In this document: piece by piece, positions 1-64,000 of the stretch
How the letters are laid out: each line of letters starts with the position of its first letter
Numbering within the stretch: position 1 is the first letter of the stretch
Assembly: GCA_018261755.1 (NCBI GenBank)
Contig: JAGTRJ010000005.1
Span: 1-64,000, forward strand
Length of the DNA stretch: 64,000 nt
Source: Burkholderiaceae bacterium
GTDB lineage: Bacteria; Pseudomonadota; Gammaproteobacteria; Burkholderiales; Burkholderiaceae_D
Direction: 5' to 3'
Program-made: the position numbers and the translations under genes
Notes under the pieces: generated by a model
What the model saw: the letters and a program-made list of their open reading frames with translations, nothing else
The model's database searches: none
What the model was told of the DNA's origin: nothing

Positions 1-14
1 GCGGCAAAGCCAGA

Positions 15-182
15 TTACTTGATCTTGGCTTCCTTGTACGGCACGTGCTTGCGCGCCTTCGGATCGAACTTGATGATTTCCATCTTGTCCGGCGTGGTGC
101 GCTTGTTCTTGGTGGTGGTGTAGAAATGACCGGTACCGGCGGTCGATTCCAGCTTGATTTTGTCGCGGCCTGATTTCGCCAT
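15..182 (-). CDS. rpmG: 50S ribosomal protein L33
   Basis: The 55-residue product begins [18 protein letters not shown] and ends with a lysine-rich KEAKIK tail. It carries the [10 protein letters not shown] segment typical of L33, a small protein of the large ribosomal subunit. It is too short to stand out in a long-ORF scan but is unmistakable when read by eye. It lies 22 nt downstream of rpmB on the same strand, the usual rpmB-rpmG order, so the two are probably cotranscribed. No cysteine pair is visible, so this is the zinc-independent form. The ATG is preceded by an AGGAATCAT stretch. Confidence 0.97.
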
Positions 183-204
183 GATGATTCCTTTATTCTG
201 CTAG

Positions 205-441
205 TTAGATTTTCTCGCCGCGAGCGCGCATGTCGGCCAGCACCGCGTCGATGCCGATCTTGTCGATCACGCGCATGCCTGCGTTGGACAGGCGCAGGGA
301 AACCCAGCGATTCTCGGATTCAACAAAAATGCGACGGTTTTGCAGGTTAGGCAACCAGCGGCGCTTGGTCTTGTTATTGGCGTGGGAAACGTTGTTGCCG
401 GTCATCGGCCCTTTCCCGGTTACTTGGCAAACTTTTGCCAT
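205..441 (-). CDS. rpmB: 50S ribosomal protein L28
   Basis: The product is 78 residues starting [20 protein letters not shown], the standard L28 opening, followed by the basic [14 protein letters not shown] core. L28 is a large-subunit ribosomal protein. The frame stays open upstream to about 540, but the ATG at 441 is chosen because it has an AGGAGCAC ribosome-binding site and matches the family start. rpmG follows 22 nt downstream. A plausible sigma-70 promoter lies about 50-80 nt upstream. Confidence 0.97.
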
Positions 442-2179
<1,738 letters not shown>

Positions 2180-2232
2180 CGCGGTAACCGGCACGGCCAG
2201 CAGATTTTCCTAGCTTTTCCAAGCGGGGCGAC

Positions 2233-3264
2233 ATGGATCAAGTCAGACAGTCAGAAATGAACATTTCGAGCGTGCCTTCCGCCGCCGAGGCAGGATTGAT
2301 TCCGCTGGACGCACAACAGGTTCAGCGGATCAGACGCATCGGCAAACGCCTGCTGCGCGTTGCGAACTGCCTGATTGCGCTGGCCGAAGATGCGGATAAA
2401 CCTGCCGATGGCGAACGCTCGATGGAATCGATCGAAGCGCAGTTCTCGAACAGCGTGCCTATCTCCGGCATTCCGGTCTATGTGCCGGATGCGCGCGCCG
2501 ATCGGTTCCTGTCCACGCATCGCCAGGTAGTCGGCGCGCCGTACATCCGTTTTTTTGCCTCGTATCCGATCCGCAACACCGAGAATGCAGTCATCGGCAA
2601 TATCCGCCTGCTCGACTATTCGCCGCGTGTATTGAGCGACGAGGAAAAGCAATCGCTGTCCGACATCGCCGTGCTGGTCGAACGCGAATTCCAGCTCAGT
2701 GCGACCAACGCGTCGCGCATGGAATTGATGAAGAAGAACTGGAACCTGCGGCGCGAATCAATGATCGATCCGCTGGTCGGCACCTGGAACCGCACCGCCA
2801 TCACGCGCCTGCTGAAACAGGAAATCGAACAGTGCCGCAAGGATGAAAAACCGGTTTCGGTCGTGCTGGCTGATGTGGATGCGTTCAAGAAAATCAATGA
2901 AGCGCACGGACGCGGCGTCGGCGACCTGATGCTGCAAAAACTTGCTAGCCGCCTGCGTTCATGCATCCGTCCGCACGACACCCTCGGCCGTTACGAAGGC
3001 GGCAAATTCATGATCATCCTGCCCGGCGCCGACCATCTGGTTGCGAAGCTGGTGGCGGATCGTCTGAACAACGCCATCAGAACCAGCCCGGAAAAAGCCG
3101 GTGAAGCGACGATTTCGATCACCATCTGCTCCGGCACCGTATCCAGCGACAAATTCCCTAGCGCAGGCGCGGATGAACTGATTTCGCGCGCCAACACCGC
3201 GCTGTCAACGGCCCAAAAAATGGGACACAACAGCATCGCCCAGGCGGTTCCGCCTGCCACCTGA
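2233..3264 (+). CDS. GAF-like/degenerate GGDEF domain protein between guaB and guaA
   Basis: The 343-residue protein has an N-terminal GAF-like region (about 40-155) and a C-terminal GGDEF-fold domain (about 170-335) beginning [16 protein letters not shown]. The metal-site segment [14 protein letters not shown] is present. The signature loop reads E255-G-G-K-F259 instead of GG(D/E)EF, and the usual GH is GR. Diguanylate cyclase activity is therefore unlikely. The inhibitory I-site RxxD is kept as RPHD at 246-249, five residues before the loop, so c-di-GMP binding is plausible. No membrane segments are visible. It sits 53 nt after guaB and 35 nt before guaA, probably in one transcript. Function is inferred from domains only. 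Confidence 0.85.
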
Positions 3265-3299
3265 ACATTACCGCCATAACCCCGCAAAGCGCACCACTC

Positions 3300-4910
3300 A
3301 TGCATGCAAAAATTCTCATTCTCGATTTTGGTTCCCAGGTTACCCAGCTGATCGCGCGCCGGGTGCGCGAAGCCGGCGTGTTCTCCGAAGTGCATCCGTA
3401 TGATGTCGGCGACGACTTCATCCGCGAACAGGCGCAAGACGGCAGCCTGCGCGGCATCATCCTCTCGGGGGGACCGAACAGCGTAACCGAAGGCGACACG
3501 CCGCGCGCGCCGCAGGCAGTGTTCGAACTCGGCGTGCCCGTACTCGGCATCTGCTACGGCATGCAGACGATGGCGGCGCAGCTTGGCGGCAAGGTTGAAA
3601 ACGGCAAGGTGCGCGAATTCGGCTATGCGGAAATTCGCGCCCGCGGCCATAGCGCGCTGCTCGACGGCATCAACGATTTCGTTACGCCGGAAGGCCACGG
3701 CATGCTAAAGGTCTGGATGAGCCATGGCGACAAGGTGGTCGACATGCCATCAGGTTTCAAGCTGATGGCCTCGAACGACGCCTGCCCGATCGCCGGCATG
3801 GCCGACGACGAGCGCAAGTTTTATGCGGTGCAGTTCCATCCCGAAGTCACGCATACGGTGCAAGGCAAGGCAATCCTGGGCCGTTTCGTGCATGAGATCT
3901 GCGGCTGCAAGTCTGACTGGAACATGCCCGATTACGTGGCTGAAGCGATTGCCGCCATCCGCGCGCAGGTCGGCCAGGAAGAAGTCATTCTCGGCCTGTC
4001 CGGCGGCGTCGATTCCAGCGTTGCGGCAGCACTGATCCACAAGGCGATCGGCGACCAGCTGACCTGCGTGTTCGTCGATCACGGCCTGCTGCGCCTGGAC
4101 GAAGGCAAGATGGTGATGGACATGTTCGCCAGAAATCTGGGCGTAAAAGTCGTGCATGTCGATGCAACTGCGCAATTCATGGGCCATCTGAAAGGCGTGA
4201 CCGATCCGGAAGACAAGCGCAAGATCATCGGGCGCGAATTCGTCGAAGTGTTTCAGGCGGAAGCCGACCGGCAAAAGAATGCAAAATGGCTGGCGCAGGG
4301 CACGATTTACCCTGACGTGATCGAAAGTGCCGGTCAGGGCAAGAAGGGGCATACGATCAAGAGCCATCACAACGTCGGCGGCCTGCCGGATACGATGAAC
4401 CTGAAGCTCTTGGAACCGCTGCGCGAACTGTTCAAGGACGAAGTACGCGAACTAGGCGTGGCGCTCGGCCTGCCGCACGACATGGTGTACCGTCATCCGT
4501 TCCCCGGCCCAGGCCTGGGCGTGCGCATCCTGGGCGACGTGAAGCCAGAATACGCGGAACTACTGCGCCAAGCGGATGCGATTTTCATCGATGAACTGCG
4601 CAACACCTACGTCGAACAGCCGACGGCCGAAGGCAACCGGCGCATCAGCTGGTACGACGCCACCAGCCAGGCATTCGCGGTATTCCTGCCGGTGAAATCG
4701 GTCGGCGTGATGGGCGACGGTCGCAGCTACGATTACGTGGTCGCGTTGCGCGCGGTGCAAACGCAGGACTTCATGACCGCACACTGGGCGCATCTGCCGC
4801 ACGAACTGCTCGGCCGGGTGTCGAACCGCATCATCAACGAAGTGCGTGGCATCAACCGCGTGGTATACGACATCTCCGGCAAGCCGCCTGCGACGATCGA
4901 GTGGGAGTGA
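3300..4910 (+). CDS. guaA: GMP synthase (glutamine-hydrolysing)
   Basis: GuaA aminates XMP to GMP using glutamine and ATP. The 536-residue product has an N-terminal class I glutamine amidotransferase domain (about 1-205) with the nucleophile in GICYGMQ (Cys85) and the His-Glu pair in FHPEVTH. An ATP-pyrophosphatase domain follows with the P-loop [13 protein letters not shown] near residue 240. The C-terminal dimerisation domain contains [14 protein letters not shown] and ends PPATIEWE, the normal family terminus. The start [13 protein letters not shown] is the expected one. It completes the guanine branch begun by guaB upstream. Confidence 0.98.
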
Positions 4911-4955
4911 GTTCGTTTTAGAGTCGTCGTTTTGAGGTTGTTTTAAGGGCGTTTC

Positions 4956-5801
4956 ATGCCGTATCGTATTCAATGGGAAGAGCATGGCATCCTGCTGGAA
5001 CGCACTGGCGTGGTAACGCTGGAAGATTTTCAGCAAATTACGGCGCAACTGACGGGTGATGAGCGATATGATTCCATCCGCTATCTACTGTGCGACATCC
5101 GCAACGAAGAGTGCGTGGATGAGGTGGCCTACGCTGAAATGAGCGAAATACTGGCAACCCTCATGTCGCGCCTGTTCAGCGAACGGAATTTTGCCGTAGT
5201 CGACGTTGTGTCCGATCCGGCATCGGCGCAACGATCCGAACATTACGCCGCGCTGGCAGCGCATCCGTTCGCGATTGTCACCAGCATGACGGAGGCGCGC
5301 AACTGGATCAACGATTACCTGCACAAAACCTGGCCTACCCCGGAAAACCGCCATCATGCCGTTGAACCGGAACAGAGTAACTCTGCAAGGATGAAACTGC
5401 AGTGGGAGGATCAGGGCGCGCTGGTGGAAATTCACGGCAAGCTGACGCTAAATGATTTTCGCCAAGTACTCAAGCTCGCGCGACAAGATCCACGCTACGA
5501 TCAAGGCCGCTACCTGATTCTCGATTCCACCAACCAAAAACTCCGATCCGCGCTGCGCAAGTGGGAAGTTGAAGTGCTAGGGTTCATTGCCAAGGGTATG
5601 CTCAGGGAAAAGAATTTCATCGTGGCGGAAGTGATCCATCCGGCGCACAGGGAAAGCATGACCGCAGCTGAATGTTATGACAAACTGGCCGTGCACCCGC
5701 ATGCCATATTTACCAATGTTGCCGATGCACGGACGTGGGTACAGGCTTATCTGGGTAAAACCCGGCTGAGCAGGGATAATCACCCGTCACCCAACGAGTA
5801 A
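4956..5801 (+). CDS. Tandem-domain protein of unknown function (STAS/SpoIIAA-like fold suspected)
   Basis: The 281-residue protein consists of two related domains, about 1-126 and 145-270. Each opens with an (I/L)QWE(E/D)xGxL strand, then (L/V)TLxDF, a hydrophobic RYLL(C/I)(D/L)D strand, a central helix and an AHPFAI/HPHAIF...A(R)xW(I/V)xxYL C-terminal helix. A third copy is the next gene, four nt downstream. The alternating short strands and helices resemble STAS/SpoIIAA-like proteins, but I cannot assign a family with certainty. No signal peptide, membrane segment or metal motif is visible. It follows guaA by 45 nt. Function unknown. Confidence 0.75.
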   Translation: MPYRIQWEEHGILLERTGVVTLEDFQQITAQLTGDERYDSIRYLLCDIRNEECVDEVAYAEMSEILATLMSRLFSERNFAVVDVVSDPASAQRSEHYAALAAHPFAIVTSMTEARNWINDYLHKTWPTPENRHHAVEPEQSNSARMKLQWEDQGALVEIHGKLTLNDFRQVLKLARQDPRYDQGRYLILDSTNQKLRSALRKWEVEVLGFIAKGMLREKNFIVAEVIHPAHRESMTAAECYDKLAVHPHAIFTNVADARTWVQAYLGKTRLSRDNHPSPNE

Positions 5802-5805
5802 TATC

Positions 5806-6186
5806 ATGCCAATCAGCGTGCAATGGGAAGATGGCGGAGTTCTGGCAACAATTGCCGGTAAATTGACACTTGGCGATTATCACACCGCGCTCAAGATTGC
5901 ATGGCTCGATCATCGCTACAACAGCGTGCGCTATATCATCCTTGATGCCAAAAATCAAAAAATCGGAAGCGCGTTATCCAAATGGGAACTGGAAGCGCTC
6001 GCGTTCTTCGCCAAGGGCGTTTTCAAGGAAATGAAATTCGCCGTTGCCGTGGTCGTCAATCCGGCCAATCATGCCAGCGTGTCGGCGGCAGAATGCTATA
6101 ACAAAATCGCCGTTCATCCCCACGCCATTTTCATGGACATGGCAGAGGCGCGAAACTGGGTGCAGACCTATCTGGAAAAGCAATAG
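5806..6186 (+). CDS. Single-domain paralogue of the preceding protein
   Basis: This 126-residue protein is one more copy of the domain found twice in the upstream gene. It starts MPISVQWEDGGVLATIAGKL and shares LTLxDY, VRYIILDAKNQK, the KWELEALAFFAKG helix and HPHAIFMDMAEARNWVQTYL. It resembles domain 2 of its neighbour more than domain 1; compare LRKWEVEVLGFIAKG and ECYDKLAVHPHAIF. The gene begins 4 nt after the upstream stop, so the pair is almost certainly one transcript and arose by tandem duplication. Function unknown; a cytosolic protein is likely. Confidence 0.75.
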   Translation: MPISVQWEDGGVLATIAGKLTLGDYHTALKIAWLDHRYNSVRYIILDAKNQKIGSALSKWELEALAFFAKGVFKEMKFAVAVVVNPANHASVSAAECYNKIAVHPHAIFMDMAEARNWVQTYLEKQ

Positions 6187-6220
6187 CCATCCCGAAACAG
6201 CAATCAACCTGAATTCTTAC

Positions 6221-6856
6221 GTGACATACGCCATCAAGGAAATTTTCTACACGCTGCAAGGCGAAGGCGCGCGCGCCGGCCGCCCGGCGGTATTTTGCCG
6301 TTTTGCCGGTTGCAACCTGTGGTCCGGCCGCGAAGCCGACCGCGCCGGTGCCGCCTGCCGCTATTGCGATACAGATTTTGTCGGCACCGACGGCGAACTA
6401 GGCGGCAAATATGCGGATGCGGCAATATTGGCTCAGACGATCGACAACCTATGGCCGGCGAGCTATCGGACGAGAAAATATGTGGTGTTTACCGGCGGCG
6501 AACCGCTGCTGCAACTCGATGCGCCACTGACAGCCGCGCTGCACGAACGCGACTTCGAAATCGCGATCGAAACCAACGGCACGCTGCCTGTGCCGGATGG
6601 CGTAGACTGGGTCTGCGTCAGCCCGAAAGCTGGCTCCCAACTGGTGGTCACGCATGGGGATGAACTGAAGGTCGTACTGCCGCAGCAAGGGCTGGATCTG
6701 ACAGCGCTGGAATCGCTCGATTTTTCCCATTTTTTCGCGCAACCGATGGATAATGGCGAATTGGCCGCGAATACGCGGCTGGCGATTGATTTCTGCCTGC
6801 AACATCCGCGCTGGCAGCTAAGCCTGCAGATACACAAGTTTTTACAGATTCCGTAG
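6221..6856 (+). CDS. queE: 7-carboxy-7-deazaguanine synthase
   Basis: QueE is a radical-SAM enzyme that ring-contracts 6-carboxy-tetrahydropterin to 7-carboxy-7-deazaguanine, a queuosine precursor. The 211-residue product begins (GTG) with TYAIKEIFYTLQGEGARAGR. The cluster cysteines are Cys31, Cys46 and Cys49 in the extended C-x14-C-x2-C arrangement seen in many proteobacterial QueE proteins, followed by TGGEPLLQ. The frame is open upstream to 6044, inside the previous gene. The GTG at 6221 is chosen because it removes that overlap and matches the family N-terminus. queD and tadA follow directly. Confidence 0.94.
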   Translation: MTYAIKEIFYTLQGEGARAGRPAVFCRFAGCNLWSGREADRAGAACRYCDTDFVGTDGELGGKYADAAILAQTIDNLWPASYRTRKYVVFTGGEPLLQLDAPLTAALHERDFEIAIETNGTLPVPDGVDWVCVSPKAGSQLVVTHGDELKVVLPQQGLDLTALESLDFSHFFAQPMDNGELAANTRLAIDFCLQHPRWQLSLQIHKFLQIP

Positions 6857-6876
6857 TTTTTGTTTTTCCGTTTTTC

Positions 6877-7798
<922 letters not shown>

Positions 7799-7805
7799 GA
7801 GGGAA

Positions 7806-7850
7806 AATAATACTCCTGGCAGGATATTGAAACTGCCTCGGAATATCACG
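7806..7850 (+). repeat. Dispersed ATACTCC/AGTAT repeat, copy 1 (short)
   Basis: Reads AATAATACTCC-tggc-AGGATATT, then AAACTGCCTCGGAATATC. It matches the copy at 55104-55179 position for position apart from one mismatch in the right arm (AGGAT for AGTAT). It begins 8 nt after the tadA stop. Confidence 0.6.
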
Positions 7851-7909
7851 CCAAGACCAGATAAAACCAGACATACCCCGTCCCTTTCCGATTATCGAGG
7901 CAACAGGCA

Positions 7910-8830
7910 ATGTCCGTACAGGCAAACAGGAAGATAGGCGTGGCCATCGTCGCGCCCAGCGGTTTCGCGGTAGACGAGGCCGGATTTCATCGCGGCGTGG
8001 CGGCATTACAGGAGCAGGGCTGCGAAGTTCACAGCTATTACGATCCGGCGCAAAAACACCAGCGTTTTGGCGGCACCGATGACACGCGCATCGAACAATT
8101 GTATGCGGCGGCAGACAATCCGGCGGTGCAAATCGTGCTGGCGTTGCGCGGCGGCTATGGCCTGTCGCGCCTGCTGCCGAAGCTGGATTTCGCCAGGCTC
8201 GGCGCCAGTGGGAAGCTGTTCGTCGGCCACAGCGATTTCACCGCTTTCTCACTCGCACTGCTGGCACAAACCGGCGCACAGAGTTTTTCCGGGCCGATGC
8301 TGTGCGACGATTTTTCCCGCGCCGAACCGAGCGGATTCACGCAGCAGGATTTCTGGCGCTGCATCACGTCAGGCACGCATACGATCGGCTGGGAAACCAC
8401 CGGCAATCCGCCAATCAGCGTTGCCGGCAAACTGTGGGGCGGCAATCTGTCGATGCTGGCCAGCCTGATCGGCACGCCATGGCTGCCGAAAATCGACGGC
8501 GGCATCCTGTTTGTCGAAGACATCAACGAACATCCATACCGCGTCGAGCGCCTGCTGCTGCAACTGCTGCATGCCGGTGTCCTGGCGCGGCAGAAGGCGT
8601 TGATTCTGGGCGATTTTTCTGGTTACAGGCTGGGAGATGGCGACAACGGCTACGATTTCGGGACAATGCTCGGCTGGCTGCGCAAACAGCTGCCATTGCC
8701 GATTGTCACCGGCCTGCCGTTCGGCCATATTCGTGACAAAGTAACGCTGCCCATCGGCTGCGAGGCGCAACTGGATTTGCTCCAGAACAAAGCGCTGCTC
8801 GGCTGCGTGCGCTACCCCTGCCTCGCATAA
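7910..8830 (+). CDS. ldcA: LD-carboxypeptidase (muramoyltetrapeptide carboxypeptidase, family S66)
   Basis: LdcA removes the terminal D-alanine from murein tetrapeptides during peptidoglycan recycling in the cytoplasm. The 306-residue product shows the full S66 catalytic set: Ser108 in LFVGHSDFTAF, Glu203 in LFVEDINEHPYRVER and His273 in GLPFGHIRDK. LALRGGYGLSRLLPKLD is also typical. No signal peptide is present, as expected for LdcA. It is preceded by a 111-nt gap holding repeat copy 1 and followed 19 nt later by a GGDEF-hemerythrin gene with which it may be cotranscribed. Confidence 0.93.
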   Translation: MSVQANRKIGVAIVAPSGFAVDEAGFHRGVAALQEQGCEVHSYYDPAQKHQRFGGTDDTRIEQLYAAADNPAVQIVLALRGGYGLSRLLPKLDFARLGASGKLFVGHSDFTAFSLALLAQTGAQSFSGPMLCDDFSRAEPSGFTQQDFWRCITSGTHTIGWETTGNPPISVAGKLWGGNLSMLASLIGTPWLPKIDGGILFVEDINEHPYRVERLLLQLLHAGVLARQKALILGDFSGYRLGDGDNGYDFGTMLGWLRKQLPLPIVTGLPFGHIRDKVTLPIGCEAQLDLLQNKALLGCVRYPCLA

Positions 8831-8849
8831 AGGCAAAATCGTCATCACC

Positions 8850-10277
8850 ATGGATCAGCACATCGTTCCCATTGTTCCGGACAAAGCAACCATTGGCACC
8901 GCCGATTTCGCCCAGCTGCTGGAGTTGCTGCTGGGTGATGTCGACATGATTGTCGGCTTGAAGGACAAGCGCCACCGCTATCTGTTCGTGAACAGCGGAT
9001 TCGAACACCTGTTTCCGGCACAGACTGGCAATGTGCTGGGTAAAACGGTAGCTGATTTGGCCGACCGTGAATTCGCGAAGTGCATCCACGCGCGCGAAGA
9101 TGAAGTCATGCGAAGTGGCAAACCGGTTCGCAACCTTGAACAGATTAAAATTAATGGAATAACGTATTGCTGGGAAACAATACGCTTCCCATACCGTAAC
9201 CAGCAAGGACAGATTATCGGCACCGGTTTTGCCGCACTAGATGTCAAGCCGCAAGAACAGTTGAGCGGATTTGTCCACAACGCCTATGAACGCGCACAGA
9301 AGCAGATTGCCGAACTGCAGCATGCGGTCGAGGAAATGCAGTTGCGTGCCTCAACCGATGCACTCACTGGTGTCTGGAACCGGACCAGGATGGAAGATTT
9401 CCTTCAACTTGAAATGGCGCGCCAAGATCGTTACGGGCACCCGGTATCGATCGTCCTGGCTGATCTCGACTATTTCAAAAACGTGAATGACACCTGGGGC
9501 CATGCGACTGGTGATGCCGCCCTAAAGGATTTCTGTGACTGCACCAGCCGCTCCTTGCGCTCAACCGACATGCTGGGCCGCTGGGGCGGAGAAGAGTTCG
9601 TTCTGCTGCTGCCAAACACCGGCCGTTCAAGCGCCATGTTCGTCGCGGAGCGCGTGCGGGATGCGCTCGCCTCGCACGAATTTCTCCCGATAGGCCGCAT
9701 TACTGCCAGCTTCGGCATCGCCACGCGTCAGCCGGAAGAAAGCCTCGATGACTGGATTGCCCGCGCCGATGCGGCCATGTATCGGGCCAAACAGGGCGGA
9801 CGAAACCGCATCGAAATCGACATTCCTGCAAATGAAAACCATTCTGCCCAGCCCGAAGTCATCGCACCCGGATTCATCCATCTCATATGGCGTACTGAAT
9901 TCGAATGCGGCCATCCACTGATTGATGCGCAACACCGCACACTGTTCGACTATTCAAACCAGCTGCTATCCGCCATCCTGGCCGCGCAACCGAAGGAAGA
10001 AATCACGCCGCTGATCGATGCGCTGCTGGCTGAGATTAAGCGACATTTCGAGGACGAGGAAGCTGTTATCCGCTCTGCAGACTTCCCGCAAGCTGATGAA
10101 CACCATCAGATTCACGACCGACTGCTAGCGCAAGGTATTGCGCTGGCAAAACATTTCGCCGAGGACAGGCTGAACCTTGGCGAACTACTTAATTTCCTGG
10201 TGTATGAAGTCGTCACACGGCACATGCTGGCTGACGATCGCAAGTTTTTTCCGTTCATTTCCATGGCGGCACCGTAA
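8850..10277 (+). CDS. PAS-GGDEF-hemerythrin diguanylate cyclase
   Basis: The 475-residue protein joins a PAS domain (about 25-135), a short coiled coil (about 140-165), a GGDEF domain (about 165-322) and a C-terminal hemerythrin domain (about 342-470). The GGDEF is intact: GGEEF at 246-250, LADLDYFKNVND metal site and I-site RSTD at 237-240. Candidate di-iron ligands are His355, His362, His399, Glu403, His418/419, His422, His458 and Asp463. No membrane segment is visible. By family knowledge it should make c-di-GMP under control of the PAS and of an oxygen- or NO-binding di-iron centre. Cytochrome bd genes lie convergently next door. Confidence 0.92.
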   Translation: MDQHIVPIVPDKATIGTADFAQLLELLLGDVDMIVGLKDKRHRYLFVNSGFEHLFPAQTGNVLGKTVADLADREFAKCIHAREDEVMRSGKPVRNLEQIKINGITYCWETIRFPYRNQQGQIIGTGFAALDVKPQEQLSGFVHNAYERAQKQIAELQHAVEEMQLRASTDALTGVWNRTRMEDFLQLEMARQDRYGHPVSIVLADLDYFKNVNDTWGHATGDAALKDFCDCTSRSLRSTDMLGRWGGEEFVLLLPNTGRSSAMFVAERVRDALASHEFLPIGRITASFGIATRQPEESLDDWIARADAAMYRAKQGGRNRIEIDIPANENHSAQPEVIAPGFIHLIWRTEFECGHPLIDAQHRTLFDYSNQLLSAILAAQPKEEITPLIDALLAEIKRHFEDEEAVIRSADFPQADEHHQIHDRLLAQGIALAKHFAEDRLNLGELLNFLVYEVVTRHMLADDRKFFPFISMAAP

Positions 10278-10294
10278 ACGCTGCCGCTGCCTCA

Positions 10295-10341
10295 GCAATA
10301 TTCCCCAACTGTATTTTCAAACCACTGCAGAATATCAGCCA
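10295..10341 (+). repeat. Dispersed ATACTCC/AGTAT repeat, copy 2 (diverged)
   Basis: Reads AATATTCC-ccaa-CTGTATTTTCAAAC, then CACTGCAGAATATC. It keeps the layout of the family core (ATACTCC, short gap, AGTATTTT, then about 12 nt, then GAATAT) with one change in each arm. It lies between the convergent GGDEF-hemerythrin and cydX genes. Confidence 0.45.
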
Positions 10342-10361
10342 GGGAGCTGGTTATACCCCTA

Positions 10362-10496
10362 TCACTTGGCTGATTCCTGCAACGTATCGGCGCATTCGTC
10401 GAGCGCAAACGCGCCAGTGCGCTCAAGCCAGATCGTGCCGCGAATGCAGCCGGCGAGAATCGCGCCCAAGCAAACCAGCCAGATGAAATACCACAT
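10362..10496 (-). CDS. cydX: Cytochrome bd oxidase small subunit CydX
   Basis: This 44-residue protein begins MWYFIWLVCLGAILAGC and continues to IWLE, matching the CydX/YbgT pattern MWYF-W...-W(L/Y)E with a single transmembrane helix at about 3-24. CydX packs against CydA and is needed for stability of bd-type quinol oxidase. It lies 9 nt after the cydB stop, the usual cydA-cydB-cydX order. The AGGAGAACGAC before the ATG is a good ribosome-binding site. It is below the usual length cutoff of gene finders. Confidence 0.88.
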   Translation of the reverse strand: MWYFIWLVCLGAILAGCIRGTIWLERTGAFALDECADTLQESAK

Positions 10497-10505
10497 GTCG
10501 TTCTC

Positions 10506-11645
10506 CTAGTACGCGGTGTGTTCGTTGTTTTCGATGTGGGCCTCATCGATCCTGCCGCGCATCACCCGATACACCCATCCGGTGTAGAAGATAACTATCG
10601 GCAACATGATCACCACGACCCAGAACATGATGCCCAGACTCTTGTGGCTGGCAACCGCATCCCACAACGTCAGGCTGCTGTTTTCCGCCAGTGACGACGG
10701 CATCACGAACGGGAACAGCGACAAGCCGGCGGTCAGGATGATCATCACCACTGACAGGCCGCTCGACAGAAATGCCCTCATTCCCTGCCGCCGCATCGAG
10801 AATGCCACGCACAGACCAGCGCCGACGACCGCCAACACCGGCAGCAGCCACATCAGCGGCCAGCGAAAGTAATTGTCCAGCCAAGCGCCGCGCGCCCGAA
10901 ACACTTCCTTGACGATCGGCATGAACGAGGCATTCGCGTCCGGCATCGACACGATGCGGTAACCATCGATACCAAACGCAACCGCAAAACCGCCGGCAAT
11001 GAAACTCACGATCGTGACTGCCGCCGCAATCGGCGCGATCTGGCGTGCCCGTTCGGACACCACACCGCCAGTTTTCACCTGCAGGAAAGCAGCGCCGTGC
11101 ATCGCCAGCATCGCCACGCTGACAACGCCGCACAACAGGCTGAACGGATTGAGCAAGCCGAAGAAATTGCCATCGTAGGAGAGGCGCATTGTATCGTCGT
11201 AGTAAAACGGCACGCCGAGAAACAGGTTGCCGAACGCAACGCCGAAGATCAGCGGCGGCACGAATCCGCCGATGAACAAGCCCCAGTCCCAAGCGCTGCG
11301 CCAGCGCGGATCGGCCACCTTGCTGCGGTAATCAAAACCGACCGGACGGAAGAACAGTGCGAACAGCAGCACCATCAGCGCGATATAAAAACCGGAAAAC
11401 GCCGCCGCGTATACCAGCGGCCAAGCGGCAAACAATGCGCCGCCGGCAGTGATGAACCACACCTGGTTGCCCTCCCACGTCGGCCCGATCGAATTGAGCA
11501 TGATGCGGCGTTCGGTATCGTTGGTGCCGATAAATGGCAGCAGCATGCCGACGCCGAAATCGAAACCATCCATCAGCGCAAAGCCAATCAGCAGCACGCC
11601 GACGAACAGCCACCAGATCACTTTCAGGGTTGCGTAGTCAAACAT
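10506..11645 (-). CDS. cydB: Cytochrome bd ubiquinol oxidase subunit II
   Basis: CydB is the second core subunit of the high-affinity quinol:oxygen oxidoreductase in the inner membrane. The 379-residue product starts MFDYATLKVIWWLFVGVLLIGFALMDGFD, the standard CydB opening, followed by GPTWEGNQVWFI and FRPVGFDYRSK. About nine hydrophobic segments are visible. Its start overlaps the end of cydA by 22 nt, so translation is probably coupled. cydX follows after 9 nt. Confidence 0.97.
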   Translation of the reverse strand: MFDYATLKVIWWLFVGVLLIGFALMDGFDFGVGMLLPFIGTNDTERRIMLNSIGPTWEGNQVWFITAGGALFAAWPLVYAAAFSGFYIALMVLLFALFFRPVGFDYRSKVADPRWRSAWDWGLFIGGFVPPLIFGVAFGNLFLGVPFYYDDTMRLSYDGNFFGLLNPFSLLCGVVSVAMLAMHGAAFLQVKTGGVVSERARQIAPIAAAVTIVSFIAGGFAVAFGIDGYRIVSMPDANASFMPIVKEVFRARGAWLDNYFRWPLMWLLPVLAVVGAGLCVAFSMRRQGMRAFLSSGLSVVMIILTAGLSLFPFVMPSSLAENSSLTLWDAVASHKSLGIMFWVVVIMLPIVIFYTGWVYRVMRGRIDEAHIENNEHTAY

Positions 11646-13168
11646 GACGGCTCCTTCATTTCAAACCGGCCGAATGGTCGGATTGCGCCAGCGTTTCCCA
11701 GTGGTAATGCAGTGTAAAAGCCAAGGAAGCCTGCCAGACTGAAATACAGGCTGGAGGGCTGCAAGGTCGATGCCGACAGGTAAGTAGGCAGGATGCCGAC
11801 GATGGTCCACGGCTGGCGGCCGTATTCGGCCACGAACCAGCCCAGTTCGGCCGCGATCCACGGCAATGGAATGCTCAGCAGCGCCACATACAGGAACCAG
11901 CGCTGCCGCAATACCTGCTTGCGATAGAGGAAGAACAGCGCCAGCGAGAAGGTGCCAAGAAACATGAATCCCAGCCCGACCATGATGCGGAACGACCAGA
12001 ACAGCGGCCAGACTTTTGGCACCGTATCGTTCACGGCCAGCCTGATCTGTTCCGGCGTGGCGTCGATCACGCTCGGGGTGTATTTCTTCAGCAGCAGGCC
12101 ATGACCGAGGTCGTCTTTTACCCGCTCGAATTCGGCCAGCGCCTCGGGCGATTTGTCGCCTGCCTTCAAACGCGTCAGCGCCGCATACGCGACCATGCCG
12201 TTCCTGATGCGCACCTCAGTTTCTTTCTTCAGATCCTTGATGCCGGTAATCTGCTGCGTGGTCGAGCGGGTCGAGATCAGCCCGAGCACATACGGAATTT
12301 TCACCTGAAAATGCGTTTTTTCCGCCTCGTTGTCCGGCCAGCCGAAAATCGCCAGACCAGTGGGCGCCGGTTCGGTTTCCCATTCGGATTCGATCACCGC
12401 CAGCTTGACCTTGTTGACCTTGGCCGTCACCACGCCGGATTCATCGCCCAGCACCACCACGCCGATCGTGCCAGCCAACCCGAACGCGGCCGCAATCGCG
12501 AACGAACGCAGCGCGAACGCGGTATCGCGCCCCTTGAGCAGGTAATAGGCCGAAATGCCCAGCACGAACATTGCGCCGGTGACATAACTGGCGGCAACGG
12601 TATGCAGGAACTTCACCTGCCCGACCGGATTCAGAAACACTTGCCACAAATCGACCAGCTCCATCCGCATCGTGTCGTAATTGAAGGCGGCGCCGACCGG
12701 GTAAGTCATCCAGCCATTGGCGATCAGAATCCACAACGCGGACAGACTCGAACCCAGCGCCACCAGAAAAGTCACCAGCAGATGCTGTTTTTTCGATAGC
12801 CGCTGCCAGCCGAAAAAGAACAGGCCAACAAAAGTCGATTCGAGGAAGAACGCCATCATCCCTTCGATCGCCAGCGGCGCGCCGAAAATATCGCCGACAT
12901 AATGCGAGTAATACGACCAGTTGGTGCCGAACTGGAATTCGAGCGTGATGCCGGTGGTCACTCCCATCGCGAAATTGATGCCGAACAGCTTGCCCCAGAA
13001 CTGCGTCATGTCGCGATAAATCTCGTTGCCGGTCCGGACGTAGATCGCTTCCATGATCACCATCATCCACGCCAGTCCGATCGTCAGCGGCACGAACAGG
13101 AAGTGATACATCGCCGTGGCAGCGAATTGCAGCCGCGACAGGTTGACGACTTCTTCAATCGGCGCCAT
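11624..13168 (-). CDS. cydA: Cytochrome bd ubiquinol oxidase subunit I
   Basis: CydA carries the hemes and the quinol site of cytochrome bd. The 514-residue product begins MAPIEEVVNLSRLQFAATAMYHFLFVPL; His22 corresponds to the heme ligand near the N-terminus. The Q-loop side shows the invariant GRQPW motif (AEYGRQPWTIVGILPT). The conserved EFQFGTNWSYYSHYVGD and LESTFVGLFFFGW segments are present. The frame extends upstream to 13336, but the ATG at 13168 has a GGAGGA ribosome-binding site and the family N-terminus. It overlaps cydP (14 nt) and cydB (22 nt). Confidence 0.97.
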   Translation of the reverse strand: MAPIEEVVNLSRLQFAATAMYHFLFVPLTIGLAWMMVIMEAIYVRTGNEIYRDMTQFWGKLFGINFAMGVTTGITLEFQFGTNWSYYSHYVGDIFGAPLAIEGMMAFFLESTFVGLFFFGWQRLSKKQHLLVTFLVALGSSLSALWILIANGWMTYPVGAAFNYDTMRMELVDLWQVFLNPVGQVKFLHTVAASYVTGAMFVLGISAYYLLKGRDTAFALRSFAIAAAFGLAGTIGVVVLGDESGVVTAKVNKVKLAVIESEWETEPAPTGLAIFGWPDNEAEKTHFQVKIPYVLGLISTRSTTQQITGIKDLKKETEVRIRNGMVAYAALTRLKAGDKSPEALAEFERVKDDLGHGLLLKKYTPSVIDATPEQIRLAVNDTVPKVWPLFWSFRIMVGLGFMFLGTFSLALFFLYRKQVLRQRWFLYVALLSIPLPWIAAELGWFVAEYGRQPWTIVGILPTYLSASTLQPSSLYFSLAGFLGFYTALPLGNAGAIRPFGRFEMKEPSCLTTQP

Positions 13169-13430
13169 GGCGTTCCTCCGTTTTGACTGCGGATGGCAGG
13201 TGACTAACCATGCGCGTACCTGCCTCACTGTCGCGGGCACGGGTATCGGCAAAAAAATGCTGTTCGATCTGCTGCGCCGGAACGACCATTTTTTTCGCCT
13301 GCGGGTTCGAAAAAAATGCGCGGTGCAGCACAACAATAACCGAGATCTTGACCGCCAACACCAATGCGATTTCGAGTGCCAGCGGCATTCCGGTCAGTCG
13401 CCACCGGTTTGAATTCAACAGCTTAGGCAT
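13155..13430 (-). CDS. cydP: Putative cytochrome oxidase small subunit CydP
   Basis: This 91-residue protein has one hydrophobic segment (about 17-37, MPLALEIALVLAVKISVIVV) followed by a short polar tail. The pattern EIALVLxVKxxxIxxLxRxFFSxP fits the CydP small-subunit family found at the 5' end of cydAB operons in beta- and gammaproteobacteria. Its stop overlaps the cydA start by 14 nt. An AGGGGGAGCA ribosome-binding site precedes the ATG. It makes the operon cydP-cydA-cydB-cydX. The assignment rests on pattern and context, so moderate confidence. Confidence 0.75.
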   Translation of the reverse strand: MPKLLNSNRWRLTGMPLALEIALVLAVKISVIVVLHRAFFSNPQAKKMVVPAQQIEQHFFADTRARDSEAGTRMVSHLPSAVKTEERHGAD

Positions 13431-13647
13431 TGCTCCCCCTTGCAGCCGTCCAGACTGCTCCCAGTATTAACTGGCATTATATGTGCGCGCGAGAAAACCG
13501 GCTTGATACACAATAAATCAAACCAGCTGCCAGTTCGCCCGGCGTTGCGCCTTTGGGGAAGATTGATGTCCAGCCGTTTCATCTGCATGCCGCACTGCAC
13601 CAGGAACAGGTGCGCCGCGCATTCAGCCCTTGACCCGGTGCAAACGA

Positions 13648-16011
13648 TCATTTGTTGTAGGCGCCGCAACCGATGATCACGTCCTCGAATTTTTCGAGAT
13701 ACATCGACTTCGGTTCCATCTGCTTCGTGACCGGATTGGTGAAGGTATAATCCTGCCAGCCCTTGCCGAACTTGTTGATGATGTCCAGCCGCTCTCGAAC
13801 ATAGAACTTGCCGGCGCCATCCTTCGCGTCGATCAAATCCTTGCCCACCATCGCCGGGAAAGCGCCGTGCGCGACATTGCGTCCATGCAGGTCATACACC
13901 ACCACATACAGATCGCGATCGGTATAGACGCCGTTCGGCTTGTTCACTTCGGCAAATGTCCGCTCACGTCCATTCTTGCGCAGTGAAACCAGCACCCTTT
14001 GCACGGCATCGAAGGCTTCGTCCTTGGTGCCATAGGCATTGGTCTTCAAGGTAAAGGAACCGACCAGCTTGACCAGTTCGGCGGCCTGCCCCTGCAGCGA
14101 TTCCGCCGCCGCAGCCGCCTGCTCGACCAGTGCCGCGTTCTGCTGTGTCACCGTATCCATCTGGGTCACCGCCTGGTTGATTTGATCGATGCCATTGCTC
14201 TGCTCGCTGCTGGCTGCGCTGATCTCGCCCATGATGTCGGTCACGCGCTTGACGCTGTTGACCACATCACCCATCGTAGCGCCCGCCTGCTCGACCAGCT
14301 TGTTGCCGACATCGACTTTCGCCACCGAATCGTCGATCAGCACCTTGATTTCCCGTGCCGCTGCAGCGCTGCGCTGCGCCAGGCTCCTGACCTCGGTCGC
14401 CACCACCGCGAATCCCCTGCCCTGCTCGCCAGCGCGCGCGGCTTCCACCGCCGCGTTCAGCGCCAGAATGTTGGTCTGGAACGCGATGCTGTCGATCACG
14501 TTGATGATGTCGGCAATCTTCTTCGACGACTCGTGAATCGCATGCATCGTTTCGACCGCCTGCGACACGACCGAACCGCTCTTGACCGCCACATCGGATG
14601 CGGCGAATGCCTGTTGGTTTGCCTGCTGCGCATTATCGGCATTCTGCCGCACGGTCGAAGTCAGTTCTTCCATTGACGATGCGGTTTCTTCCAGAGAACT
14701 GGCCTGCTGCTCGGTGCGCGACGACAGATCGTGATTGCCGGAGGAGATTTCCTGCGTGGCCGCCGCAATCGTATCGGTGGCATGGCGCACGCTCCATACC
14801 AGGTTAGCCAATCCCTGCCCGATGCCGTTGATCGCCGTCAGCAATTGCCCGACCACATCGGTGCGGTTGGTTTCGACACGGCCAGTCAAATCACCCTGCG
14901 CAATCCGCTGCGCCACTTCGGTCGCCTGCTGCAGTGGCCGGGTCAGCCGGTTGCGAATCAGCAGATGCACCAGAAACACCAGAATCGCGACGCCGACCAG
15001 CCCCACTCCGGCGAACAGATAACTGAGCTTCGTTACCTCGCCGGTAATCTCTGCGGTATATGTGCCGCCGACGACAACCCAGTTCCAGTCCTTGAAATAG
15101 CTGAACGCAATCATCCGCTCACGCGCGGAGGCGCCAGATTCTTCGCCTTTGCTGCGATAGCGCATCGAGCCATTTTTCTGGCTCAGGATTTCCTTCACAT
15201 ATTCGCGTTCATCGGCTGTTTTTTCCGCCAGCACGTTCTGCCCCTCGCGCTTGCCGTGTATGACCAGATCGCCCATGCCCTTGCCTTCCCTGGCGTCGAG
15301 CGCATAGAAGTAGCCAGTTTCTCCCACCGTCAATGCATTGATGCGATCCTTGACCGACTTGATCTCATTGGTGAAATCAATGCCTATATACAGCGCGCCG
15401 ATGATCTGGCCGCCGTCATCCTTGATCGGGTTGTACTGGGTGAAGAATTTCTTGCCAAAGAGCGTTGCCACGCCACTGTAGGACTTGCCAGCCATCAGCA
15501 GCGCATATCCGGGGTGCGCGCGGTCCAACGGCGTGCCAATCGCCCGCTCGCCCTTTTCATTCCGGAGCGAGGTGGAAACGCGAACGAAATCGTCACCCGC
15601 CCTGACGAAAACAGTAGCCGAAATACCGCTGCGCGAACTGAAGCGATCCACCACCGCGAAATCGAGATTCACTGTCGCGCCACCATTTCTAAGCGATGGC
15701 GTGGACTTGCCGGCAACATCCACCTTGCTGGATGTATCCAGCGAAAATTTGCCGGGGAAATTGCCCTCAAGAATTTTGATGGAGCGACCGGCTTCCCGCT
15801 GCAAATCGGAATTGAACACATCGAGCATGTCGATGACCGTGCGGGTTTTTACTGTCAGGTCATCAATCGCACGTTTTTCCAGCAGGCCTGAAACCGTGTA
15901 AACAACGCCCCATAACAGCAAGCCGAAAAACAGACTGATGAGGACGAATGCAATGCTTGAAATCGATGCGCGCGCGGAAAGATGGCGCAACTTCTCGGTC
16001 AGGTGATCCAT
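13648..16011 (-). CDS. Methyl-accepting chemotaxis protein with an extra C-terminal Cache-like domain
   Basis: The 787-residue chemoreceptor has a transmembrane helix (about 18-40), a large periplasmic sensor of Cache_3-Cache_2 type (about 45-330), a second helix (about 335-355), HAMP (about 355-410) and the signalling hairpin (about 420-660). The hairpin tip reads [29 protein letters not shown]. After the hairpin comes an unusual domain of about 115 residues ([15 protein letters not shown]...[20 protein letters not shown]) that looks like a single Cache domain. By topology it must be cytoplasmic. No cheW/cheA genes are nearby, so this is an orphan receptor. Confidence 0.92.
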
Positions 16012-16253
16012 GATGCCCCCTTATGTCATCGTGGTTCTGCAGCAGCTACCTTCGCTGTCCACCGCTACCTTTCCGGTCAAAAACAGGCCGCGCGGTGGGC
16101 TATCCTTTATATGAACTCATTTACATATACTGTCATTATGATTGCATGATGGCAATGAAAACATGCTGACAAGAATCATTCACGTCTGAAAAGCATTCTT
16201 TATCTTGTTACCTGATGTCATAAAACAACACTCGCTCGAAATCAGGCGCAAAT

Positions 16254-16280
16254 AAAAAGGCCCGCCAGATCTGGCGGGCC
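16254..16280 (-). terminator. Rho-independent terminator (minus strand)
   Basis: A perfect 22-bp palindrome (16259-16280; arms GGCCCGCCAGA/TCTGGCGGGCC) is followed on the minus strand by TTTTTATT (16258-16251). The plus-strand flank has no T run, so it works only leftward. No protein gene ends just upstream on that strand, which is what makes it notable. Confidence 0.7.
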
Positions 16281-16400
16281 AAGTTGCTGTTGTCGCTTGG
16301 CGGTAGGCAGCAGTACCTGGTTTAACCGCCGCGGAAGAATTGTCGCCAATAGTTGGCGACAAGCAAAACCGCTTATTGACGCAAAACAGAAAAACAGGCA
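16254..16400 (-). ncRNA. Candidate small RNA ending at an orphan terminator
   Basis: On the minus strand a hairpin with 10-bp arms TTGTCGCCAA/TTGGCGACAA (16362-16340) is followed by about 60 nt and then the strong terminator at 16280-16254. No gene on this strand ends nearby; the next minus-strand gene to the right stops at 17390, beyond a plus-strand gene. The order hairpin, linker, terminator is what a small RNA would show. I found no convincing promoter, and the 5' end is a guess. Confidence 0.3.
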
Positions 16401-16597
16401 TCTGCACACACAAAACCACAAAATGCTGCGATTTATTGACATATCCTGCCTTTGCCGCAAAAACACTGCCATGCAGACGTGGCAAATGCTACATTGACTT
16501 GTCAGTGATTTTCATTGCATCAGGCAAGTTCAGGAGGCTCGCAAGAAACTGCTGTTGAATTTTTCCACGGTCGTTCCCACTCATGGAGGGTTCGCGC

Positions 16598-17194
16598 ATG
16601 TCCGTTTCAGACAGGTTTTTTTCCCTCGTTCCCGACAGGCAGTGCGGCAGTTGCATGGTGTGCTGCGAATACCTGTATATCAACTCGCCGAGCCTGAAAA
16701 AGCCGGCGGACGTACTGTGCGGCAATTGCGTCAGCAATCAGGGATGCCGCATTTACGACACCCGGCCAAGCGTCTGCCGTAGCTGGCATTGCCTGTGGCG
16801 GCGTGACGCAACGATTCCGGCAGAACTGCGACCTGACAAATCCGGCGTGTTGTTTTCGCTGAGCGTCTGCGACGAACCAAGATATCTGTTTGAAAATGCC
16901 TACATCGTCTGCATGGCGCTGAAAACGCCGGCCGCTTTCGACGCGCCGCTGGTGGCAGCCACACTCGCGCGCTACATCGGCGAAGCCATGCTGCCGGTCT
17001 GGCTAAGCCATGCTGGCGGCAAGACCCTCGCCTGGCCCGATGACAAACTGGCCAACGCCATCCTGAGTCCGGTAGCGGCGCAATCGGATCAACTGGCGGA
17101 CGAAGGCAAGATTTGGCTAGAACGCTATGAAGCGATGCTGGAACCGTTGCAGGCGAAAAACGCGCGCTTCCATCATCACCACAGTCCAAACTAA
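16598..17194 (+). CDS. YkgJ-family cysteine cluster protein
   Basis: The 198-residue product starts MSVSDRFFSLVPDRQCGSCMVCCEYL. Its cysteine pattern CxxCxxCC...CxxC...GCxIYDTRPSVCRSWHC is that of the YkgJ family (zinc- or Fe-S-binding, function unclear). The C-terminal half (about 95-198) has no motif I recognise. The frame includes an ATG at 16583, but the ATG at 16598 is preferred because GGAGGG sits 7 nt before it. It is convergent with the adenosine deaminase gene; a long-form repeat lies between them. Confidence 0.8.
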   Translation: MSVSDRFFSLVPDRQCGSCMVCCEYLYINSPSLKKPADVLCGNCVSNQGCRIYDTRPSVCRSWHCLWRRDATIPAELRPDKSGVLFSLSVCDEPRYLFENAYIVCMALKTPAAFDAPLVAATLARYIGEAMLPVWLSHAGGKTLAWPDDKLANAILSPVAAQSDQLADEGKIWLERYEAMLEPLQAKNARFHHHHSPN

Positions 17195-17239
17195 CGCGAA
17201 GCGGGCATCAGCAACCGCATATCCACACAAATTTTGTGG

Positions 17240-17356
17240 GGGTATATAGCAAAAATCATGTGCCGGGCCACATTTTTGCTGGCTATTTTTAAATACTGGC
17301 TGGAGTATATTTTTTAGCCTTATTGACCGAAAAGTCATTTCAGTCAGTTATTTTGG
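17240..17356 (-). repeat. Dispersed ATACTCC/AGTAT repeat, copy 3 (long form)
   Basis: A 117-bp element. Its core hairpin runs GGCTA (17281) ... ATACT-ggctgg-AGTAT (17293-17308) ... TAGCC (17319). The flanks align nearly end to end with copy 4 at 26064-26179: both begin GGGTATATAGCAAAAA and end CAGTCAGTTATT or AGTCAGTTATT. It lies between the convergent YkgJ and adenosine deaminase genes, 46 nt after one stop and 33 nt after the other. Confidence 0.8.
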
Positions 17357-17389
17357 CTGCCGCAGCATACTCCAGCTTTTGCCAGCGGT

Positions 17390-18892
17390 TCATCGCCCCG
17401 GTTTTCCTCCCGCTTGCGCCATGCCCGCCATCTGGCGCTCGAATGCGGCAAAACGCTGCGCCAGTTGCGCCATCTGCGCACGTTTTTCGCCATCGGTCAG
17501 GAACGAATGGCGAATCGTGTTGTAAACCGCTTCCTTCAGTTGCGCATAGCTCGGCCGGTAGCGGCTGGCGAACAGCAGGTATTCGCGGCTCAGGCTGTTG
17601 CGCGAAACGCCGGTATCGTCGCTCGCGATGATGAACGGCACCCGCTGCTGGCGATACAGCGGCAGAGGGTGCGCTTCGCCCTGCAGGCCGAGGATGAAGG
17701 CATTGCTGCTGAGGTTGATTTCGACCGGAATCCGGCGCTCGCGCATCAGCCGCAATGTATCCAGTGCATCGGTTTCATGCGCGATGTCCGCGCCGTGGCC
17801 GATGCGATCGGCGCCGGCTATCAGCAGCGCGTCGCGGATGTGATGCCGCAGCCCTTCCGGCGGCACCATGCCCAGCGCCAGTTCACCCGCGTGCAGCGAC
17901 AGTTTCACTTGCGGATACTGCCGCTTCAGGAAACGGAACATTTTCATCTGCAGCGTGTAATCGCGCATCGCGACCGGCGAATTCTCCGCACCGACGATGT
18001 TCACGCCGACAATCCTGCCGCTTGCCTGCGCAGCGGCGAATGCCGTCGCCATCGAAGAGAAAACGCTGGCAGGTTCGCCGCCGCGGAACACGAACGCGTG
18101 CAAGCGCAGCGTGAAACGTTCGTCGTCGATGCCAGCCGCTGCCTGCTCCGCCATCTGCACATAGCGGCGGATGGCTGCCCGCGCTTGCGGATCATGCGCG
18201 ATGAAGTCGGCGTAGGCGGACAGCGCCGCCTCAACCTGCGCCTCGCCCGACGCGGCATCGAGCGCATTGATCTTCGCCGCCAGCAGCGGATTTTCCACCA
18301 CCGGCGCCATCGCAAACACCGATTCCAGGTATTGTACGTTTTCCGCCAGCGCGCGCTGCTTCAGGATTTGCAGGCCGACTGGCGATGAGAAATCCACCAG
18401 CGGAATGAAATGCTGGAAGGTATTGAAGAAATGCTGATCCGGCGGCAATTGCCGGTGACCATGGTTGCCGTAATCCTTGACCGACCAGCGCTGCAGCAAT
18501 TGCTGATAAAAAACGCCATCGTTGCGCGCCGCAGCCGCATCCACGCAGATTTTCCGCGCCGCCTTCGGCAATTCCTGCGGCTTCATTTCGACACGGAATT
18601 TCTCCGCCTTCAGCGCGGTATCGCTTTCACGGTAAATGCACCATCCGTGCTGCTGCGCCCAGTCGAGATAGTTCTCCGCATACAGCGAACCGTCGTAATG
18701 TTGATGCAAATCGCCGCCCTTGGGCATCATGTTCGTGAACAGTTCCAGCTCGGCCAGCCTGGGCAACGGCGCTGAAATCAGCGACTGGTAGTAACGAGCT
18801 GTGATGACTGCATCCCGTCCGGGATTCGCGTTGACTGGAATGGCAGCGATGAAAAACAGGCTGAACGCGATCAGCAGTGAGCGAATGTTCAT
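17390..18892 (-). CDS. Secreted adenosine deaminase-family protein
   Basis: The 500-residue product starts MNIRSLLIAFSLFFIAAIPVNA, a clear Sec signal peptide, so it is exported. The catalytic TIM-barrel motifs of adenosine deaminases are present: GGDLHQHYDGSL with His63 and His65, SLHAGE, DRIGHG and SDDTGV, carrying the zinc ligands and catalytic Glu/His/Asp. It is far longer than cytosolic Add (about 335), with extra sequence after the HxH motif, and resembles the exported ADGF-like branch. Substrate specificity cannot be read. The start at 18892 is chosen for the signal peptide; the frame is open to 18970. Confidence 0.85.
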   Translation of the reverse strand: MNIRSLLIAFSLFFIAAIPVNANPGRDAVITARYYQSLISAPLPRLAELELFTNMMPKGGDLHQHYDGSLYAENYLDWAQQHGWCIYRESDTALKAEKFRVEMKPQELPKAARKICVDAAAARNDGVFYQQLLQRWSVKDYGNHGHRQLPPDQHFFNTFQHFIPLVDFSSPVGLQILKQRALAENVQYLESVFAMAPVVENPLLAAKINALDAASGEAQVEAALSAYADFIAHDPQARAAIRRYVQMAEQAAAGIDDERFTLRLHAFVFRGGEPASVFSSMATAFAAAQASGRIVGVNIVGAENSPVAMRDYTLQMKMFRFLKRQYPQVKLSLHAGELALGMVPPEGLRHHIRDALLIAGADRIGHGADIAHETDALDTLRLMRERRIPVEINLSSNAFILGLQGEAHPLPLYRQQRVPFIIASDDTGVSRNSLSREYLLFASRYRPSYAQLKEAVYNTIRHSFLTDGEKRAQMAQLAQRFAAFERQMAGMAQAGGKPGR

Positions 18893-18974
18893 GGAATTGG
18901 CTAACAAAGGAAATGTGCCGATACATGTGGCAAACGCACGCAGTAAAACCGATCCCGAGCAAACACGCAAGCGT

Positions 18975-20297
18975 TCAGGCAGCAGCGGACATGGCTTCCA
19001 GCCCCAGATCCAGCACCCCGATTACGTGCTGCAAGGCAGTTTTGTCGCGCACGTCGATTTCGTCAGCATGCAAGGCCAGATAACGCGCAATATCGCGCAA
19101 ACGCCATTCGAATTCCTTGGAGGCGACAGCCGCCTCGAACAGAATTTCCGTATTGTTCGCCTCCAGCAGCCTCGCATTGGCCTCGATGCAGGCATACAGC
19201 CCTGTGCTCCTGAATGCGCGCCGAATGATGATTATCTGATTCATCGAACGTTGCAGCATATCCTTGGCCCGCGCCGTTTTCAGTTCAGAGCCGTCAAGCA
19301 GTTTTTGCGTTTCAAGGATGGCCGATGCAATTCGCGCATCAATGCGTTGCACCATATCACGCGCGCGCTCAGCCGGAATGGATTCCACATTCCTGCGCCC
19401 AGATGCACCTGTTGCGCGCAAGGTGCTAGAAATGGCAGACACCAATTCTCCGCTATGTTCGCCCGGCACAACCTTCAGCGCCAGTTCGGCCCGTTCAAGC
19501 GGCCGATCCTCATCGGTCAGAACGCCTGACACCATCTCGGCTACCGATACGACCTGACCGACAATGCTGATGTTTTTCCCTGACAGCTGGCGCGGATAAC
19601 CTGCACCGTCAAAGCGTTCGTGGTGTTCGGATACCGCCTGCGCCACGCCAGGCGGAAAATTGTCCAGCTGCCTGATAAGCAACTGGCCGACTCTCGGATG
19701 GACGACAATATGGCGCCATTCATGCGGCAGCAAATGCCTTTTCCGGTCAAGATACACCGGATCGATATACAGTTCACCGATGTCGTGAAACAAGCCCGCG
19801 AGCGCGGCGCACATCTGCTCATTTTCACCGAGTCCGATTTGCTTGGCCAGACAAATCGACACCAGACTGACCATGACACTATGCGCTGACGCCGTATTGC
19901 CACCGCGCTCGGCGATGGTCAGCATGGTGCGCATCGCGCTGCCAAAGTGCGCCCCGGACAAAACACTGAAAGGACAGGAACCACCACCCGAACCAGCCAC
20001 ATGCAGCAGACGCGCTACCGGTTCAAGTCTTTCCGAAATCTGCCTGGCTTCCGAAACGACGATACCAACATCGACCCCACCCTGCACGGCAATGCTCGCT
20101 TCAAGTGGCTTGCTGAGCTTGTGCAGCGCCAGTTTCTCCTGCACATCCCTGGATATCTTCGCCCCCTTGGCAATCAGCTTCATCTTGTGGGCGCTGAAAA
20201 TATCCTCGATGGCCAAAACCTCGGCTGTTTCAGCCAGATTCATGACCTTTTCCAGATAGTTCCGGTTAACGGAACCTACCATGTTTTCCTCAGACAT
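18975..20297 (-). CDS. HD-GYP domain protein (probable c-di-GMP phosphodiesterase)
   Basis: The 440-residue protein has an N-terminal region without a known motif (about 1-120) and an HD-GYP domain (about 130-290). Motifs are ASAHSVMV, LFHDIGELYIDP (HD pair), HPRVGQLLIRQ and EHHERFDGAGYP, that is HHExxDGxGYP intact. HD-GYP enzymes hydrolyse c-di-GMP to GMP with a di- or trinuclear metal centre. The C-terminal 150 residues are helical and unassigned. No membrane segment is seen. An internal ATG at 20282 (MVGSVNRNYLEK) has a better spaced AGGAAAAC and may be the true start. Confidence 0.88.
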   Translation of the reverse strand: MSEENMVGSVNRNYLEKVMNLAETAEVLAIEDIFSAHKMKLIAKGAKISRDVQEKLALHKLSKPLEASIAVQGGVDVGIVVSEARQISERLEPVARLLHVAGSGGGSCPFSVLSGAHFGSAMRTMLTIAERGGNTASAHSVMVSLVSICLAKQIGLGENEQMCAALAGLFHDIGELYIDPVYLDRKRHLLPHEWRHIVVHPRVGQLLIRQLDNFPPGVAQAVSEHHERFDGAGYPRQLSGKNISIVGQVVSVAEMVSGVLTDEDRPLERAELALKVVPGEHSGELVSAISSTLRATGASGRRNVESIPAERARDMVQRIDARIASAILETQKLLDGSELKTARAKDMLQRSMNQIIIIRRAFRSTGLYACIEANARLLEANNTEILFEAAVASKEFEWRLRDIARYLALHADEIDVRDKTALQHVIGVLDLGLEAMSAAA

Positions 20298-20716
20298 AAT
20301 GCGTATGAAAAAATTGAGGCTTGTTCATGTTATTCATTCCGCTGGCATACCCGCCTGCCGGCGAATCTCGGCCACCCAATTTCACGCTGCATTTTGAAAC
20401 ATCTATGCCAGCCGTAGCCTGGACAACTACCATCAGGCCGCATTATTGCTATGCACAGGCCAGCACAAATGTTTCCCAAGATAAACACTATTTGATTTCA
20501 TGCATTGAATCCAGCAAAAAATTCAACCCGTTGCGAAAATGTCACGTCGATTCCAAAACGCATCAGGCTGACATGAAAGGAAGCAAAAAATGGCTGAAAT
20601 TCAACAAGGAGGACGGCCTGAAGGAGTAACGGCCGCCAGAATATGACATGCGCGTTTTTCGCAGCAATTGTCGGCATTCTTGATACGCCATTTGCCACGC
20701 CACCATGCTTGCTACG
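20298..20716. other. Intergenic region between HD-GYP and PhnD-PAS-GGDEF genes
   Basis: A 419-nt gap between two minus-strand genes. A plus-strand frame of 102 codons (20321-20629) is open but has odd composition, no family signature and no clear ribosome-binding site at its first ATG, so it is not called. No hairpin terminator or repeat copy was recognised. Confidence 0.4.
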
Positions 20717-23464
20717 TTAATCGTGCTCCACCCGGTTGCGGCCGCTTTCCTTCGCCCGGTACAACGCCGTGTCCGCACGCGCCAGCGCGACATCAATGGT
20801 GACATCGACATTTTTCACCGCCGTCACGCCAAAGCTGGCGGTATAGGAAATAGCCGCCTGTTCAATCGCGACCGGGGAATTCGCCACCGTTTCGCGCAAG
20901 CGTTCGGCAAACAGCAGCGCCTGTTCGGCAGTCGTTTCCGGCAACAGGACCGCGAATTCCTCGCCCCCGATCCGACCGCAATAATCGCTGCGCCGCAGCG
21001 TTTTCGACACCGTTTCGGTCAAATGCTGCAAAACCTGATCGCCGATCGCATGGCCGTAGGTATCGTTGATGCGCTTGAAGTAATCGATGTCAAACATAAT
21101 CAATGCCGCGCCGCCAGCCTTGCCGCGCTTGATGCGCGCCAGCTCCGCTTCCGAACGTTCGAAAAATCCTCGACGATTGGGCAGCTTGGTCAGCATGTCG
21201 GTGCTGGCCTGAAAGCGCAACTCTTCCTCCAGCCGCTTGCGTTCGGAAATATCCTGCTTGATGCCGACAAAATGATGAATGCGCCCCTTGGAATCCTTGA
21301 CTGGCGCGATGATCAGTTCTTCCTCGATCAGGCAGCCATCCTTGCGGCGGTTGACGATTTCGCCGCGCCAGGATCTGCCTGTCAGCAATGTACGCCACAT
21401 ATGTTCGTAAAACGCATCATCATGCATGTCCGATTTCAGCAGCGCCGGCGTTTTGCCGATGATTTCATCCGCGCTGTAACCGGTCAATGTGCAAAATGCC
21501 GGGTTGACCCATTCGATGTTCGCATCCACGTCGGTAATCACCACCGAATTCGCGCTGGCTTCAAGCGCTGCCACCAGCAACTGGTTGCGCGCTGCCGCTT
21601 GCTGCCGCTCGCTGATATCAATGAAGCTGACGACCACGCCGGTCAATTGCTCGTTTTCCCGGATCGGCGTCACGATAACCGAAACCGGAAAGCCGCGGCC
21701 ATCCTTGTGCCAGAACCAGTCCTCGAACTGCCGCATTTGCCCATCCTGTATGCTCATGTGAACCTGACAGTCGCTGGCCGGATAGATGCTGCCATCGCGG
21801 TGGCGCGAGTGCGTCAGTTGATGCAGGTTGCTGCCCAGTGCCTCACCTTCGTCCAGGCCAAACATTTCCATCGCCCTTTGGTTCATGAAGGTGGCGCATC
21901 CGTGCAAATCCAGGCCGACAATGCCTTCTCCCAGCGCAGCCAGCACCTGGCGATGCAGTGTCGAGTCGCGCGCGAACCGGTCTTCCAGTTCCTTGCGCTC
22001 GGTGATGTCGGTCACGAAGCCGTGCCATAAAATGCTATCGTCGGCCTGTTTTTCCGGCCAGGCATTGGCTTCGCGCCAATAGGTTTTTCCATCGGCCAGA
22101 ATGACGCGATATTCGCCCTTCCACGCCTGCATGGTTTGCGCGGACTGGCGTACCCGCTGATGGAATGCAGCAACGTCATCCGGATGCAGCAGGCGAAACA
22201 TGTTTTCCGCGCTGTCGTTCAACGCCTGCGGCGTAACGCCAAACAGCTTTAGCGCCCCTTCGCTGGCATATGGATAATGCGACGTGCCATCAGAGCGCAA
22301 GTGGAACTGGTAAATCATGCCAGGCACCTGTTTTGAAAGCTGCTGCAGCCGGTCATCCCCTTCTTCTGCCAGAACCTTCATTTCATGCAAACGCCGGTTG
22401 TAGCTCGCCAACAGCAACAGCAACAACAGGATCAGCGCCACCAAAAGGCCGCCGATGACAACTTGCACGCGGTATTTTTGCCAGATGTCGCCAATGGTAA
22501 ACGCTGGCGGCGCCTCGAACGGAGGCTGGCGCAATGCGCGCAGCAACTCCACCACAGGATGGTAATCCATTGGCACGATGAAACCGTGAATGCCGATCCT
22601 CTGCGCAATAGCGCCTTCGTGCGGCAGCTTGAACAAGGCGGCCGCAATGGCGCTGGTCATTTTTTCGCTGACGTGCGGCAAAACAGCAATCGGCCATTCC
22701 GGATACAGGCGGGTTGATATCGCATACGGAAAGGCGAACGCCTGCTGGCGGTTGATGATGCGCAACTGGCCTTGCGTGAGCTTGCCTTCCTTTTGCAGTT
22801 CCTCGATCAATCCGCTGCGCACAAAGGCGGCATCGGCCGTGCCGGCCAGCAATTCGTCGACCGCATTATCGTGCGGCATGCCGGTTTCGATCAGCCGTTC
22901 CCCTTTCGGCAATGGAATGCCCGCCAGATGCAGTTCATGCGCTGCCATCAGGTAGCCGCCAAACGACTTGCTGCTGGCGGTCGCTATCCGCTTGTCGGCC
23001 AGATCGGACAACTGTCGCAAATCCTCGCGCGAGGACAGCACCGCAATCACGCCGCCGAAAGCACGCAGCGGTATCTGGTTTTCAACGTTGACCAGCGTCG
23101 CCAGCGGCGAGGTCAGGCCGTTGCGCTTGCTCATCAAAACGTAATGCGCCGGGTTAGTCAGCACGATATCGACCTGCCGCTTCGAAACTGCGTCTTCCAT
23201 TTCGGGAAAAGTCAGCGCGCGCAGATGAAAACGCTTGCCTGGAATGCTCTGGGTCAGATAGTCGATCAGCGGCCGCCACTGCGTTTCGATGACGGGTTTG
23301 GGGCGAAAAGCCAGCACGCCCAGCGTGATATCGCCCGGTTCCTCGGTAGCCGCTGGCGCTGCATGCGATATCGTCGCAAGCAGCAGACCAAGCAGCATCA
23401 GGCATTTTATTATTCGTTTCACCATCCTGCGCGCCAGACGTTCATGGCGCGGATGCGCCGACAT
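20717..23464 (-). CDS. PhnD-type periplasmic binding domain-PAS-GGDEF diguanylate cyclase
   Basis: The 915-residue protein starts with a signal/anchor (MVKRIIKCLMLLGLLLATISHAAPA, about 14-38). A PhnD-like solute-binding domain (about 45-310: ITLGVLAFRPKPVIETQWRPLIDYL, DIVLTNPAHYV) precedes a transmembrane helix (VVIGGLLVALILLLLLLLASY, about 335-355). Three PAS domains follow, then a GGDEF domain with GRIGGEEFAVLLPE and the I-site RRSD five residues before it. It should sense a small ligand in the periplasm and make c-di-GMP. No phn transport genes are nearby. The ATG at 23425 may be the true start. Confidence 0.9.
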   Translation of the reverse strand: MSAHPRHERLARRMVKRIIKCLMLLGLLLATISHAAPAATEEPGDITLGVLAFRPKPVIETQWRPLIDYLTQSIPGKRFHLRALTFPEMEDAVSKRQVDIVLTNPAHYVLMSKRNGLTSPLATLVNVENQIPLRAFGGVIAVLSSREDLRQLSDLADKRIATASSKSFGGYLMAAHELHLAGIPLPKGERLIETGMPHDNAVDELLAGTADAAFVRSGLIEELQKEGKLTQGQLRIINRQQAFAFPYAISTRLYPEWPIAVLPHVSEKMTSAIAAALFKLPHEGAIAQRIGIHGFIVPMDYHPVVELLRALRQPPFEAPPAFTIGDIWQKYRVQVVIGGLLVALILLLLLLLASYNRRLHEMKVLAEEGDDRLQQLSKQVPGMIYQFHLRSDGTSHYPYASEGALKLFGVTPQALNDSAENMFRLLHPDDVAAFHQRVRQSAQTMQAWKGEYRVILADGKTYWREANAWPEKQADDSILWHGFVTDITERKELEDRFARDSTLHRQVLAALGEGIVGLDLHGCATFMNQRAMEMFGLDEGEALGSNLHQLTHSRHRDGSIYPASDCQVHMSIQDGQMRQFEDWFWHKDGRGFPVSVIVTPIRENEQLTGVVVSFIDISERQQAAARNQLLVAALEASANSVVITDVDANIEWVNPAFCTLTGYSADEIIGKTPALLKSDMHDDAFYEHMWRTLLTGRSWRGEIVNRRKDGCLIEEELIIAPVKDSKGRIHHFVGIKQDISERKRLEEELRFQASTDMLTKLPNRRGFFERSEAELARIKRGKAGGAALIMFDIDYFKRINDTYGHAIGDQVLQHLTETVSKTLRRSDYCGRIGGEEFAVLLPETTAEQALLFAERLRETVANSPVAIEQAAISYTASFGVTAVKNVDVTIDVALARADTALYRAKESGRNRVEHD

Positions 23465-23694
23465 GTCATTCAGCTTACATAGCTTTGCTGCGCATCGCCG
23501 TGAAAACAGCAGAACTATTGCGCAATTTCAAACGAACATCGACAAACTGAACACTGATAAACGCATTTTGTTTCCACAAGCCAATTTCGTGTACAACGTT
23601 TACGGCATGACTGTTTTGCGGTAACTTGATGCTGCATACCACGCTCTGACGAAGGGCCGAATTTTTAATTTTACGAACATTCCGGAGCACCGCA

Positions 23695-24096
23695 ATGACC
23701 CATTTTGTCTGGACCAACAACCTGAACACGGGTCAGCCCTTCATTGATGAAGATCACCGCAAGCTGGTAGCGATGATCAACAGTTTCCATGACTTGATCG
23801 AGCAGGGGAAGGGGCGCGATGTAACTGGAAATGTGCTGGACAACCTGATCACCTACTACAACGTGCATTTCACGCGCGAAGAAACGGAAATGCAGCGCAT
23901 CGGCTACCCGTTGCTACAAGAACACAAGCAGGAACACGCCCGCTTCATCGCGGAAGTGACGAAACTGAAAAAAGATTTCGACAGCGGCGCCAGCATCAAT
24001 CCGACCTATATGGCGCGACTGCTGGACGACTGGCTGCGCAACCATATCGTGAAGGTGGATACCAAACTGGCGGCGGCGCTCAAGGCGGCGAAATAA
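23695..24096 (+). CDS. Bacteriohemerythrin
   Basis: The 133-residue protein is a single hemerythrin domain with all expected di-iron ligands: His21 (DEDHRKL), His58 and Glu62 (HFTREE), His77 and His81 (HKQEH), His117 and Asp122 (HIVKVD). Bacteriohemerythrins bind oxygen reversibly and may store or deliver it, or sense oxygen or NO. CCGGAG precedes the ATG. It stands alone between the divergent PhnD-GGDEF gene and the convergent rnhA. Confidence 0.95.
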   Translation: MTHFVWTNNLNTGQPFIDEDHRKLVAMINSFHDLIEQGKGRDVTGNVLDNLITYYNVHFTREETEMQRIGYPLLQEHKQEHARFIAEVTKLKKDFDSGASINPTYMARLLDDWLRNHIVKVDTKLAAALKAAK

Positions 24097-24114
24097 GTCG
24101 CCGCACGCGCGGCG
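24097..24114. terminator. Short GC hairpin between convergent genes
   Basis: CGCCGC-acgc-GCGGCG (24099-24114) fills the whole gap between the bacteriohemerythrin stop and the rnhA stop. There is no good T run, so it may be only a weak terminator or an mRNA 3'-end hairpin. Confidence 0.3.
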
Positions 24115-24552
24115 TTATCCCACCGATTCAACACCGCGGTTCGCCAGCGCATCGGCCCGCTCGTTGCCTTCATGCCCAGCATGGCCGCGAACCCAACGCC
24201 AATCGACCGCATGCCGCGCCTGTGCTTCATCCAGCGCCTGCCACAAATCGGCATTTTTCACCGGCGACTTCGAGGCGGTTTTCCAGCCACGCGCCTTCCA
24301 GCCATGAATCCACTCGGTAATGCCCTTTTGCACGTACTGGCTGTCGGTATGCAGAACCACCTCGCACGGCCGCCGCAATGCATTCAAGGCCTCGATCACC
24401 GCCGTCAGTTCCATCCGGTTGTTGGTCGTTTCCGCTTCGCCGCCAAACAATTCCTTTTCATGTCCGCCAGAAACCAGCAGCGCGCCCCAACCGCCCACGC
24501 CGGGATTGCCCTTGCACGCGCCATCGGTAAAAATTTCAACCCTGTCCATCAA
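24115..24552 (-). CDS. rnhA: Ribonuclease HI
   Basis: RNase HI cleaves the RNA strand of RNA-DNA hybrids. The 145-residue product starts [23 protein letters not shown]. The carboxylate catalytic set is visible: Asp in FTDGAC, Glu in NNRMEL, Asp in HTDSQYV and Asp in NERADALAN. The handle region KARGWKT is also present. Its start overlaps the end of the upstream methyltransferase gene by 17 nt, the common Burkholderiales methyltransferase-rnhA arrangement. Confidence 0.97.
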
Positions 24553-25321
24553 TTCCCTGCCTGTTCTTGCTGGCGACCGGAATGTTGATCACCTGCGGTT
24601 TCTTTTTGAACTTCACCGGACCAACCATCGTCATCCCGCGCACGCGCTTGACGGCCTGCAGGATATACACGCCGCCCAGCGACGGCCACCAGCGATTGCC
24701 GGCCTTTTCCATGAACGCAAAACGCCGGATGGAACTTTCGGTCATGCGCGGCGGAATATAGCAGCCAAAATGGCCGCGGTTGATTTCCAGACTCAGGAGC
24801 TTGAGCCAATCCTTGATGCGCCGCAGGCCGATCAGTTCGCCGCCTGAGGGCAGGAACGTGCCGCCAGTCAAACGGCTGGTCGCCCGCCGCAAGCCCCACA
24901 GGCTGGCCGGGTTGAAGCCGCAGATGATGACCTGCCCCTCTGGAATCAGCACCCGCGCCACTTCGCGCAACACCTGGTGCGGCTCGGCCGCGAATTCCAG
25001 CACATGCGGCAGTACCACCAGATCGAGGCTGTCGGATGCAAACGGCAAGTCGCAGAAATCGTGCAGCAGATCCGGCTTGCGAGCGCCGTTTTCCGCTGGA
25101 CCGCCCGACTCGTCCGACAGCCAGCGGTGCTGCATCCGATTGGCACGCAAGGCATCAATCTGAGGCAAGCCAACCTGCAACGCCTTGAAGCCGAAAATGT
25201 CGGCCGTCAGCGCATCCAGCCGTTCCTGTTCCCATAACCGGACATAGTTACCGAGCGGAGTACCCATCCAATCGCCCAAGGTCGCTATAATTGGCGTTTT
25301 TGATGACCGGTGTTGTTCCAT
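24536..25321 (-). CDS. Class I SAM-dependent methyltransferase
   Basis: The 261-residue frame has a Methyltransf_11-type core: [56 protein letters not shown]. The usual glycine-rich motif I is weak ([13 protein letters not shown]). Related proteins sit next to rnhA and divergent from gloB in Burkholderiales, but the substrate is unknown. If the ATG at 25321 is used, it overlaps the gloB ATG head to head (CATG, 25319-25322). A later start such as 25267 would leave room for a gloB promoter; a TATAAT at 25286-25291 points that way. Confidence 0.82.
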
Positions 25322-25994
25322 GTCTTCCGTTAAACCACTTTCCGTTCTGGCCGTTCCGATTATTGTACTGACTCATCGCCACGATGACCATATCGGCGGC
25401 GTGGCGGCACTGCTTGATCATTTTCCGGTGCCGGTATTCGGCCCGCGCAAGGAAGCCAAGCCGATCGCCACCGTCACCCGTGCCGTGTCCGAAGGCGACG
25501 AGATCACCGTTGCCGCGCTGCCGCTGCGCCTGCGAGTGATTGACACCCCCGGCCACACGATCGGCCATGTCGCCTATTACGTCGAAGCGCAGCACTGGCT
25601 GTTCTGTGGCGACACGCTGTTCGCTGGCGGTTGCGGCCGGCTGTTTGAAGGCACGCCACAACAAATGACCGAATCGCTGGCCAAATTCGCCGCGCTGCCC
25701 GACAGCACGCTGGTGTATTGCGCGCATGAATACACGATTTCGAACCTGAAATTCGCGCTGGCGGTCGAACCGGACAATGCGGCGCTGGTTGCGCGCATGA
25801 AGGATGAGCAGGCCAAACGCGAACAAGGCTTGATGACCGTGCCTTCGACCATGGCGCTGGAAAAAGCGACCAACCCGTTCCTGCGCAACACCGAACCGGC
25901 GATCATCGAACGGCTGATGGCCGATGGCCGCCTGACGCAGCGCGATCCGGTCGCCTCGTTCGCCGCCATCCGTGAATGGAAAAACAATTTCTGA
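25320..25994 (+). CDS. gloB: Hydroxyacylglutathione hydrolase (glyoxalase II), apparent internal N-terminal deletion
   Basis: Glyoxalase II hydrolyses S-lactoylglutathione to lactate and glutathione. The metal motif THRHDDH (His19, His21, Asp23, His24), [31 protein letters not shown] and the C-terminal NPFLRN segment are all present. The product is only 224 residues instead of about 255-265. The family start (LSVLAVP) runs straight into the strand before the metal motif ([11 protein letters not shown]), so some 35-40 residues are missing in frame. The lost part normally holds the first beta strands, including NDNYIW and VDPGD. Activity is therefore doubtful. Confidence 0.8.
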
Positions 25995-26063
25995 CGCGGT
26001 TGGGAAAATTCGTCCATTGGTGCTTTGCGCTGACAATTTCAAACGTTTTGCGCCAACAAGCAA

Positions 26064-26179
26064 GGGTATATAGCAAAAACACTGCTCTGGACCACATATT
26101 TGGTGGCCCTTTTAAAATACTGCCCGGAGTATATTTTTGGCCTTACTGACCAAAAATTCATTCAAGTCAGTTATTGGGG
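26064..26179 (-). repeat. Dispersed ATACTCC/AGTAT repeat, copy 4 (long form)
   Basis: A 116-bp element. Its core hairpin runs GGCC (26105) ... ATACT-gcccgg-AGTAT (26117-26132) ... GGCC (26142). It aligns with copy 3 over its whole length with few indels. It starts 70 nt after the gloB stop. Confidence 0.8.
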
Positions 26180-26221
26180 GCTTCCCGCGCCAGCCCCGCT
26201 CGCGTTTCAGCACGGATTTCC

Positions 26222-26300
26222 GTGGGGTATGCAGCAAAATAGTTCTGCTCAACCACCATTTCCAGGACTATTCAAAAATACACCCGGCAGTATATCCCCT
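26222..26300 (-). repeat. Dispersed ATACTCC/AGTAT repeat, copy 5 (diverged, tandem to copy 4)
   Basis: Begins GTGGGGTATGCAGCAAAAT, echoing GGGTATATAGCAAAAA of copies 3 and 4. It continues through AACCACCATTT to the core ATACacccggcAGTATAT (26278-26295). It is the same orientation as copy 4 and 43 bp away from it. Confidence 0.5.
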
Positions 26301-26378
26301 TGCCAGCAGACACAAAAGGCTGCCGCTGATGCCGCAGCCACAACTGCAACCAACGTTCGCGCCGACTGGAACCACTGA

Positions 26379-27308
26379 ATGCTTTTTCGCAATCTGAAGG
26401 GCGATTTCCGCCAACCGGAAACCGCGCAGGTGATGAAGTGGATGCTCGGCTGGCACGATGAAAAGCAGCCGAAAACACCCTCGACTGGCGTGCCGCTGCC
26501 TTTCATGCACAACGATGGCAGCGCCTTGCGCAAATCGGTCAACGATACGCTGACCTGGATCGGCCACGCTTCGTTCCTGCTGCAGTTGGGCGGCCGGAAC
26601 GCGCTGCTGGATCCGGTGCTGTCAGCCTCGCTGGGCTGGTACAAACGCAACCTGCCGCCGGGACTGGACTGGCCGGCGCTGCCGAAAATCGATGTCGTGC
26701 TGATCACGCACAACCACCGCGACCACATGGATGCGCCAACGCTGCAACGGCTCGGCCCGGAGCCGGTATATGTCGTGCCGCAGGGACTGGGGCCGTGGTT
26801 CAAACGCGCCGGCATGCGCCGCATCGTTGAAATGGCGTGGTGGCAGCAACTCGATATCGAAGGCTTGAATATCACCTTCGTGCCGGCAGAGCACTGGAGC
26901 CGGCGCGGACTGACCGACCTCAATTCGAGCTGGTGGGGCGGCTACGTGATCGAGCGTGGCGGTTTGCGCGCGTACCACTGCGGCGATTCGGGCTGGTTCG
27001 ACGGTTTCCGGATGATCGGCGAACGCTGCGGCAGCATTGATGCTGCGATGCTGCCGATTGGCGCCTACGCGCCGCGCTGGTTCATGCGGCCACAGCATAT
27101 CGACCCGAATGAAGCGGTGAAAGCCTATCAGGCGGTCAAGGCGAAAAACTTCATCGCCATGCACTGGGGCACGTTCAAACTGTCAGACGAGCCGCTGGAT
27201 GAACCGCCGACCGTCCTGCGCGCCGCGTGGGAACGCGAACACCTGCCGGAACAGCGGCTGCATGTACCCGCCGTCGGTCAAACATTGCGGCTCGACCGGA
27301 TGACATGA
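26379..27308 (+). CDS. MBL-fold metallohydrolase (UlaG/NAPE-PLD-like)
   Basis: The 309-residue product carries the metallo-beta-lactamase motif ITHNHRDHMD, preceded by LTWIGHASFLLQLGG and LLDPVLS. It continues with VPAEHWSRRG, YHCGDSGWFDGF and AMHWGTFKLSDEP, the order seen in the UlaG/NAPE-hydrolysing phospholipase D-like branch. No signal peptide is visible. Substrate unknown. No strong ribosome-binding site precedes the ATG, so the exact start is uncertain. Confidence 0.85.
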   Translation: MLFRNLKGDFRQPETAQVMKWMLGWHDEKQPKTPSTGVPLPFMHNDGSALRKSVNDTLTWIGHASFLLQLGGRNALLDPVLSASLGWYKRNLPPGLDWPALPKIDVVLITHNHRDHMDAPTLQRLGPEPVYVVPQGLGPWFKRAGMRRIVEMAWWQQLDIEGLNITFVPAEHWSRRGLTDLNSSWWGGYVIERGGLRAYHCGDSGWFDGFRMIGERCGSIDAAMLPIGAYAPRWFMRPQHIDPNEAVKAYQAVKAKNFIAMHWGTFKLSDEPLDEPPTVLRAAWEREHLPEQRLHVPAVGQTLRLDRMT

Positions 27309-27419
27309 ACTAAGCGCCCTCGGTCAATGCCGAAAAACTCGCTGCCGTCACGCACAGAAAACAAAAATCGGCGATCATATGGGCAAACGAACTGACAAAA
27401 TTTGTGAATGGAGAACAGA

Positions 27420-27959
27420 ATGGCTAACGAAACGCCACAACAACGGACGAAACCGCCGGAGCAATACCTCTTCGGCCTGCTGAAAACCTACCGTCGGCCG
27501 ATGTTCCTGCATGAACGGTTTGAAAGACTGGTGGCGCTCATTCTGAGTTGCGCGATTGCCGTGATCATCATCATTTCACTGATCCAGGTCATCCGCACCA
27601 TTTTCATGATGCTGGTGGTCGGTGCGCTCGACCCACTGGATCACACCGTATTCCAGAGCGTATTCGGCATGATTATGACGCTGCTGATCGCCATGGGATT
27701 TCTGCATTCCGTGGTGCGGATGGCGGTACGCAATGACAGTTTGATTCAAGCGAAAACCCTGCTGCTGATCGGCCTGCTGGCGCTCACCAGAAAGTTCATC
27801 ATTCTCAGCCCGTCCGAAACTGAACCGGACAAAATCGCCGCGCTGGCCGGCGCAACGCTGGCGCTGGGCGCTGTCTACTGGCTGCTGCGCGAACGCGACG
27901 ACCGGCTGCTGGCGCTGCAGTCAGAAGAAGAAAAAAACCGCACAGAAACCAGCGTTTAG
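27420..27959 (+). CDS. PsiE-like membrane protein
   Basis: The 179-residue product has four hydrophobic segments (LVALILSCAIAVIIIISLIQV; VFGMIMTLLIAMGFLHSVVRMAV; TLLLIGLLALTRKFIIL; IAALAGATLALGAVYWLL). This layout matches phosphate-starvation-inducible PsiE-family proteins. The molecular role is not known. The start at 27420 is preferred over the ATG at 27408 because GGAGAACAG lies just before it. No Pho-box-like sequence was recognised in the 111-nt upstream gap. Confidence 0.7.
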   Translation: MANETPQQRTKPPEQYLFGLLKTYRRPMFLHERFERLVALILSCAIAVIIIISLIQVIRTIFMMLVVGALDPLDHTVFQSVFGMIMTLLIAMGFLHSVVRMAVRNDSLIQAKTLLLIGLLALTRKFIILSPSETEPDKIAALAGATLALGAVYWLLRERDDRLLALQSEEEKNRTETSV

Positions 27960-28008
27960 CCTGAACGCCCATGCCGGCCTGGACGCCGGCATGAAGGCGA
28001 GATCGCGC

Positions 28009-28725
28009 TCAGTGGCAAGCGCAAGCCTGATGAGCAGCGCCGCTGTCATCTACCCTGCCGGCTGCCATTTCTTCTGCCTGCGGAAACAACACGTTGTTTT
28101 CCAGATGGATGTGCTGCATCAGGTCTTCACGCAATTGCGCCAAACCGGCATACAGCGCGCGCCAGGTATTGCAGGCATTTGCCGGCGGCGTAATGTCGTT
28201 GGTCAGTTGCGCCAGCCGTTCGAGATTGTCGCCATGCTGGTCGTGTTCGTGGCGCATCACCAGAATCGGCTGCAGCGATTGCTGGCAGTAGCCGCGCAGC
28301 AGCAGCGGGAACAGGATCTGCTCTTCCTTTTGCATATGACTTTCCAGTTCCTGCTCTACGCCTTCGAGCAGGGCGGCCAGTCCAAGCGGACATTCCGGCT
28401 TGTCGCCATGCACTTCCTCGACCCGGCGCGCAAGACGGATCAATTCCGGCAACTGTTCGCGATGCCGCTCATGAAAACGCTCCAGTATGTGCATGATCAA
28501 TTCCGGCACCGGCGCATCGCGCCAGTCGCGACCGGATTGCTGGCTCTGACGCAATTGCTCCAGTTCAGCTGTCAGCACCGCTGTATCCACGCCACGCCTC
28601 TGCGCCGCTTCGCGCAGGCTCTTGCCGCCACCGCAGCAAAAATCCAGCTTGTGCTGGTGAAAAATGCGCGTTGCGCCAGGAATGTCGCACGCGATGCTGC
28701 CAATGGTCTGATCGAGAAGTTCCAT
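28009..28725 (-). CDS. ytfE: Iron-sulfur cluster repair di-iron protein (YtfE/RIC/ScdA)
   Basis: RIC proteins repair Fe-S clusters damaged by nitric oxide or oxidants. The 238-residue product has an N-terminal ScdA_N domain (IACDIPGATRIFHQHKLDFCCGGGKSL) and a hemerythrin-like C-terminal domain. The di-iron residues lie in HRQLPELIRL, ESHMQKEEQILFP, MRHEHDQHG and HLENNVLFPQAE. It is divergent from norR. Upstream lie a -24/-12 promoter and three GT-N7-AC enhancer sites, so NorR/sigma-54 activation by NO is expected. A GGAGGCAGAC ribosome-binding site precedes the ATG. Confidence 0.93.
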   Translation of the reverse strand: MELLDQTIGSIACDIPGATRIFHQHKLDFCCGGGKSLREAAQRRGVDTAVLTAELEQLRQSQQSGRDWRDAPVPELIMHILERFHERHREQLPELIRLARRVEEVHGDKPECPLGLAALLEGVEQELESHMQKEEQILFPLLLRGYCQQSLQPILVMRHEHDQHGDNLERLAQLTNDITPPANACNTWRALYAGLAQLREDLMQHIHLENNVLFPQAEEMAAGRVDDSGAAHQACACH

Positions 28726-28766
28726 GTCTGCCTCCAGAAATAAACGGATTGAGTAGCTCGGTTATC

Positions 28767-28781
28767 GCAAACCGCATGCCA
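28767..28781 (-). promoter_or_regulatory. Sigma-54 (-24/-12) promoter of ytfE
   Basis: Read on the minus strand the sequence is TGGCATGCGGTTTGC, matching TGGCAC-N5-TTGC. The GG and GC dinucleotides are exactly 12 bp apart, as sigma-54 requires. It lies 42 nt before the ytfE ATG. Confidence 0.75.
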
Positions 28782-28823
28782 GCCTGTAATACATTGATAT
28801 CAAACGACATTATTTTATCGATG

Positions 28824-28879
28824 GTAAAATTCACCAAACTGTAAAAAGGTAATTAGCACCACAAAAAGGTAAATTTGAC
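28824..28879. promoter_or_regulatory. Three NorR enhancer sites (GT-N7-AC)
   Basis: Three matches to the NorR core: GTAAAATTCAC (28824-28834), GTAATTAGCAC (28849-28859) and GTAAATTTGAC (28869-28879). They start 25 and 20 bp apart and lie 43-98 bp upstream of the -24 element of ytfE. Three such sites are also the known arrangement at the E. coli norV promoter. The last site ends 3 nt before the norR ATG, so autoregulation is likely. Confidence 0.75.
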
Positions 28880-28882
28880 ATC

Positions 28883-30430
28883 ATGGATATGACCCTCATC
28901 GCCGATCTCGCCAGCCGCTTGCCGCATGGCGTGCGGCTGCAACGTTTGACCGCAGGCGCGCGACAATATTTCAATTGCGGCGCGGTGGCACTGCTCAAAC
29001 TTGAAGACAGCTCACTGCGGCCGGTCGCGGCCGATGGGCTGGCGCGCGAAGCCATCGGGCGCCGCTTTGAAGTGGCGCAGCATCCTCGGCTGGCCGCGAT
29101 TCTTGCCTCGCGCGCGCCAACCCGATTCGAACCGGGCAACACGCTGCCCGATCCGTATGACGGCCTGCTGGACAACCTGCTCGGCCAGCCGCTGCCAGTG
29201 CACGACTGCATGGGCATCAGCCTGCATGTCGATGGCCAGCTGTGGGGCGCGCTGACGCTGGATGCGCTGCACAACACCGTGTTCGATGACGATGCACAGA
29301 TGAAATTGCAGCAATTCGTGCTGCTGGCAGCCGCCGCAATCCGCATGAGCCAGCTCGAACAGGAAAACAGCAGCCTGCGCTCCGGCCTGGGCGACACCGG
29401 AACGGATGCGCCGATGCCGCGCGGTGAAATCGAAATCATTGGCCGCAGCGCGGTATTGCAGCGGCTGCTGCATGAACTCGACGTGGTGGCAGATTCCGAA
29501 CTGCCGGTGCTGCTGATGGGCGAAACCGGCACCGGCAAGGAACTGTTCGCGCGCCGGCTGCATTTCCGTTCGCGCCGCAGCAAGGCGCCGCTGGTGCATG
29601 TGAACTGCGCCGCGCTGCCGGAAACGCTGGCCGAGAGCGAACTGTTCGGCCATGTGAAAGGCGCGTTTTCCGGCGCGACCGCTGATCGCCCCGGGCGCTT
29701 TGATGCCGCCGACGGCGGCACGCTGTTTCTGGATGAAGTGGGCGAACTGCCGCTGGCGATTCAGGCCAAGCTGCTGCGCGTGCTGCAAAACGGCGAAATC
29801 CAGCGCCTGGGCTCGGACAAGACGCTGCGCGTGAATGTGCGCGTAGTGGCCGCCACCAACCGGCAATTGCGCGACAGCGTCAGGGATGGCGCTTTCCGCG
29901 CCGACCTGTACCACCGCCTGTCGGTCTATCCGGTGCAAATCCCGCCGCTGCGCGAGCGCGATAGCGATGTGCTGGAAATCGCCGGCAATTTCCTTGAACT
30001 GAACCGCACGCGCCTCGGATTGCGCAGCCTGCGGCTGTCGCCGGCGTCCGAACAGGCGCTGCTGGCCTATGACTGGCCCGGCAACGTGCGCGAACTGGAA
30101 CATGTGGTCAGCCGCGCTGCCCTGCGTGCCGTCAGCCGCGGTGCGCGCCATGCGGATATCGTCACCATCGAACCGGAACTGCTCGGACTGGACAGCGCCG
30201 CATCGCAGCTCGCGGTAAATGGCGACTCAGTCCCGCTGACAGCCATCGCCGGCGGCACCTGTCTGCCGTCAATGAAAACCGCGCTCGACGCATGCCAACG
30301 GCAGATGATCCATGCCGCACTCGAACGCAGCGCCGGCCGCTGGGCCGATGCGGCGCGTCTTTTGGGGCTGGATCCGAGCAACCTGCACAAACTGGCGAAA
30401 CGTCTGGGGTTGAAGAACGCAGCCGAGTGA
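28883..30430 (+). CDS. norR: Nitric oxide-responsive sigma-54 activator NorR
   Basis: The 515-residue regulator has an N-terminal GAF domain (about 20-160), an AAA+ domain (about 185-415) and a C-terminal Fis-type HTH (about 478-510, GRWADAARLLGLDPSNLHKL). Walker A is GETGTGKE (213-220), the sigma-54 contact loop is GAFSGA (260-265, usual GAFTGA) and Walker B is GTLFLDEVGE. The GAF iron-site residues of NorR are recognisable as DPYD (90-93), His107-Asp-Cys109 and Asp127. NO binding to the non-haem iron relieves GAF repression. Its target is probably the divergent ytfE. Confidence 0.93.
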   Translation: MDMTLIADLASRLPHGVRLQRLTAGARQYFNCGAVALLKLEDSSLRPVAADGLAREAIGRRFEVAQHPRLAAILASRAPTRFEPGNTLPDPYDGLLDNLLGQPLPVHDCMGISLHVDGQLWGALTLDALHNTVFDDDAQMKLQQFVLLAAAAIRMSQLEQENSSLRSGLGDTGTDAPMPRGEIEIIGRSAVLQRLLHELDVVADSELPVLLMGETGTGKELFARRLHFRSRRSKAPLVHVNCAALPETLAESELFGHVKGAFSGATADRPGRFDAADGGTLFLDEVGELPLAIQAKLLRVLQNGEIQRLGSDKTLRVNVRVVAATNRQLRDSVRDGAFRADLYHRLSVYPVQIPPLRERDSDVLEIAGNFLELNRTRLGLRSLRLSPASEQALLAYDWPGNVRELEHVVSRAALRAVSRGARHADIVTIEPELLGLDSAASQLAVNGDSVPLTAIAGGTCLPSMKTALDACQRQMIHAALERSAGRWADAARLLGLDPSNLHKLAKRLGLKNAAE

Positions 30431-30466
30431 CGAAATCATCATGGTATCGGTCGAATTGCATCGACC

Positions 30467-30540
30467 GGGCCAAATTTTTCGCCGCAACCAAAAATACTCC
30501 CCCTCAGTATAAAAACGGTGCCAAACCGACATTTCGTGCC
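30467..30540 (+). repeat. Dispersed ATACTCC/AGTAT repeat, copy 6
   Basis: Core AAAAATACTCC-ccctc-AGTATAAAAAC (30490-30516), flanked by GGGCC upstream and GGTGCC downstream. It lies 37 nt after the norR stop and before sir2. Confidence 0.6.
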
Positions 30541-30652
30541 ACGAAAAAGACAGTTGGCTCATTGCGTCCCTCGCATGCCACTAAATTATGACCGGGTAAA
30601 CATTGGCGCGATACCATTGGCGGCAATACCGTCACCAGGGAGGAACTGATTG

Positions 30653-31510
30653 ATGTCGTTAGAAAACCAAGAAAACATCCTCCGCGCCGCTTCCCTGATT
30701 GCTGACGCCGATGCGCTGATCATCGCCGCCGGAGCCGGCATGGGAGTTGATTCCGGCTTGCCGGATTTTCGTGGCAACGAAGGCTTCTGGAACCAGTACC
30801 CGGCACTGGGCCGGGCCGAAATCGATTTCACCAGCATCGCCTCGCCGGATGCATTTGCGCGCGCGCCGCAACTCGCCTGGGGGTTTTACGGCCATCGTCT
30901 GGCGATGTACCGCCGCACCATGCCGCACCGCGGCTTCGAACTGCTCAGGCAATGGAGCGAAAAGATGCCACAAGGCGTATCGGTGTTCACCAGCAATGTG
31001 GATGGCCAGTTCCAGAAGGCCGGTTTCGATTCTTCCATCATTCATGAATGTCACGGCTCAATCCACCATCTGCAGTGCTCCGAACCCTGTACGGCAAGCA
31101 TCTGGAGCGCCGACAGTTTCAAACCGCAGGTGGATGATGAGGCCTGCCTGCTGACCAGCGCCATGCCCGTGTGCCAGCATTGCGGCAAGCTGGCGCGGCC
31201 TAATATCCTGATGTTCGGCGACTGGTCCTGGATCCCGTCACGGCAGGAAGCACAGGCGGGACGGCAGCGCAAATGGCTGTCCGGCGTGAAAAAACCGGTG
31301 GTGATTGAACTTGGCGCAGGCACCGCCGTGCCGTCGGTGCGCTATTTCAGCCAGCACATTGGCCGGCAATATGGCGGGCGGCTGGTGCGCATCAACCTGC
31401 GCGAACCGGGAGTAGAAAACAGCGCCGATGTCGGGCTGGCCGTCACCGCGCTTGATGGCTTGAATGCGATTGCAGCCGCACTCGGCAATGACTGGGGCGT
31501 TCCTCAATAA
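30653..31510 (+). CDS. NAD-dependent protein deacylase, Sir2 family
   Basis: The 285-residue product has sirtuin signatures: IIAAGAGMGVDSGLPDFRG (NAD site), TSNVDGQFQKAGF, the catalytic His in ECHGSIHHLQC, and cysteines in CSEPC and CQHCGK that could bind zinc. RPNILMFGDW and ELGAGTAVPSVRYF follow. Sirtuins remove acyl groups from lysine using NAD+. The ATG at 30653 follows AGGGAGGAACTGATTG. It converges with the CinA-like gene, 8 nt apart. Confidence 0.88.
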   Translation: MSLENQENILRAASLIADADALIIAAGAGMGVDSGLPDFRGNEGFWNQYPALGRAEIDFTSIASPDAFARAPQLAWGFYGHRLAMYRRTMPHRGFELLRQWSEKMPQGVSVFTSNVDGQFQKAGFDSSIIHECHGSIHHLQCSEPCTASIWSADSFKPQVDDEACLLTSAMPVCQHCGKLARPNILMFGDWSWIPSRQEAQAGRQRKWLSGVKKPVVIELGAGTAVPSVRYFSQHIGRQYGGRLVRINLREPGVENSADVGLAVTALDGLNAIAAALGNDWGVPQ

Positions 31511-31518
31511 AACCGGCT

Positions 31519-32313
31519 TCAAGCAGCGCCAGCCTCGTAATATTCGGCGCGCTGTTCACGCATCCAGCCTAGCACCCGCTCGAACGCTGGCGCGACCTGC
31601 GCAGCACTTCCCTTGACGCCCAGTTCGATGCAGGCACGGCTGGATTCGGTTTTCACTTTCGGCAGGCTGAAGGTTTTTACCTGCGGGAAATCCACCTCGA
31701 TCCCTTCCATCAAAGGCGTCAGCGCCGATTCCATCACGCCATAGACGAATACCGATTTCTCCAGTTGCGGAGCGCGATGGAACAAATCGGCATGGTAGGT
31801 ATCGAGCGCCCATTCAATCATTGACCAGGCCATTTCCGGAAAACCGGGCACGAAATAATGCGTGCCGACCGAAAAACCTGGAATGCCGTTGAACTGGTTC
31901 GGCACTGCGCCTGCCCCTCGCGGGAATTCGCCCATCTTCATCCGGTTGCGGTTTTCCGGCGCTTCCAGATCGATTGGCTTGCCCGTCTCGTGCGCCATGT
32001 TCGCAATCCGCTCCAGAATCCGCTCCTTCGCAAACGGATGCAACTCAAGCGGTACTCCCAACGCCTCGGCCGCGCAACGGCGGGTATGGTCGTCCGGCGT
32101 CGAGCCGATGCCGCCGCAGGAAAACACGATATCGCCACTGGCAAAGGTTTGCCGCAGAGTGGCGACAATGCGCGACGGTTCATCACCCAGATACTGTGCC
32201 CAGCCGAGCTGCAATCCGCGTTCACGCAGGATTTCAATCATTTTAGGGAGGTGCCGGTCGGCGCGTTTGCCGGACAGAATTTCGTCGCCGATGATGAGAA
32301 GCCCGATGGCCAT
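31519..32313 (-). CDS. CinA-like molybdopterin-binding domain protein
   Basis: The 264-residue product begins MAIGLLIIGDEILSGKRADRH and shows DIVFSCGGIGSTPDDHT, the MoaB/CinA N-terminal (MoCF_biosynth) signature. It lacks the C-terminal nicotinamide-nucleotide amidase domain of full-length CinA (about 400 residues). Such single-domain proteins are common and their substrate is unclear, possibly nucleotide-sugar or FAD pyrophosphatase-like. It is divergent from the FKBP gene. Confidence 0.85.
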   Translation of the reverse strand: MAIGLLIIGDEILSGKRADRHLPKMIEILRERGLQLGWAQYLGDEPSRIVATLRQTFASGDIVFSCGGIGSTPDDHTRRCAAEALGVPLELHPFAKERILERIANMAHETGKPIDLEAPENRNRMKMGEFPRGAGAVPNQFNGIPGFSVGTHYFVPGFPEMAWSMIEWALDTYHADLFHRAPQLEKSVFVYGVMESALTPLMEGIEVDFPQVKTFSLPKVKTESSRACIELGVKGSAAQVAPAFERVLGWMREQRAEYYEAGAA

Positions 32314-32440
32314 GATGTCGATTTAAAACTGAGATATTGAAAAATGGCAGTTTAATCCATAATTTCAGCCTGTCTTTACCAGCTTGAGTTTGGTTTACAC
32401 TAGCAACTTCTTTTTTTTCCAACTTTTCCGCATATAAATC

Positions 32441-32797
32441 ATGTCGTACATCGTTAACGAAAATGGATTGAAATACAAGGACGTCACCGTTGGTTCCGGA
32501 CCGGAAGCCAACCGGCGCTCGATCGTAGTCGTGCATTACACCGGCTGGCTGCAAAACGAAGATGGATCAAAAGGGCAAAAATTTGATTCAAGCCGCGACC
32601 GAGATCAACCGTTCACCTTCCCCATGGGCGTCAGCTACGTAATCCCTGGCTGGGAACAGGGCATCATCGGCATGAAGGAAGGCGGCGTGCGCGAACTGGT
32701 TATCCCGCCGCTGCTGGCATATGGCCCGAGAGGCGCGGGCGACGTCATCCCGCCAGACGCAACCCTGATCTTCGAAGTCGAGCTAATTGAATCCTGA
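32441..32797 (+). CDS. FKBP-type peptidyl-prolyl cis-trans isomerase
   Basis: The 118-residue protein is a single FKBP domain: VVHYTGWLQNEDGSKGQKFDSSRDRDQPFTFPMG, VIPGWEQGIIGMKEGGVRELVIPPLLAYG and IPPDATLIFEVELIES. It catalyses prolyl isomerisation during folding. No signal peptide is present, so it is cytosolic. The insert in the flap (DGSKGQK) is small. The 127-nt upstream gap is AT-rich with a T9 run but no promoter I can call firmly. Confidence 0.95.
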   Translation: MSYIVNENGLKYKDVTVGSGPEANRRSIVVVHYTGWLQNEDGSKGQKFDSSRDRDQPFTFPMGVSYVIPGWEQGIIGMKEGGVRELVIPPLLAYGPRGAGDVIPPDATLIFEVELIES

Positions 32798-32878
32798 AGA
32801 CAGTAATACTACCGTTGACACGATGAAATGCGGCATTTTGGGCTTTATATGCTTATGCCAATAATGTCTGAACCGCGT

Positions 32879-32908
32879 TTGGCGCAAATTGCGCCATTGT
32901 CTTAAAAT
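32879..32908 (+). promoter_or_regulatory. Putative fdxA promoter overlapped by an inverted repeat
   Basis: A -35-like TTGGCG (32879-32884) and a -10-like TAAAAT (32903-32908) are separated by 18 bp. A perfect inverted repeat GGCGCAA-A-TTGCGCC (32881-32895) overlaps the -35 and spacer, where a repressor would act. The regulator is unknown. Confidence 0.4.
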
Positions 32909-32988
32909 ACAATGCCTTGTAACCGGAGCGCAGCAGGCGGAACCGAACCGCTGGCGGCGCTCCCGTCATTTTTATCGATAGGATTGCC

Positions 32989-33312
32989 ATGCCCCACGTT
33001 GTCACCGATGCCTGCATTCGTTGCAAATACACGGATTGCGTTGATGTCTGTCCGGTAGATTGTTTCCACGAGGGCCCGAACTTTCTCGCCATCAACCCGG
33101 ACGAGTGCATCGACTGTGCCGTATGCGTGCCAGAATGTCCGGCCGGCGCGATTTACGCTGAAGAAGATGTGCCTGCAGATCAGGTGCAGTTCATCGCGCT
33201 GAATGCCGAACTCGTTCGCAGCTTCCCGCTCATCACCCGCGCGAAGGCCGCGTTGCCTGATGCGGACGAATGGAAGGACGTGAAAGACAAGTTGAAATAT
33301 CTTGAACGCTGA
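32989..33312 (+). CDS. fdxA: Ferredoxin FdxA (7Fe type)
   Basis: The 107-residue protein starts [29 protein letters not shown] and has a second motif [12 protein letters not shown]. The pattern C-x2-C-x4-C-x3-C-P plus C-x2-C-x2-C-x3-C-P fits a [3Fe-4S][4Fe-4S] ferredoxin. The tail LDAEL-type helix ends in KLKYLER. It carries electrons, probably to or from the ferredoxin-NADP reductase encoded 53 nt downstream. Confidence 0.96.
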
Positions 33313-33365
33313 TTTTTGCACTTACACCGGTGCAGCAGGCAGCGTATTTTAAAGTTGAAATACAC

Positions 33366-34436
33366 ATGAATACCCAAACCATCCAACAGCCCACCCAGCA
33401 ACCGATCGATGCCGATGCCGTCATCGTCGGCGCCGGCCCGGTCGGCCTGTTCCAAGTTTTTGAACTCGGCCTGCTCGAAATCAAGGCGCATGTGATCGAC
33501 TCGCTGCCGGTTGTCGGCGGCCAGTGCATCGAACTGTATCCGGACAAGCCAATCTACGATATCCCTGCCGTGCCGGTCTGCACCGGCAAGGAATTGACCG
33601 ACAATCTGATGAAGCAGATCGAGCCATTCGATCCAACCTTTCACCTTGGACAGGAAGTGGTCAAGGTCGAACGTCGAACCGATGGCCGGTTCGACCTCGA
33701 AACCTCGATCGGCACCAAATTCATCACCAAAACCGTGTTCATCGCCGCCGGCGTCGGCGCCTTCCAGCCGCGAACGATCAAGCTCGACGGCATCGAGAAT
33801 TTCGAGAATGACCAGCTGTTTTACCGCGTGCGTGATCCGGAGTTTTTCAAGGGCAAAAATATCGTCATCTGCGGCGGCGGCGATTCAGCGCTCGACTGGA
33901 CGCTCGATCTGGTCGGCAAGGCTGAATCGGTGATCCTGCTGCACCGCCGCGAAGAATTCCGCGCCGCTCCGGCATCGGTAGCGAAGATGCAGGAACTGTG
34001 CGACAACTTCGACATGCAAACCATCATCGGCCAAGTTACCGGCTATGAAACGAAGGACGGCAAACTGTCGGAACTGAAAGTGACCGGCCAGGATGGCGTC
34101 ACGCGCCGTCTGCCGCTCGACTGCTTGCTGGTGTTCTACGGCCTGTCGCCGAAACTCGGCCCAATCGCCGAGTGGGGACTGGCTATTGAGCGCCGCCAGA
34201 TCGTGGTCGATACCGAAAAATTCGAAACCAGCATCCCGGGCATTTTCGCCGTCGGCGACATCAACACCTATCCTGGCAAGAAAAAGCTGATCCTGTCTGG
34301 CTTCCACGAAGCTGCGCTGGCAGCGTTCGGCGCTGCGCCGTACATTTTCCCGGAAAAGAAAATCCACTTGATGTACACCACCACCTCGCCGAAACTGCAC
34401 AAGGTGCTGGGGGTGGAAACACCGACTTTCGACTGA
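33366..34436 (+). CDS. Ferredoxin-NADP+ reductase (thioredoxin-reductase-like type)
   Basis: The 356-residue flavoprotein shows FAD-binding [19 protein letters not shown], the NADPH-binding [18 protein letters not shown] and the second FAD motif [18 protein letters not shown]. It lacks the CxxC of thioredoxin reductase, as expected for this FNR class (EC 1.18.1.2). The ATG at 33366 gives the family N-terminus after a short extension; the frame is open to 33330. It lies directly after fdxA, giving a natural redox pair. A strong terminator follows. Confidence 0.93.
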
Positions 34437-34457
34437 TTCATTCCACATCTCAAAAAA

Positions 34458-34491
34458 AGCCGTTTCTCTGTGGAGCAAACGGCTTTTTTTT
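34458..34491 (+). terminator. Rho-independent terminator after the ferredoxin reductase gene
   Basis: Stem AGCCGTTT (34458-34465) / AAACGGCT (34477-34484) is followed by a T8 run (34484-34491). An A7 run precedes it, so it may also work on the other strand. It lies 21 nt after the stop. Confidence 0.9.
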
Positions 34492-34528
34492 GCCTGATAA
34501 TGGTGTTTTTCCTCTCCTCTTCCCTGCC

Positions 34529-35185
34529 GTGAACAAACCGCTGGCCGATCGCATCGAAGACCTGCTGCCACAAACGCAATGCACCAAATGCGGCTACCCG
34601 TCCTGCCGCCTGTACGCCAAAGCGATTGCAAGCGGCGAAGCCGCCATTAACCAGTGCCCACCCGGCGGCAGCGAAGGAATCGCCCGACTGGCGCAATTGC
34701 TGGGCAAGCTGCCGCTACCGCTGAATCCGGCCAACGGCATCGAACGCCCGCGCCCGGTAGCGGAAATAGACGAAGCGCTGTGCATCGGCTGCACACTGTG
34801 CATCCAGGCTTGTCCGGTCGATGCGATCGTCGGCTGCGCGAAGCAAATGCACACCATCATCAGCGATTTCTGTACCGGCTGCGACCTGTGCGTGCCAGTG
34901 TGCCCTGTCGATTGCATTGCAATGCGGCCCGTCACCGGCGACCTGACCGGCTGGGCCGCGTGGTCGCAACCGCAGGCCGATGACGCCCGCGCGCGGCACG
35001 ATTTGCGCACAGCACGGCTGCAGCGAGAGCGCGCCGAACATGAAGCGATGCTGGCCGAGCGCGCGGCACGGATGCGCACCGCAGTCACGCCTGATGAACT
35101 GGCGGAAAAGGATCGCAAAAAAGCGCTGATTCAGGCAGCACTGGAACGCACACGGCAGAAGGCTGCAGGCAAGGATTCGGCATGA
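34529..35185 (+). CDS. rnfB: RnfB-like electron-transport ferredoxin subunit (stand-alone)
   Basis: The 218-residue product (GTG start, [17 protein letters not shown]) has the RnfB/RsxB cluster motif [16 protein letters not shown]...CPPGG, followed by two [4Fe-4S] motifs [12 protein letters not shown] and [12 protein letters not shown]. The C-terminal 70 residues are charged and helical. The N-terminal membrane anchor of RnfB is absent, and no other rnf genes are in the window. Linkage to nth, whose ATG overlaps its stop, is conserved in many proteobacteria. Its electron partner is unknown. Confidence 0.88.
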
Positions 35186-35829
35186 AAGCGGTGAAAATCC
35201 GCGAGATGTTCGAGCGTTTCCGGCAAGCGAACCCGCATCCGGCGAGCGAACTCGACTATCGCAGCCCGTATGAACTGCTGGTGGCGGTGATTCTGTCGGC
35301 GCAAGCGACCGACGTCTCGGTCAACAAGGCGACGCGCGTGCTGTTTCCGATCGCCAACACGCCGGTTACCATCGCCGCGCTCGGTGTCGATGGCTTGACG
35401 CCGTATATCCAGACCATCGGCCTGTACCGCAACAAGGCGAAAAACGTGATCGCAATGTCGGAAAAGCTGCTGGCCGAACATGACGGCGAAGTGCCGGCTG
35501 AACGCGAGGCACTGGAGGCGTTGCCAGGTGTCGGCCGCAAGACGGCAAACGTGGTGCTGAACACCGCCTTTGGTCAGCCGACGATTGCGGTCGATACCCA
35601 TGTATTCCGGGTGGCGAACCGGATTGGCCTGGCGCCGGGCAAGACCGTGGATGAGGTCGAACAAAAGCTGCTCAAGGTGGTACCGGACGAATTCCGGCAT
35701 GATGCGCACCACTGGCTGATCCTGCATGGACGCTACACCTGCACCGCGCGCAAGCCACAATGCTGGAACTGCCTGATCGCCAACCTATGCGCCTTCAAGC
35801 AAAAAACGCCTCGACCCGACAATGTTTAA
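35182..35829 (+). CDS. nth: Endonuclease III
   Basis: Nth is a DNA glycosylase/AP lyase that removes oxidised pyrimidines. The 215-residue product has the helix-hairpin-helix [14 protein letters not shown] with the catalytic Lys, the catalytic Asp in [12 protein letters not shown], and the [4Fe-4S] cysteines [17 protein letters not shown] in C-x6-C-x2-C-x5-C spacing. It overlaps rnfB by 4 nt and the DUF1841 gene by 8 nt. Confidence 0.97.
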
Positions 35830-36253
35830 TCCGACCCAACAGGAAGTGCGGCAATTTTTTTGCGATGTGTCCCGCAAAGCACGTGCGGGCGAGGTGCTGG
35901 CGCCGCTGGAAGCGATTGCCGCGAACTGGATTTCTCAGCATCCGGAATACGATCCGCTGCTGGCCGACGCGGAGAAAGCGCAGGCAGCCGATTATTCGGT
36001 CGAACGCGGCGACAGCAACCCGTTCCTGCACCTGTCAATGCATCTGTCGATTGCCGAACAAATCTCGATCGACCAGCCTGCCGGCGTGCGCGCTGCATTC
36101 ACCACACTGGCCAGCAGGCTCGGTTCCGAACATCAAGCGCATCATGTGATGATGGAAGCACTGGGCGAAATGCTGTGGACTTCGCAGCGTAGCGGCCTGC
36201 CGCCGGATGGCGCGGCCTATGTCGCCCAATTGCAGGCCAAAGCCGGCAGGTAG
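35822..36253 (+). CDS. DUF1841 family protein
   Basis: The 143-residue protein contains the hallmark NPFLHLSMHLSIAEQISIDQPAG and a C-terminal HHVMMEALGEMLWTSQRSGLPPD, matching DUF1841. Function unknown; the histidines in HxxxHHxxM could bind metal, but that is speculation. Its start overlaps the end of nth by 8 nt, giving the operon rnfB-nth-DUF1841 seen in betaproteobacteria. Confidence 0.9.
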   Translation: MFNPTQQEVRQFFCDVSRKARAGEVLAPLEAIAANWISQHPEYDPLLADAEKAQAADYSVERGDSNPFLHLSMHLSIAEQISIDQPAGVRAAFTTLASRLGSEHQAHHVMMEALGEMLWTSQRSGLPPDGAAYVAQLQAKAGR

Positions 36254-36323
36254 GTTTTACTGACAAAAACAACAGCATGGCAAACCATGACGACATGCCA
36301 CCATCTTTGCCGAACAGCGTTTG

Positions 36324-37124
36324 TCAGAGCAAACCCGTGAGTACCTTGACGGATATCGCGAGCAGGAAAAAGGCAAAAATCCTCCTGAGCGTTTTAACCG
36401 GCATTCTATGCGCCATTCGCGCACCAAATGGCGCAGTGAGCATGCTGACGACAACGATGCCAAGCAAGGCAGGAATATAGACAAATCCCACGCAAAATTC
36501 TGGCAGGGCAGGATTTCCCAGACCGTTGACGATATAACCGATGCTCCCGGAAATGGCCAACGGAAAACCAACTGCCGCTGAAGTGCTGATGGCGCGGCGC
36601 ATATCGACACTGCGCCATGCCAGAAACACCACGATAAGTGAGCCACCGCCAATGCCGACCAATGCGGAAATGACGCCAATCGTCAGCCCGACAAGGCTCA
36701 TGCCGACAAATCCCGGCAAATGGCTTCCCGAACTTTGCTGCGTACCACGCAGAATGCGATACGCAAGGTAGATAAGAAAGCAGGCAAATGCAGCCTGAAG
36801 ATGGGTCGCGTGCATGACCGCTGCCAGAAAACTGCCACCGTACGTGCCGACCAGTATGCCTGGAGTAATATTCCGGAATATTTTCCAGTCAACAGTTCCC
36901 AAACGGTGATGCGCCCATGCGCTAGACATGGCGGTGAACGTGATGCTCGCCAGAGAGGTTCCCAAAGCCATGTGAACCAGAACATCCGGAGAGTATCCGT
37001 GCCATCCAAAGACAACGATGAGCATCGGCACTACCAGAGCGCCACCACCAATACCCAAAAGCCCGGCCAGAAAACCGACAATGGCCCCCAGGGGGAAATA
37101 GAGCAAAAAAGAAGATGAAATCAC
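36324..37124 (-). CDS. TauE/SafE-family sulfite exporter-like permease (first copy)
   Basis: The 266-residue membrane protein has about eight hydrophobic segments in two inverted halves, each with the GIGGG motif (LAGLLGIGGGALVVPML and SALVGIGGGSLIVVFL). The family exports sulfite or other small organosulfur/organic anions; the substrate here is unknown. It is convergent with DUF1841. A second family member lies at 42176-42934; the two differ clearly in sequence. Confidence 0.88.
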   Translation of the reverse strand: MISSSFLLYFPLGAIVGFLAGLLGIGGGALVVPMLIVVFGWHGYSPDVLVHMALGTSLASITFTAMSSAWAHHRLGTVDWKIFRNITPGILVGTYGGSFLAAVMHATHLQAAFACFLIYLAYRILRGTQQSSGSHLPGFVGMSLVGLTIGVISALVGIGGGSLIVVFLAWRSVDMRRAISTSAAVGFPLAISGSIGYIVNGLGNPALPEFCVGFVYIPALLGIVVVSMLTAPFGARMAHRMPVKTLRRIFAFFLLAISVKVLTGLL

Positions 37125-37451
37125 CGCAAGCGCCGTATTCCGCAGAACAAAAAGCTAGCATTATAGGATTTCTGGCCAGCATTTCCCAAATCATTCTGCC
37201 GGATCGAGCCGATGTCAGGATGATGCGTTGAGCGTCTGTTTGCTGGCAAGACGAACCATATGCAATGATTGTGGCAATGCCAGAATTCGCAATTCGGCAG
37301 CTCTGGAATTACAATCATAGGCACCAAACAAGGTTTGGGGGACGTTACGCAATAACGGTCAGCAACCATGCTCGCAGAGCGCTCATTCTGAAACCATAAA
37401 CGTCAAGTTAACAATGACATCGAACGAATGGCATGACACTTTCCGGAGAAT
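37125..37451. other. Divergent intergenic region TauE/histidine phosphatase
   Basis: A 327-nt gap between divergent genes. It contains no open frame with a family signature and no copy of the dispersed repeat. No promoter could be called with confidence. Confidence 0.4.
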
Positions 37452-38915
37452 ATGATGAAAATGATTTCTGCTGTAGGTTCGCTGTTGCTGGCCTTTTTTC
37501 TGGCGTTGCTTGCAGGATGCGGTGGCAGTTTCGGTTCCACTGCGCCCGATCCGCTGAACGCCAGCAATCTCAACCTGATCTTCGTGGTTAGCCCGGATTT
37601 GGCTTACCACACCGCCGGAGACATCCATCCCGATACAGCTAACCTCACTAGCCAGGGACTGCAGCGTTCACTGCTCATGGCGACTTACTTGCAGCAGCAG
37701 GTATTGGGCATGAAGAATGTAACTGGCCTCTATGCGCTCTCACCCATGACGCATTTGCAAACCGCCAACAATTATCCCGACATGGCGGCACTGACAAACA
37801 TTCAGCAATTCGCCATGATCAACCAGAATACCTTGTCTGGTGCGCCAGGCTCAATCTCGTTTACCGGCAACAGCTACCCGATCAATGTTTCGTATGCGTC
37901 AGGCGATGTTCCGCCAGGCGTCGTGACACCTACACCATCGCTACCCTGTCCGGCGTGCCAGGGGCTGGTTTTCGACGATGCAAAAGGCAACAATGTGGCA
38001 CTGGTTAACGGCATCATCAAGACCAACGCCCCAGGCTTTCACGTTTTTTCAGCGCCATGGGAAGTCATCAGTCGACTGCTGGCAGACATCAACAAACTCA
38101 AGGGTTATAACCTGCCCATTCCATCGCGTTTTACCAGCACCAACCAGATATACGCGATCACCATCACGCCGTCCGGTGATGCCAGCCTGCTGACTTACGA
38201 CAGCAACATCAGCCCGCCAGCCACCTACCCGGCGCTATCCCCCAAGTTGCCCGCCCTCGCATCATGCGCAGCAACACCGTTCAGTATCACCGCGACCGGG
38301 GGGGTCGATGGTGTGGTCGTTCCGGCGAATGCCAACACCAACCAAACGCTTTACATTGTCCGGCACGCAGAGGCACATCCAACGGCTTACTATGGCAACG
38401 GCAACTATGTGGCAGCAGGACAATGGCGCGCGCTGGGTCTTGCACAAGCCTTGCACGGCAAAATCAGTCCGACCCAGGTGTATTCATTTGACCCGGCACA
38501 GATCGCCCAAGGATCTGTGGACTCATCCGGCAAGTTTTACTGGTCAAATGTAGCTCCATCCTTGACGGTTCAGCCCTATGCCATCGCCAACAACCTTCCT
38601 TACAAGCTGGTTACCAACTTTTTGATTGCTGATGCGAATTCGCCTCAAGCGGCCAGTGATTTTTTCTTTACAGGCGGCCGATTCAGCAATCAGGCCGTAC
38701 TTTTAGGTTGGCAATTCACTCAAATTCCGCAGACAGTCAGTGCGCTGCTCGCCAGCTATAACTACAACGGCCCACCGGTGCCGGCCTGGTCGGCCACCGA
38801 CTACGACTCCATTTGGACACTACGGTTTGACGCTCGCGGCAACCTGACTGTAAACAACCTGCTGTGCGAAGGAATCAATTCCGCAGCGCTGCCGACCACC
38901 GCACCGCAATTCTGA
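37452..38915 (+). CDS. Lipoprotein with two histidine-phosphatase-like domains
   Basis: The 487-residue protein has a signal peptide with a lipobox (LLAGC, Cys about 23). Two halves follow the histidine-phosphatase pattern. The second (about 290-480) has an intact LYIVRHAEAHP motif and QWRALGLAQAL. The first (about 35-250) has NLIFVVSPDLAYH at the same place, with TSQGLQRSLLMATYL after it, so its catalytic RHG is lost. It is probably exported and membrane-anchored. Substrate unknown. A GGAGAAT precedes the ATG pair and a terminator follows. Confidence 0.75.
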   Translation: MMKMISAVGSLLLAFFLALLAGCGGSFGSTAPDPLNASNLNLIFVVSPDLAYHTAGDIHPDTANLTSQGLQRSLLMATYLQQQVLGMKNVTGLYALSPMTHLQTANNYPDMAALTNIQQFAMINQNTLSGAPGSISFTGNSYPINVSYASGDVPPGVVTPTPSLPCPACQGLVFDDAKGNNVALVNGIIKTNAPGFHVFSAPWEVISRLLADINKLKGYNLPIPSRFTSTNQIYAITITPSGDASLLTYDSNISPPATYPALSPKLPALASCAATPFSITATGGVDGVVVPANANTNQTLYIVRHAEAHPTAYYGNGNYVAAGQWRALGLAQALHGKISPTQVYSFDPAQIAQGSVDSSGKFYWSNVAPSLTVQPYAIANNLPYKLVTNFLIADANSPQAASDFFFTGGRFSNQAVLLGWQFTQIPQTVSALLASYNYNGPPVPAWSATDYDSIWTLRFDARGNLTVNNLLCEGINSAALPTTAPQF

Positions 38916-38924
38916 ACCCAATAA

Positions 38925-38956
38925 AAAAAACGGCGCGGAAAACCGTGCCGTTTTTT
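38925..38956. terminator. Bidirectional Rho-independent terminator
   Basis: Stem AAACGGCGCGG/CCGTGCCGTTT with loop AAAA, preceded by A and followed by T runs. It separates the convergent histidine-phosphatase and malic-enzyme genes and can serve both. Confidence 0.9.
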
Positions 38957-38974
38957 CTACATGGCGATGCGAAA

Positions 38975-40666
38975 TCAGACTGCAACGTACTCGCTGTATG
39001 TCGGCTTCCACATCTTGTCTTGCACCATCTGCTCGACCTGAGCATCGGTCAGCTTCTCGGTCAGGCCTTCATCACGCGCCTGCTTCGCCAGCGCAATCGC
39101 CAGTTTGGTCGACACTTCGCGCATGTCTGCAATCGCCGGCAGCAGACCGGTGCCCTTGCCGGTCACGGCCGGCGACATGTCAGCCAGCGCCTGCGCGGTG
39201 GCGATGAACATGCCGTCGGTCACGCGGCGCGCCTTGACTGCAATCGCGCCCAGACCCATGCCAGGGAATACGTAGGAGTTGTTGACCTGCGTGACGTAGT
39301 GCGTCTTGCCATTGTGCTCAATCGGCGCAAACGGGCTGCCGGCTCCCACCAGCGCGCGGCCGTCGGTCCAGCGAATAATATCTTCCGGACGCGCTTCCAC
39401 TTTTTCAGTCGGATTCGACAGCGGGAACACGATCGGGCGTTCAACCTTGCTTGCCATGTCGCGGATGATGGCTTCGGTAAAGGTGCCGGCAACCGCGGAC
39501 ACGCCGACCATCACCGTCGGGCCGACATTGCGCACCGTGTCCGCCAGCGTGATTTTGCCGCTTTCCGGGTTGTCCAGCTTCCAGCCAGCCAGATCGGCAT
39601 TCTTGTGGCGGAACACTTTCTGGAAATCTTCCAGATCAGGCGTGTCTTCCTTCAGCAAGCCATTGATGTCGATGATGTAAAAACGCTTGTATGCCTCTTC
39701 CTTCGACAAACCTTCCTTGATCATCGCTTCAGCCATCAGCGCAGCAATGCCACAACCTGCCTGACCACCACCCTGCAGCACCACACGCTGGTCCTTCAGC
39801 GGCACGCCGGTTTCCTTGATCGCGGCCAGCAGCGTGGCAATCGCCACCACCGCCGTGCCCTGGATATCGTCATTGAACGTGCACAGGCGGTCCTTGTACT
39901 TGTCCAGCAGACGGTTCGCGTTCATCTTGCCGAAGTCTTCCCACTGCAGCATGATGTCCGGCCAGCGCTTCATCACCGCCTGCACGAACGCTTCGACGAA
40001 ATCGTCATATTCCTTGCCGCGCACGCGCTGGTGGCGCGCGCCGATGTAGAGCGGATCAGCCAGGCGTTCTTTATTGTTGGTACCAACATCGAGCGTGATC
40101 GGCAGGCTGTTGGCCGGATTGATGCCGCCGCAGCCGGCGTAGATCGACAGCTTGCCGATCGGAATGCCCATGCCGCCGGCGCCCTGATCGCCCAGACCGA
40201 GGATGCGTTCGCCATCAGTGACGACGATGCACTCGACATTATCGAAACGCGGATTGGCCAGAATCTGATCGAGCTTGTCTTTCTGCGACAGCGTCAGGAA
40301 CAGGCCGCGTGCGCGGTTGAACAGGTGGCTGAACTGCTGACAGGCAGCGCCGACCGTCGGCGTATAGATCAGCGGCAGAATTTCTTCCAGATGCTTTCCG
40401 ATCAGCGCGTAGTACAGCGTTTCGTTCGTATCCTGCACATTGCGCAGGAAAATGTGCTTGTCCAAGTTAGTGGCAGCAGCGCGCATGCGCTCGATCGCGC
40501 GATCAACCTGCTCGTCCAGCGTCTCAACGTGATCTGGCAGCAGACCATGCAGGCCCAGAGCGTCACGCTCGGCGTTAGTAAATGCGGTTCCCTTGTTCAG
40601 CAGCGGGTTTTCCAGCAATTGCTGGCCGCGCAGGGCCAGCGAGATTTTGTTGTTGGTAGCGTTCAT
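38975..40666 (-). CDS. maeA: NAD-dependent malic enzyme
   Basis: Malic enzyme decarboxylates malate to pyruvate. The 563-residue product has LIYTPTVGAACQQFS, GERILGLGDQGAGGMGIPIGKL, the metal-site region LQWEDFGKMNANRLLDKY...FNDDIQGTA and the dinucleotide fold VVLQGGGQAGCGIAALM. The length (about 565) is that of the SfcA/NAD class. The ATG at 40666 is preferred over the TTG two codons earlier. A transporter gene for 2-hydroxycarboxylates lies just upstream on the same strand, suggesting malate or citrate use. A terminator between them may set their ratio. Confidence 0.96.
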   Translation of the reverse strand: MNATNNKISLALRGQQLLENPLLNKGTAFTNAERDALGLHGLLPDHVETLDEQVDRAIERMRAAATNLDKHIFLRNVQDTNETLYYALIGKHLEEILPLIYTPTVGAACQQFSHLFNRARGLFLTLSQKDKLDQILANPRFDNVECIVVTDGERILGLGDQGAGGMGIPIGKLSIYAGCGGINPANSLPITLDVGTNNKERLADPLYIGARHQRVRGKEYDDFVEAFVQAVMKRWPDIMLQWEDFGKMNANRLLDKYKDRLCTFNDDIQGTAVVAIATLLAAIKETGVPLKDQRVVLQGGGQAGCGIAALMAEAMIKEGLSKEEAYKRFYIIDINGLLKEDTPDLEDFQKVFRHKNADLAGWKLDNPESGKITLADTVRNVGPTVMVGVSAVAGTFTEAIIRDMASKVERPIVFPLSNPTEKVEARPEDIIRWTDGRALVGAGSPFAPIEHNGKTHYVTQVNNSYVFPGMGLGAIAVKARRVTDGMFIATAQALADMSPAVTGKGTGLLPAIADMREVSTKLAIALAKQARDEGLTEKLTDAQVEQMVQDKMWKPTYSEYVAV

Positions 40667-40677
40667 TTTCAACTCTC

Positions 40678-40717
40678 AAAAAAAGCGCAGTGAGCGGTTA
40701 AACCGGGAATACTGCGC
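40678..40717 (-). terminator. Rho-independent terminator/attenuator between transporter and malic enzyme genes
   Basis: On the minus strand GCGCAGT (40717-40711) pairs with ACTGCGC (40691-40685), with an inner CGGTT/AACCG stem, followed by a T7 run (40684-40678). It lies after the transporter stop and just before the maeA start, so read-through would be partial. Confidence 0.85.
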
Positions 40718-40741
40718 CAAAAAAAATTTTTCGTCAAAGGA

Positions 40742-42067
40742 TCAGGTCAGCGCCCGCAGCAGGAATACCGCCGACACCACCATGCACGCGCCGCCAATGC
40801 GGGTCGAGATTTGCGCGAACGGCATCATTTCCATCCGTTCGGCCGCCGACAGAATCGCTACGTCACCGGTGCCGCCCAGACCGCTATGGCATGCATTCAC
40901 CAGTGCCGTTTCGACCTGATACATGTTCATCAACGCGCCAACCACCCAGCCGGATGCGATCATCGCCAGCACGGTCACCGAACAGATAATGAAATACGAG
41001 AACGTGAACGCCTCGACCAGCTTGTTCCATGGCATGTACAACGCACCCAGACCGACCATCAGCGGGAAGGTCAGGTTGGTCGCGATGAAACGGTACATCT
41101 GATACGCGCCCTGCTCCATCCTCGCCGGCATCAGATTCGTGATCTTGAACATCGCACCAATCAGAATCATCAGGATCGGGCCGGGAATGCCTGTGTACGG
41201 CGCCAGCAAACCACCCGCGATGAAGAAGGTGCAGGCGATCAGCATGCCAGCGCCCATCAGAGGCAGATCCAGCGGCTTGGACGCAATTTCATTCTGCGAC
41301 TTCAGCAGTTCCGCATCATCGCCACTGCGAACCAGCAAGCCATTGCCACTGAATCGCGGAAATTTTTCGCCGATACGCTTGAGCACGCCGGCCGACACGA
41401 TCGCCACCACATTGCCAATCAGCGCCGCCGGCACCAGTTGTGCAATCATTTCAGCCTGTGATTTGCCCAAAATTTCCGCATAGGCAATCGAAGTCGGCAA
41501 TACGCCTTCGCCAATGCCGCCACCCATAATCGGGATGATGATGAAGAAGAAAGTGTGCTTCAGGTCATAGCCGAACAACAGGCCGGCAGCCATACCGGAC
41601 GCAACCGCGGCCACTGTACCAACCGCCAGCGGCACGAACATCCGCAAAAAGCCCTGAATCAACACGCGCCGGTTCATGCCCAGCAGGCTGCCCGCGACCA
41701 GACAGGCGATGTAAAAATAGAGGAAGTTCGAGGTCTTCATGATCGCGGTGATGGCCTTGTTCATCTCCGGATTCATCACTTCCATGCCGATCATTGCCGA
41801 CGGAATGAACAGCGACAGAATCGCCGGACCGCCGATATTGCGCAGCACCGGAATTTTGCCGCCGACATCGCCGAACAGAAAACCCAGAACCATGATGCAT
41901 GCAAAACCGCCAATCATGTCAATCGGCAGTTTCTTGGCCGAGGCGGCCGCCAGAATGATAATCGCTATCGGGATGTAAATCAGAATGGGAACTGGCCCAA
42001 CCGTGATGCCCATCAATTTCTGCAGGAAATTTTCCTGTTTGTCTTGTTCGGTAAATGCCTGTTCCAC
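40742..42067 (-). CDS. 2-hydroxycarboxylate transporter family permease (CitS/MaeN/CimH type)
   Basis: The 441-residue membrane protein shows both signature loops of the 2HCT family: IMGGGIGEGVLP and CHSGLGGTGDVAILSAAERM, carrying the GGxG motifs of the re-entrant loops. About eleven hydrophobic segments are visible. Members import citrate or malate with Na+ or H+. With maeA next to it, malate uptake is the likely role. The GTG at 42067 follows GGAGAGG; the frame also allows a TTG at 42079. Confidence 0.92.
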   Translation of the reverse strand: MEQAFTEQDKQENFLQKLMGITVGPVPILIYIPIAIIILAAASAKKLPIDMIGGFACIMVLGFLFGDVGGKIPVLRNIGGPAILSLFIPSAMIGMEVMNPEMNKAITAIMKTSNFLYFYIACLVAGSLLGMNRRVLIQGFLRMFVPLAVGTVAAVASGMAAGLLFGYDLKHTFFFIIIPIMGGGIGEGVLPTSIAYAEILGKSQAEMIAQLVPAALIGNVVAIVSAGVLKRIGEKFPRFSGNGLLVRSGDDAELLKSQNEIASKPLDLPLMGAGMLIACTFFIAGGLLAPYTGIPGPILMILIGAMFKITNLMPARMEQGAYQMYRFIATNLTFPLMVGLGALYMPWNKLVEAFTFSYFIICSVTVLAMIASGWVVGALMNMYQVETALVNACHSGLGGTGDVAILSAAERMEMMPFAQISTRIGGACMVVSAVFLLRALT

Positions 42068-42175
42068 TGGCCTCTCCAATCGTGAATTAATATGTATGGT
42101 CTATGTATTTTCCGGCGCTTATGGCGCCAAAAATCCGCAGAATATACAACAAAAAAACTGTTTTCGCACAACGGC

Positions 42176-42934
42176 TTAGCGGAAAAGCATGGCGATAGCG
42201 CTAATAAACAACATCAGCGCAAAGATGGCGCGCAACTTCCTCTCTGGCAAGCGATGCGCCAGTACCACGCCGTGGGAAACGGTCAACATGCTGCCCAGCG
42301 CCAGCGGAATCCCGAGCAGCCAGTTAACAAGTCCGAAATGCGCATAGGTCACAAGTGCCACCAGCGAACCGGGAACCAGCATCGCCAGCGCTAGCCCTTG
42401 CGCGGCCGTCTGCGCAAAACCGAAGAAACCGATCAGTATCGGCACCACCATCACGCCACCACCGATGGTGAAAAAACCGGAACAGATGCCACCGATGCAG
42501 CCGACTAGCGGCAGCAGCCACAGCGAGGCGGATTTACCAACGGTAGCGCGCGAAACATGGCGCAGGCTGCGCCACATCAGATTGCCCGCCAGTCCGATCA
42601 TGAACAGCGCCACCAACGTGCGCAGGAAACTGGTGGAAACCTGCGCCGCGACAATCGAGGCGAAATAGCTGGCGATGACCGAGCCGATGCCGAGCGAAGC
42701 CGCCATGCCCAACGTGATCGGGTTGCGCTGGCGATAACGCCAGAAGCCGATAATCATGTTTGGCGTCATCAGCACCAGCGCCGTTCCCTGCGCGACCTGC
42801 TGATCCATGCCGTAGCCCAGAACCAGCAACGGAATCGCCAACAATCCGCCACCAATGCCGAGCATGCCGCTGACATAGCCAAGCGCCGCACCAACAGCGA
42901 GATTGATGACTATCTGCAATAGAGCCGAATCCAT
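42176..42934 (-). CDS. TauE/SafE-family permease (second copy)
   Basis: The 252-residue membrane protein starts MDSALLQIVINLAVGAALGYVSGMLGIGGGLLAIPLLV. It has a second repeat half with CSGFFTIGGGVMVVPILIGF. Roughly eight hydrophobic segments are seen. It is a distant paralogue of the protein at 36324-37124. Substrate unknown. It is read away from the transporter cluster's promoter region and follows rluB on the same strand with a repeat copy between. Confidence 0.88.
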   Translation of the reverse strand: MDSALLQIVINLAVGAALGYVSGMLGIGGGLLAIPLLVLGYGMDQQVAQGTALVLMTPNMIIGFWRYRQRNPITLGMAASLGIGSVIASYFASIVAAQVSTSFLRTLVALFMIGLAGNLMWRSLRHVSRATVGKSASLWLLPLVGCIGGICSGFFTIGGGVMVVPILIGFFGFAQTAAQGLALAMLVPGSLVALVTYAHFGLVNWLLGIPLALGSMLTVSHGVVLAHRLPERKLRAIFALMLFISAIAMLFR

Positions 42935-42980
42935 GCCTGCTCAGCTTTCGCTACCCTGCGCGGGAGCCTTCAACCCTTCC

Positions 42981-43011
42981 TTAATACCGGGTGGAGTATT
43001 TTCAAACAGCC
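42981..43011 (-). repeat. Dispersed ATACTCC/AGTAT repeat, copy 7 (short)
   Basis: On the minus strand it reads GGCTGTTTGAAAATACTCC-accc-GGTATTAA. The left arm and flank match the consensus; the right arm has GGTAT for AGTAT. It lies 45 nt after the stop of the pseudouridine synthase gene. Confidence 0.55.
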
Positions 43012-43055
43012 TCAGAAATTGGGGAAGAAGCGGTATGTTTCTACCCATACTCCCG

Positions 43056-44531
43056 CTAAACCTTGCTGCGGCGGCGTTGGCCCGAAGGAGCGCGATTACC
43101 TGACGGGGCGCGATTACCTGAAGGTGCGCGGTTACCTGATGGCGCACGATTGCCGGAACGCGGCTGGCCGAGCATGCCGTCCTTGACCGGAGCGCGGCTG
43201 CCGCGCGGGTTGCTCATGCCGGGGAAACCGAAGGTGGTTTGCAGCGGATCGGGCTGACGCGCCCCCTTGCCTCCCTGCGCGCCGCGCTCGCGCGCATTGC
43301 CCTTGCCGCCGCTTCCCTGCTTGCCCTTGTCCGCCAGTTTTTCCAGCCCGCAGGCACGCAGCAGGTCGCGCACCGCATTTTCCTCCAGTTCTTCCCAGCG
43401 GCCGCGTTTCAGCCCCTGTGGCAGCGCCATCGCGCCATAGCGGGTACGGATCAGGCGCGACACGGTCAGCCCGACCGCCTCGAACATCCGCCGCACTTCG
43501 CGATTGCGACCTTCACCGATGATCACGCGATACCATTTGTTGACCCCTTCGCCGCCGCCATCGGCAACCTTGGCGAACTGTGCCACCCCATCTTCGAGTT
43601 CGACCCCTGCCAGCAATTTCTGCCGCATCCCTTCTTCCAGTTCGCCCAACGTGCGCACCGCATATTCGCGTTCAATGTTGTAACGCGGATGCATCAGCCG
43701 GTTTGCCAGATCGCCGGATGTAGTGAACAGCAGCAGGCCTTCGGTATTGAAGTCCAGCCGGCCAATCGCGAGCCATTTGCCGGTTTTCATCGTCGGCAGA
43801 CGATCGAACACCGATGCGCGCCCCTCCGGATCGTCGCGGCTGACGATTTCGCCTGCTGGCTTGTGGTAGATCAGCACGCGCGGCGGACGTTTCGTCACCT
43901 TGCGCTGCACCAGCTTGCCATTGATGCGTACCTGATCGGTCGGCAGGATGCGCTGCCCGATATGCGCCGGCTCGCCATTCACAGATACGCGCCCGGCGAC
44001 GATCAATTCTTCCATGTCACGCCGTGAGCCGAGGCCGGCTTCGGCCAGCACTTTATGCAGTTTCGGCGCATCGTCTTCCGCCGTCAGATCGCGGCGAGCC
44101 TTGCCGCCCTTTTGTGGCCGGCCATCACCGGCATCCGACTTGTCAAACGCATCCGAAGTCACGAAAGAAAAAATGTCATCCGTCTGCGCCTTTTTGCCGC
44201 CTGGCTGTTGTACCGGCTTGGATTGACCATCCTTGCGGCCACCCTGCGGCTTTTTCGCGCCCCGGCCAGCACCGTGCTTCGGGTTCCTCTGCGGTCGAGC
44301 TTCCTGCGGCGCACCAGCTTCTCCTGCCTCGTCGGCCCTGGCTTCACTACCGTCGCCGACGGCAGCCTCTTTCGGCTGAGTGCGTCGATTGTTGCGGGCA
44401 AAACGCGCTGCACCGCGCGCATTGCGCCGCGGCTTGTTGCCAGCATTGCCGCTGTCGGCTGCATTTCCCTGCGCCTCGACTGCGGACGAGGCCGGCTTGG
44501 ACATTTCATCTTGCATGTTCGTTGAATCCAT
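43056..44531 (-). CDS. rluB: 23S rRNA pseudouridine synthase (RluB/RsuA family) with long disordered tails
   Basis: The 491-residue protein has a low-complexity, charged N-terminal region (about 1-150, rich in Ala, Gly, Arg, Lys), an S4 domain ([29 protein letters not shown]), then the catalytic core with [16 protein letters not shown] (catalytic Asp) and [17 protein letters not shown]. The C-terminal tail ends in four GNRAPS units. RluB makes pseudouridine 2605 in 23S rRNA; the exact target here is inferred. The start could be 44531 or 44516. Linkage to scpB is standard. Confidence 0.9.
43083..43154 (-). repeat. Four tandem 18-bp units encoding GNRAPS
   Basis: Four consecutive 18-bp units, each differing at a few positions, encode GNRAPS repeats in the tail of the pseudouridine synthase. 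Copy number could vary between strains by slippage. Confidence 0.85.
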
Positions 44532-44600
44532 TCGATATCTTGTTGTAAAACCTGGTTGCGGCACTGGCTGCGCCGACCCCATCATCCTGTCAGCATCCGG

Positions 44601-45263
44601 CTAGCACGACTCGTCCGGCCTCGCGCCTTCGGCATCGGTGAAAACGATGGCCGTCTGGTTCGGATCCGGCTGCAAACCCGAAGCGAGGAACCGGATATCT
44701 ATCGGTGCGCCATCTCCCAGTTCATCGCCATCGGTTTGCATCAGCGGCGGCAATTGCTGCAGTGATGCCAGCCCCAGATCATTCAAAAACTGCTTGGTCG
44801 TCGCCAGCAGCGCCGGCCTGCCGGGCGCATTCTTGTGTCCGACCGTCGCCACCCAGCCGCGCTCCTCCAGCATCCGGATGGTTTGCGAATTGACCGTCAC
44901 ACCCCGAATTTCCTCGATGTCGCCGCGCGTCACCGGCTGGTGATACGCGATGATGGCCAGGATCTCCAGCGTGGCGCGCGAATACCGCGGCGGCCGCTCC
45001 GGATTCAACCGATCCAGATACTTCTTCATCGACGGCTTGCTCTGAAAGCGCCAGCCAGACGACAGTTCAACCAGTTCGATGCCGCGGTCCGTCCAGTCGA
45101 TGCGCAATGCTTCCAGCGCCTCGCGGATCGCCGGCGTGCCGATAACGCCATCAACATCGCTGGCTTCTTCGGCAAACAGTGCCTTCAAATCATTGAGCGA
45201 CAATGGCTCGGGCGCGCACAAGAGCGCGGTTTCGAGGATCAGCTTCGCCTCAGCGGTATTCAT
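44601..45263 (-). CDS. scpB: Segregation and condensation protein B
   Basis: ScpB binds ScpA and SMC to form the chromosome-condensing complex. The 220-residue product starts [30 protein letters not shown] and has two winged-helix segments with [30 protein letters not shown] and the [34 protein letters not shown] signature. The frame is open to 45404; the ATG at 45263 matches the family start. scpA is not in the window. It precedes rluB, as in many Burkholderiales. Confidence 0.96.
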
Positions 45264-45687
45264 GCACGACGACCTGTATGACAAAGTTTTGCCGGAAAAC
45301 ACCCAGCGAACGGGCACAACGCTTGTTGCGCTTTCAGGAAATTCGCTGAAATTGCACTCGCCAAATCGGAAAGGCGAACAACGGGGAGCATGCCGACATG
45401 GCACGGAATACTGGCTGCCTTTCTGTGACGGCCACTTCCGCCCCTGACAGAACGGTATCCAGCAATCAAGGATACCGGCTGGCGCTGCATTGGCACCGCC
45501 CGGATGGGCGCTGGCAACGCGCTGTTTTTTGCAAACGTGCTAGATTGTACATGAATATCGGAACGGGTCATCCACAACACCGTTTTTTGTTGCAGCGTTT
45601 GCGAAAGAGCAAGAAACAGCCGACTGAGCCGCCTACCATCATCGCCAGCAGAACAACACTGGCGCCACGCCGGATAAAGGGATGAGC
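45264..45687. other. Intergenic/leader region upstream of mgtA
   Basis: A 424-nt gap between divergent scpB and mgtA. The only notable content is a 44-codon frame ending on the mgtA start (listed separately) and a TGC-TAGATT extended -10-like element (45538-45546). No known Mg2+ riboswitch fold could be recognised by eye. Confidence 0.4.
45551..45685 (+). CDS. Possible leader peptide upstream of mgtA
   Basis: An ATG-initiated frame of 44 codons (MNIGTGHPQHRF...) contains a basic stretch followed by QPTEPPT, and its TGA overlaps the first possible mgtA ATG (45682). In Salmonella a proline-rich leader, MgtL, controls mgtA by ribosome behaviour at low Mg2+. The position and the Pro/Glu cluster here are suggestive only. 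No ribosome-binding site is visible, the sequence is unlike MgtL otherwise, and the frame could be chance. Confidence 0.25.
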   Translation: MNIGTGHPQHRFLLQRLRKSKKQPTEPPTIIASRTTLAPRRIKG

Positions 45688-48225
45688 ATGGAACCGATCG
45701 ACGCCGATTTCTGGAACCTGCCAGCCGCGCAACTCGATGCCCGGCTCGAATCAGGCATGAACGGGTTGAGCAGCCAGGAAGCCAGCCAGCGTCGTGAACG
45801 CTTCGGGCCAAACCTGCTGAAGGTGCAGCACGAGCGCGCGCTGTTGCTGCAATATCTCGCGCATTTCAAGAATCCGCTGGTGATGATCCTGCTCGCCGCC
45901 AGCGCCATCTCTGCCATGACAGGCGAAATCACCGGCTTTGCCATCATCTGGGCCATCGTGCTGATGAGCGTCACGCTCGATTTCGTGCAGGAACATCGCG
46001 CCAACCGCGCGGCCGAAAAACTCAAGCAGCAGGTCGCGGTCACGGCCACCGTGCTGCGCGACGGCCAGCCTCGCAGCATTCCAATGGCGGAACTCGTTCC
46101 CGGCGATGTGGTCCAACTGTCCGCTGGCGACCTGATGCCGGCCGATTGCCGCCTGCTCGAAGCCAAGGACTTTTTCGTCAACCAGGCACTGCTGACCGGC
46201 GAATCCTACCCGGTGGAGAAACGCGCTGCCGATCTGACCGCTCCCACCGAGGCGCTGGACGAAGCGAGCAACGCGGTATTCATGGGCACCTCGGTCATCA
46301 GCGGCATTGGCCGTGCGATGGTTTGCCGCACCGGCAGCGACACCGCCGTCGGCCGCATTGCCGGCGCGCTGGAAAAGAAAGCGCCGCCGACCGCATTCGA
46401 ACGCGGCACACACGATTTCGGCATGCTGATCATGCGGCTGACCGTACTTCTGGTGCTGTTCGTGTTTCTGGTGAACGCATTGCTGCACCGGCCATTCATG
46501 GAATCCTTCCTGTTCGCGATTGCGCTCGCGGTCGGACTGACGCCGGAACTGCTGCCGATGGTGATTACCGTCACGCTGTCGCGCGGCGCTATGCGAATGG
46601 CGAAGGCGCAAGTGATCGTCAAGCAACTGATGGCGATCCAGAACCTCGGCAGCATGGACGTGCTGTGCACCGACAAGACCGGCACGCTGACCGAAGCGCA
46701 CATCCGACTGGTGCGCCATCTGGATGCCGACGGTGACGACAGCGAATACGTATTGCAGCTTGCCTACCTCAACAGCCATTTTGAAAGCGGCATCAAAAGC
46801 CCGCTGGACGACGCGATTCTCGACCACGAATCGGTCAACATTGAAGGCTGGAACAAGATCGACGAAGTGCCGTTCGATTTCGAGCGCAGGCGCGTATCGG
46901 TGCTGCTGGAAAAGGACGGCCAGCGGCTGCTGGTGGTCAAAGGCGCGCCGGAAGACATCCTGCGGCTATCGACGCAGCACGCGCCGAACCCGGAACATAC
47001 GGCACAGCCGCTAGACGACGCCGCACGTGCGGCCATCGACACGCTCCATGATAGCCTCGGTAACGAAGGCTTCAAGGTACTAGGCATTGCCTGGAAAACG
47101 GTTCCGCCGGATCACGATCATGCGGTGGTGGACGATGAAACCGAACTGGTATTCGCCGGTTTCGCAGCCTTCCTCGATCCGCCGAAGGAAAGCGCCGGAA
47201 ATGCGTTCAAGGCGCTAGTCGCCAGCGGCGTGCTGGTCAAGATTCTGACCGGCGACGGCGAACTGGTCACGCGCCACATCTGCCAGCAGCTCGATATCCC
47301 GATCACCGGCGTCCTCAACGGCAGCGAAATCCAGCAGATGGACGACGTTGCCCTTGCCGTGCGCGTGCAGGAAGCGAACGTCATGTGCCGCGTCACCCCA
47401 GCGCAAAAGAACCGCATTATCCTGCTGCTGAAATCGCAGGGGCACACGGTCGGCTATCTCGGCGACGGCATCAACGACGCGCCGTCACTGCACTCGGCCG
47501 ATGTCGGCATCTCGGTCGATTCGGCGGTCGATGTGGCCAAGGAAGCGGCCAACATGATCCTGCTGCGGCAAGACCTCGGCGTACTGCATGCCGGCGTACT
47601 CGAAGGACGGCGCACGTTCGCCAACATCATGAAATACATCATGATGGGCACCAGTTCGAACTTCGGCAACATGTTCAGCATGGCCGGCGCCACGCTGTTC
47701 CTGCCATTCTTGCCAATGCTGCCGGTGCAGATTTTGCTGAACAACCTGCTGTATGACGTATCCGAACTGCCGATCCCGATGGATTCGGTCGACCGTGAAT
47801 CGCTCGCCCACCCACGCCACTGGGACACCGGCTTCATCCGCAATTTCATGCTCGCCATCGGCCCTATCAGCTCGATCTTCGATTTCCTCACGTTCTACAT
47901 CATGCTGAAGGTTTTCGACGCTGGCGAGTCGCTGTTCCAGACCGGCTGGTTTGTTGAATCGCTAGCGACACAGGTGCTGGTGATCTTCGTCATCCGCACG
48001 CGGGGCAATCCATTCAAAAGCCGCCCCAGCCGCGCCCTGATCGCCACCTCGCTCGCGGTCGTGATCGCCGCCGCCGTGTTGCCATTCACCCCGCTGGCCG
48101 CGCTGCTCGGCTTCACTGCCCCGCCGCCACAGTTTTACCTGCTATTGCTGGCAATGGTTCTGACCTACCTCGTCATCGTTCAAGGCATCAAACGCTGGTT
48201 CTACCGCCGTTTTGCGCACCGCTGA
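45688..48225 (+). CDS. mgtA: Magnesium-translocating P-type ATPase
   Basis: The 845-residue P-type ATPase has the phosphorylation motif CTDKTGTLTE (Asp329), the actuator motif LTGESYPVEK, VKGAPEDILR in the nucleotide domain and GYLGDGINDAPSLHSADVGISVDSAVDVAKEAA at the hinge. Ten hydrophobic segments and MGTSSNFGNMFSMAGA fit the MgtA/MgtB class that imports Mg2+. The start at 45688 has AAAGGG at good spacing; 45682 is also possible. A second Mg2+ route, corA, lies 7 kb downstream. Confidence 0.95.
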   Translation: MEPIDADFWNLPAAQLDARLESGMNGLSSQEASQRRERFGPNLLKVQHERALLLQYLAHFKNPLVMILLAASAISAMTGEITGFAIIWAIVLMSVTLDFVQEHRANRAAEKLKQQVAVTATVLRDGQPRSIPMAELVPGDVVQLSAGDLMPADCRLLEAKDFFVNQALLTGESYPVEKRAADLTAPTEALDEASNAVFMGTSVISGIGRAMVCRTGSDTAVGRIAGALEKKAPPTAFERGTHDFGMLIMRLTVLLVLFVFLVNALLHRPFMESFLFAIALAVGLTPELLPMVITVTLSRGAMRMAKAQVIVKQLMAIQNLGSMDVLCTDKTGTLTEAHIRLVRHLDADGDDSEYVLQLAYLNSHFESGIKSPLDDAILDHESVNIEGWNKIDEVPFDFERRRVSVLLEKDGQRLLVVKGAPEDILRLSTQHAPNPEHTAQPLDDAARAAIDTLHDSLGNEGFKVLGIAWKTVPPDHDHAVVDDETELVFAGFAAFLDPPKESAGNAFKALVASGVLVKILTGDGELVTRHICQQLDIPITGVLNGSEIQQMDDVALAVRVQEANVMCRVTPAQKNRIILLLKSQGHTVGYLGDGINDAPSLHSADVGISVDSAVDVAKEAANMILLRQDLGVLHAGVLEGRRTFANIMKYIMMGTSSNFGNMFSMAGATLFLPFLPMLPVQILLNNLLYDVSELPIPMDSVDRESLAHPRHWDTGFIRNFMLAIGPISSIFDFLTFYIMLKVFDAGESLFQTGWFVESLATQVLVIFVIRTRGNPFKSRPSRALIATSLAVVIAAAVLPFTPLAALLGFTAPPPQFYLLLLAMVLTYLVIVQGIKRWFYRRFAHR

Positions 48226-48762
48226 GGCCAAGCAAAATAGGCGCCGTTGAAATATTTCAGACACTCTTACACCAACAAGACATGAACACTTGATGTCTCC
48301 AGAATCCTTCATCACAAATTTGACTGAAACCTCTGATTCCGACTGGCAGCCAGTTTCCGGCGCTGACGTGATCGGGCTGGGCGAAAATCTGATTGAACGC
48401 TGGACGTTACATGAAGAATGAGCGTGCGCAGGAAATTCCGCTGGTGGGGGATCAGCGACCATGACTGGACGGAAATTTTCAACCGATGAGGACTTCTGTC
48501 GTCGGATGCGCGATCGGCAACACCTCCCACCTACTCGGTTTGCTGGACGCGCAGTTTGCGCTCTAGTGGCTGTGGCGTGAATCGCGCGCATCCGGTGTAT
48601 GAAGAGCAACACCAGAGCGACCTTGAACACCACCTTAACCAACGAACTGAAGCTGCCAACATTCTTCGCTTGCGAATCGAAAACGCTGGACAATATGACG
48701 CCATGTCGGATTAAATCATTGCTCGAATTCTAACCATTACACTATCCAACCAGGGAGCGACC
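48226..48762 (+). pseudogene. Intergenic region with probable coding remnants
   Basis: A 537-nt gap. A 42-codon frame (48292-48420) starts MSPESFITNLTETSDSDWQ and reads like real protein, but stops early. Further on, a plus-strand segment ending at the TAA at 48713 reads HPVYEEQHQSDLEHHLNQR and ends GQYDAMSD in another frame. A 183-codon minus-strand frame covers the region but has antisense-like composition. I read it as a decayed plus-strand gene of unknown family. Confidence 0.35.
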
Positions 48763-49191
48763 GTGAAACTCCGCCTGCTGTTTGCCGCCATACCATTCGT
48801 AGCCATCAGCACCCTCGCGCTGGCGGCCGAACCGTCGTGTCTGGAATACGAACCCGCCGAAGTGACTCTGACAGGCAAGCTCAAGCGCTACACCTTTCCC
48901 GGCCCGCCAAACTTCGAGAGCGTGGCCAAAGGCGACATGGCCGAAACCGGCTATTACCTGCAACTGAAGAAAGCGGTGTGCATGAACGGCAATCCGGATT
49001 CGGCCGACTCCTATCCGCAAAAGAATGTGGATTTCATACAGCTGTTTCTTTCGTCGCAGCAAATCAAGAAGCTCAAGCCCCGACTGGGCAAGGAAATCAG
49101 CCTGAAGGGCACGCTGTTTGCGCGCCACACAGGGCACCATCACGCGCCGCTGATTCTCAAGCTTGCCGAGCAGGCCGAAAAGAAACGCTGA
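48763..49191 (+). CDS. Exported DUF4431-like protein
   Basis: The 142-residue product starts MKLRLLFAAIPFVAISTLALAAEP, a Sec signal peptide. The mature part, SCLEYEPAEVTLTGKLKRYTFPGPPNFESVAKGD followed by YYLQLKKAVCM, matches the DUF4431 pattern (a small OB-like domain with two cysteines that may pair). It is probably periplasmic. Function unknown. CAGGGAGCGACC precedes the start. A long-form repeat follows its stop. Confidence 0.78.
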   Translation: MKLRLLFAAIPFVAISTLALAAEPSCLEYEPAEVTLTGKLKRYTFPGPPNFESVAKGDMAETGYYLQLKKAVCMNGNPDSADSYPQKNVDFIQLFLSSQQIKKLKPRLGKEISLKGTLFARHTGHHHAPLILKLAEQAEKKR

Positions 49192-49251
49192 ATTTATTCC
49201 ACATGGCTGGCGAATGCATGGTTTCATACTTGTTACCGCTTGCAATCAAAA

Positions 49252-49343
49252 AAAAAACAACTGACTGAAACACAACACCCAGTCAATAAGGCTAAAAAAT
49301 ATACTCCGCACAGTATTTTTTAACAGCCAGCAAAACCAAGGCC
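49252..49343 (+). repeat. Dispersed ATACTCC/AGTAT repeat, copy 8 (long form)
   Basis: Reads AACTGACTGAAA ... GTCAATAAGGCTAAAAAAT ATACTCC-gcac-AGTAT TTTTTAA, then AGCCAGCAAAA ... GGCC. It is nearly identical to the reverse complement of copy 3 across both flanks. It begins 60 nt after the DUF4431 gene. Confidence 0.8.
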
Positions 49344-49527
49344 AAACATCGCATTTTGGTCACATACACTGCAATTTTTCTCTAAAAATTGATTGATGCG
49401 CCCGAATTTCTATTCGTGCCAGCATCTTTTGGCCTTGTGCAAGCCGGCTTTCTGTTGCCGCCAAACCAGCTATGACATGTGTTCGCTCCTTTTGGCAAAA
49501 GTCATTGACTCCCCCACACATGCGCAT

Positions 49528-49546
49528 GATAATCATTCTCATTATC
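49528..49546. promoter_or_regulatory. Fur box
   Basis: GATAATCATTCTCATTATC matches the 19-bp Fur consensus GATAATGATAATCATTATC at most positions and is nearly palindromic. It lies 21 nt before the receptor ATG, so iron-replete Fur should block this operon. Confidence 0.88.
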
Positions 49547-49567
49547 AACAAAAATGGAGCAACATTC

Positions 49568-51820
49568 ATGGCTCGCCCTCAAGTCCGCACACTTTCGACA
49601 CAGAACGCTGATGCCTACCAACAGAAACATAAACCAACCACACTCGTTGCAGCCATGCAGCGCGTTTTCTTCGGATTAGCCTTTGGCTTAGCGGTTCTGC
49701 CCCAGGTTTCACAGGCGCAGTCGACCAATGCGGACACGAACTCTGATGAAGCCAGACTTCCCACAGTAAACGTTACCTCAAACAAAGTGCATCATCCTGC
49801 AGATCTTCCTCCCCCGTACGCAGGCGGACAGGTGGCAAAAGGGGCAAGGCTTGGTTTGCTCGGCAATCAGGATGTCATGGATATGCCGTTCAATGTCACC
49901 AGCTATACCAACGAAACCATCCAGAACCAGCAAGCAAGAACCATTGCTGATGTCGTGGCCAATGATCCCTCTGTACGAAACACCACATCAAGCGGCCACA
50001 TGTATGAAAATTTCCGTATCCGCGGTTTTGACGTGAATGCGTCTGAAATGGCCATCAATGGCATGTTCGGTGTCTCTCCCATCGGGCACGTTCCGCTTGA
50101 GTTCATCGAGCGTGTCGAGGTCCTCAAGGGGCCAAGCGCTCTTTTCAGCGGCATGCCGCCCGGCGGCGGCGTGGGCGGCGTGGTCAACCTTGTGCCCAAG
50201 CGGGCTGAAAATGACCCACTGACGCGCGTTTCCGTTGGCTTCCAGTCAGAAGGCCAAGCGGGGGCAACGATTGATCTCGGCCGTCGTTTTGGCGAGCACA
50301 AGGAGTGGGGCGTGCGCGTGAATAGCGCTCACAGTGATGGCGATACCGAACTGAATGGGCAATCCAAGAAACGCGAATTCCTGTCTGCGGCGCTAGATTA
50401 CCGCAGCCGCGATCTGACGGCATCCCTGGATGCCTACCATAGCAAGGAAGCCTTCAATGGCGGCACACCGGCGATGTACTGGTTCCAGGGCGGCATCCCG
50501 ATTCCAGCCGCGCGCGACCCGAAAACCAACCTATTTCCCGGAACGAATGGATCACTGGAAAGCAATGGCGTAGTTGCCCGCGCAGAATACGCATTCAACA
50601 AGAATCTGTCGGCTTTTGCTGGTGTCGGCGTAATGAACTTCGATTCTGCTGGCTTCATTAACGGTACCCATGCGCGCAATATTGCCGCCAATGGCAATTT
50701 CTCTGCAATTGTCAACAATACCCGTTCATATACCGACAGCGTTGCCGCAGAGGCCGGACTACGGTCCAAATTTGCCACCGACAACGTGCTACATGAAATG
50801 GTGCTGCATGCCTCAAATCTGGAACAGGAAAATGGTTCTGCCACCAACTTCGCCAGCTCGGTCACGTCCAACATTTACAAACCAGCAACTTCGCTCACCA
50901 TGCCAGCCACACCAGCCTATGCCCCCAAGACAAGCGAAACCACGCTGTCGAGCGTCGCGCTGGTGGACACGATGTCGATGCTGAATGACACCGTCCGCCT
51001 GACGCTCGGCCTGCGCAACCAGACGGTCAAGAGCAAGAATTTCAGCACCAGCGGCGCTGTGACCTCATCCTACGACAAGAGCGCAGTCACGCCCGCGGCG
51101 GCGGTGGTCGTCAAGCCATGGGGACCCAATCTCTCGCTATACGCCAATTATGTGCAAGGCCTGAGCCAGGGAAGCACGGTCACGGACACTGCAGCCACCA
51201 ATTATCAGCATGTGTTTGCCCCCTACAAGACCGAGCAAAAGGAAATCGGTGCCAAATGGAATGCCGGCACTTTCACGCATACCGCCAGCCTGTTTGAGAT
51301 TACCAAACCGAGCCTGGTTGCGCTCGGCAGCAGCGTCAACCCGACCTACTCGGATGAAGGCGAAAAGCGGGTTCGTGGCCTGGAATGGAATACCTTCGGT
51401 GAAATTTCGCGCGGAGTGCGAGTGCTGGGCGGCCTCACCTATGGCAAGGGAGAGCAAACACGGAGCGCCTACGGCAAATATGATGGCAAGGAAGCCATCG
51501 CGTCACCGCGCTGGCAGGGCAATCTTGGCGCGGAATGGGATACGCCCTGGATGGCAGGCCTGACCTTGAGCGGGCGCGTCAATGCCACCAGCAGCCAGTT
51601 CCTTGATGCGGCCAATGCCCAGCAAATTCCTTCCTGGACCACGGTCGATGTCGGCGCGCGTTACACCACGCGCGTGGATGGCAAGAAACTGATCTTGCGC
51701 CTGAGCGTCAATAACCTGTTTAACCGCCAGTACTGGTCTGGCAGCTTCAGCGACAACTACGCCATGGCCACATTGGGTGCGCCTCGCACGGTTACCGCCT
51801 CAGCCAGCATGGATTTCTAA
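49568..51820 (+). CDS. TonB-dependent siderophore receptor
   Basis: The 750-residue outer-membrane receptor has a signal region (AAMQRVFFGLAFGLAVLPQVSQAQ), a plug domain with NVTSYTNETIQNQQARTIADVVANDPSV and RIRGFDVNASEMAINGMFG, VLKGPSALFSGMPPGGGVGGVVNLVPKR, and a beta-barrel ending in aromatic Phe (SASMDF). This fits the FhuE/FpvA-like ferric-siderophore class. The ATG at 49568 is chosen because GGAGC precedes it and the Fur box lies just upstream; the frame runs open to 49472. It heads a five-gene iron operon. Confidence 0.94.
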   Translation: MARPQVRTLSTQNADAYQQKHKPTTLVAAMQRVFFGLAFGLAVLPQVSQAQSTNADTNSDEARLPTVNVTSNKVHHPADLPPPYAGGQVAKGARLGLLGNQDVMDMPFNVTSYTNETIQNQQARTIADVVANDPSVRNTTSSGHMYENFRIRGFDVNASEMAINGMFGVSPIGHVPLEFIERVEVLKGPSALFSGMPPGGGVGGVVNLVPKRAENDPLTRVSVGFQSEGQAGATIDLGRRFGEHKEWGVRVNSAHSDGDTELNGQSKKREFLSAALDYRSRDLTASLDAYHSKEAFNGGTPAMYWFQGGIPIPAARDPKTNLFPGTNGSLESNGVVARAEYAFNKNLSAFAGVGVMNFDSAGFINGTHARNIAANGNFSAIVNNTRSYTDSVAAEAGLRSKFATDNVLHEMVLHASNLEQENGSATNFASSVTSNIYKPATSLTMPATPAYAPKTSETTLSSVALVDTMSMLNDTVRLTLGLRNQTVKSKNFSTSGAVTSSYDKSAVTPAAAVVVKPWGPNLSLYANYVQGLSQGSTVTDTAATNYQHVFAPYKTEQKEIGAKWNAGTFTHTASLFEITKPSLVALGSSVNPTYSDEGEKRVRGLEWNTFGEISRGVRVLGGLTYGKGEQTRSAYGKYDGKEAIASPRWQGNLGAEWDTPWMAGLTLSGRVNATSSQFLDAANAQQIPSWTTVDVGARYTTRVDGKKLILRLSVNNLFNRQYWSGSFSDNYAMATLGAPRTVTASASMDF

Positions 51821-51826
51821 TCACGT

Positions 51827-52741
51827 ATGTTGCTGCTGAAAAACATGATGTATTGCTGTGTTCTGGCACTGGCGGCACTCGCGCTGCCGGTGCCGGCTAC
51901 GGCCGAAAGCAATCATTGGTCGGATGTGACGCTTCCGGCATCACGCCAAATCGACATCAGCGCCCCCCGAACTGGAAACTGCTACCGTATTTTCGTATCG
52001 GTACCATCTGCCCCGCCACCGGCTGAAGGTTATCCCGTGCTGTATGTGCTGGACGGGAATGCCGCTTTCCCAGTGGCGGCTTTTCTTGCTCGCAGTGCAG
52101 CCAGCCGCCGTAAAGTCACTGGCCTCCAGCCTCCACTGGTGGTCGGCATCGGCTACCAGGGGGACGCGGACTTTGATGTCAAGGCACGACAGCGGGATTA
52201 CACCATCGGCCAGCCCCAAGCTGGTGCCGCCCCCACCGAAGGCGGCGCGGATCGCTTTCTCGACTTTATCGAACAGGAACTCAAGCCAATGATTGCCGCC
52301 AGCTACCCCGTCAACAACCGGCGGCAGGCATTATTCGGCCACTCCTTCGGCGGCTTGCTGGTGCTGCATGCGCTGTTTACCAGACCCGGCAGTTATTCCA
52401 CCTTCCTGGCATCCAGTCCTTCCATCTGGTGGCACGACAAGCTGGTCTTGGCCGAATTGCCCAAGCTGACGAATAACGCTAGGCACGACCTGCCACGGGT
52501 TCAGATCAGCGTCGGCGCTCTCGAAGACCAGCCACGCAAAGGCAATTATCCGCCGCAGATGTTAGCCATGCTGGCCAAACGCCCCATGGTGACCGAAGCG
52601 CGCGCCCTGGCAGCACACTTGCAGCAAATGCCTGACTGGCACCACCGAGTGGCCTACTACGAACTGGAAGGGGAAGACCACGGGCCAGCGTGGCTACCAG
52701 CGATGACGCGCGGCATGCAATTTTTTCTGGAACAACCCTGA
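51827..52741 (+). CDS. Periplasmic siderophore esterase-like alpha/beta hydrolase (IroE/Fes type)
   Basis: The 304-residue product has a signal peptide (MMYCCVLALAALALPVPATA) and an esterase fold: YPVLYVLDGNAAFP, PPLVVGIGYQ, the nucleophile in LFGHSFGGLLVLHAL, and a late EGEDHGPAWLPA carrying the catalytic His. The pattern matches the IroE/BesA-type hydrolases that cleave siderophores. It starts 6 nt after the receptor stop, so it probably processes the ferri-siderophore taken up by that receptor. The siderophore is not identifiable. Confidence 0.85.
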   Translation: MLLLKNMMYCCVLALAALALPVPATAESNHWSDVTLPASRQIDISAPRTGNCYRIFVSVPSAPPPAEGYPVLYVLDGNAAFPVAAFLARSAASRRKVTGLQPPLVVGIGYQGDADFDVKARQRDYTIGQPQAGAAPTEGGADRFLDFIEQELKPMIAASYPVNNRRQALFGHSFGGLLVLHALFTRPGSYSTFLASSPSIWWHDKLVLAELPKLTNNARHDLPRVQISVGALEDQPRKGNYPPQMLAMLAKRPMVTEARALAAHLQQMPDWHHRVAYYELEGEDHGPAWLPAMTRGMQFFLEQP

Positions 52742-52775
52742 CCACCCAAACCATTGATTGCTACCGGAAAAAGCC

Positions 52776-53057
52776 ATGTCCAGCATTCACCTGTTTGCAT
52801 TTCTGGAACTTGCTGCCTTGCCAGCAGGTTGTTCCTGCCTCTATCTCGCTTCGCCCAATCAGCGCTGGCTGGCAAATGCGTTGCCTTACCGCGGCATCAG
52901 GCGATTCGGCGTTGTCTTGCTGGTTGCCAGTTTGCTGGCTCTCATCAAGAGAATGCAGCCGGCTGCTGCCATTTTCGTTTTCATTATCTCGGTGATGCTG
53001 CTGTTTATCCTGTTTTCCTATGTCGGCGCACTCATCTCGGCAAAGAGAGGGCGTTAG
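52776..53057 (+). CDS. DUF3325-like small membrane protein
   Basis: The 93-residue product has about three hydrophobic segments (FLELAALPAGCSCLYLAS; RFGVVLLVASLLALI; AAAIFVFIISVMLLFILFSYV). Its SPNQR motif after the first segment and its position between receptor/esterase and PepSY genes fit DUF3325, an iron-uptake-associated inner-membrane family. The ATG at 52776 is preferred over the upstream TTG at 52758. It abuts the next gene by 1 nt. Confidence 0.65.
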   Translation: MSSIHLFAFLELAALPAGCSCLYLASPNQRWLANALPYRGIRRFGVVLLVASLLALIKRMQPAAAIFVFIISVMLLFILFSYVGALISAKRGR

Positions 53058-53058
53058 C

Positions 53059-53349
53059 ATGAGACCTCCCAAACCACACCTGATCCAACGTGACTGGATA
53101 GCCAAGACATCGGCTGGCCTGCTGCTCGGCTTCACGCTTGGGCTGGGGTGCAGCGGTCTGTTTGCGCATTTGTGCGCGGACATGCCGCTCTCAATCAGGT
53201 CGCAGCTGGCGATGTGGATGGTGGCACCCGTCTGGCTGTGCACCCTGAGCGCCACATATCTTTTTGCCAGCGGCCTGCGTGCCTGGCTCTGGCTGGGATG
53301 CGCCAACTTGCTGCTCTTCGGTTTGCTTGGCCTAGCTCGCCTGTCCTGA
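53059..53349 (+). CDS. DUF3649-like iron-uptake-associated membrane protein
   Basis: The 96-residue product starts MRPPKPHLIQRDWIAKTSAGLLLGFTLGLGCSGLFA. It has three hydrophobic segments, LAMWMVAPVWLCTLSATYLFASGLRAWLWLG among them. The layout and the neighbours (DUF3325, PepSY, TonB receptor) fit DUF3649. Function is unknown but it likely works with the PepSY protein in the inner membrane, perhaps in iron release. It follows DUF3325 by 1 nt. Confidence 0.68.
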   Translation: MRPPKPHLIQRDWIAKTSAGLLLGFTLGLGCSGLFAHLCADMPLSIRSQLAMWMVAPVWLCTLSATYLFASGLRAWLWLGCANLLLFGLLGLARLS

Positions 53350-53397
53350 CAATGCAAGCATGAACAACAGCCCCTGTCATTCAAATTAAGCGCCATC

Positions 53398-55056
53398 ATG
53401 AAAGCAGACACCCTCCGCGTTTACAAATCGGTCCACACCTGGGCCGGCATCATCAGCGGCATGGCCTTGTTCATCGGCTTCTACGCTGGTGCGCTGACCA
53501 TTTTCAAGCAGCCTTTGACCCGCTGGGCAACCCCGCCCGCCATCCATCAAGCGGTGCCTTTGGAACAGGCGCAGCAGTTGATCGTCAAAACATTGCAGCA
53601 GCAACCGACAGTGGCCAAAGACTTCCAGATCCATCTGCGACAGGACGAACAGGTTCCGGCGCGCATGAGCTGGCGGGTGCCTGATCCGAATGCCGACGAT
53701 CATGACCAGTTTTCGACCAGGCACTATACCGCCAGACTGGATGCCAATGGCCTGGCAGCAATCGAGCAATCCCAGCCGGCGCCCGTGGCCGAATTCATTG
53801 ATGTGCTGCACCGCGTCGTTGGCTTGCCGGTGGACAATGACCCGGCTCGCTGGTTCATGGGTGCCGTCGCCATACTGTATTTTCTGGCGCTGGTGTCGGG
53901 TGTGATCCTGTTGCTGCCGTCGCTGGTCAGGGATTTCTTTGCCATGCGCGTGGGCAAAAACCTCAAGCGCATGTGGCTTGATGCGCATAATGTCGTCGGT
54001 ATCATCAGCTTGCCGTTTCACGTACTGATAGCGTTGACAGCCGTGGTTTTTGCCTTCCATGACGGTATTTACCTGCTGCAAAACCACCTACTACACGACG
54101 ACAAAATGGCGACTGCCTTCCGCGGGCCGCGCGCAAATGCGGGCGTACCGCTGGCGCGCGAACCAGCCAACATGCGCACGCCAGCCGAACTGGTCGCCTC
54201 AGTCCGCGCACTCTCCCCCACCTTTGAGCCATCCGCACTGCAATACCAGCACATCACCAGCCCCAGAGCGGTGGTGCGCATCTGGGGCAGCGACAGCACT
54301 GCTGTCATGCCTCGCGCACGCGGCGGCTTTGTCGCCGTTGACCCATATAGCGGCAAAGTGGTCAACAGCGATTACCTGCCCGGCAAACAAAACGCCCCCA
54401 GCCTGATTATCAGCAGCCTGTTTGCGCTACACATGGGTTCCTTTGGTGGCACACCAGTCAAATGGATGTATTTCCTGCTGGGCATGGCGGGCGCGTGGCT
54501 GTTTTACAGCGGCAACCTGCTGTGGATAGAAAGCCGCCGCCGCAAAGCTGCACGTGGAAGCCCTAACATACCTGTGCAGACGCTGTCTGCACGCATGATG
54601 GCGTCCGGCACAATCGGCGTTTGCCTGGGGTGCATATGCGGCATCTCGCTCATCATCACCGGCAGCAAGTGGCTACATGGTCATGTGGGGAATTTGTATG
54701 AATGGCTGCGCATTCTTTACTACGCAACTTTTTTTGGATGCATTATCTGGGCGTTCTGGCGCGGGGTGGCACGGGCCGCAGTACACCTGCTTTGGCTGGC
54801 AACACTACTCACTCTGGCCATTCCGCTCACCAGCTTGCTGGCCTGGCTTTTCCCAGCAACCGGCTTATGGGTCAACCCCTCTGCCGCGGCTCTGGGCGTT
54901 GACGCAACCGCTTTCGCTGGCGCACTGGGATTTGCCTGGATGGCAAGGGCAACGTCACATCGAATCTGGCGCAATGAGGAACGTGATAGCGTCTGGTCTG
55001 GCTATGCGCCAACACGTCAAATTGCCATTTCTGGCAAGCAGACTCATGACGGTTAA
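53398..55056 (+). CDS. PepSY-associated membrane protein (FpvG/PiuB-like ferric-siderophore reductase)
   Basis: The 552-residue inner-membrane protein starts MKADTLRVYKSVHTWAGIISGMALFIGFYAGALTIF, the standard PepSY_TM opening with the heme-ligand-like HTW. It has four main transmembrane segments, the middle ones including AHNVVGIISLPFHVLIALTAVVFAFHDG and LHMGSFGGTPVKWMYFLLGMAGAWLFYSGNLLW. FpvG of Pseudomonas, of this family, reduces ferri-pyoverdine in the periplasm. It ends the Fur-box operon receptor-esterase-DUF3325-DUF3649-PepSY. Confidence 0.88.
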   Translation: MKADTLRVYKSVHTWAGIISGMALFIGFYAGALTIFKQPLTRWATPPAIHQAVPLEQAQQLIVKTLQQQPTVAKDFQIHLRQDEQVPARMSWRVPDPNADDHDQFSTRHYTARLDANGLAAIEQSQPAPVAEFIDVLHRVVGLPVDNDPARWFMGAVAILYFLALVSGVILLLPSLVRDFFAMRVGKNLKRMWLDAHNVVGIISLPFHVLIALTAVVFAFHDGIYLLQNHLLHDDKMATAFRGPRANAGVPLAREPANMRTPAELVASVRALSPTFEPSALQYQHITSPRAVVRIWGSDSTAVMPRARGGFVAVDPYSGKVVNSDYLPGKQNAPSLIISSLFALHMGSFGGTPVKWMYFLLGMAGAWLFYSGNLLWIESRRRKAARGSPNIPVQTLSARMMASGTIGVCLGCICGISLIITGSKWLHGHVGNLYEWLRILYYATFFGCIIWAFWRGVARAAVHLLWLATLLTLAIPLTSLLAWLFPATGLWVNPSAAALGVDATAFAGALGFAWMARATSHRIWRNEERDSVWSGYAPTRQIAISGKQTHDG

Positions 55057-55103
55057 TGGAGATTGAGCAGCAACGCGTTCAAGAATCCGGTGCTGCGGCC
55101 AAC

Positions 55104-55179
55104 GGTTGGTTTTTAGGCCGCCAGCCAGCAAAAAAATACTCCACCTAGTATTAAAAATGGCCTCCGAAATATGGCATGG
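55104..55179 (+). repeat. Dispersed ATACTCC/AGTAT repeat, copy 9
   Basis: Reads GGCCGCCAGCCAGCAAAAAA then ATACTCC-acct-AGTAT (55136-55151), then TAAAAATGGCCTCCGAAATATGGC. It lies between the convergent PepSY and corA genes. Confidence 0.7.
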
Positions 55180-55217
55180 CAACATCATTTCAGACAATAC
55201 ACCCCGTTTAATCCGTT

Positions 55218-56249
55218 TCAAAGCCATTCCGTGCGCTTGAAACGGCGGTACAGGTAAACGCAGCCAGCCAGCACAAACGCCACGCTGGCCGGATATGCCA
55301 GCGGCCAGTCGAGTTCTGGCATGTGCTTGAAATTCATGCCATACATGCTGAACACCATGGTCGGAATTGCCAGAATCGCGCCCCAGCTGGCGAGTTTCTT
55401 CACGATTTCGTTCTGGCCGATGGCGATCATCGCCAAGTCCACCTGCATCGCGGCCGTCACCATGTCGCGCATGTTGTCTATCGATTCGTTCAGTCGCAGC
55501 ACATGGTCGTAAATGTCGCGGAAATAAATGCGGCTTTCGCGCGGGATGATGTCGGTGTGAAAGCGCATTAGCGCGTTGCAGATATCCAGCAGCGGCAGAA
55601 TGGCGTTGCGCAGCAGCAGCAGCCGGCGCTTGAGTTCATACAACTGCTGCAGGCATTCGCTGCTAAAGCGTGCGCTGAACAGTTCATCTTCCAGCGTGGC
55701 CAGCCTTGCTTCCAGTTCATCAACTATCGGGCGGTAATTGTCCACCACGAAATCCATCAGCGCATACATCGCGAAGGCCGGCCCTTCGGACATCTGTTCC
55801 TGCATCTTTTCGCAGCGTTCATGCACCCGCGCATAGCTTTGCGAATGACCACGCCGCACCGAAACCAGAAAACGATGGCCGAGAAAAAGGTGTGTTTCGC
55901 CGAATTTCAGCGCATCGGTATCCTGGCACAACTGCGCGGTGCGCAGCACGATAAACACCGTGTCGCCGTATTCCTCCAATTTCGGCCGCTGGTGCGCGGC
56001 ATTGGCGTCGTCAATCGCCAGCTGGTGCAGGCCGAATTCTTCCTGCAGTTTGGGCAGCAGGTGCAAATCGGTTTCATGCAGCCCGACCCAGATGAACGCA
56101 TCTTCGCGCAGCATGTAATCGCTGATTTCATCCAGCGTAATGTTGGCCAGTTTTTTGCCATACAGATAGGCAGCGCAATACACACCCAGACGGGTGGTCG
56201 GCACCGAACCACCGTCCACGCCTTCGCCAGAAAAAAACACTTCGGTCAT
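55218..56249 (-). CDS. corA: Magnesium/cobalt transporter CorA
   Basis: The 343-residue product has the hallmark YGMNFKHMPEL between two C-terminal transmembrane segments (LASWGAILAIPTMVFSMYGMNF and WPLAYPASVAFVLAGCVYLYRRFKR). A long helical cytoplasmic domain precedes it, with IWVGLHETDLHLL and IDDANAAHQRPKLEEYGDTVFIVLRTAQ. CorA forms pentameric Mg2+ channels. It is convergent with the siderophore operon. mgtA at 45.7 kb is the second Mg2+ system here. Confidence 0.95.
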   Translation of the reverse strand: MTEVFFSGEGVDGGSVPTTRLGVYCAAYLYGKKLANITLDEISDYMLREDAFIWVGLHETDLHLLPKLQEEFGLHQLAIDDANAAHQRPKLEEYGDTVFIVLRTAQLCQDTDALKFGETHLFLGHRFLVSVRRGHSQSYARVHERCEKMQEQMSEGPAFAMYALMDFVVDNYRPIVDELEARLATLEDELFSARFSSECLQQLYELKRRLLLLRNAILPLLDICNALMRFHTDIIPRESRIYFRDIYDHVLRLNESIDNMRDMVTAAMQVDLAMIAIGQNEIVKKLASWGAILAIPTMVFSMYGMNFKHMPELDWPLAYPASVAFVLAGCVYLYRRFKRTEWL

Positions 56250-56376
56250 CGACTGCCCTCGCTCAATGTTTCAGGAATGCCTGCAATATGCGCTGCGAAT
56301 GGTAGCAACAACAAGATTTCCGGCGGTGCCGCGCAAGCCGGCAGGAGTTACTCTGTCGGTCTCAATTCCTGACCGG

Positions 56377-57498
56377 TCAAACGGAAGATTGCTGCAGGTG
56401 GGACGTGTCATCGTCAAAACCGGACGGCGGAACGTCCGAATCGCCCTCTGCGTCTGGTTCATCCGGCACATTCTGCGCGTCTGGCACCGCATGCCGCGCT
56501 TGCTGCAGACGGTTCTCGGCCAGTGCCACCATTTTCTCGACCGACATGTTTTCCGGTGCGAACTCCGAACTGTCGGCGATGCCGTGGCTGAACGCAAGCG
56601 GGATTGCCTGCCCCTGATAGTTGAAAACATGCTTCTTGATCACGCCGACAATGCGCTGGATCAGGTAGCCGGTTTCATGTGCGCTCGCATTTACCGACAC
56701 GATGATGAACTCGCCTTCGCGGTAGCAGCCAACGAGGTCATACGGGCGAATCGTCGAGCTGATAATTGACGCGAATTCCTTGAGGATGAAATCAGCCGCA
56801 CCTTGGCCATGCTGCTCGTCGAGGCGATCGAAGTCGTCGATATCTAGCAGCGAAATGCAGAAATTCCGCCCGAGGCGCGCATACTCGGCATCAAAACCGA
56901 CCAGCCGATTGAATACATAGCGCCGGTTATACACGCCAGTCTGCGCATCATGGATCGAACTTTCCTCGACCATCCATGCCGGCTCGCCTTTTTCTTCCCG
57001 GAACTGCGCGCGCATGACCTCACGCTCGCAGAAGGCGGAAACAAGGGCCGATGCTGCCTTGAGCAAATCGATTTCTTCTGCCGTCCAATGGCGGCTGTGC
57101 CAGCAAACGTCGAACGCGGAAAAACCGGCAATTTCATCGTCGATGATGATGGGCCAGACTTGCACTGAGCGGATACCATGCTGTTCGAAAACAGCGAGCA
57201 AATCTCCCGGCAGCAGCGCCGTGTCAGGCGCGATGATTTGCGCATCCTGCGCCAGGATGCGCTTGCACGACAGATAGAACGCATAAGGGACATCCTGCAG
57301 CCATTGCTGCGGCACGCCCTCGGCGCACCATTCGTGGATATAGCCCATCGTGGCGCGCTCCTGTCCTTCGAAAAAGACGTAGGCGCGTGAAAGCTGCATC
57401 CCGGTGCAAAGTGACTTCAGCACCCGGCTCAAGCGCTCGCCAAACCCGTCCCGGCTGACAAGTGCCAGTGCCACCTCGGACAACAGTTCAGAATTCAT
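56377..57498 (-). CDS. GAF-like/degenerate GGDEF domain protein
   Basis: The 373-residue protein has an N-terminal GAF-like domain (about 15-160), a GGDEF-fold domain (about 180-330) and an acidic, disordered tail (about 345-373). The metal segment reads LLDIDDFDRLDEQHG. The signature is REGEF (260-264) in place of GGDEF, so cyclase activity is unlikely. The I-site RPYD (251-254) is retained five residues before it, pointing to c-di-GMP binding. No membrane segment is seen. It is the second such degenerate protein here; the two share little beyond domain order. Confidence 0.82.
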   Translation of the reverse strand: MNSELLSEVALALVSRDGFGERLSRVLKSLCTGMQLSRAYVFFEGQERATMGYIHEWCAEGVPQQWLQDVPYAFYLSCKRILAQDAQIIAPDTALLPGDLLAVFEQHGIRSVQVWPIIIDDEIAGFSAFDVCWHSRHWTAEEIDLLKAASALVSAFCEREVMRAQFREEKGEPAWMVEESSIHDAQTGVYNRRYVFNRLVGFDAEYARLGRNFCISLLDIDDFDRLDEQHGQGAADFILKEFASIISSTIRPYDLVGCYREGEFIIVSVNASAHETGYLIQRIVGVIKKHVFNYQGQAIPLAFSHGIADSSEFAPENMSVEKMVALAENRLQQARHAVPDAQNVPDEPDAEGDSDVPPSGFDDDTSHLQQSSV

Positions 57499-57660
57499 CG
57501 CACTCTCCCTGGCAGATCCATCCTGTTGGCTGGTTGTAGCGTCGATTGTAAGCCGAATGCAGGCTCAACCGAAGGCTGCCGTTGCAATATCAAGACACAG
57601 TGGGGAAATAGCCTGCCAATTCTCTGCACCGCCAAATCTGCGGCGGAACAAAGTGCGCGC

Positions 57661-57864
57661 TTACAGCAAATCGCGGCGCACGCACTCCTTGTGCAGTTCT
57701 TCCTGCGACCAGTTGTTGTAGCCGATAAAGCCTTCCATCATCATCGTGGCCAATGCAATCTTGGCTGCATCCGAGGTGCGGATGTAGGCGACAAAATATT
57801 CGATGTCGTAAGCCACCAGATTTCTGATCAGGACATCCTTCGCAGTCGCCAGTTCATTACTCAT
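57661..57864 (-). CDS. Small conserved-type hypothetical protein
   Basis: A 67-residue protein, MSNELATAKDVLIRNLVAYD at the start, then YFVAYIRTSDAAKIAL and GYNNWSQEELHKECVRRDLL. It is helical and acidic-basic mixed, with no signal peptide or metal motif. GGAGG lies at good distance before the ATG, and composition is like neighbouring genes, so it is probably real. I do not recognise the family. Confidence 0.6.
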   Translation of the reverse strand: MSNELATAKDVLIRNLVAYDIEYFVAYIRTSDAAKIALATMMMEGFIGYNNWSQEELHKECVRRDLL

Positions 57865-57931
57865 TTCAGCCTCCAGATGGCCATGCGAAACAGACGCTGA
57901 AGTTTGCCGTCAGCATTGCCGCCTTGCCGTT

Positions 57932-58084
57932 TCATTCCTCGGTGAGGTCATACCGTTCGAAAGTCTCGACCACATCCGGATCGGATACCAGTTGCGCCTC
58001 ATCGCTGGATATCTTGACCCAGCGCTCACCGCTGATCGGGTCAAGAAATTCTTCGCCTATCCTGACAAACTGAAAATTCTGCAT
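57932..58084 (-). CDS. Small hypothetical protein
   Basis: A 50-residue acidic protein, MQNFQFVRIGEEFLDPISGE at the start and ending FERYDLTEE. GFR-type strands (FQFVRIGEEF, GERWVKISS) suggest a small beta-rich fold. AAGGAAGAACC precedes the ATG at 58084, which is preferred over the longer open frame to 58210. It is 67 nt upstream of the previous small gene on the same strand. Function unknown. Confidence 0.6.
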   Translation of the reverse strand: MQNFQFVRIGEEFLDPISGERWVKISSDEAQLVSDPDVVETFERYDLTEE

Positions 58085-58157
58085 GGTTCTTCCTTCAATT
58101 ACATAAAACGCACGCCGAATTTTACCGCAGCGGATGCGTTGCCTCGCACGGCAAAAA

Positions 58158-58739
58158 CTACCGCACCACCTGCGCCAGATGGGCGCGGTAACGGACGACA
58201 TCATTCTCAATCTCCGGCTGCTTCATCACGTCGTTGCACATGAAGGTTGGCAGTGGCGACAGCCCGATGAACTGGTTCGCCTTGTGGAACGGGAAGTACA
58301 CTGCATCGACGCCCTTGCCCTCGAAAAATTCGACCGGATCGGTGAAAGCTTCGACGGGCGCATTCCAAGTCACCGACAGCATGTAGGATTTGCCTTGCAA
58401 CATGCCGCCCTTGCCGTAATTCTTGCTCGGCGCGGTGCGCGAGCGGCCATCATCGCGAAACAGCTTACCGTGACCGGTGGTGAATACTTCATCCACGTAT
58501 TTCTTCAATATCCACGGCTCGCCCATCCACCAGGCCGGCATCTGGTAAATGATCGTGTCGGCCCACAAATATTTGCCAATCTCGGCTTCGATATCGTAGC
58601 CCTGATCGACATGGGTCACCTTGACCGCATGACCGGCCTGAACCAGCGCCTGCTGCGCCACGTCAGTCAGAAATGCATTCAATTTGCCGCCAGAATGGCC
58701 AAACTCCTTGGCAGCATTGACAATCAATACGTTTTTCAT
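58158..58739 (-). CDS. mdaB: NAD(P)H:quinone oxidoreductase, MdaB family
   Basis: The 193-residue flavodoxin-fold protein starts MKNVLIVNAAKEFGHSGGKLNAFL and contains IIYQMPAWWMGEPWILKKYVDEVFT, GKLFRDDGRSR and GKSYMLSVTWNAPVEAF, all typical of MdaB (modulator of drug activity B). It reduces quinones with two electrons, limiting redox cycling. It stands between two small genes and minE, transcribed in the same direction. AGGAGCCAGC precedes the ATG. Confidence 0.92.
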   Translation of the reverse strand: MKNVLIVNAAKEFGHSGGKLNAFLTDVAQQALVQAGHAVKVTHVDQGYDIEAEIGKYLWADTIIYQMPAWWMGEPWILKKYVDEVFTTGHGKLFRDDGRSRTAPSKNYGKGGMLQGKSYMLSVTWNAPVEAFTDPVEFFEGKGVDAVYFPFHKANQFIGLSPLPTFMCNDVMKQPEIENDVVRYRAHLAQVVR

Positions 58740-58811
58740 GCTGGCTCCTTATGAATGACTTTCACCGGTCAGGTTCGCCACGGCACGATGCCGCGTGGCG
58801 CCCTGTTCGAT

Positions 58812-59081
58812 TCACGGATTCTTTACAGGCGGCGACAGCACGATGTTGACATCCAGCACATCCATGTCGCCATGCCGGTCGCGCGAGATCTTGATGTCTT
58901 CCGGCGAAACCGGAACGTACTTCGTGATCACGGCAATCAAATCGCGATGCAGATCCTGCAGGTAATCCGGCGTCGAACGATCACTGTGCTCCCGCGCGAT
59001 GACGATCTGCAGCCGCTCTTTCGCCTGACTGGCAGATGACACTTTCTTGGGAAAGAAAAATGAGAACAGCGACATCGTCAT
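58812..59081 (-). CDS. minE: Cell division topological specificity factor MinE
   Basis: MinE stimulates MinD ATPase and drives pole-to-pole oscillation that places the Z ring at midcell. The 89-residue product starts MTMSLFSFFFPKKVSSASQAKERLQIVIAREHSDRS, with the amphipathic membrane-targeting N-terminus and MinD-contact helix, then LHRDLIAVITKYVPVSPEDIKI. Its ATG overlaps the minD stop (ATGA). It ends the minC-minD-minE operon. Confidence 0.96.
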   Translation of the reverse strand: MTMSLFSFFFPKKVSSASQAKERLQIVIAREHSDRSTPDYLQDLHRDLIAVITKYVPVSPEDIKISRDRHGDMDVLDVNIVLSPPVKNP

Positions 59082-59893
59082 TTCCCTCCCAGCAGCCGCT
59101 TGAAGAAGCCGGGTTTTTCGTAAGTGGTAAAACGAAGCGGGGTTTCCTTGCCCAGGAAGCGCGAGATCACGTCCTTATAGGCTTCGGACACATCCGAATC
59201 GTTCATGTGAATTACCGGCACGCCCTGATTCGATGCGGTCAGCACGTCATCCGATTCCGGAATCACCCCCAGAAGCGGGATGCGCAGGATTTCCTGCACG
59301 TCCTGGTAGGGCAGCATCTCGCCGTCTTCAGCCCGCTTGGGCGAATAGCGCGTCACCAGCAAATGTTCCTTCACCGGCTCGCCGCCTTCCTTGGCGCGCT
59401 TGGATTTCGCCTGGATGATGCCCAAAATCCGATCGGAGTCGCGCACGGATGAAATTTCCGGGTTGGTAACCACAATCGCTTCGTCAGCGAAGGTCAGCGC
59501 CATCAGCGCGCCCTTTTCAATGCCGGCCGGCGAATCGCAAACGATGTATTCGAATCCCATTTCGATCAGCCCCTGCAGAACCTGCTCGACGCCTTCTTCC
59601 GTCAGCGCATCCTTGTCCCGGGTCTGCGAGGCAGGCAGCACGAACAGATTTTCGCAGTTCTTGTCCTTGATCAGCGCCTGATTCAGCGTGGCTTCGCCAT
59701 GTATCACGTTGACAAGATCGTACACTACGCGCCGTTCGCATCCCATGATCAGATCGAGATTGCGCAGACCGACGTCAAAGTCGATCACTGCAGTCTTGTG
59801 GCCACGCAATGCCAGTCCGGAAGCAAAGCTGCCGCTGGAGGTCGTTTTACCGACACCACCTTTTCCAGACGTAATCACAATAATTCTTGCCAA
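59078..59893 (-). CDS. minD: Septum site-determining ATPase MinD
   Basis: MinD is a membrane-binding ATPase that recruits MinC. The 271-residue product has the deviant Walker A KGGVGKTT at residues 10-17, DFDVGLRNLDLIMGCERRVVYDLVNVI, CDSPAGIEKGA and the C-terminal amphipathic helix GFFKRLLGGK that anchors it to the membrane. It lies 24 nt after minC and overlaps minE by 4 nt. Confidence 0.97.
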   Translation of the reverse strand: MARIIVITSGKGGVGKTTSSGSFASGLALRGHKTAVIDFDVGLRNLDLIMGCERRVVYDLVNVIHGEATLNQALIKDKNCENLFVLPASQTRDKDALTEEGVEQVLQGLIEMGFEYIVCDSPAGIEKGALMALTFADEAIVVTNPEISSVRDSDRILGIIQAKSKRAKEGGEPVKEHLLVTRYSPKRAEDGEMLPYQDVQEILRIPLLGVIPESDDVLTASNQGVPVIHMNDSDVSEAYKDVISRFLGKETPLRFTTYEKPGFFKRLLGGK

Positions 59894-59917
59894 GATAAAA
59901 CTCCTTTGCGTAAAAAA

Positions 59918-60679
59918 TTACATGGCACCATTAACCGGTTTGATACGAATTTTATTGCCGTCCAGGCTGATTTGCGAAGGCGAACCTTTCTCGACGGTAG
60001 CTGCAAATGCTTCATTGGTGCTGTACACACCGGCAATCGACACCAGTTCCGCTTCCATGCTCAGCGTGAAAATTCGCGCCTGCGTATTGCCGCTGGCGCC
60101 GGCAGCCGCGCGTCCCTTCAGCGGCGCATAAACATGAATGCTACCATCCGCGATCACCTCCGCTCCGGGATTGACAACGGCAGTGATGATCAGGTCGGCA
60201 TTTTTAGCATAAATCTGCTGGCCACTCCTGACCGGCGTATCCACGAACATCGCCGATGCGGCCGGCACTTCGACCTGCGCCGAAACCGGCTCGGAAACGG
60301 GCTGCGCCGCCTGCTGCGCTGGTTGTGCCGGTTGCGTGTCCTCGGCTACCTGCTGCGGCGGGATGCGCGGCTGCAGCGCGATTTCATCCAGTGCCAGCCC
60401 ATTCGAAAGAATCTGCTCCTGCATGTGCTGCGGTGCATTACGAACCAACACCGGATTGAGCCGGCAGGAGCGAAACAGCGCCAGAAGCTGTTTCCAATCT
60501 ATGGCCGCATCTTTGGACAGATGGCCGATATCAATCACGGTAAAGTCGTTCTCGAAGAAATCCTTTTCCGGCCCTGCAGCTTCGGACAGCGCGATTTCCA
60601 GGCCATCCATGTCGGTGCTGTGCAAAACCGCGGTCACGGTAAGCATGCTGGTGCTTTTTAGCTCAAGAGTTTTCTGCAT
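59918..60679 (-). CDS. minC: Septum site-determining protein MinC
   Basis: MinC inhibits FtsZ assembly. The 253-residue product starts MQKTLELKSTSMLTVTAVLH and has an N-terminal FtsZ-interacting domain (about 1-110), a proline/glutamine-rich linker (QPAQPAQQAAQPVSEP) and a C-terminal beta-helix (VRSGQQIYAKNADLIITAVVNPGAEVIADGSIHVYAPLKGRAAAGASG) that binds MinD. The frame is open upstream to a GTG at 60718, but the ATG at 60679 fits the family start. Confidence 0.94.
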   Translation of the reverse strand: MQKTLELKSTSMLTVTAVLHSTDMDGLEIALSEAAGPEKDFFENDFTVIDIGHLSKDAAIDWKQLLALFRSCRLNPVLVRNAPQHMQEQILSNGLALDEIALQPRIPPQQVAEDTQPAQPAQQAAQPVSEPVSAQVEVPAASAMFVDTPVRSGQQIYAKNADLIITAVVNPGAEVIADGSIHVYAPLKGRAAAGASGNTQARIFTLSMEAELVSIAGVYSTNEAFAATVEKGSPSQISLDGNKIRIKPVNGAM

Positions 60680-60891
60680 TTTTGTTACGAAATTTTCAAC
60701 ACAACACTGAATCGCCACCGCGTTCCAGTTCCGTTACCCGTTCACAAAGCGCCTGCCTTGTTCGCTTGATGGCAAACAAACGCTGAACCGTGACCAACTT
60801 CGGGATTGTAAAACATCTCGCCGTGCGAAACGACAACTTGTTGGAGCTTTTGCTGCCGAATCAATGGCGCGGCAAAACGTCGCAACGCGCG

Positions 60892-63800
60892 TCAGGCAAA
60901 CTGCCGCACATATTGTTCGAACTCTGCCACCGGCAGCGGACGGCTGAAAAAATAGCCCTGATACGCGTTGCAACCCGCATTCGCCAGAAAATCCCGTTGC
61001 ATCGCCGTTTCGACACCTTCCGCAATCACCCCCATTCCCAGGCTATCAGCCAGCGTGATGATGGTTCTGGCGATGGAAGCATCGTTCGGGTCAGTCAGCA
61101 CGTCGCGCACGAACGACTGATCGATTTTCAATTGATCCAGCGGCAGCCGCTTGAGAAACGACAGTGACGAATAACCGGTGCCGAAATCATCCAGCGCGAA
61201 ACCCACGCCGCTCGTTTTCAGCACGAACATCTTCTCGATCAAATCTTCGACATTGGTCACCAGCATGCTCTCGGTTAACTCCAGCTTGAGCCTGCCCGGG
61301 TCTGCGCCGGTGCGCTCGATGGCCGCCAGCACCTGCGCCACGAAGTCGGACTGATGGAACTGGTGTGCACTGACATTGACCGCGATGGTGAGGTGCGCCA
61401 TCCCCGGTTGCGCGCGCCACAAAACCAGCTGCCGGCATGCCTCCTCCAGCACGAAGTTGCCGATATACTGAATCAGGCCCGTATCTTCCGCCACCGGGAT
61501 GAACTCGATCGGCGGCACGAGTCCGCGCTGCGGATGCCGCCAGCGCACCAGTGCTTCCGCCCCGGTCAGCACACCGTTCGCCACCTGCGCCTGATAGTAA
61601 ACGACGAACTGGCGTTCCTGCAGCGCCAGACGCAAATCGTTTTCCAGCGCAGCCCGCCTGAGCACGATCGCTTCCATTTCCGGATTGAAGAAACGCAGTG
61701 TATTGCGGCCCGCGTCCTTGGAACGATACATGGCGAGATCAGCCTGCTTCAACAGCACATCGAGTTCGATCTTCTGGCCGCAAAACAGGCTCGCGCCGAT
61801 ACTGGGCGTGCTGTGATAGGCAATCCGCCCAAGCCGGTAGCTCTCATTCAACGCCGCCAGAATTTTCTTGCCGATCAGTTCGGTTTGCATTGAGGCTTCC
61901 TTCTCGTCAGCCCCTAAACCGGACAGCATCACGACAAACTCGTCCCCGCCAAGCCGCGCAACGGTATCTTCCGAACGGACGACGGATTGCAGGCGCAGCG
62001 CAACCTGCTGCAGCAGCAGATCGCCCATATCGTGACCCAGCGTATCATTCAAGGTCTTGAAATTATCGAGGTCAATCAGCAACAGCGCGCTGCACGCGCC
62101 ACTCCGCTCGCTGGCAGCCATTGCCTGCCGAATCCGATCATGCAACAGCGTCCGGTTCGGCAAACCGGTCAATTGATCATAAAACGCCAGTTCGTTGATT
62201 TTTTCTTCGGCCTGCTTGCGTTCTGTAATATCGACCTGCGCGCCGATGTAATGGGTCGCATTGCCTTCATCGTCAACCACGGTCGAGATGATCAGCCACT
62301 TCGGATAGATTTCGCCGTTTTTCCGCCGATCCCATATTTCTCCCTGCCACCCGCCGGTATCGCGTATCGATTGCCACATATCGCGGTAGAAATCTGCATC
62401 ATGCCGTCCGGATTTGAGAATGCTCGGTGTTTTGCCCACCAACTCGTCAATCGTATAACCGGTCGTTTCGGCAAAGGCACGATTGGCCCGCAGGATGACG
62501 CCGCTGGTATCGGTAATGATCATCCCTTCCTGCGAATCAAAAGCAAAGGCCGCAACGCGCAAATCCGCTTCGGCCCGCTTGCTCTCGGTAATATCCTGCA
62601 CCGTGCCAACCAGCGATGATGGCGTGCCATTGGGCCCAAACTGGAGTTTGCTGCGGCAATGCACCCAGCGTTCTTCGCCATCGTTTTGGCGAATGATGCG
62701 GAACTCGCGCTCGGCGGGAGCATGGCCGCTTCGCGCCGCGTCAAACCGAACCTGGATCTCAGCATGCACCTCCGGCGCAAAAAGCTGAAGCCACTGCTGC
62801 GGGGTGCGCGCGTAGTCGGCGCCTATGCCAAACATGTCATCAAAGATTTCCGAACTGTGCCACCGGCCGGTATGCAGATCATGACGATATTGGCCCACAT
62901 GTGCGATCTGCTGCGCTTCCTGTAGTGAAATCAGAGCATCTTCCTGACGCCGCCAGGCACGACTGATCAGTGCCATTAACGCCGACAAGGCAGCGATCAG
63001 TATCACCACCAAACTGCTCACAACCCATACCAGCTTGCGCCAAGCGGCAAAAGCCGTGTCGTGGCTGATGCCGACATTCACCATGAAACCGTACTTGTCA
63101 CTGCGCTGGTATGAATAGGTGCGCGCCACGCCATCGGAGCGAGAAGCTTGCGAAACATACGTTCCTTCGGACGGATTGGCATTAAGCGCCACCAGCCATT
63201 CGGCAGAGAACCGCTGCTCCCCGACAGGGAAATCTACATTCTCACCCAGTGGATATCTCGCTATCAGCTGATCGCTGGCATTCCGCAACGAGATGCTGCC
63301 GCCACGTTCCATCTGGATTTTCCCCAGCATCTGGCCGATCTTGTCAACAAAGACGGCTGCAAAGGTCACGCCGCCAAACGAGCCATCCGGCTTGTTGATC
63401 CTGCGTGCAAATGTCCACACCCACTGTTTGCTGATTCTGCCGAGAAATGGCTTGTCCGTGACCAACCCGGCCTCGGGATGGTCGCGCAAGGTGATGAAAT
63501 GCTCGCGATCGGAGGTATTGACCGGCGGCACCGGAATGTCCGGCCCATAAATGATGTCACCGTGTTCGTCGGTTGCCCTGAAATGCGCGACTACCGGAAT
63601 ATGCTTGCGCTGCTCTATCAGCATTCGGGTAATCGACGGCGCATCGACTTTCCCGGTCAACATCTGCCGGCTGATTTCTTTCGAAGATGCAACAAAGGCA
63701 ACATCTATCGTATCCAGCAAACCATCCAATGTCTGCGTAATTGAGCTGGCCAAAGTTCTGGTGGCAACTTCTGTCCTGACTCTTACTTGTTCATGCAAAT

Positions 63801-63921
63801 GCATCAACGCCACGATCGCCGTAACAATGACGAGCAACAAGAATACTACCCCACCGCCGTACAGATAGGCACGGTTGCCGAACGATGGCCCAACGCGGGG
63901 TAATGACTGCTGCTGTTTCAT
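60892..63921 (-). CDS. Cache-PAS-PAS-GGDEF-EAL c-di-GMP signalling protein
   Basis: The 1009-residue protein has a transmembrane helix (about 22-42), a periplasmic dCache-type sensor (about 43-295), a second helix (about 297-320), two PAS domains (about 335-450 and 455-570), a GGDEF domain (about 575-745) and an EAL domain (about 765-1009). GGDEF is intact (658-662) with the I-site RSED five residues before. The EAL motifs are intact: EALVRWRHP (789), ELTES, DDFGTGYSSL, KIDQSFV and IAEGVET. It could make or degrade c-di-GMP depending on input. The ATG at 63921 is preferred (AAGGATT upstream); the frame is open to 63984. Confidence 0.94.
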   Translation of the reverse strand: MKQQQSLPRVGPSFGNRAYLYGGGVVFLLLVIVTAIVALMHLHEQVRVRTEVATRTLASSITQTLDGLLDTIDVAFVASSKEISRQMLTGKVDAPSITRMLIEQRKHIPVVAHFRATDEHGDIIYGPDIPVPPVNTSDREHFITLRDHPEAGLVTDKPFLGRISKQWVWTFARRINKPDGSFGGVTFAAVFVDKIGQMLGKIQMERGGSISLRNASDQLIARYPLGENVDFPVGEQRFSAEWLVALNANPSEGTYVSQASRSDGVARTYSYQRSDKYGFMVNVGISHDTAFAAWRKLVWVVSSLVVILIAALSALMALISRAWRRQEDALISLQEAQQIAHVGQYRHDLHTGRWHSSEIFDDMFGIGADYARTPQQWLQLFAPEVHAEIQVRFDAARSGHAPAEREFRIIRQNDGEERWVHCRSKLQFGPNGTPSSLVGTVQDITESKRAEADLRVAAFAFDSQEGMIITDTSGVILRANRAFAETTGYTIDELVGKTPSILKSGRHDADFYRDMWQSIRDTGGWQGEIWDRRKNGEIYPKWLIISTVVDDEGNATHYIGAQVDITERKQAEEKINELAFYDQLTGLPNRTLLHDRIRQAMAASERSGACSALLLIDLDNFKTLNDTLGHDMGDLLLQQVALRLQSVVRSEDTVARLGGDEFVVMLSGLGADEKEASMQTELIGKKILAALNESYRLGRIAYHSTPSIGASLFCGQKIELDVLLKQADLAMYRSKDAGRNTLRFFNPEMEAIVLRRAALENDLRLALQERQFVVYYQAQVANGVLTGAEALVRWRHPQRGLVPPIEFIPVAEDTGLIQYIGNFVLEEACRQLVLWRAQPGMAHLTIAVNVSAHQFHQSDFVAQVLAAIERTGADPGRLKLELTESMLVTNVEDLIEKMFVLKTSGVGFALDDFGTGYSSLSFLKRLPLDQLKIDQSFVRDVLTDPNDASIARTIITLADSLGMGVIAEGVETAMQRDFLANAGCNAYQGYFFSRPLPVAEFEQYVRQFA

Positions 63922-64000
63922 TTGCGAATCAATCCTTTCCAACCTCAAAATCTCGAACAATCGACTACAAATGAAATGGACCACGGTGCGCCACCGAACT

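What the first reader, a model, noticed from the sequence alone, without database searches (positions are those of the whole stretch)
17240..26179. Long-form repeat copies align over about 116 bp at distant loci
Copies 3 (17240-17356) and 4 (26064-26179) match almost base for base from GGGTATATAGCAAAAA to GTCAGTTATT, around their hairpin core. Copy 8 (49252-49343) matches the reverse complement of copy 3 on both flanks (AACTGACTGAAA, GTCAATAAGGCTAAAAAAT, AGCCAGCAAAA). Such similarity in non-coding DNA means recent mobility or strong selection. The short copies would then be decayed remains. The GTCA/TGAC flank motifs may be part of the element ends.
Basis: seen in the sequence. Interest (0 to 1): 0.65.

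Follow-up and report, generated by a model that had tools for sequence, protein, structure and literature searches.

The report
Evenly spaced conserved intergenic DNA elements
The copies belong to a large family of 70-base DNA elements that sit between genes at fairly regular intervals of about 9,000 bases and are kept nearly unchanged in their core, so they look like working chromosome sites rather than jumping DNA.

Summary
The three copies are real, but 72-84% identical, not "almost base for base". They belong to a genome-wide family with rigid anatomy: GGRGTAT, usually 47 nt, then ATACT-N6-AGTAT, 70 bp in all; the long form adds a ~45-bp tail (TGAC...GTCAGTTATT). The own genome has 151 exact matches to this layout, the reversed control 0. 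The window's four short copies fit it with one mismatch each, so they are not decayed remains.

Recent mobility is not supported: 11 of 12 comparable long sites are occupied in both sister species. In 11 orthologous pairs the core has 5 substitutions in 384 positions against 183/760 in the rest; fourfold sites are 27% diverged. That is selection copy by copy. Long copies avoid divergent promoters and favour convergent gene pairs. Spacing is too even: CV 0.51 against 0.93 (0 of 3000 simulations), with partial support from held-out contigs and a sister genome.

Best explanation (inferred): binding sites of an unidentified protein that organises chromosome topology, working like E. coli BIMEs but without REP hallmarks. 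Main rivals: an RNA 3'-end element, or old transposon relics.

The parts
17239..17356 (+).
26063..26179 (+).
26224..26293 (+). Short 70-bp element in the same intergenic gap, same orientation, left palindrome arm ATACA; not recognisable in G001
49255..49370 (-).
7810..7879 (-). Short 70-bp element directly after the stop codon at 7798, 1 mismatch
42984..43053 (-). Short 70-bp element between tandem minus-strand genes, 1 mismatch; not in the nhmmer hit list
55136..55205 (-). Short 70-bp element between convergent genes (stop 55056 / stop 55218), 1 mismatch

Best explanation
The copies are members of a large, old, vertically inherited family of 70-bp chromosomal sites; a majority of those detected by profile in this genome are extended by a tail. 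SHOWN: rigid bipartite architecture (half-site GGRGTAT, then a 16-bp palindrome ATACT-N6-AGTAT with 5-bp arms; the two AGTAT-type half-sites are 63 bp, about 6 helical turns, apart, 62 bp in another genus); a variable-sequence hairpin at a fixed place between them; a core held by purifying selection at long-form sites; placement at gene ends and between convergent genes; over-even spacing of about 9.4 kb along the chromosome, long and short forms counting as one set. INFERRED: a sequence-specific DNA-binding protein, not identified, binds the palindrome and half-site on the same face of the helix. The occupied sites act as regularly placed topological or nucleoid-organising points (supercoil barriers, loop anchors or topoisomerase loading sites) where positive supercoils from converging transcription accumulate. 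It would work like E. coli BIMEs while being unrelated to them by sequence.
For: Spacing inside the unit: a scan of all gaps 20-99 nt in 831 kb of the own genome gives 47 nt in 47 of 52 matches (46: 3, 45: 1, 58: 1), and in 43 of 49 in the sister genome.

Selection: box A 1/55, palindrome arms 0/110, T-run 0/65, TGAC 0/44, GTCAGTTATT 4/110 substitutions, against loop 16/66, rest 183/760 and 27.4% at 12,466 fourfold sites of 63 genes. Orthologs match in the variable columns at 75.4% against 68.6% over all pairings (0 of 20,000 permutations). One site is occupied in four species of another genus.

Sequence rather than pairing is conserved in the palindrome: no compensatory change at its four predicted pairs in 89 copies, though a profile favours such copies.

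Context: 4 of 87 long elements lie between divergent and 44 between convergent genes, against 96 and 89 of 389 gaps of 130 nt or more, element-bearing gaps included; p 8e-6 and 6e-7.

Even spacing: CV 0.51 against 0.93+-0.10, 0 of 3000; four detection thresholds p 0.0025 or less; held-out contigs p=0.014, and 0.002 for close pairs; sister genome p=0.015. Long and short lie within 3 kb of each other in 8% against 22% (p=0.016).

Precedent: a review says a BIME impedes supercoil diffusion and about 600 BIMEs may bound domains (PMC6907758, passages).
Against: No binding protein was found, and no binding, topology or expression data exist.

Even spacing could also come from transposition immunity during an old spread, or from loss of close copies. 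It weakens when only exact-pattern hits are used (sampled contigs p=0.29; held-out contigs without C1 p=0.18 for CV, 0.005 for close pairs). In the sister genome it is p=0.015 for the full set and 0.03, 0.05, 0.08 and 0.34 at four rising thresholds. The long-short median distance is not significant (p=0.06).

The middle hairpin kept across genera and the conserved T-run fit an RNA element as well. Short elements in tandem gaps prefer the strand of the upstream gene (23 of 31, p=0.011), which a pure DNA site would not need.

Selection was measured on long copies only; 2 of 5 short sites are not recognisable in the sister. A relative of the same genus (G002) has none, so the sites are dispensable there.
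Confidence: 0.42

Rival explanations
1. RNA 3'-end element: the transcribed element (middle hairpin, AU-rich hairpin, U-run, tail hairpin plus UUAUUUU) terminates transcription or protects mRNA 3' ends.
For: Located after stop codons and between convergent genes. Short copies in tandem gaps follow the upstream gene's strand in 23 of 31 cases (p=0.011). The T-run after the palindrome is unchanged (0/65). The middle hairpin recurs at the same place in three groups: 73/102, 15/29 and 11/18, against shuffled 13.8, 2.3 and 1.6.
Against: The palindrome shows no compensatory changes in 89 copies, and its 5-bp AU-rich stem is weak for a terminator (judgement). Long copies show no strand preference (18 same, 21 opposite). 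An apparent lack of ordinary terminators beside elements vanished with a masking control (13/43 against 8.7/31). No Rfam match overlaps an element in the four loci scanned. RNA function would not predict even spacing.
Confidence: 0.22
2. REP/TIR-like mobile DNA spread by a RAYT/TIRYT-type tyrosine transposase, now largely static.
For: High copy number, extragenic position, palindrome and convergent/tandem placement are typical of REPs (PMC3733652). The genome has one Y1_Tnp gene. Lineage-specific presence implies an old spread.
Against: No GT[AG]G or CGTC tag beside the palindrome in the consensus. 70-118 bp instead of 20-40. A Y1_Tnp gene is present in 9 of 9 g32 genomes searched, with many or few repeats, and in G002, which has none. 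In G000 and G001 it carries a different flanking repeat and a QVH motif; in g32 carriers G254 and G489 the motif is intact (DHFH). Neutral fossils would not keep their core at each site.
Confidence: 0.18
3. Fossil non-autonomous transposon whose autonomous parent had target immunity; immunity made the spacing even, and the core is kept because copies were later co-opted locally.
For: Immunity naturally produces over-dispersion (recalled). Two carrier genera with different middles suggest separate expansions. One short site of G000 (C2:42295) has no recognisable counterpart in G001.
Against: No terminal inverted repeat across the whole unit in the consensus; target duplication could not be tested; no parent element was seen, though none was searched for beyond Y1_Tnp. 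Selection is on the whole core over 11 pairs.
Confidence: 0.12

Closest known systems
REP / BIME elements (GTAG and CGTC families; Di Nocera 2013, PMC3733652)
   Same: Many extragenic palindromic repeats, favouring convergent and tandem gene ends; proposed topological roles (BIMEs, PMC6907758 passages)
   Different: No GTAG/CGTC tag, fixed 70-bp two-part unit with a separate half-site, not immediately flanking the RAYT-like gene, core under selection copy by copy, even spacing
TIRs of TIRYT transposase genes (consensus GGGGWSAS; PMC3733652, PMC6006769)
   Same: Starts with a G-run; the genome carries a subclass 2.1-like Y1 transposase
   Different: The repeat seen beside that gene here is GGGGTCGGAGT, not GGRGTAT
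Dedicated chromosome-organisation sites such as matS/MatP (recalled, no call)
   Same: Many short sequence-specific sites for one protein, spread over the chromosome
   Different: Found in all seven large contigs examined rather than in one macrodomain; bipartite with a 62-63 bp half-site offset; protein unknown

Membership tests
REP (RAYT-associated) | GT[AG]G or CGTC tag at the foot of the hairpin | tested here: not met
   Read off the consensus of 89 long copies and of 51 copies from several genera: no such tag beside the palindrome
REP (RAYT-associated) | 20-40 bp palindromic unit | tested here: not met
   Unit is 70 bp with rigid spacing, or about 118 bp with tail
REP (RAYT-associated) | Repeats flank a tnpA-REP gene of the genome | tested here: not met
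   One Y1_Tnp gene; its immediate flanks carry GGGGTCGGAGT-type repeats; the nearest long copy is about 0.8 kb upstream, beyond an Hsp20 gene
REP (RAYT-associated) | High copy number, extragenic, at convergent/tandem gene ends | tested here: met
MITE / non-autonomous DNA transposon | Terminal inverted repeats and empty sites in relatives | tested here: not met
   No inverted termini in the consensus; 11 of 12 long sites occupied in both sisters, the twelfth in a 2.7-kb indel region; but 2 of 5 short sites have no recognisable counterpart in G001
MITE / non-autonomous DNA transposon | Target-site duplication | not tested
   No clean empty long site was found to compare
Intrinsic transcription terminator | GC-rich hairpin plus U-run, oriented with the upstream gene | tested here: inconclusive
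   T-run conserved but AU-rich stem; long copies 18 same / 21 opposite, short 23 / 8
Rfam RNA families | Covariance-model match | tested here: not met
   0 matches at gathering score in the window; none of 11 weak matches overlaps an element in the four loci scanned
Topological barrier / gyrase site (BIME-like function) | Binds gyrase or impedes supercoil diffusion | not testable with these tools
   Only indirect: placement and even spacing

The most novel reading that the evidence does not exclude
A new class of chromosome-architecture site: a 70-bp bipartite protein-binding element placed about every 9-10 kb over the chromosome at gene ends, individually maintained by selection, setting a regular lattice of loop anchors or supercoil barriers in several Burkholderiaceae lineages.
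Probability: 0.33. Interest if true: 0.9.

Novelty: new variant of a known kind. Interest (0 to 1): 0.7.

Why it matters
What bounds bacterial supercoil domains is an open question. The review seen here (PMC6907758, passages) lists the nature of supercoil diffusion barriers as unresolved and says that random placement of barriers was commonly observed. A sequence-defined, countable, evenly spaced and individually selected set of sites would make that question directly testable. It is also a counter-example to reading intergenic repeats as mobile junk: here most of the comparable copies are orthologous, old and constrained.

Tried and rejected
Recent mobility: rejected by shared long sites and by paralog divergence equal to ortholog divergence.

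RAYT as mobiliser: not linked.

Terminator replacement: at first, element-bearing convergent ends seemed to lack ordinary terminators (fraction 0.06 of 53 against 0.47 of 57 in G000; 0.23 of 47 against 0.33 of 51 in G001). With random masking of element-free gaps as control this disappeared (13/43 against 8.7/31), so the claim was dropped.

RNA covariation of the long copies: consensus energy -1.59 kcal/mol, covariation term -0.06; the top co-varying column pairs are mostly neighbouring or loop columns. Across genera the middle helix on an unguided alignment gave mixed support: covariation score above all 500 shuffles, but a slide of -1 column scored higher, and 58% of helix-1 cells are paired. 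The position-specific hairpin test was clearer.

Single folds of the window copies: the forward strands of copies 3 and 4 fold little better than shuffles (z -1.6, -0.5), while their reverse strands and both strands of copy 8 do better (z -2.2 to -4.5). I drew no conclusion from these.

Viral origin: two viral scans gave 3 and 0 hits; by eye none of the 3 has the architecture. Plasmid search: 1 weak hit covering 25% of the query. The Legionella hit is a single match without the architecture, taken as chance.

Literature: the listings of searches showed no description of these elements. That covers only the open-access library and the terms used.

Genera g1 and g32 could not be named. The names gltB and Hsp20 rest (GATase_2 and HSP20 domains) and, for gltB, on recall.

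They corrected the short-site count, the missing tail in other genera, the G489 copy (7-nt loop) and the QVH statement.
Full report
WHAT IS THERE. The window is contig C16 (1-64000) of a 2.43-Mb, 47-contig genome. They are 72-84% identical, not nearly identical. A profile from 31 copies, these three included, found 79 hits in 831 kb of this genome and 64 in 567 kb of its sister G001. Three of the 143 were dropped for starting late in the model, leaving 90 long and 50 short. The long form runs GGGGTATATaGcCAAAA...GGCCAcatTTTTGCTGGC...AAATACT-N6-AGTATATTTTT...TTACTGACC...GTCAGTTATTTTGG (alignment A1, 89 copies). In 831 kb the tail was found only in long copies apart from one weak hit. In 699 kb held from other genera no full-length tail was found.

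THE UNIT IS 70 BP WITH RIGID SPACING. Scanning all gaps from 20 to 99 nt between GGRGTAT and ATACT-N6-AGTAT gave 47 nt in 47 of 52 matches in 831 kb of the own genome and in 43 of 49 in 567 kb of G001, 46 nt in 6 of 6 in 400 kb of G254, and no match in 400 kb of G002. The whole own genome holds 151 exact matches (gap 44-50) against 0 for the reversed pattern; 100 of the 151 places were listed. The four short copies of the window fit the unit with 1 mismatch each; 20 resamplings gave no match at 2 or fewer mismatches. So these short copies are the basic unit, not remains. The AGTAT-type half-sites of box and palindrome are 63 bp apart (62 bp in genus g32), close to six helical turns (arithmetic).

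DISTRIBUTION. Of 392 family genomes, 27 have at least one match to the architecture. Many copies occur in G000 (151), G001 (131) and some species of genus g32 (67, 57, 17, 14, 9, 8 and fewer), with a few in genus g13 (8, 5, 4, 2). Single hits in genera g12, g15, g29 and g30 may be chance; I saw one hit of the reversed control. G002, of the same genus, has none. An order-level scan with a stricter pattern hit 4 of 399 genomes. A DNA search with the long consensus hit 6 of 399; by eye the three outside this family lack the architecture. The middle sequences differ between genera, but a hairpin ending 7-11 nt before ATACT recurs: 73 of 102 (g1), 15 of 29 (g32 main), 11 of 18 (others), against shuffled means of 13.8, 2.3 and 1.6; four of the 153 sequences, from single-hit genomes, were left out of that count. 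On an unguided alignment the evidence for that helix was mixed.

NOT RECENTLY MOBILE, UNDER SELECTION. Between the sampled parts of G000 and G001, 12 long sites could be compared and 11 are occupied in both; the twelfth lies in a 2.7-kb indel region. One of the 11 looked empty in one search direction but was found occupied in the other. Of 5 short sites, 3 are recognisable in both (0, 1 and 2 mismatches in the sister copy) and 2 are not recognisable in G001 at 3 or fewer mismatches. In the 11 long pairs the substitutions were: box 1/55, palindrome arms 0/110, T-run 0/65, TGAC 0/44, GTCAGTTATT 4/110 and left AT run 7/66, but loop 16/66 and rest 183/760. Fourfold sites of 63 genes are 72.6% identical. 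The "5 in 384" of the summary pools box, arms, right T-run, TGAC and GTCAGTTATT; it leaves out the left AT run. Orthologs agree better than mismatched pairs in the variable columns (0 of 20,000 permutations), so descent is vertical rather than by conversion. Ortholog and paralog identity are alike (85.1%, 84.0%), as expected for old copies with a fixed core. In genus g32, one site is occupied in G254, G489 (7-nt loop), G224 and G655, the last two about 22% diverged from G254 there.

WHERE THEY SIT. Of 87 classifiable long copies (3 more lie at contig edges), 44 are between convergent genes, 39 between tandem genes and 4 between divergent genes. Gaps of 130 nt or more, element-bearing ones included, are 89, 204 and 96 (p 6e-7 for convergent and 8e-6 for divergent). 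Of 50 short copies, 31 are tandem, 10 convergent, 6 divergent, 2 inside called genes and 1 at an edge. Genes were called with my own hexamer scorer, so starts are approximate. Short copies in tandem gaps prefer the upstream gene's strand (23 of 31); long ones do not (18 of 39).

EVEN SPACING. In 7 contigs (772 kb), 79 positions from the profile plus architecture, after merging neighbours within 500 bp, have gaps with mean 9.4 kb and CV 0.51. Random choice of weighted intergenic sites gives 0.93+-0.10 (0 of 3000), and the largest gap is 22 kb against 43 kb (p=0.0003). Four thresholds gave CV 0.50-0.58 (p 0.0025 or less). Contigs not used before, with exact hits from the 100 listed places plus one search hits, gave p=0.014, and 0.002 for close pairs. 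Without contig C1 these are 0.18 and 0.005. Exact hits alone in five sampled contigs gave 0.29; exact hits miss many copies. In G001, p=0.015, and 0.03, 0.05, 0.08 and 0.34 at rising thresholds. Long and short copies avoid each other within 3 kb (p=0.016), though their median distance is not significant (p=0.06). Contigs were chosen for size and for having hits, not for spacing.

HOW IT MOST LIKELY WORKS. The invariant palindrome without compensatory change, the half-site six turns away, the placement and the lattice-like spacing point to a DNA-binding protein using these as chromosomal anchor or barrier sites. That step is inference. The RNA rival keeps real support (T-run, middle hairpin, strand bias of short copies). 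The transposon rivals explain origin but not the upkeep of the core.

COMPARISON WITH WHAT IS KNOWN. REPs share the placement (PMC3733652: abstract and sections 15 and 16 read) but carry a GTAG/CGTC tag and are small, and RAYT-associated REPs flank their gene (PMC6006769: abstract, sections 8 and 12 and the first part of 15 read; PMC8266576: passages). These features were tested and not met. The RAYT-like gene resembles subclass 2.1 by motif and size (judged). BIMEs as supercoil barriers: PMC6907758, passages. The listings of searches showed no description of the present elements.

Noticed in passing
L129:1471-2193 (G000 C19) and L130:1471-2193 (G001 C136): A Y1 transposase gene (PF01797) has QVH in place of the HuH motif in both repeat-carrying species of this genus, while the ortholog in G002 has HFH. 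It lies between an Hsp20 gene and a gltB-like gene; the gltB-like neighbour recurs in genus g32. It may be a tamed protein without catalysis.
   Followed up: partly
window 13648-16011 (-): A 787-aa chemotaxis receptor (Cache_3-Cache_2, HAMP, MCPsignal) with an extra C-terminal Cache match; its signalling region matches many places in the sister genomes G001 and G002, so the genus has many such receptors.
   Followed up: no
window 25995-26378; G001 C14:5757-5991: A long and a short element lie side by side in one intergenic gap in the same orientation, in each genome at a different site; exceptions to the avoidance of close pairs.
   Followed up: no
G254, G224, G489 loci (L167, L191, L213 and others): In genus g32 the 6-nt palindrome loop occurs as GGGGGG or CCCCCC between the same arms, and box A occurs in some copies as ATACTCCCC, as if parts flip independently.
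   Followed up: no
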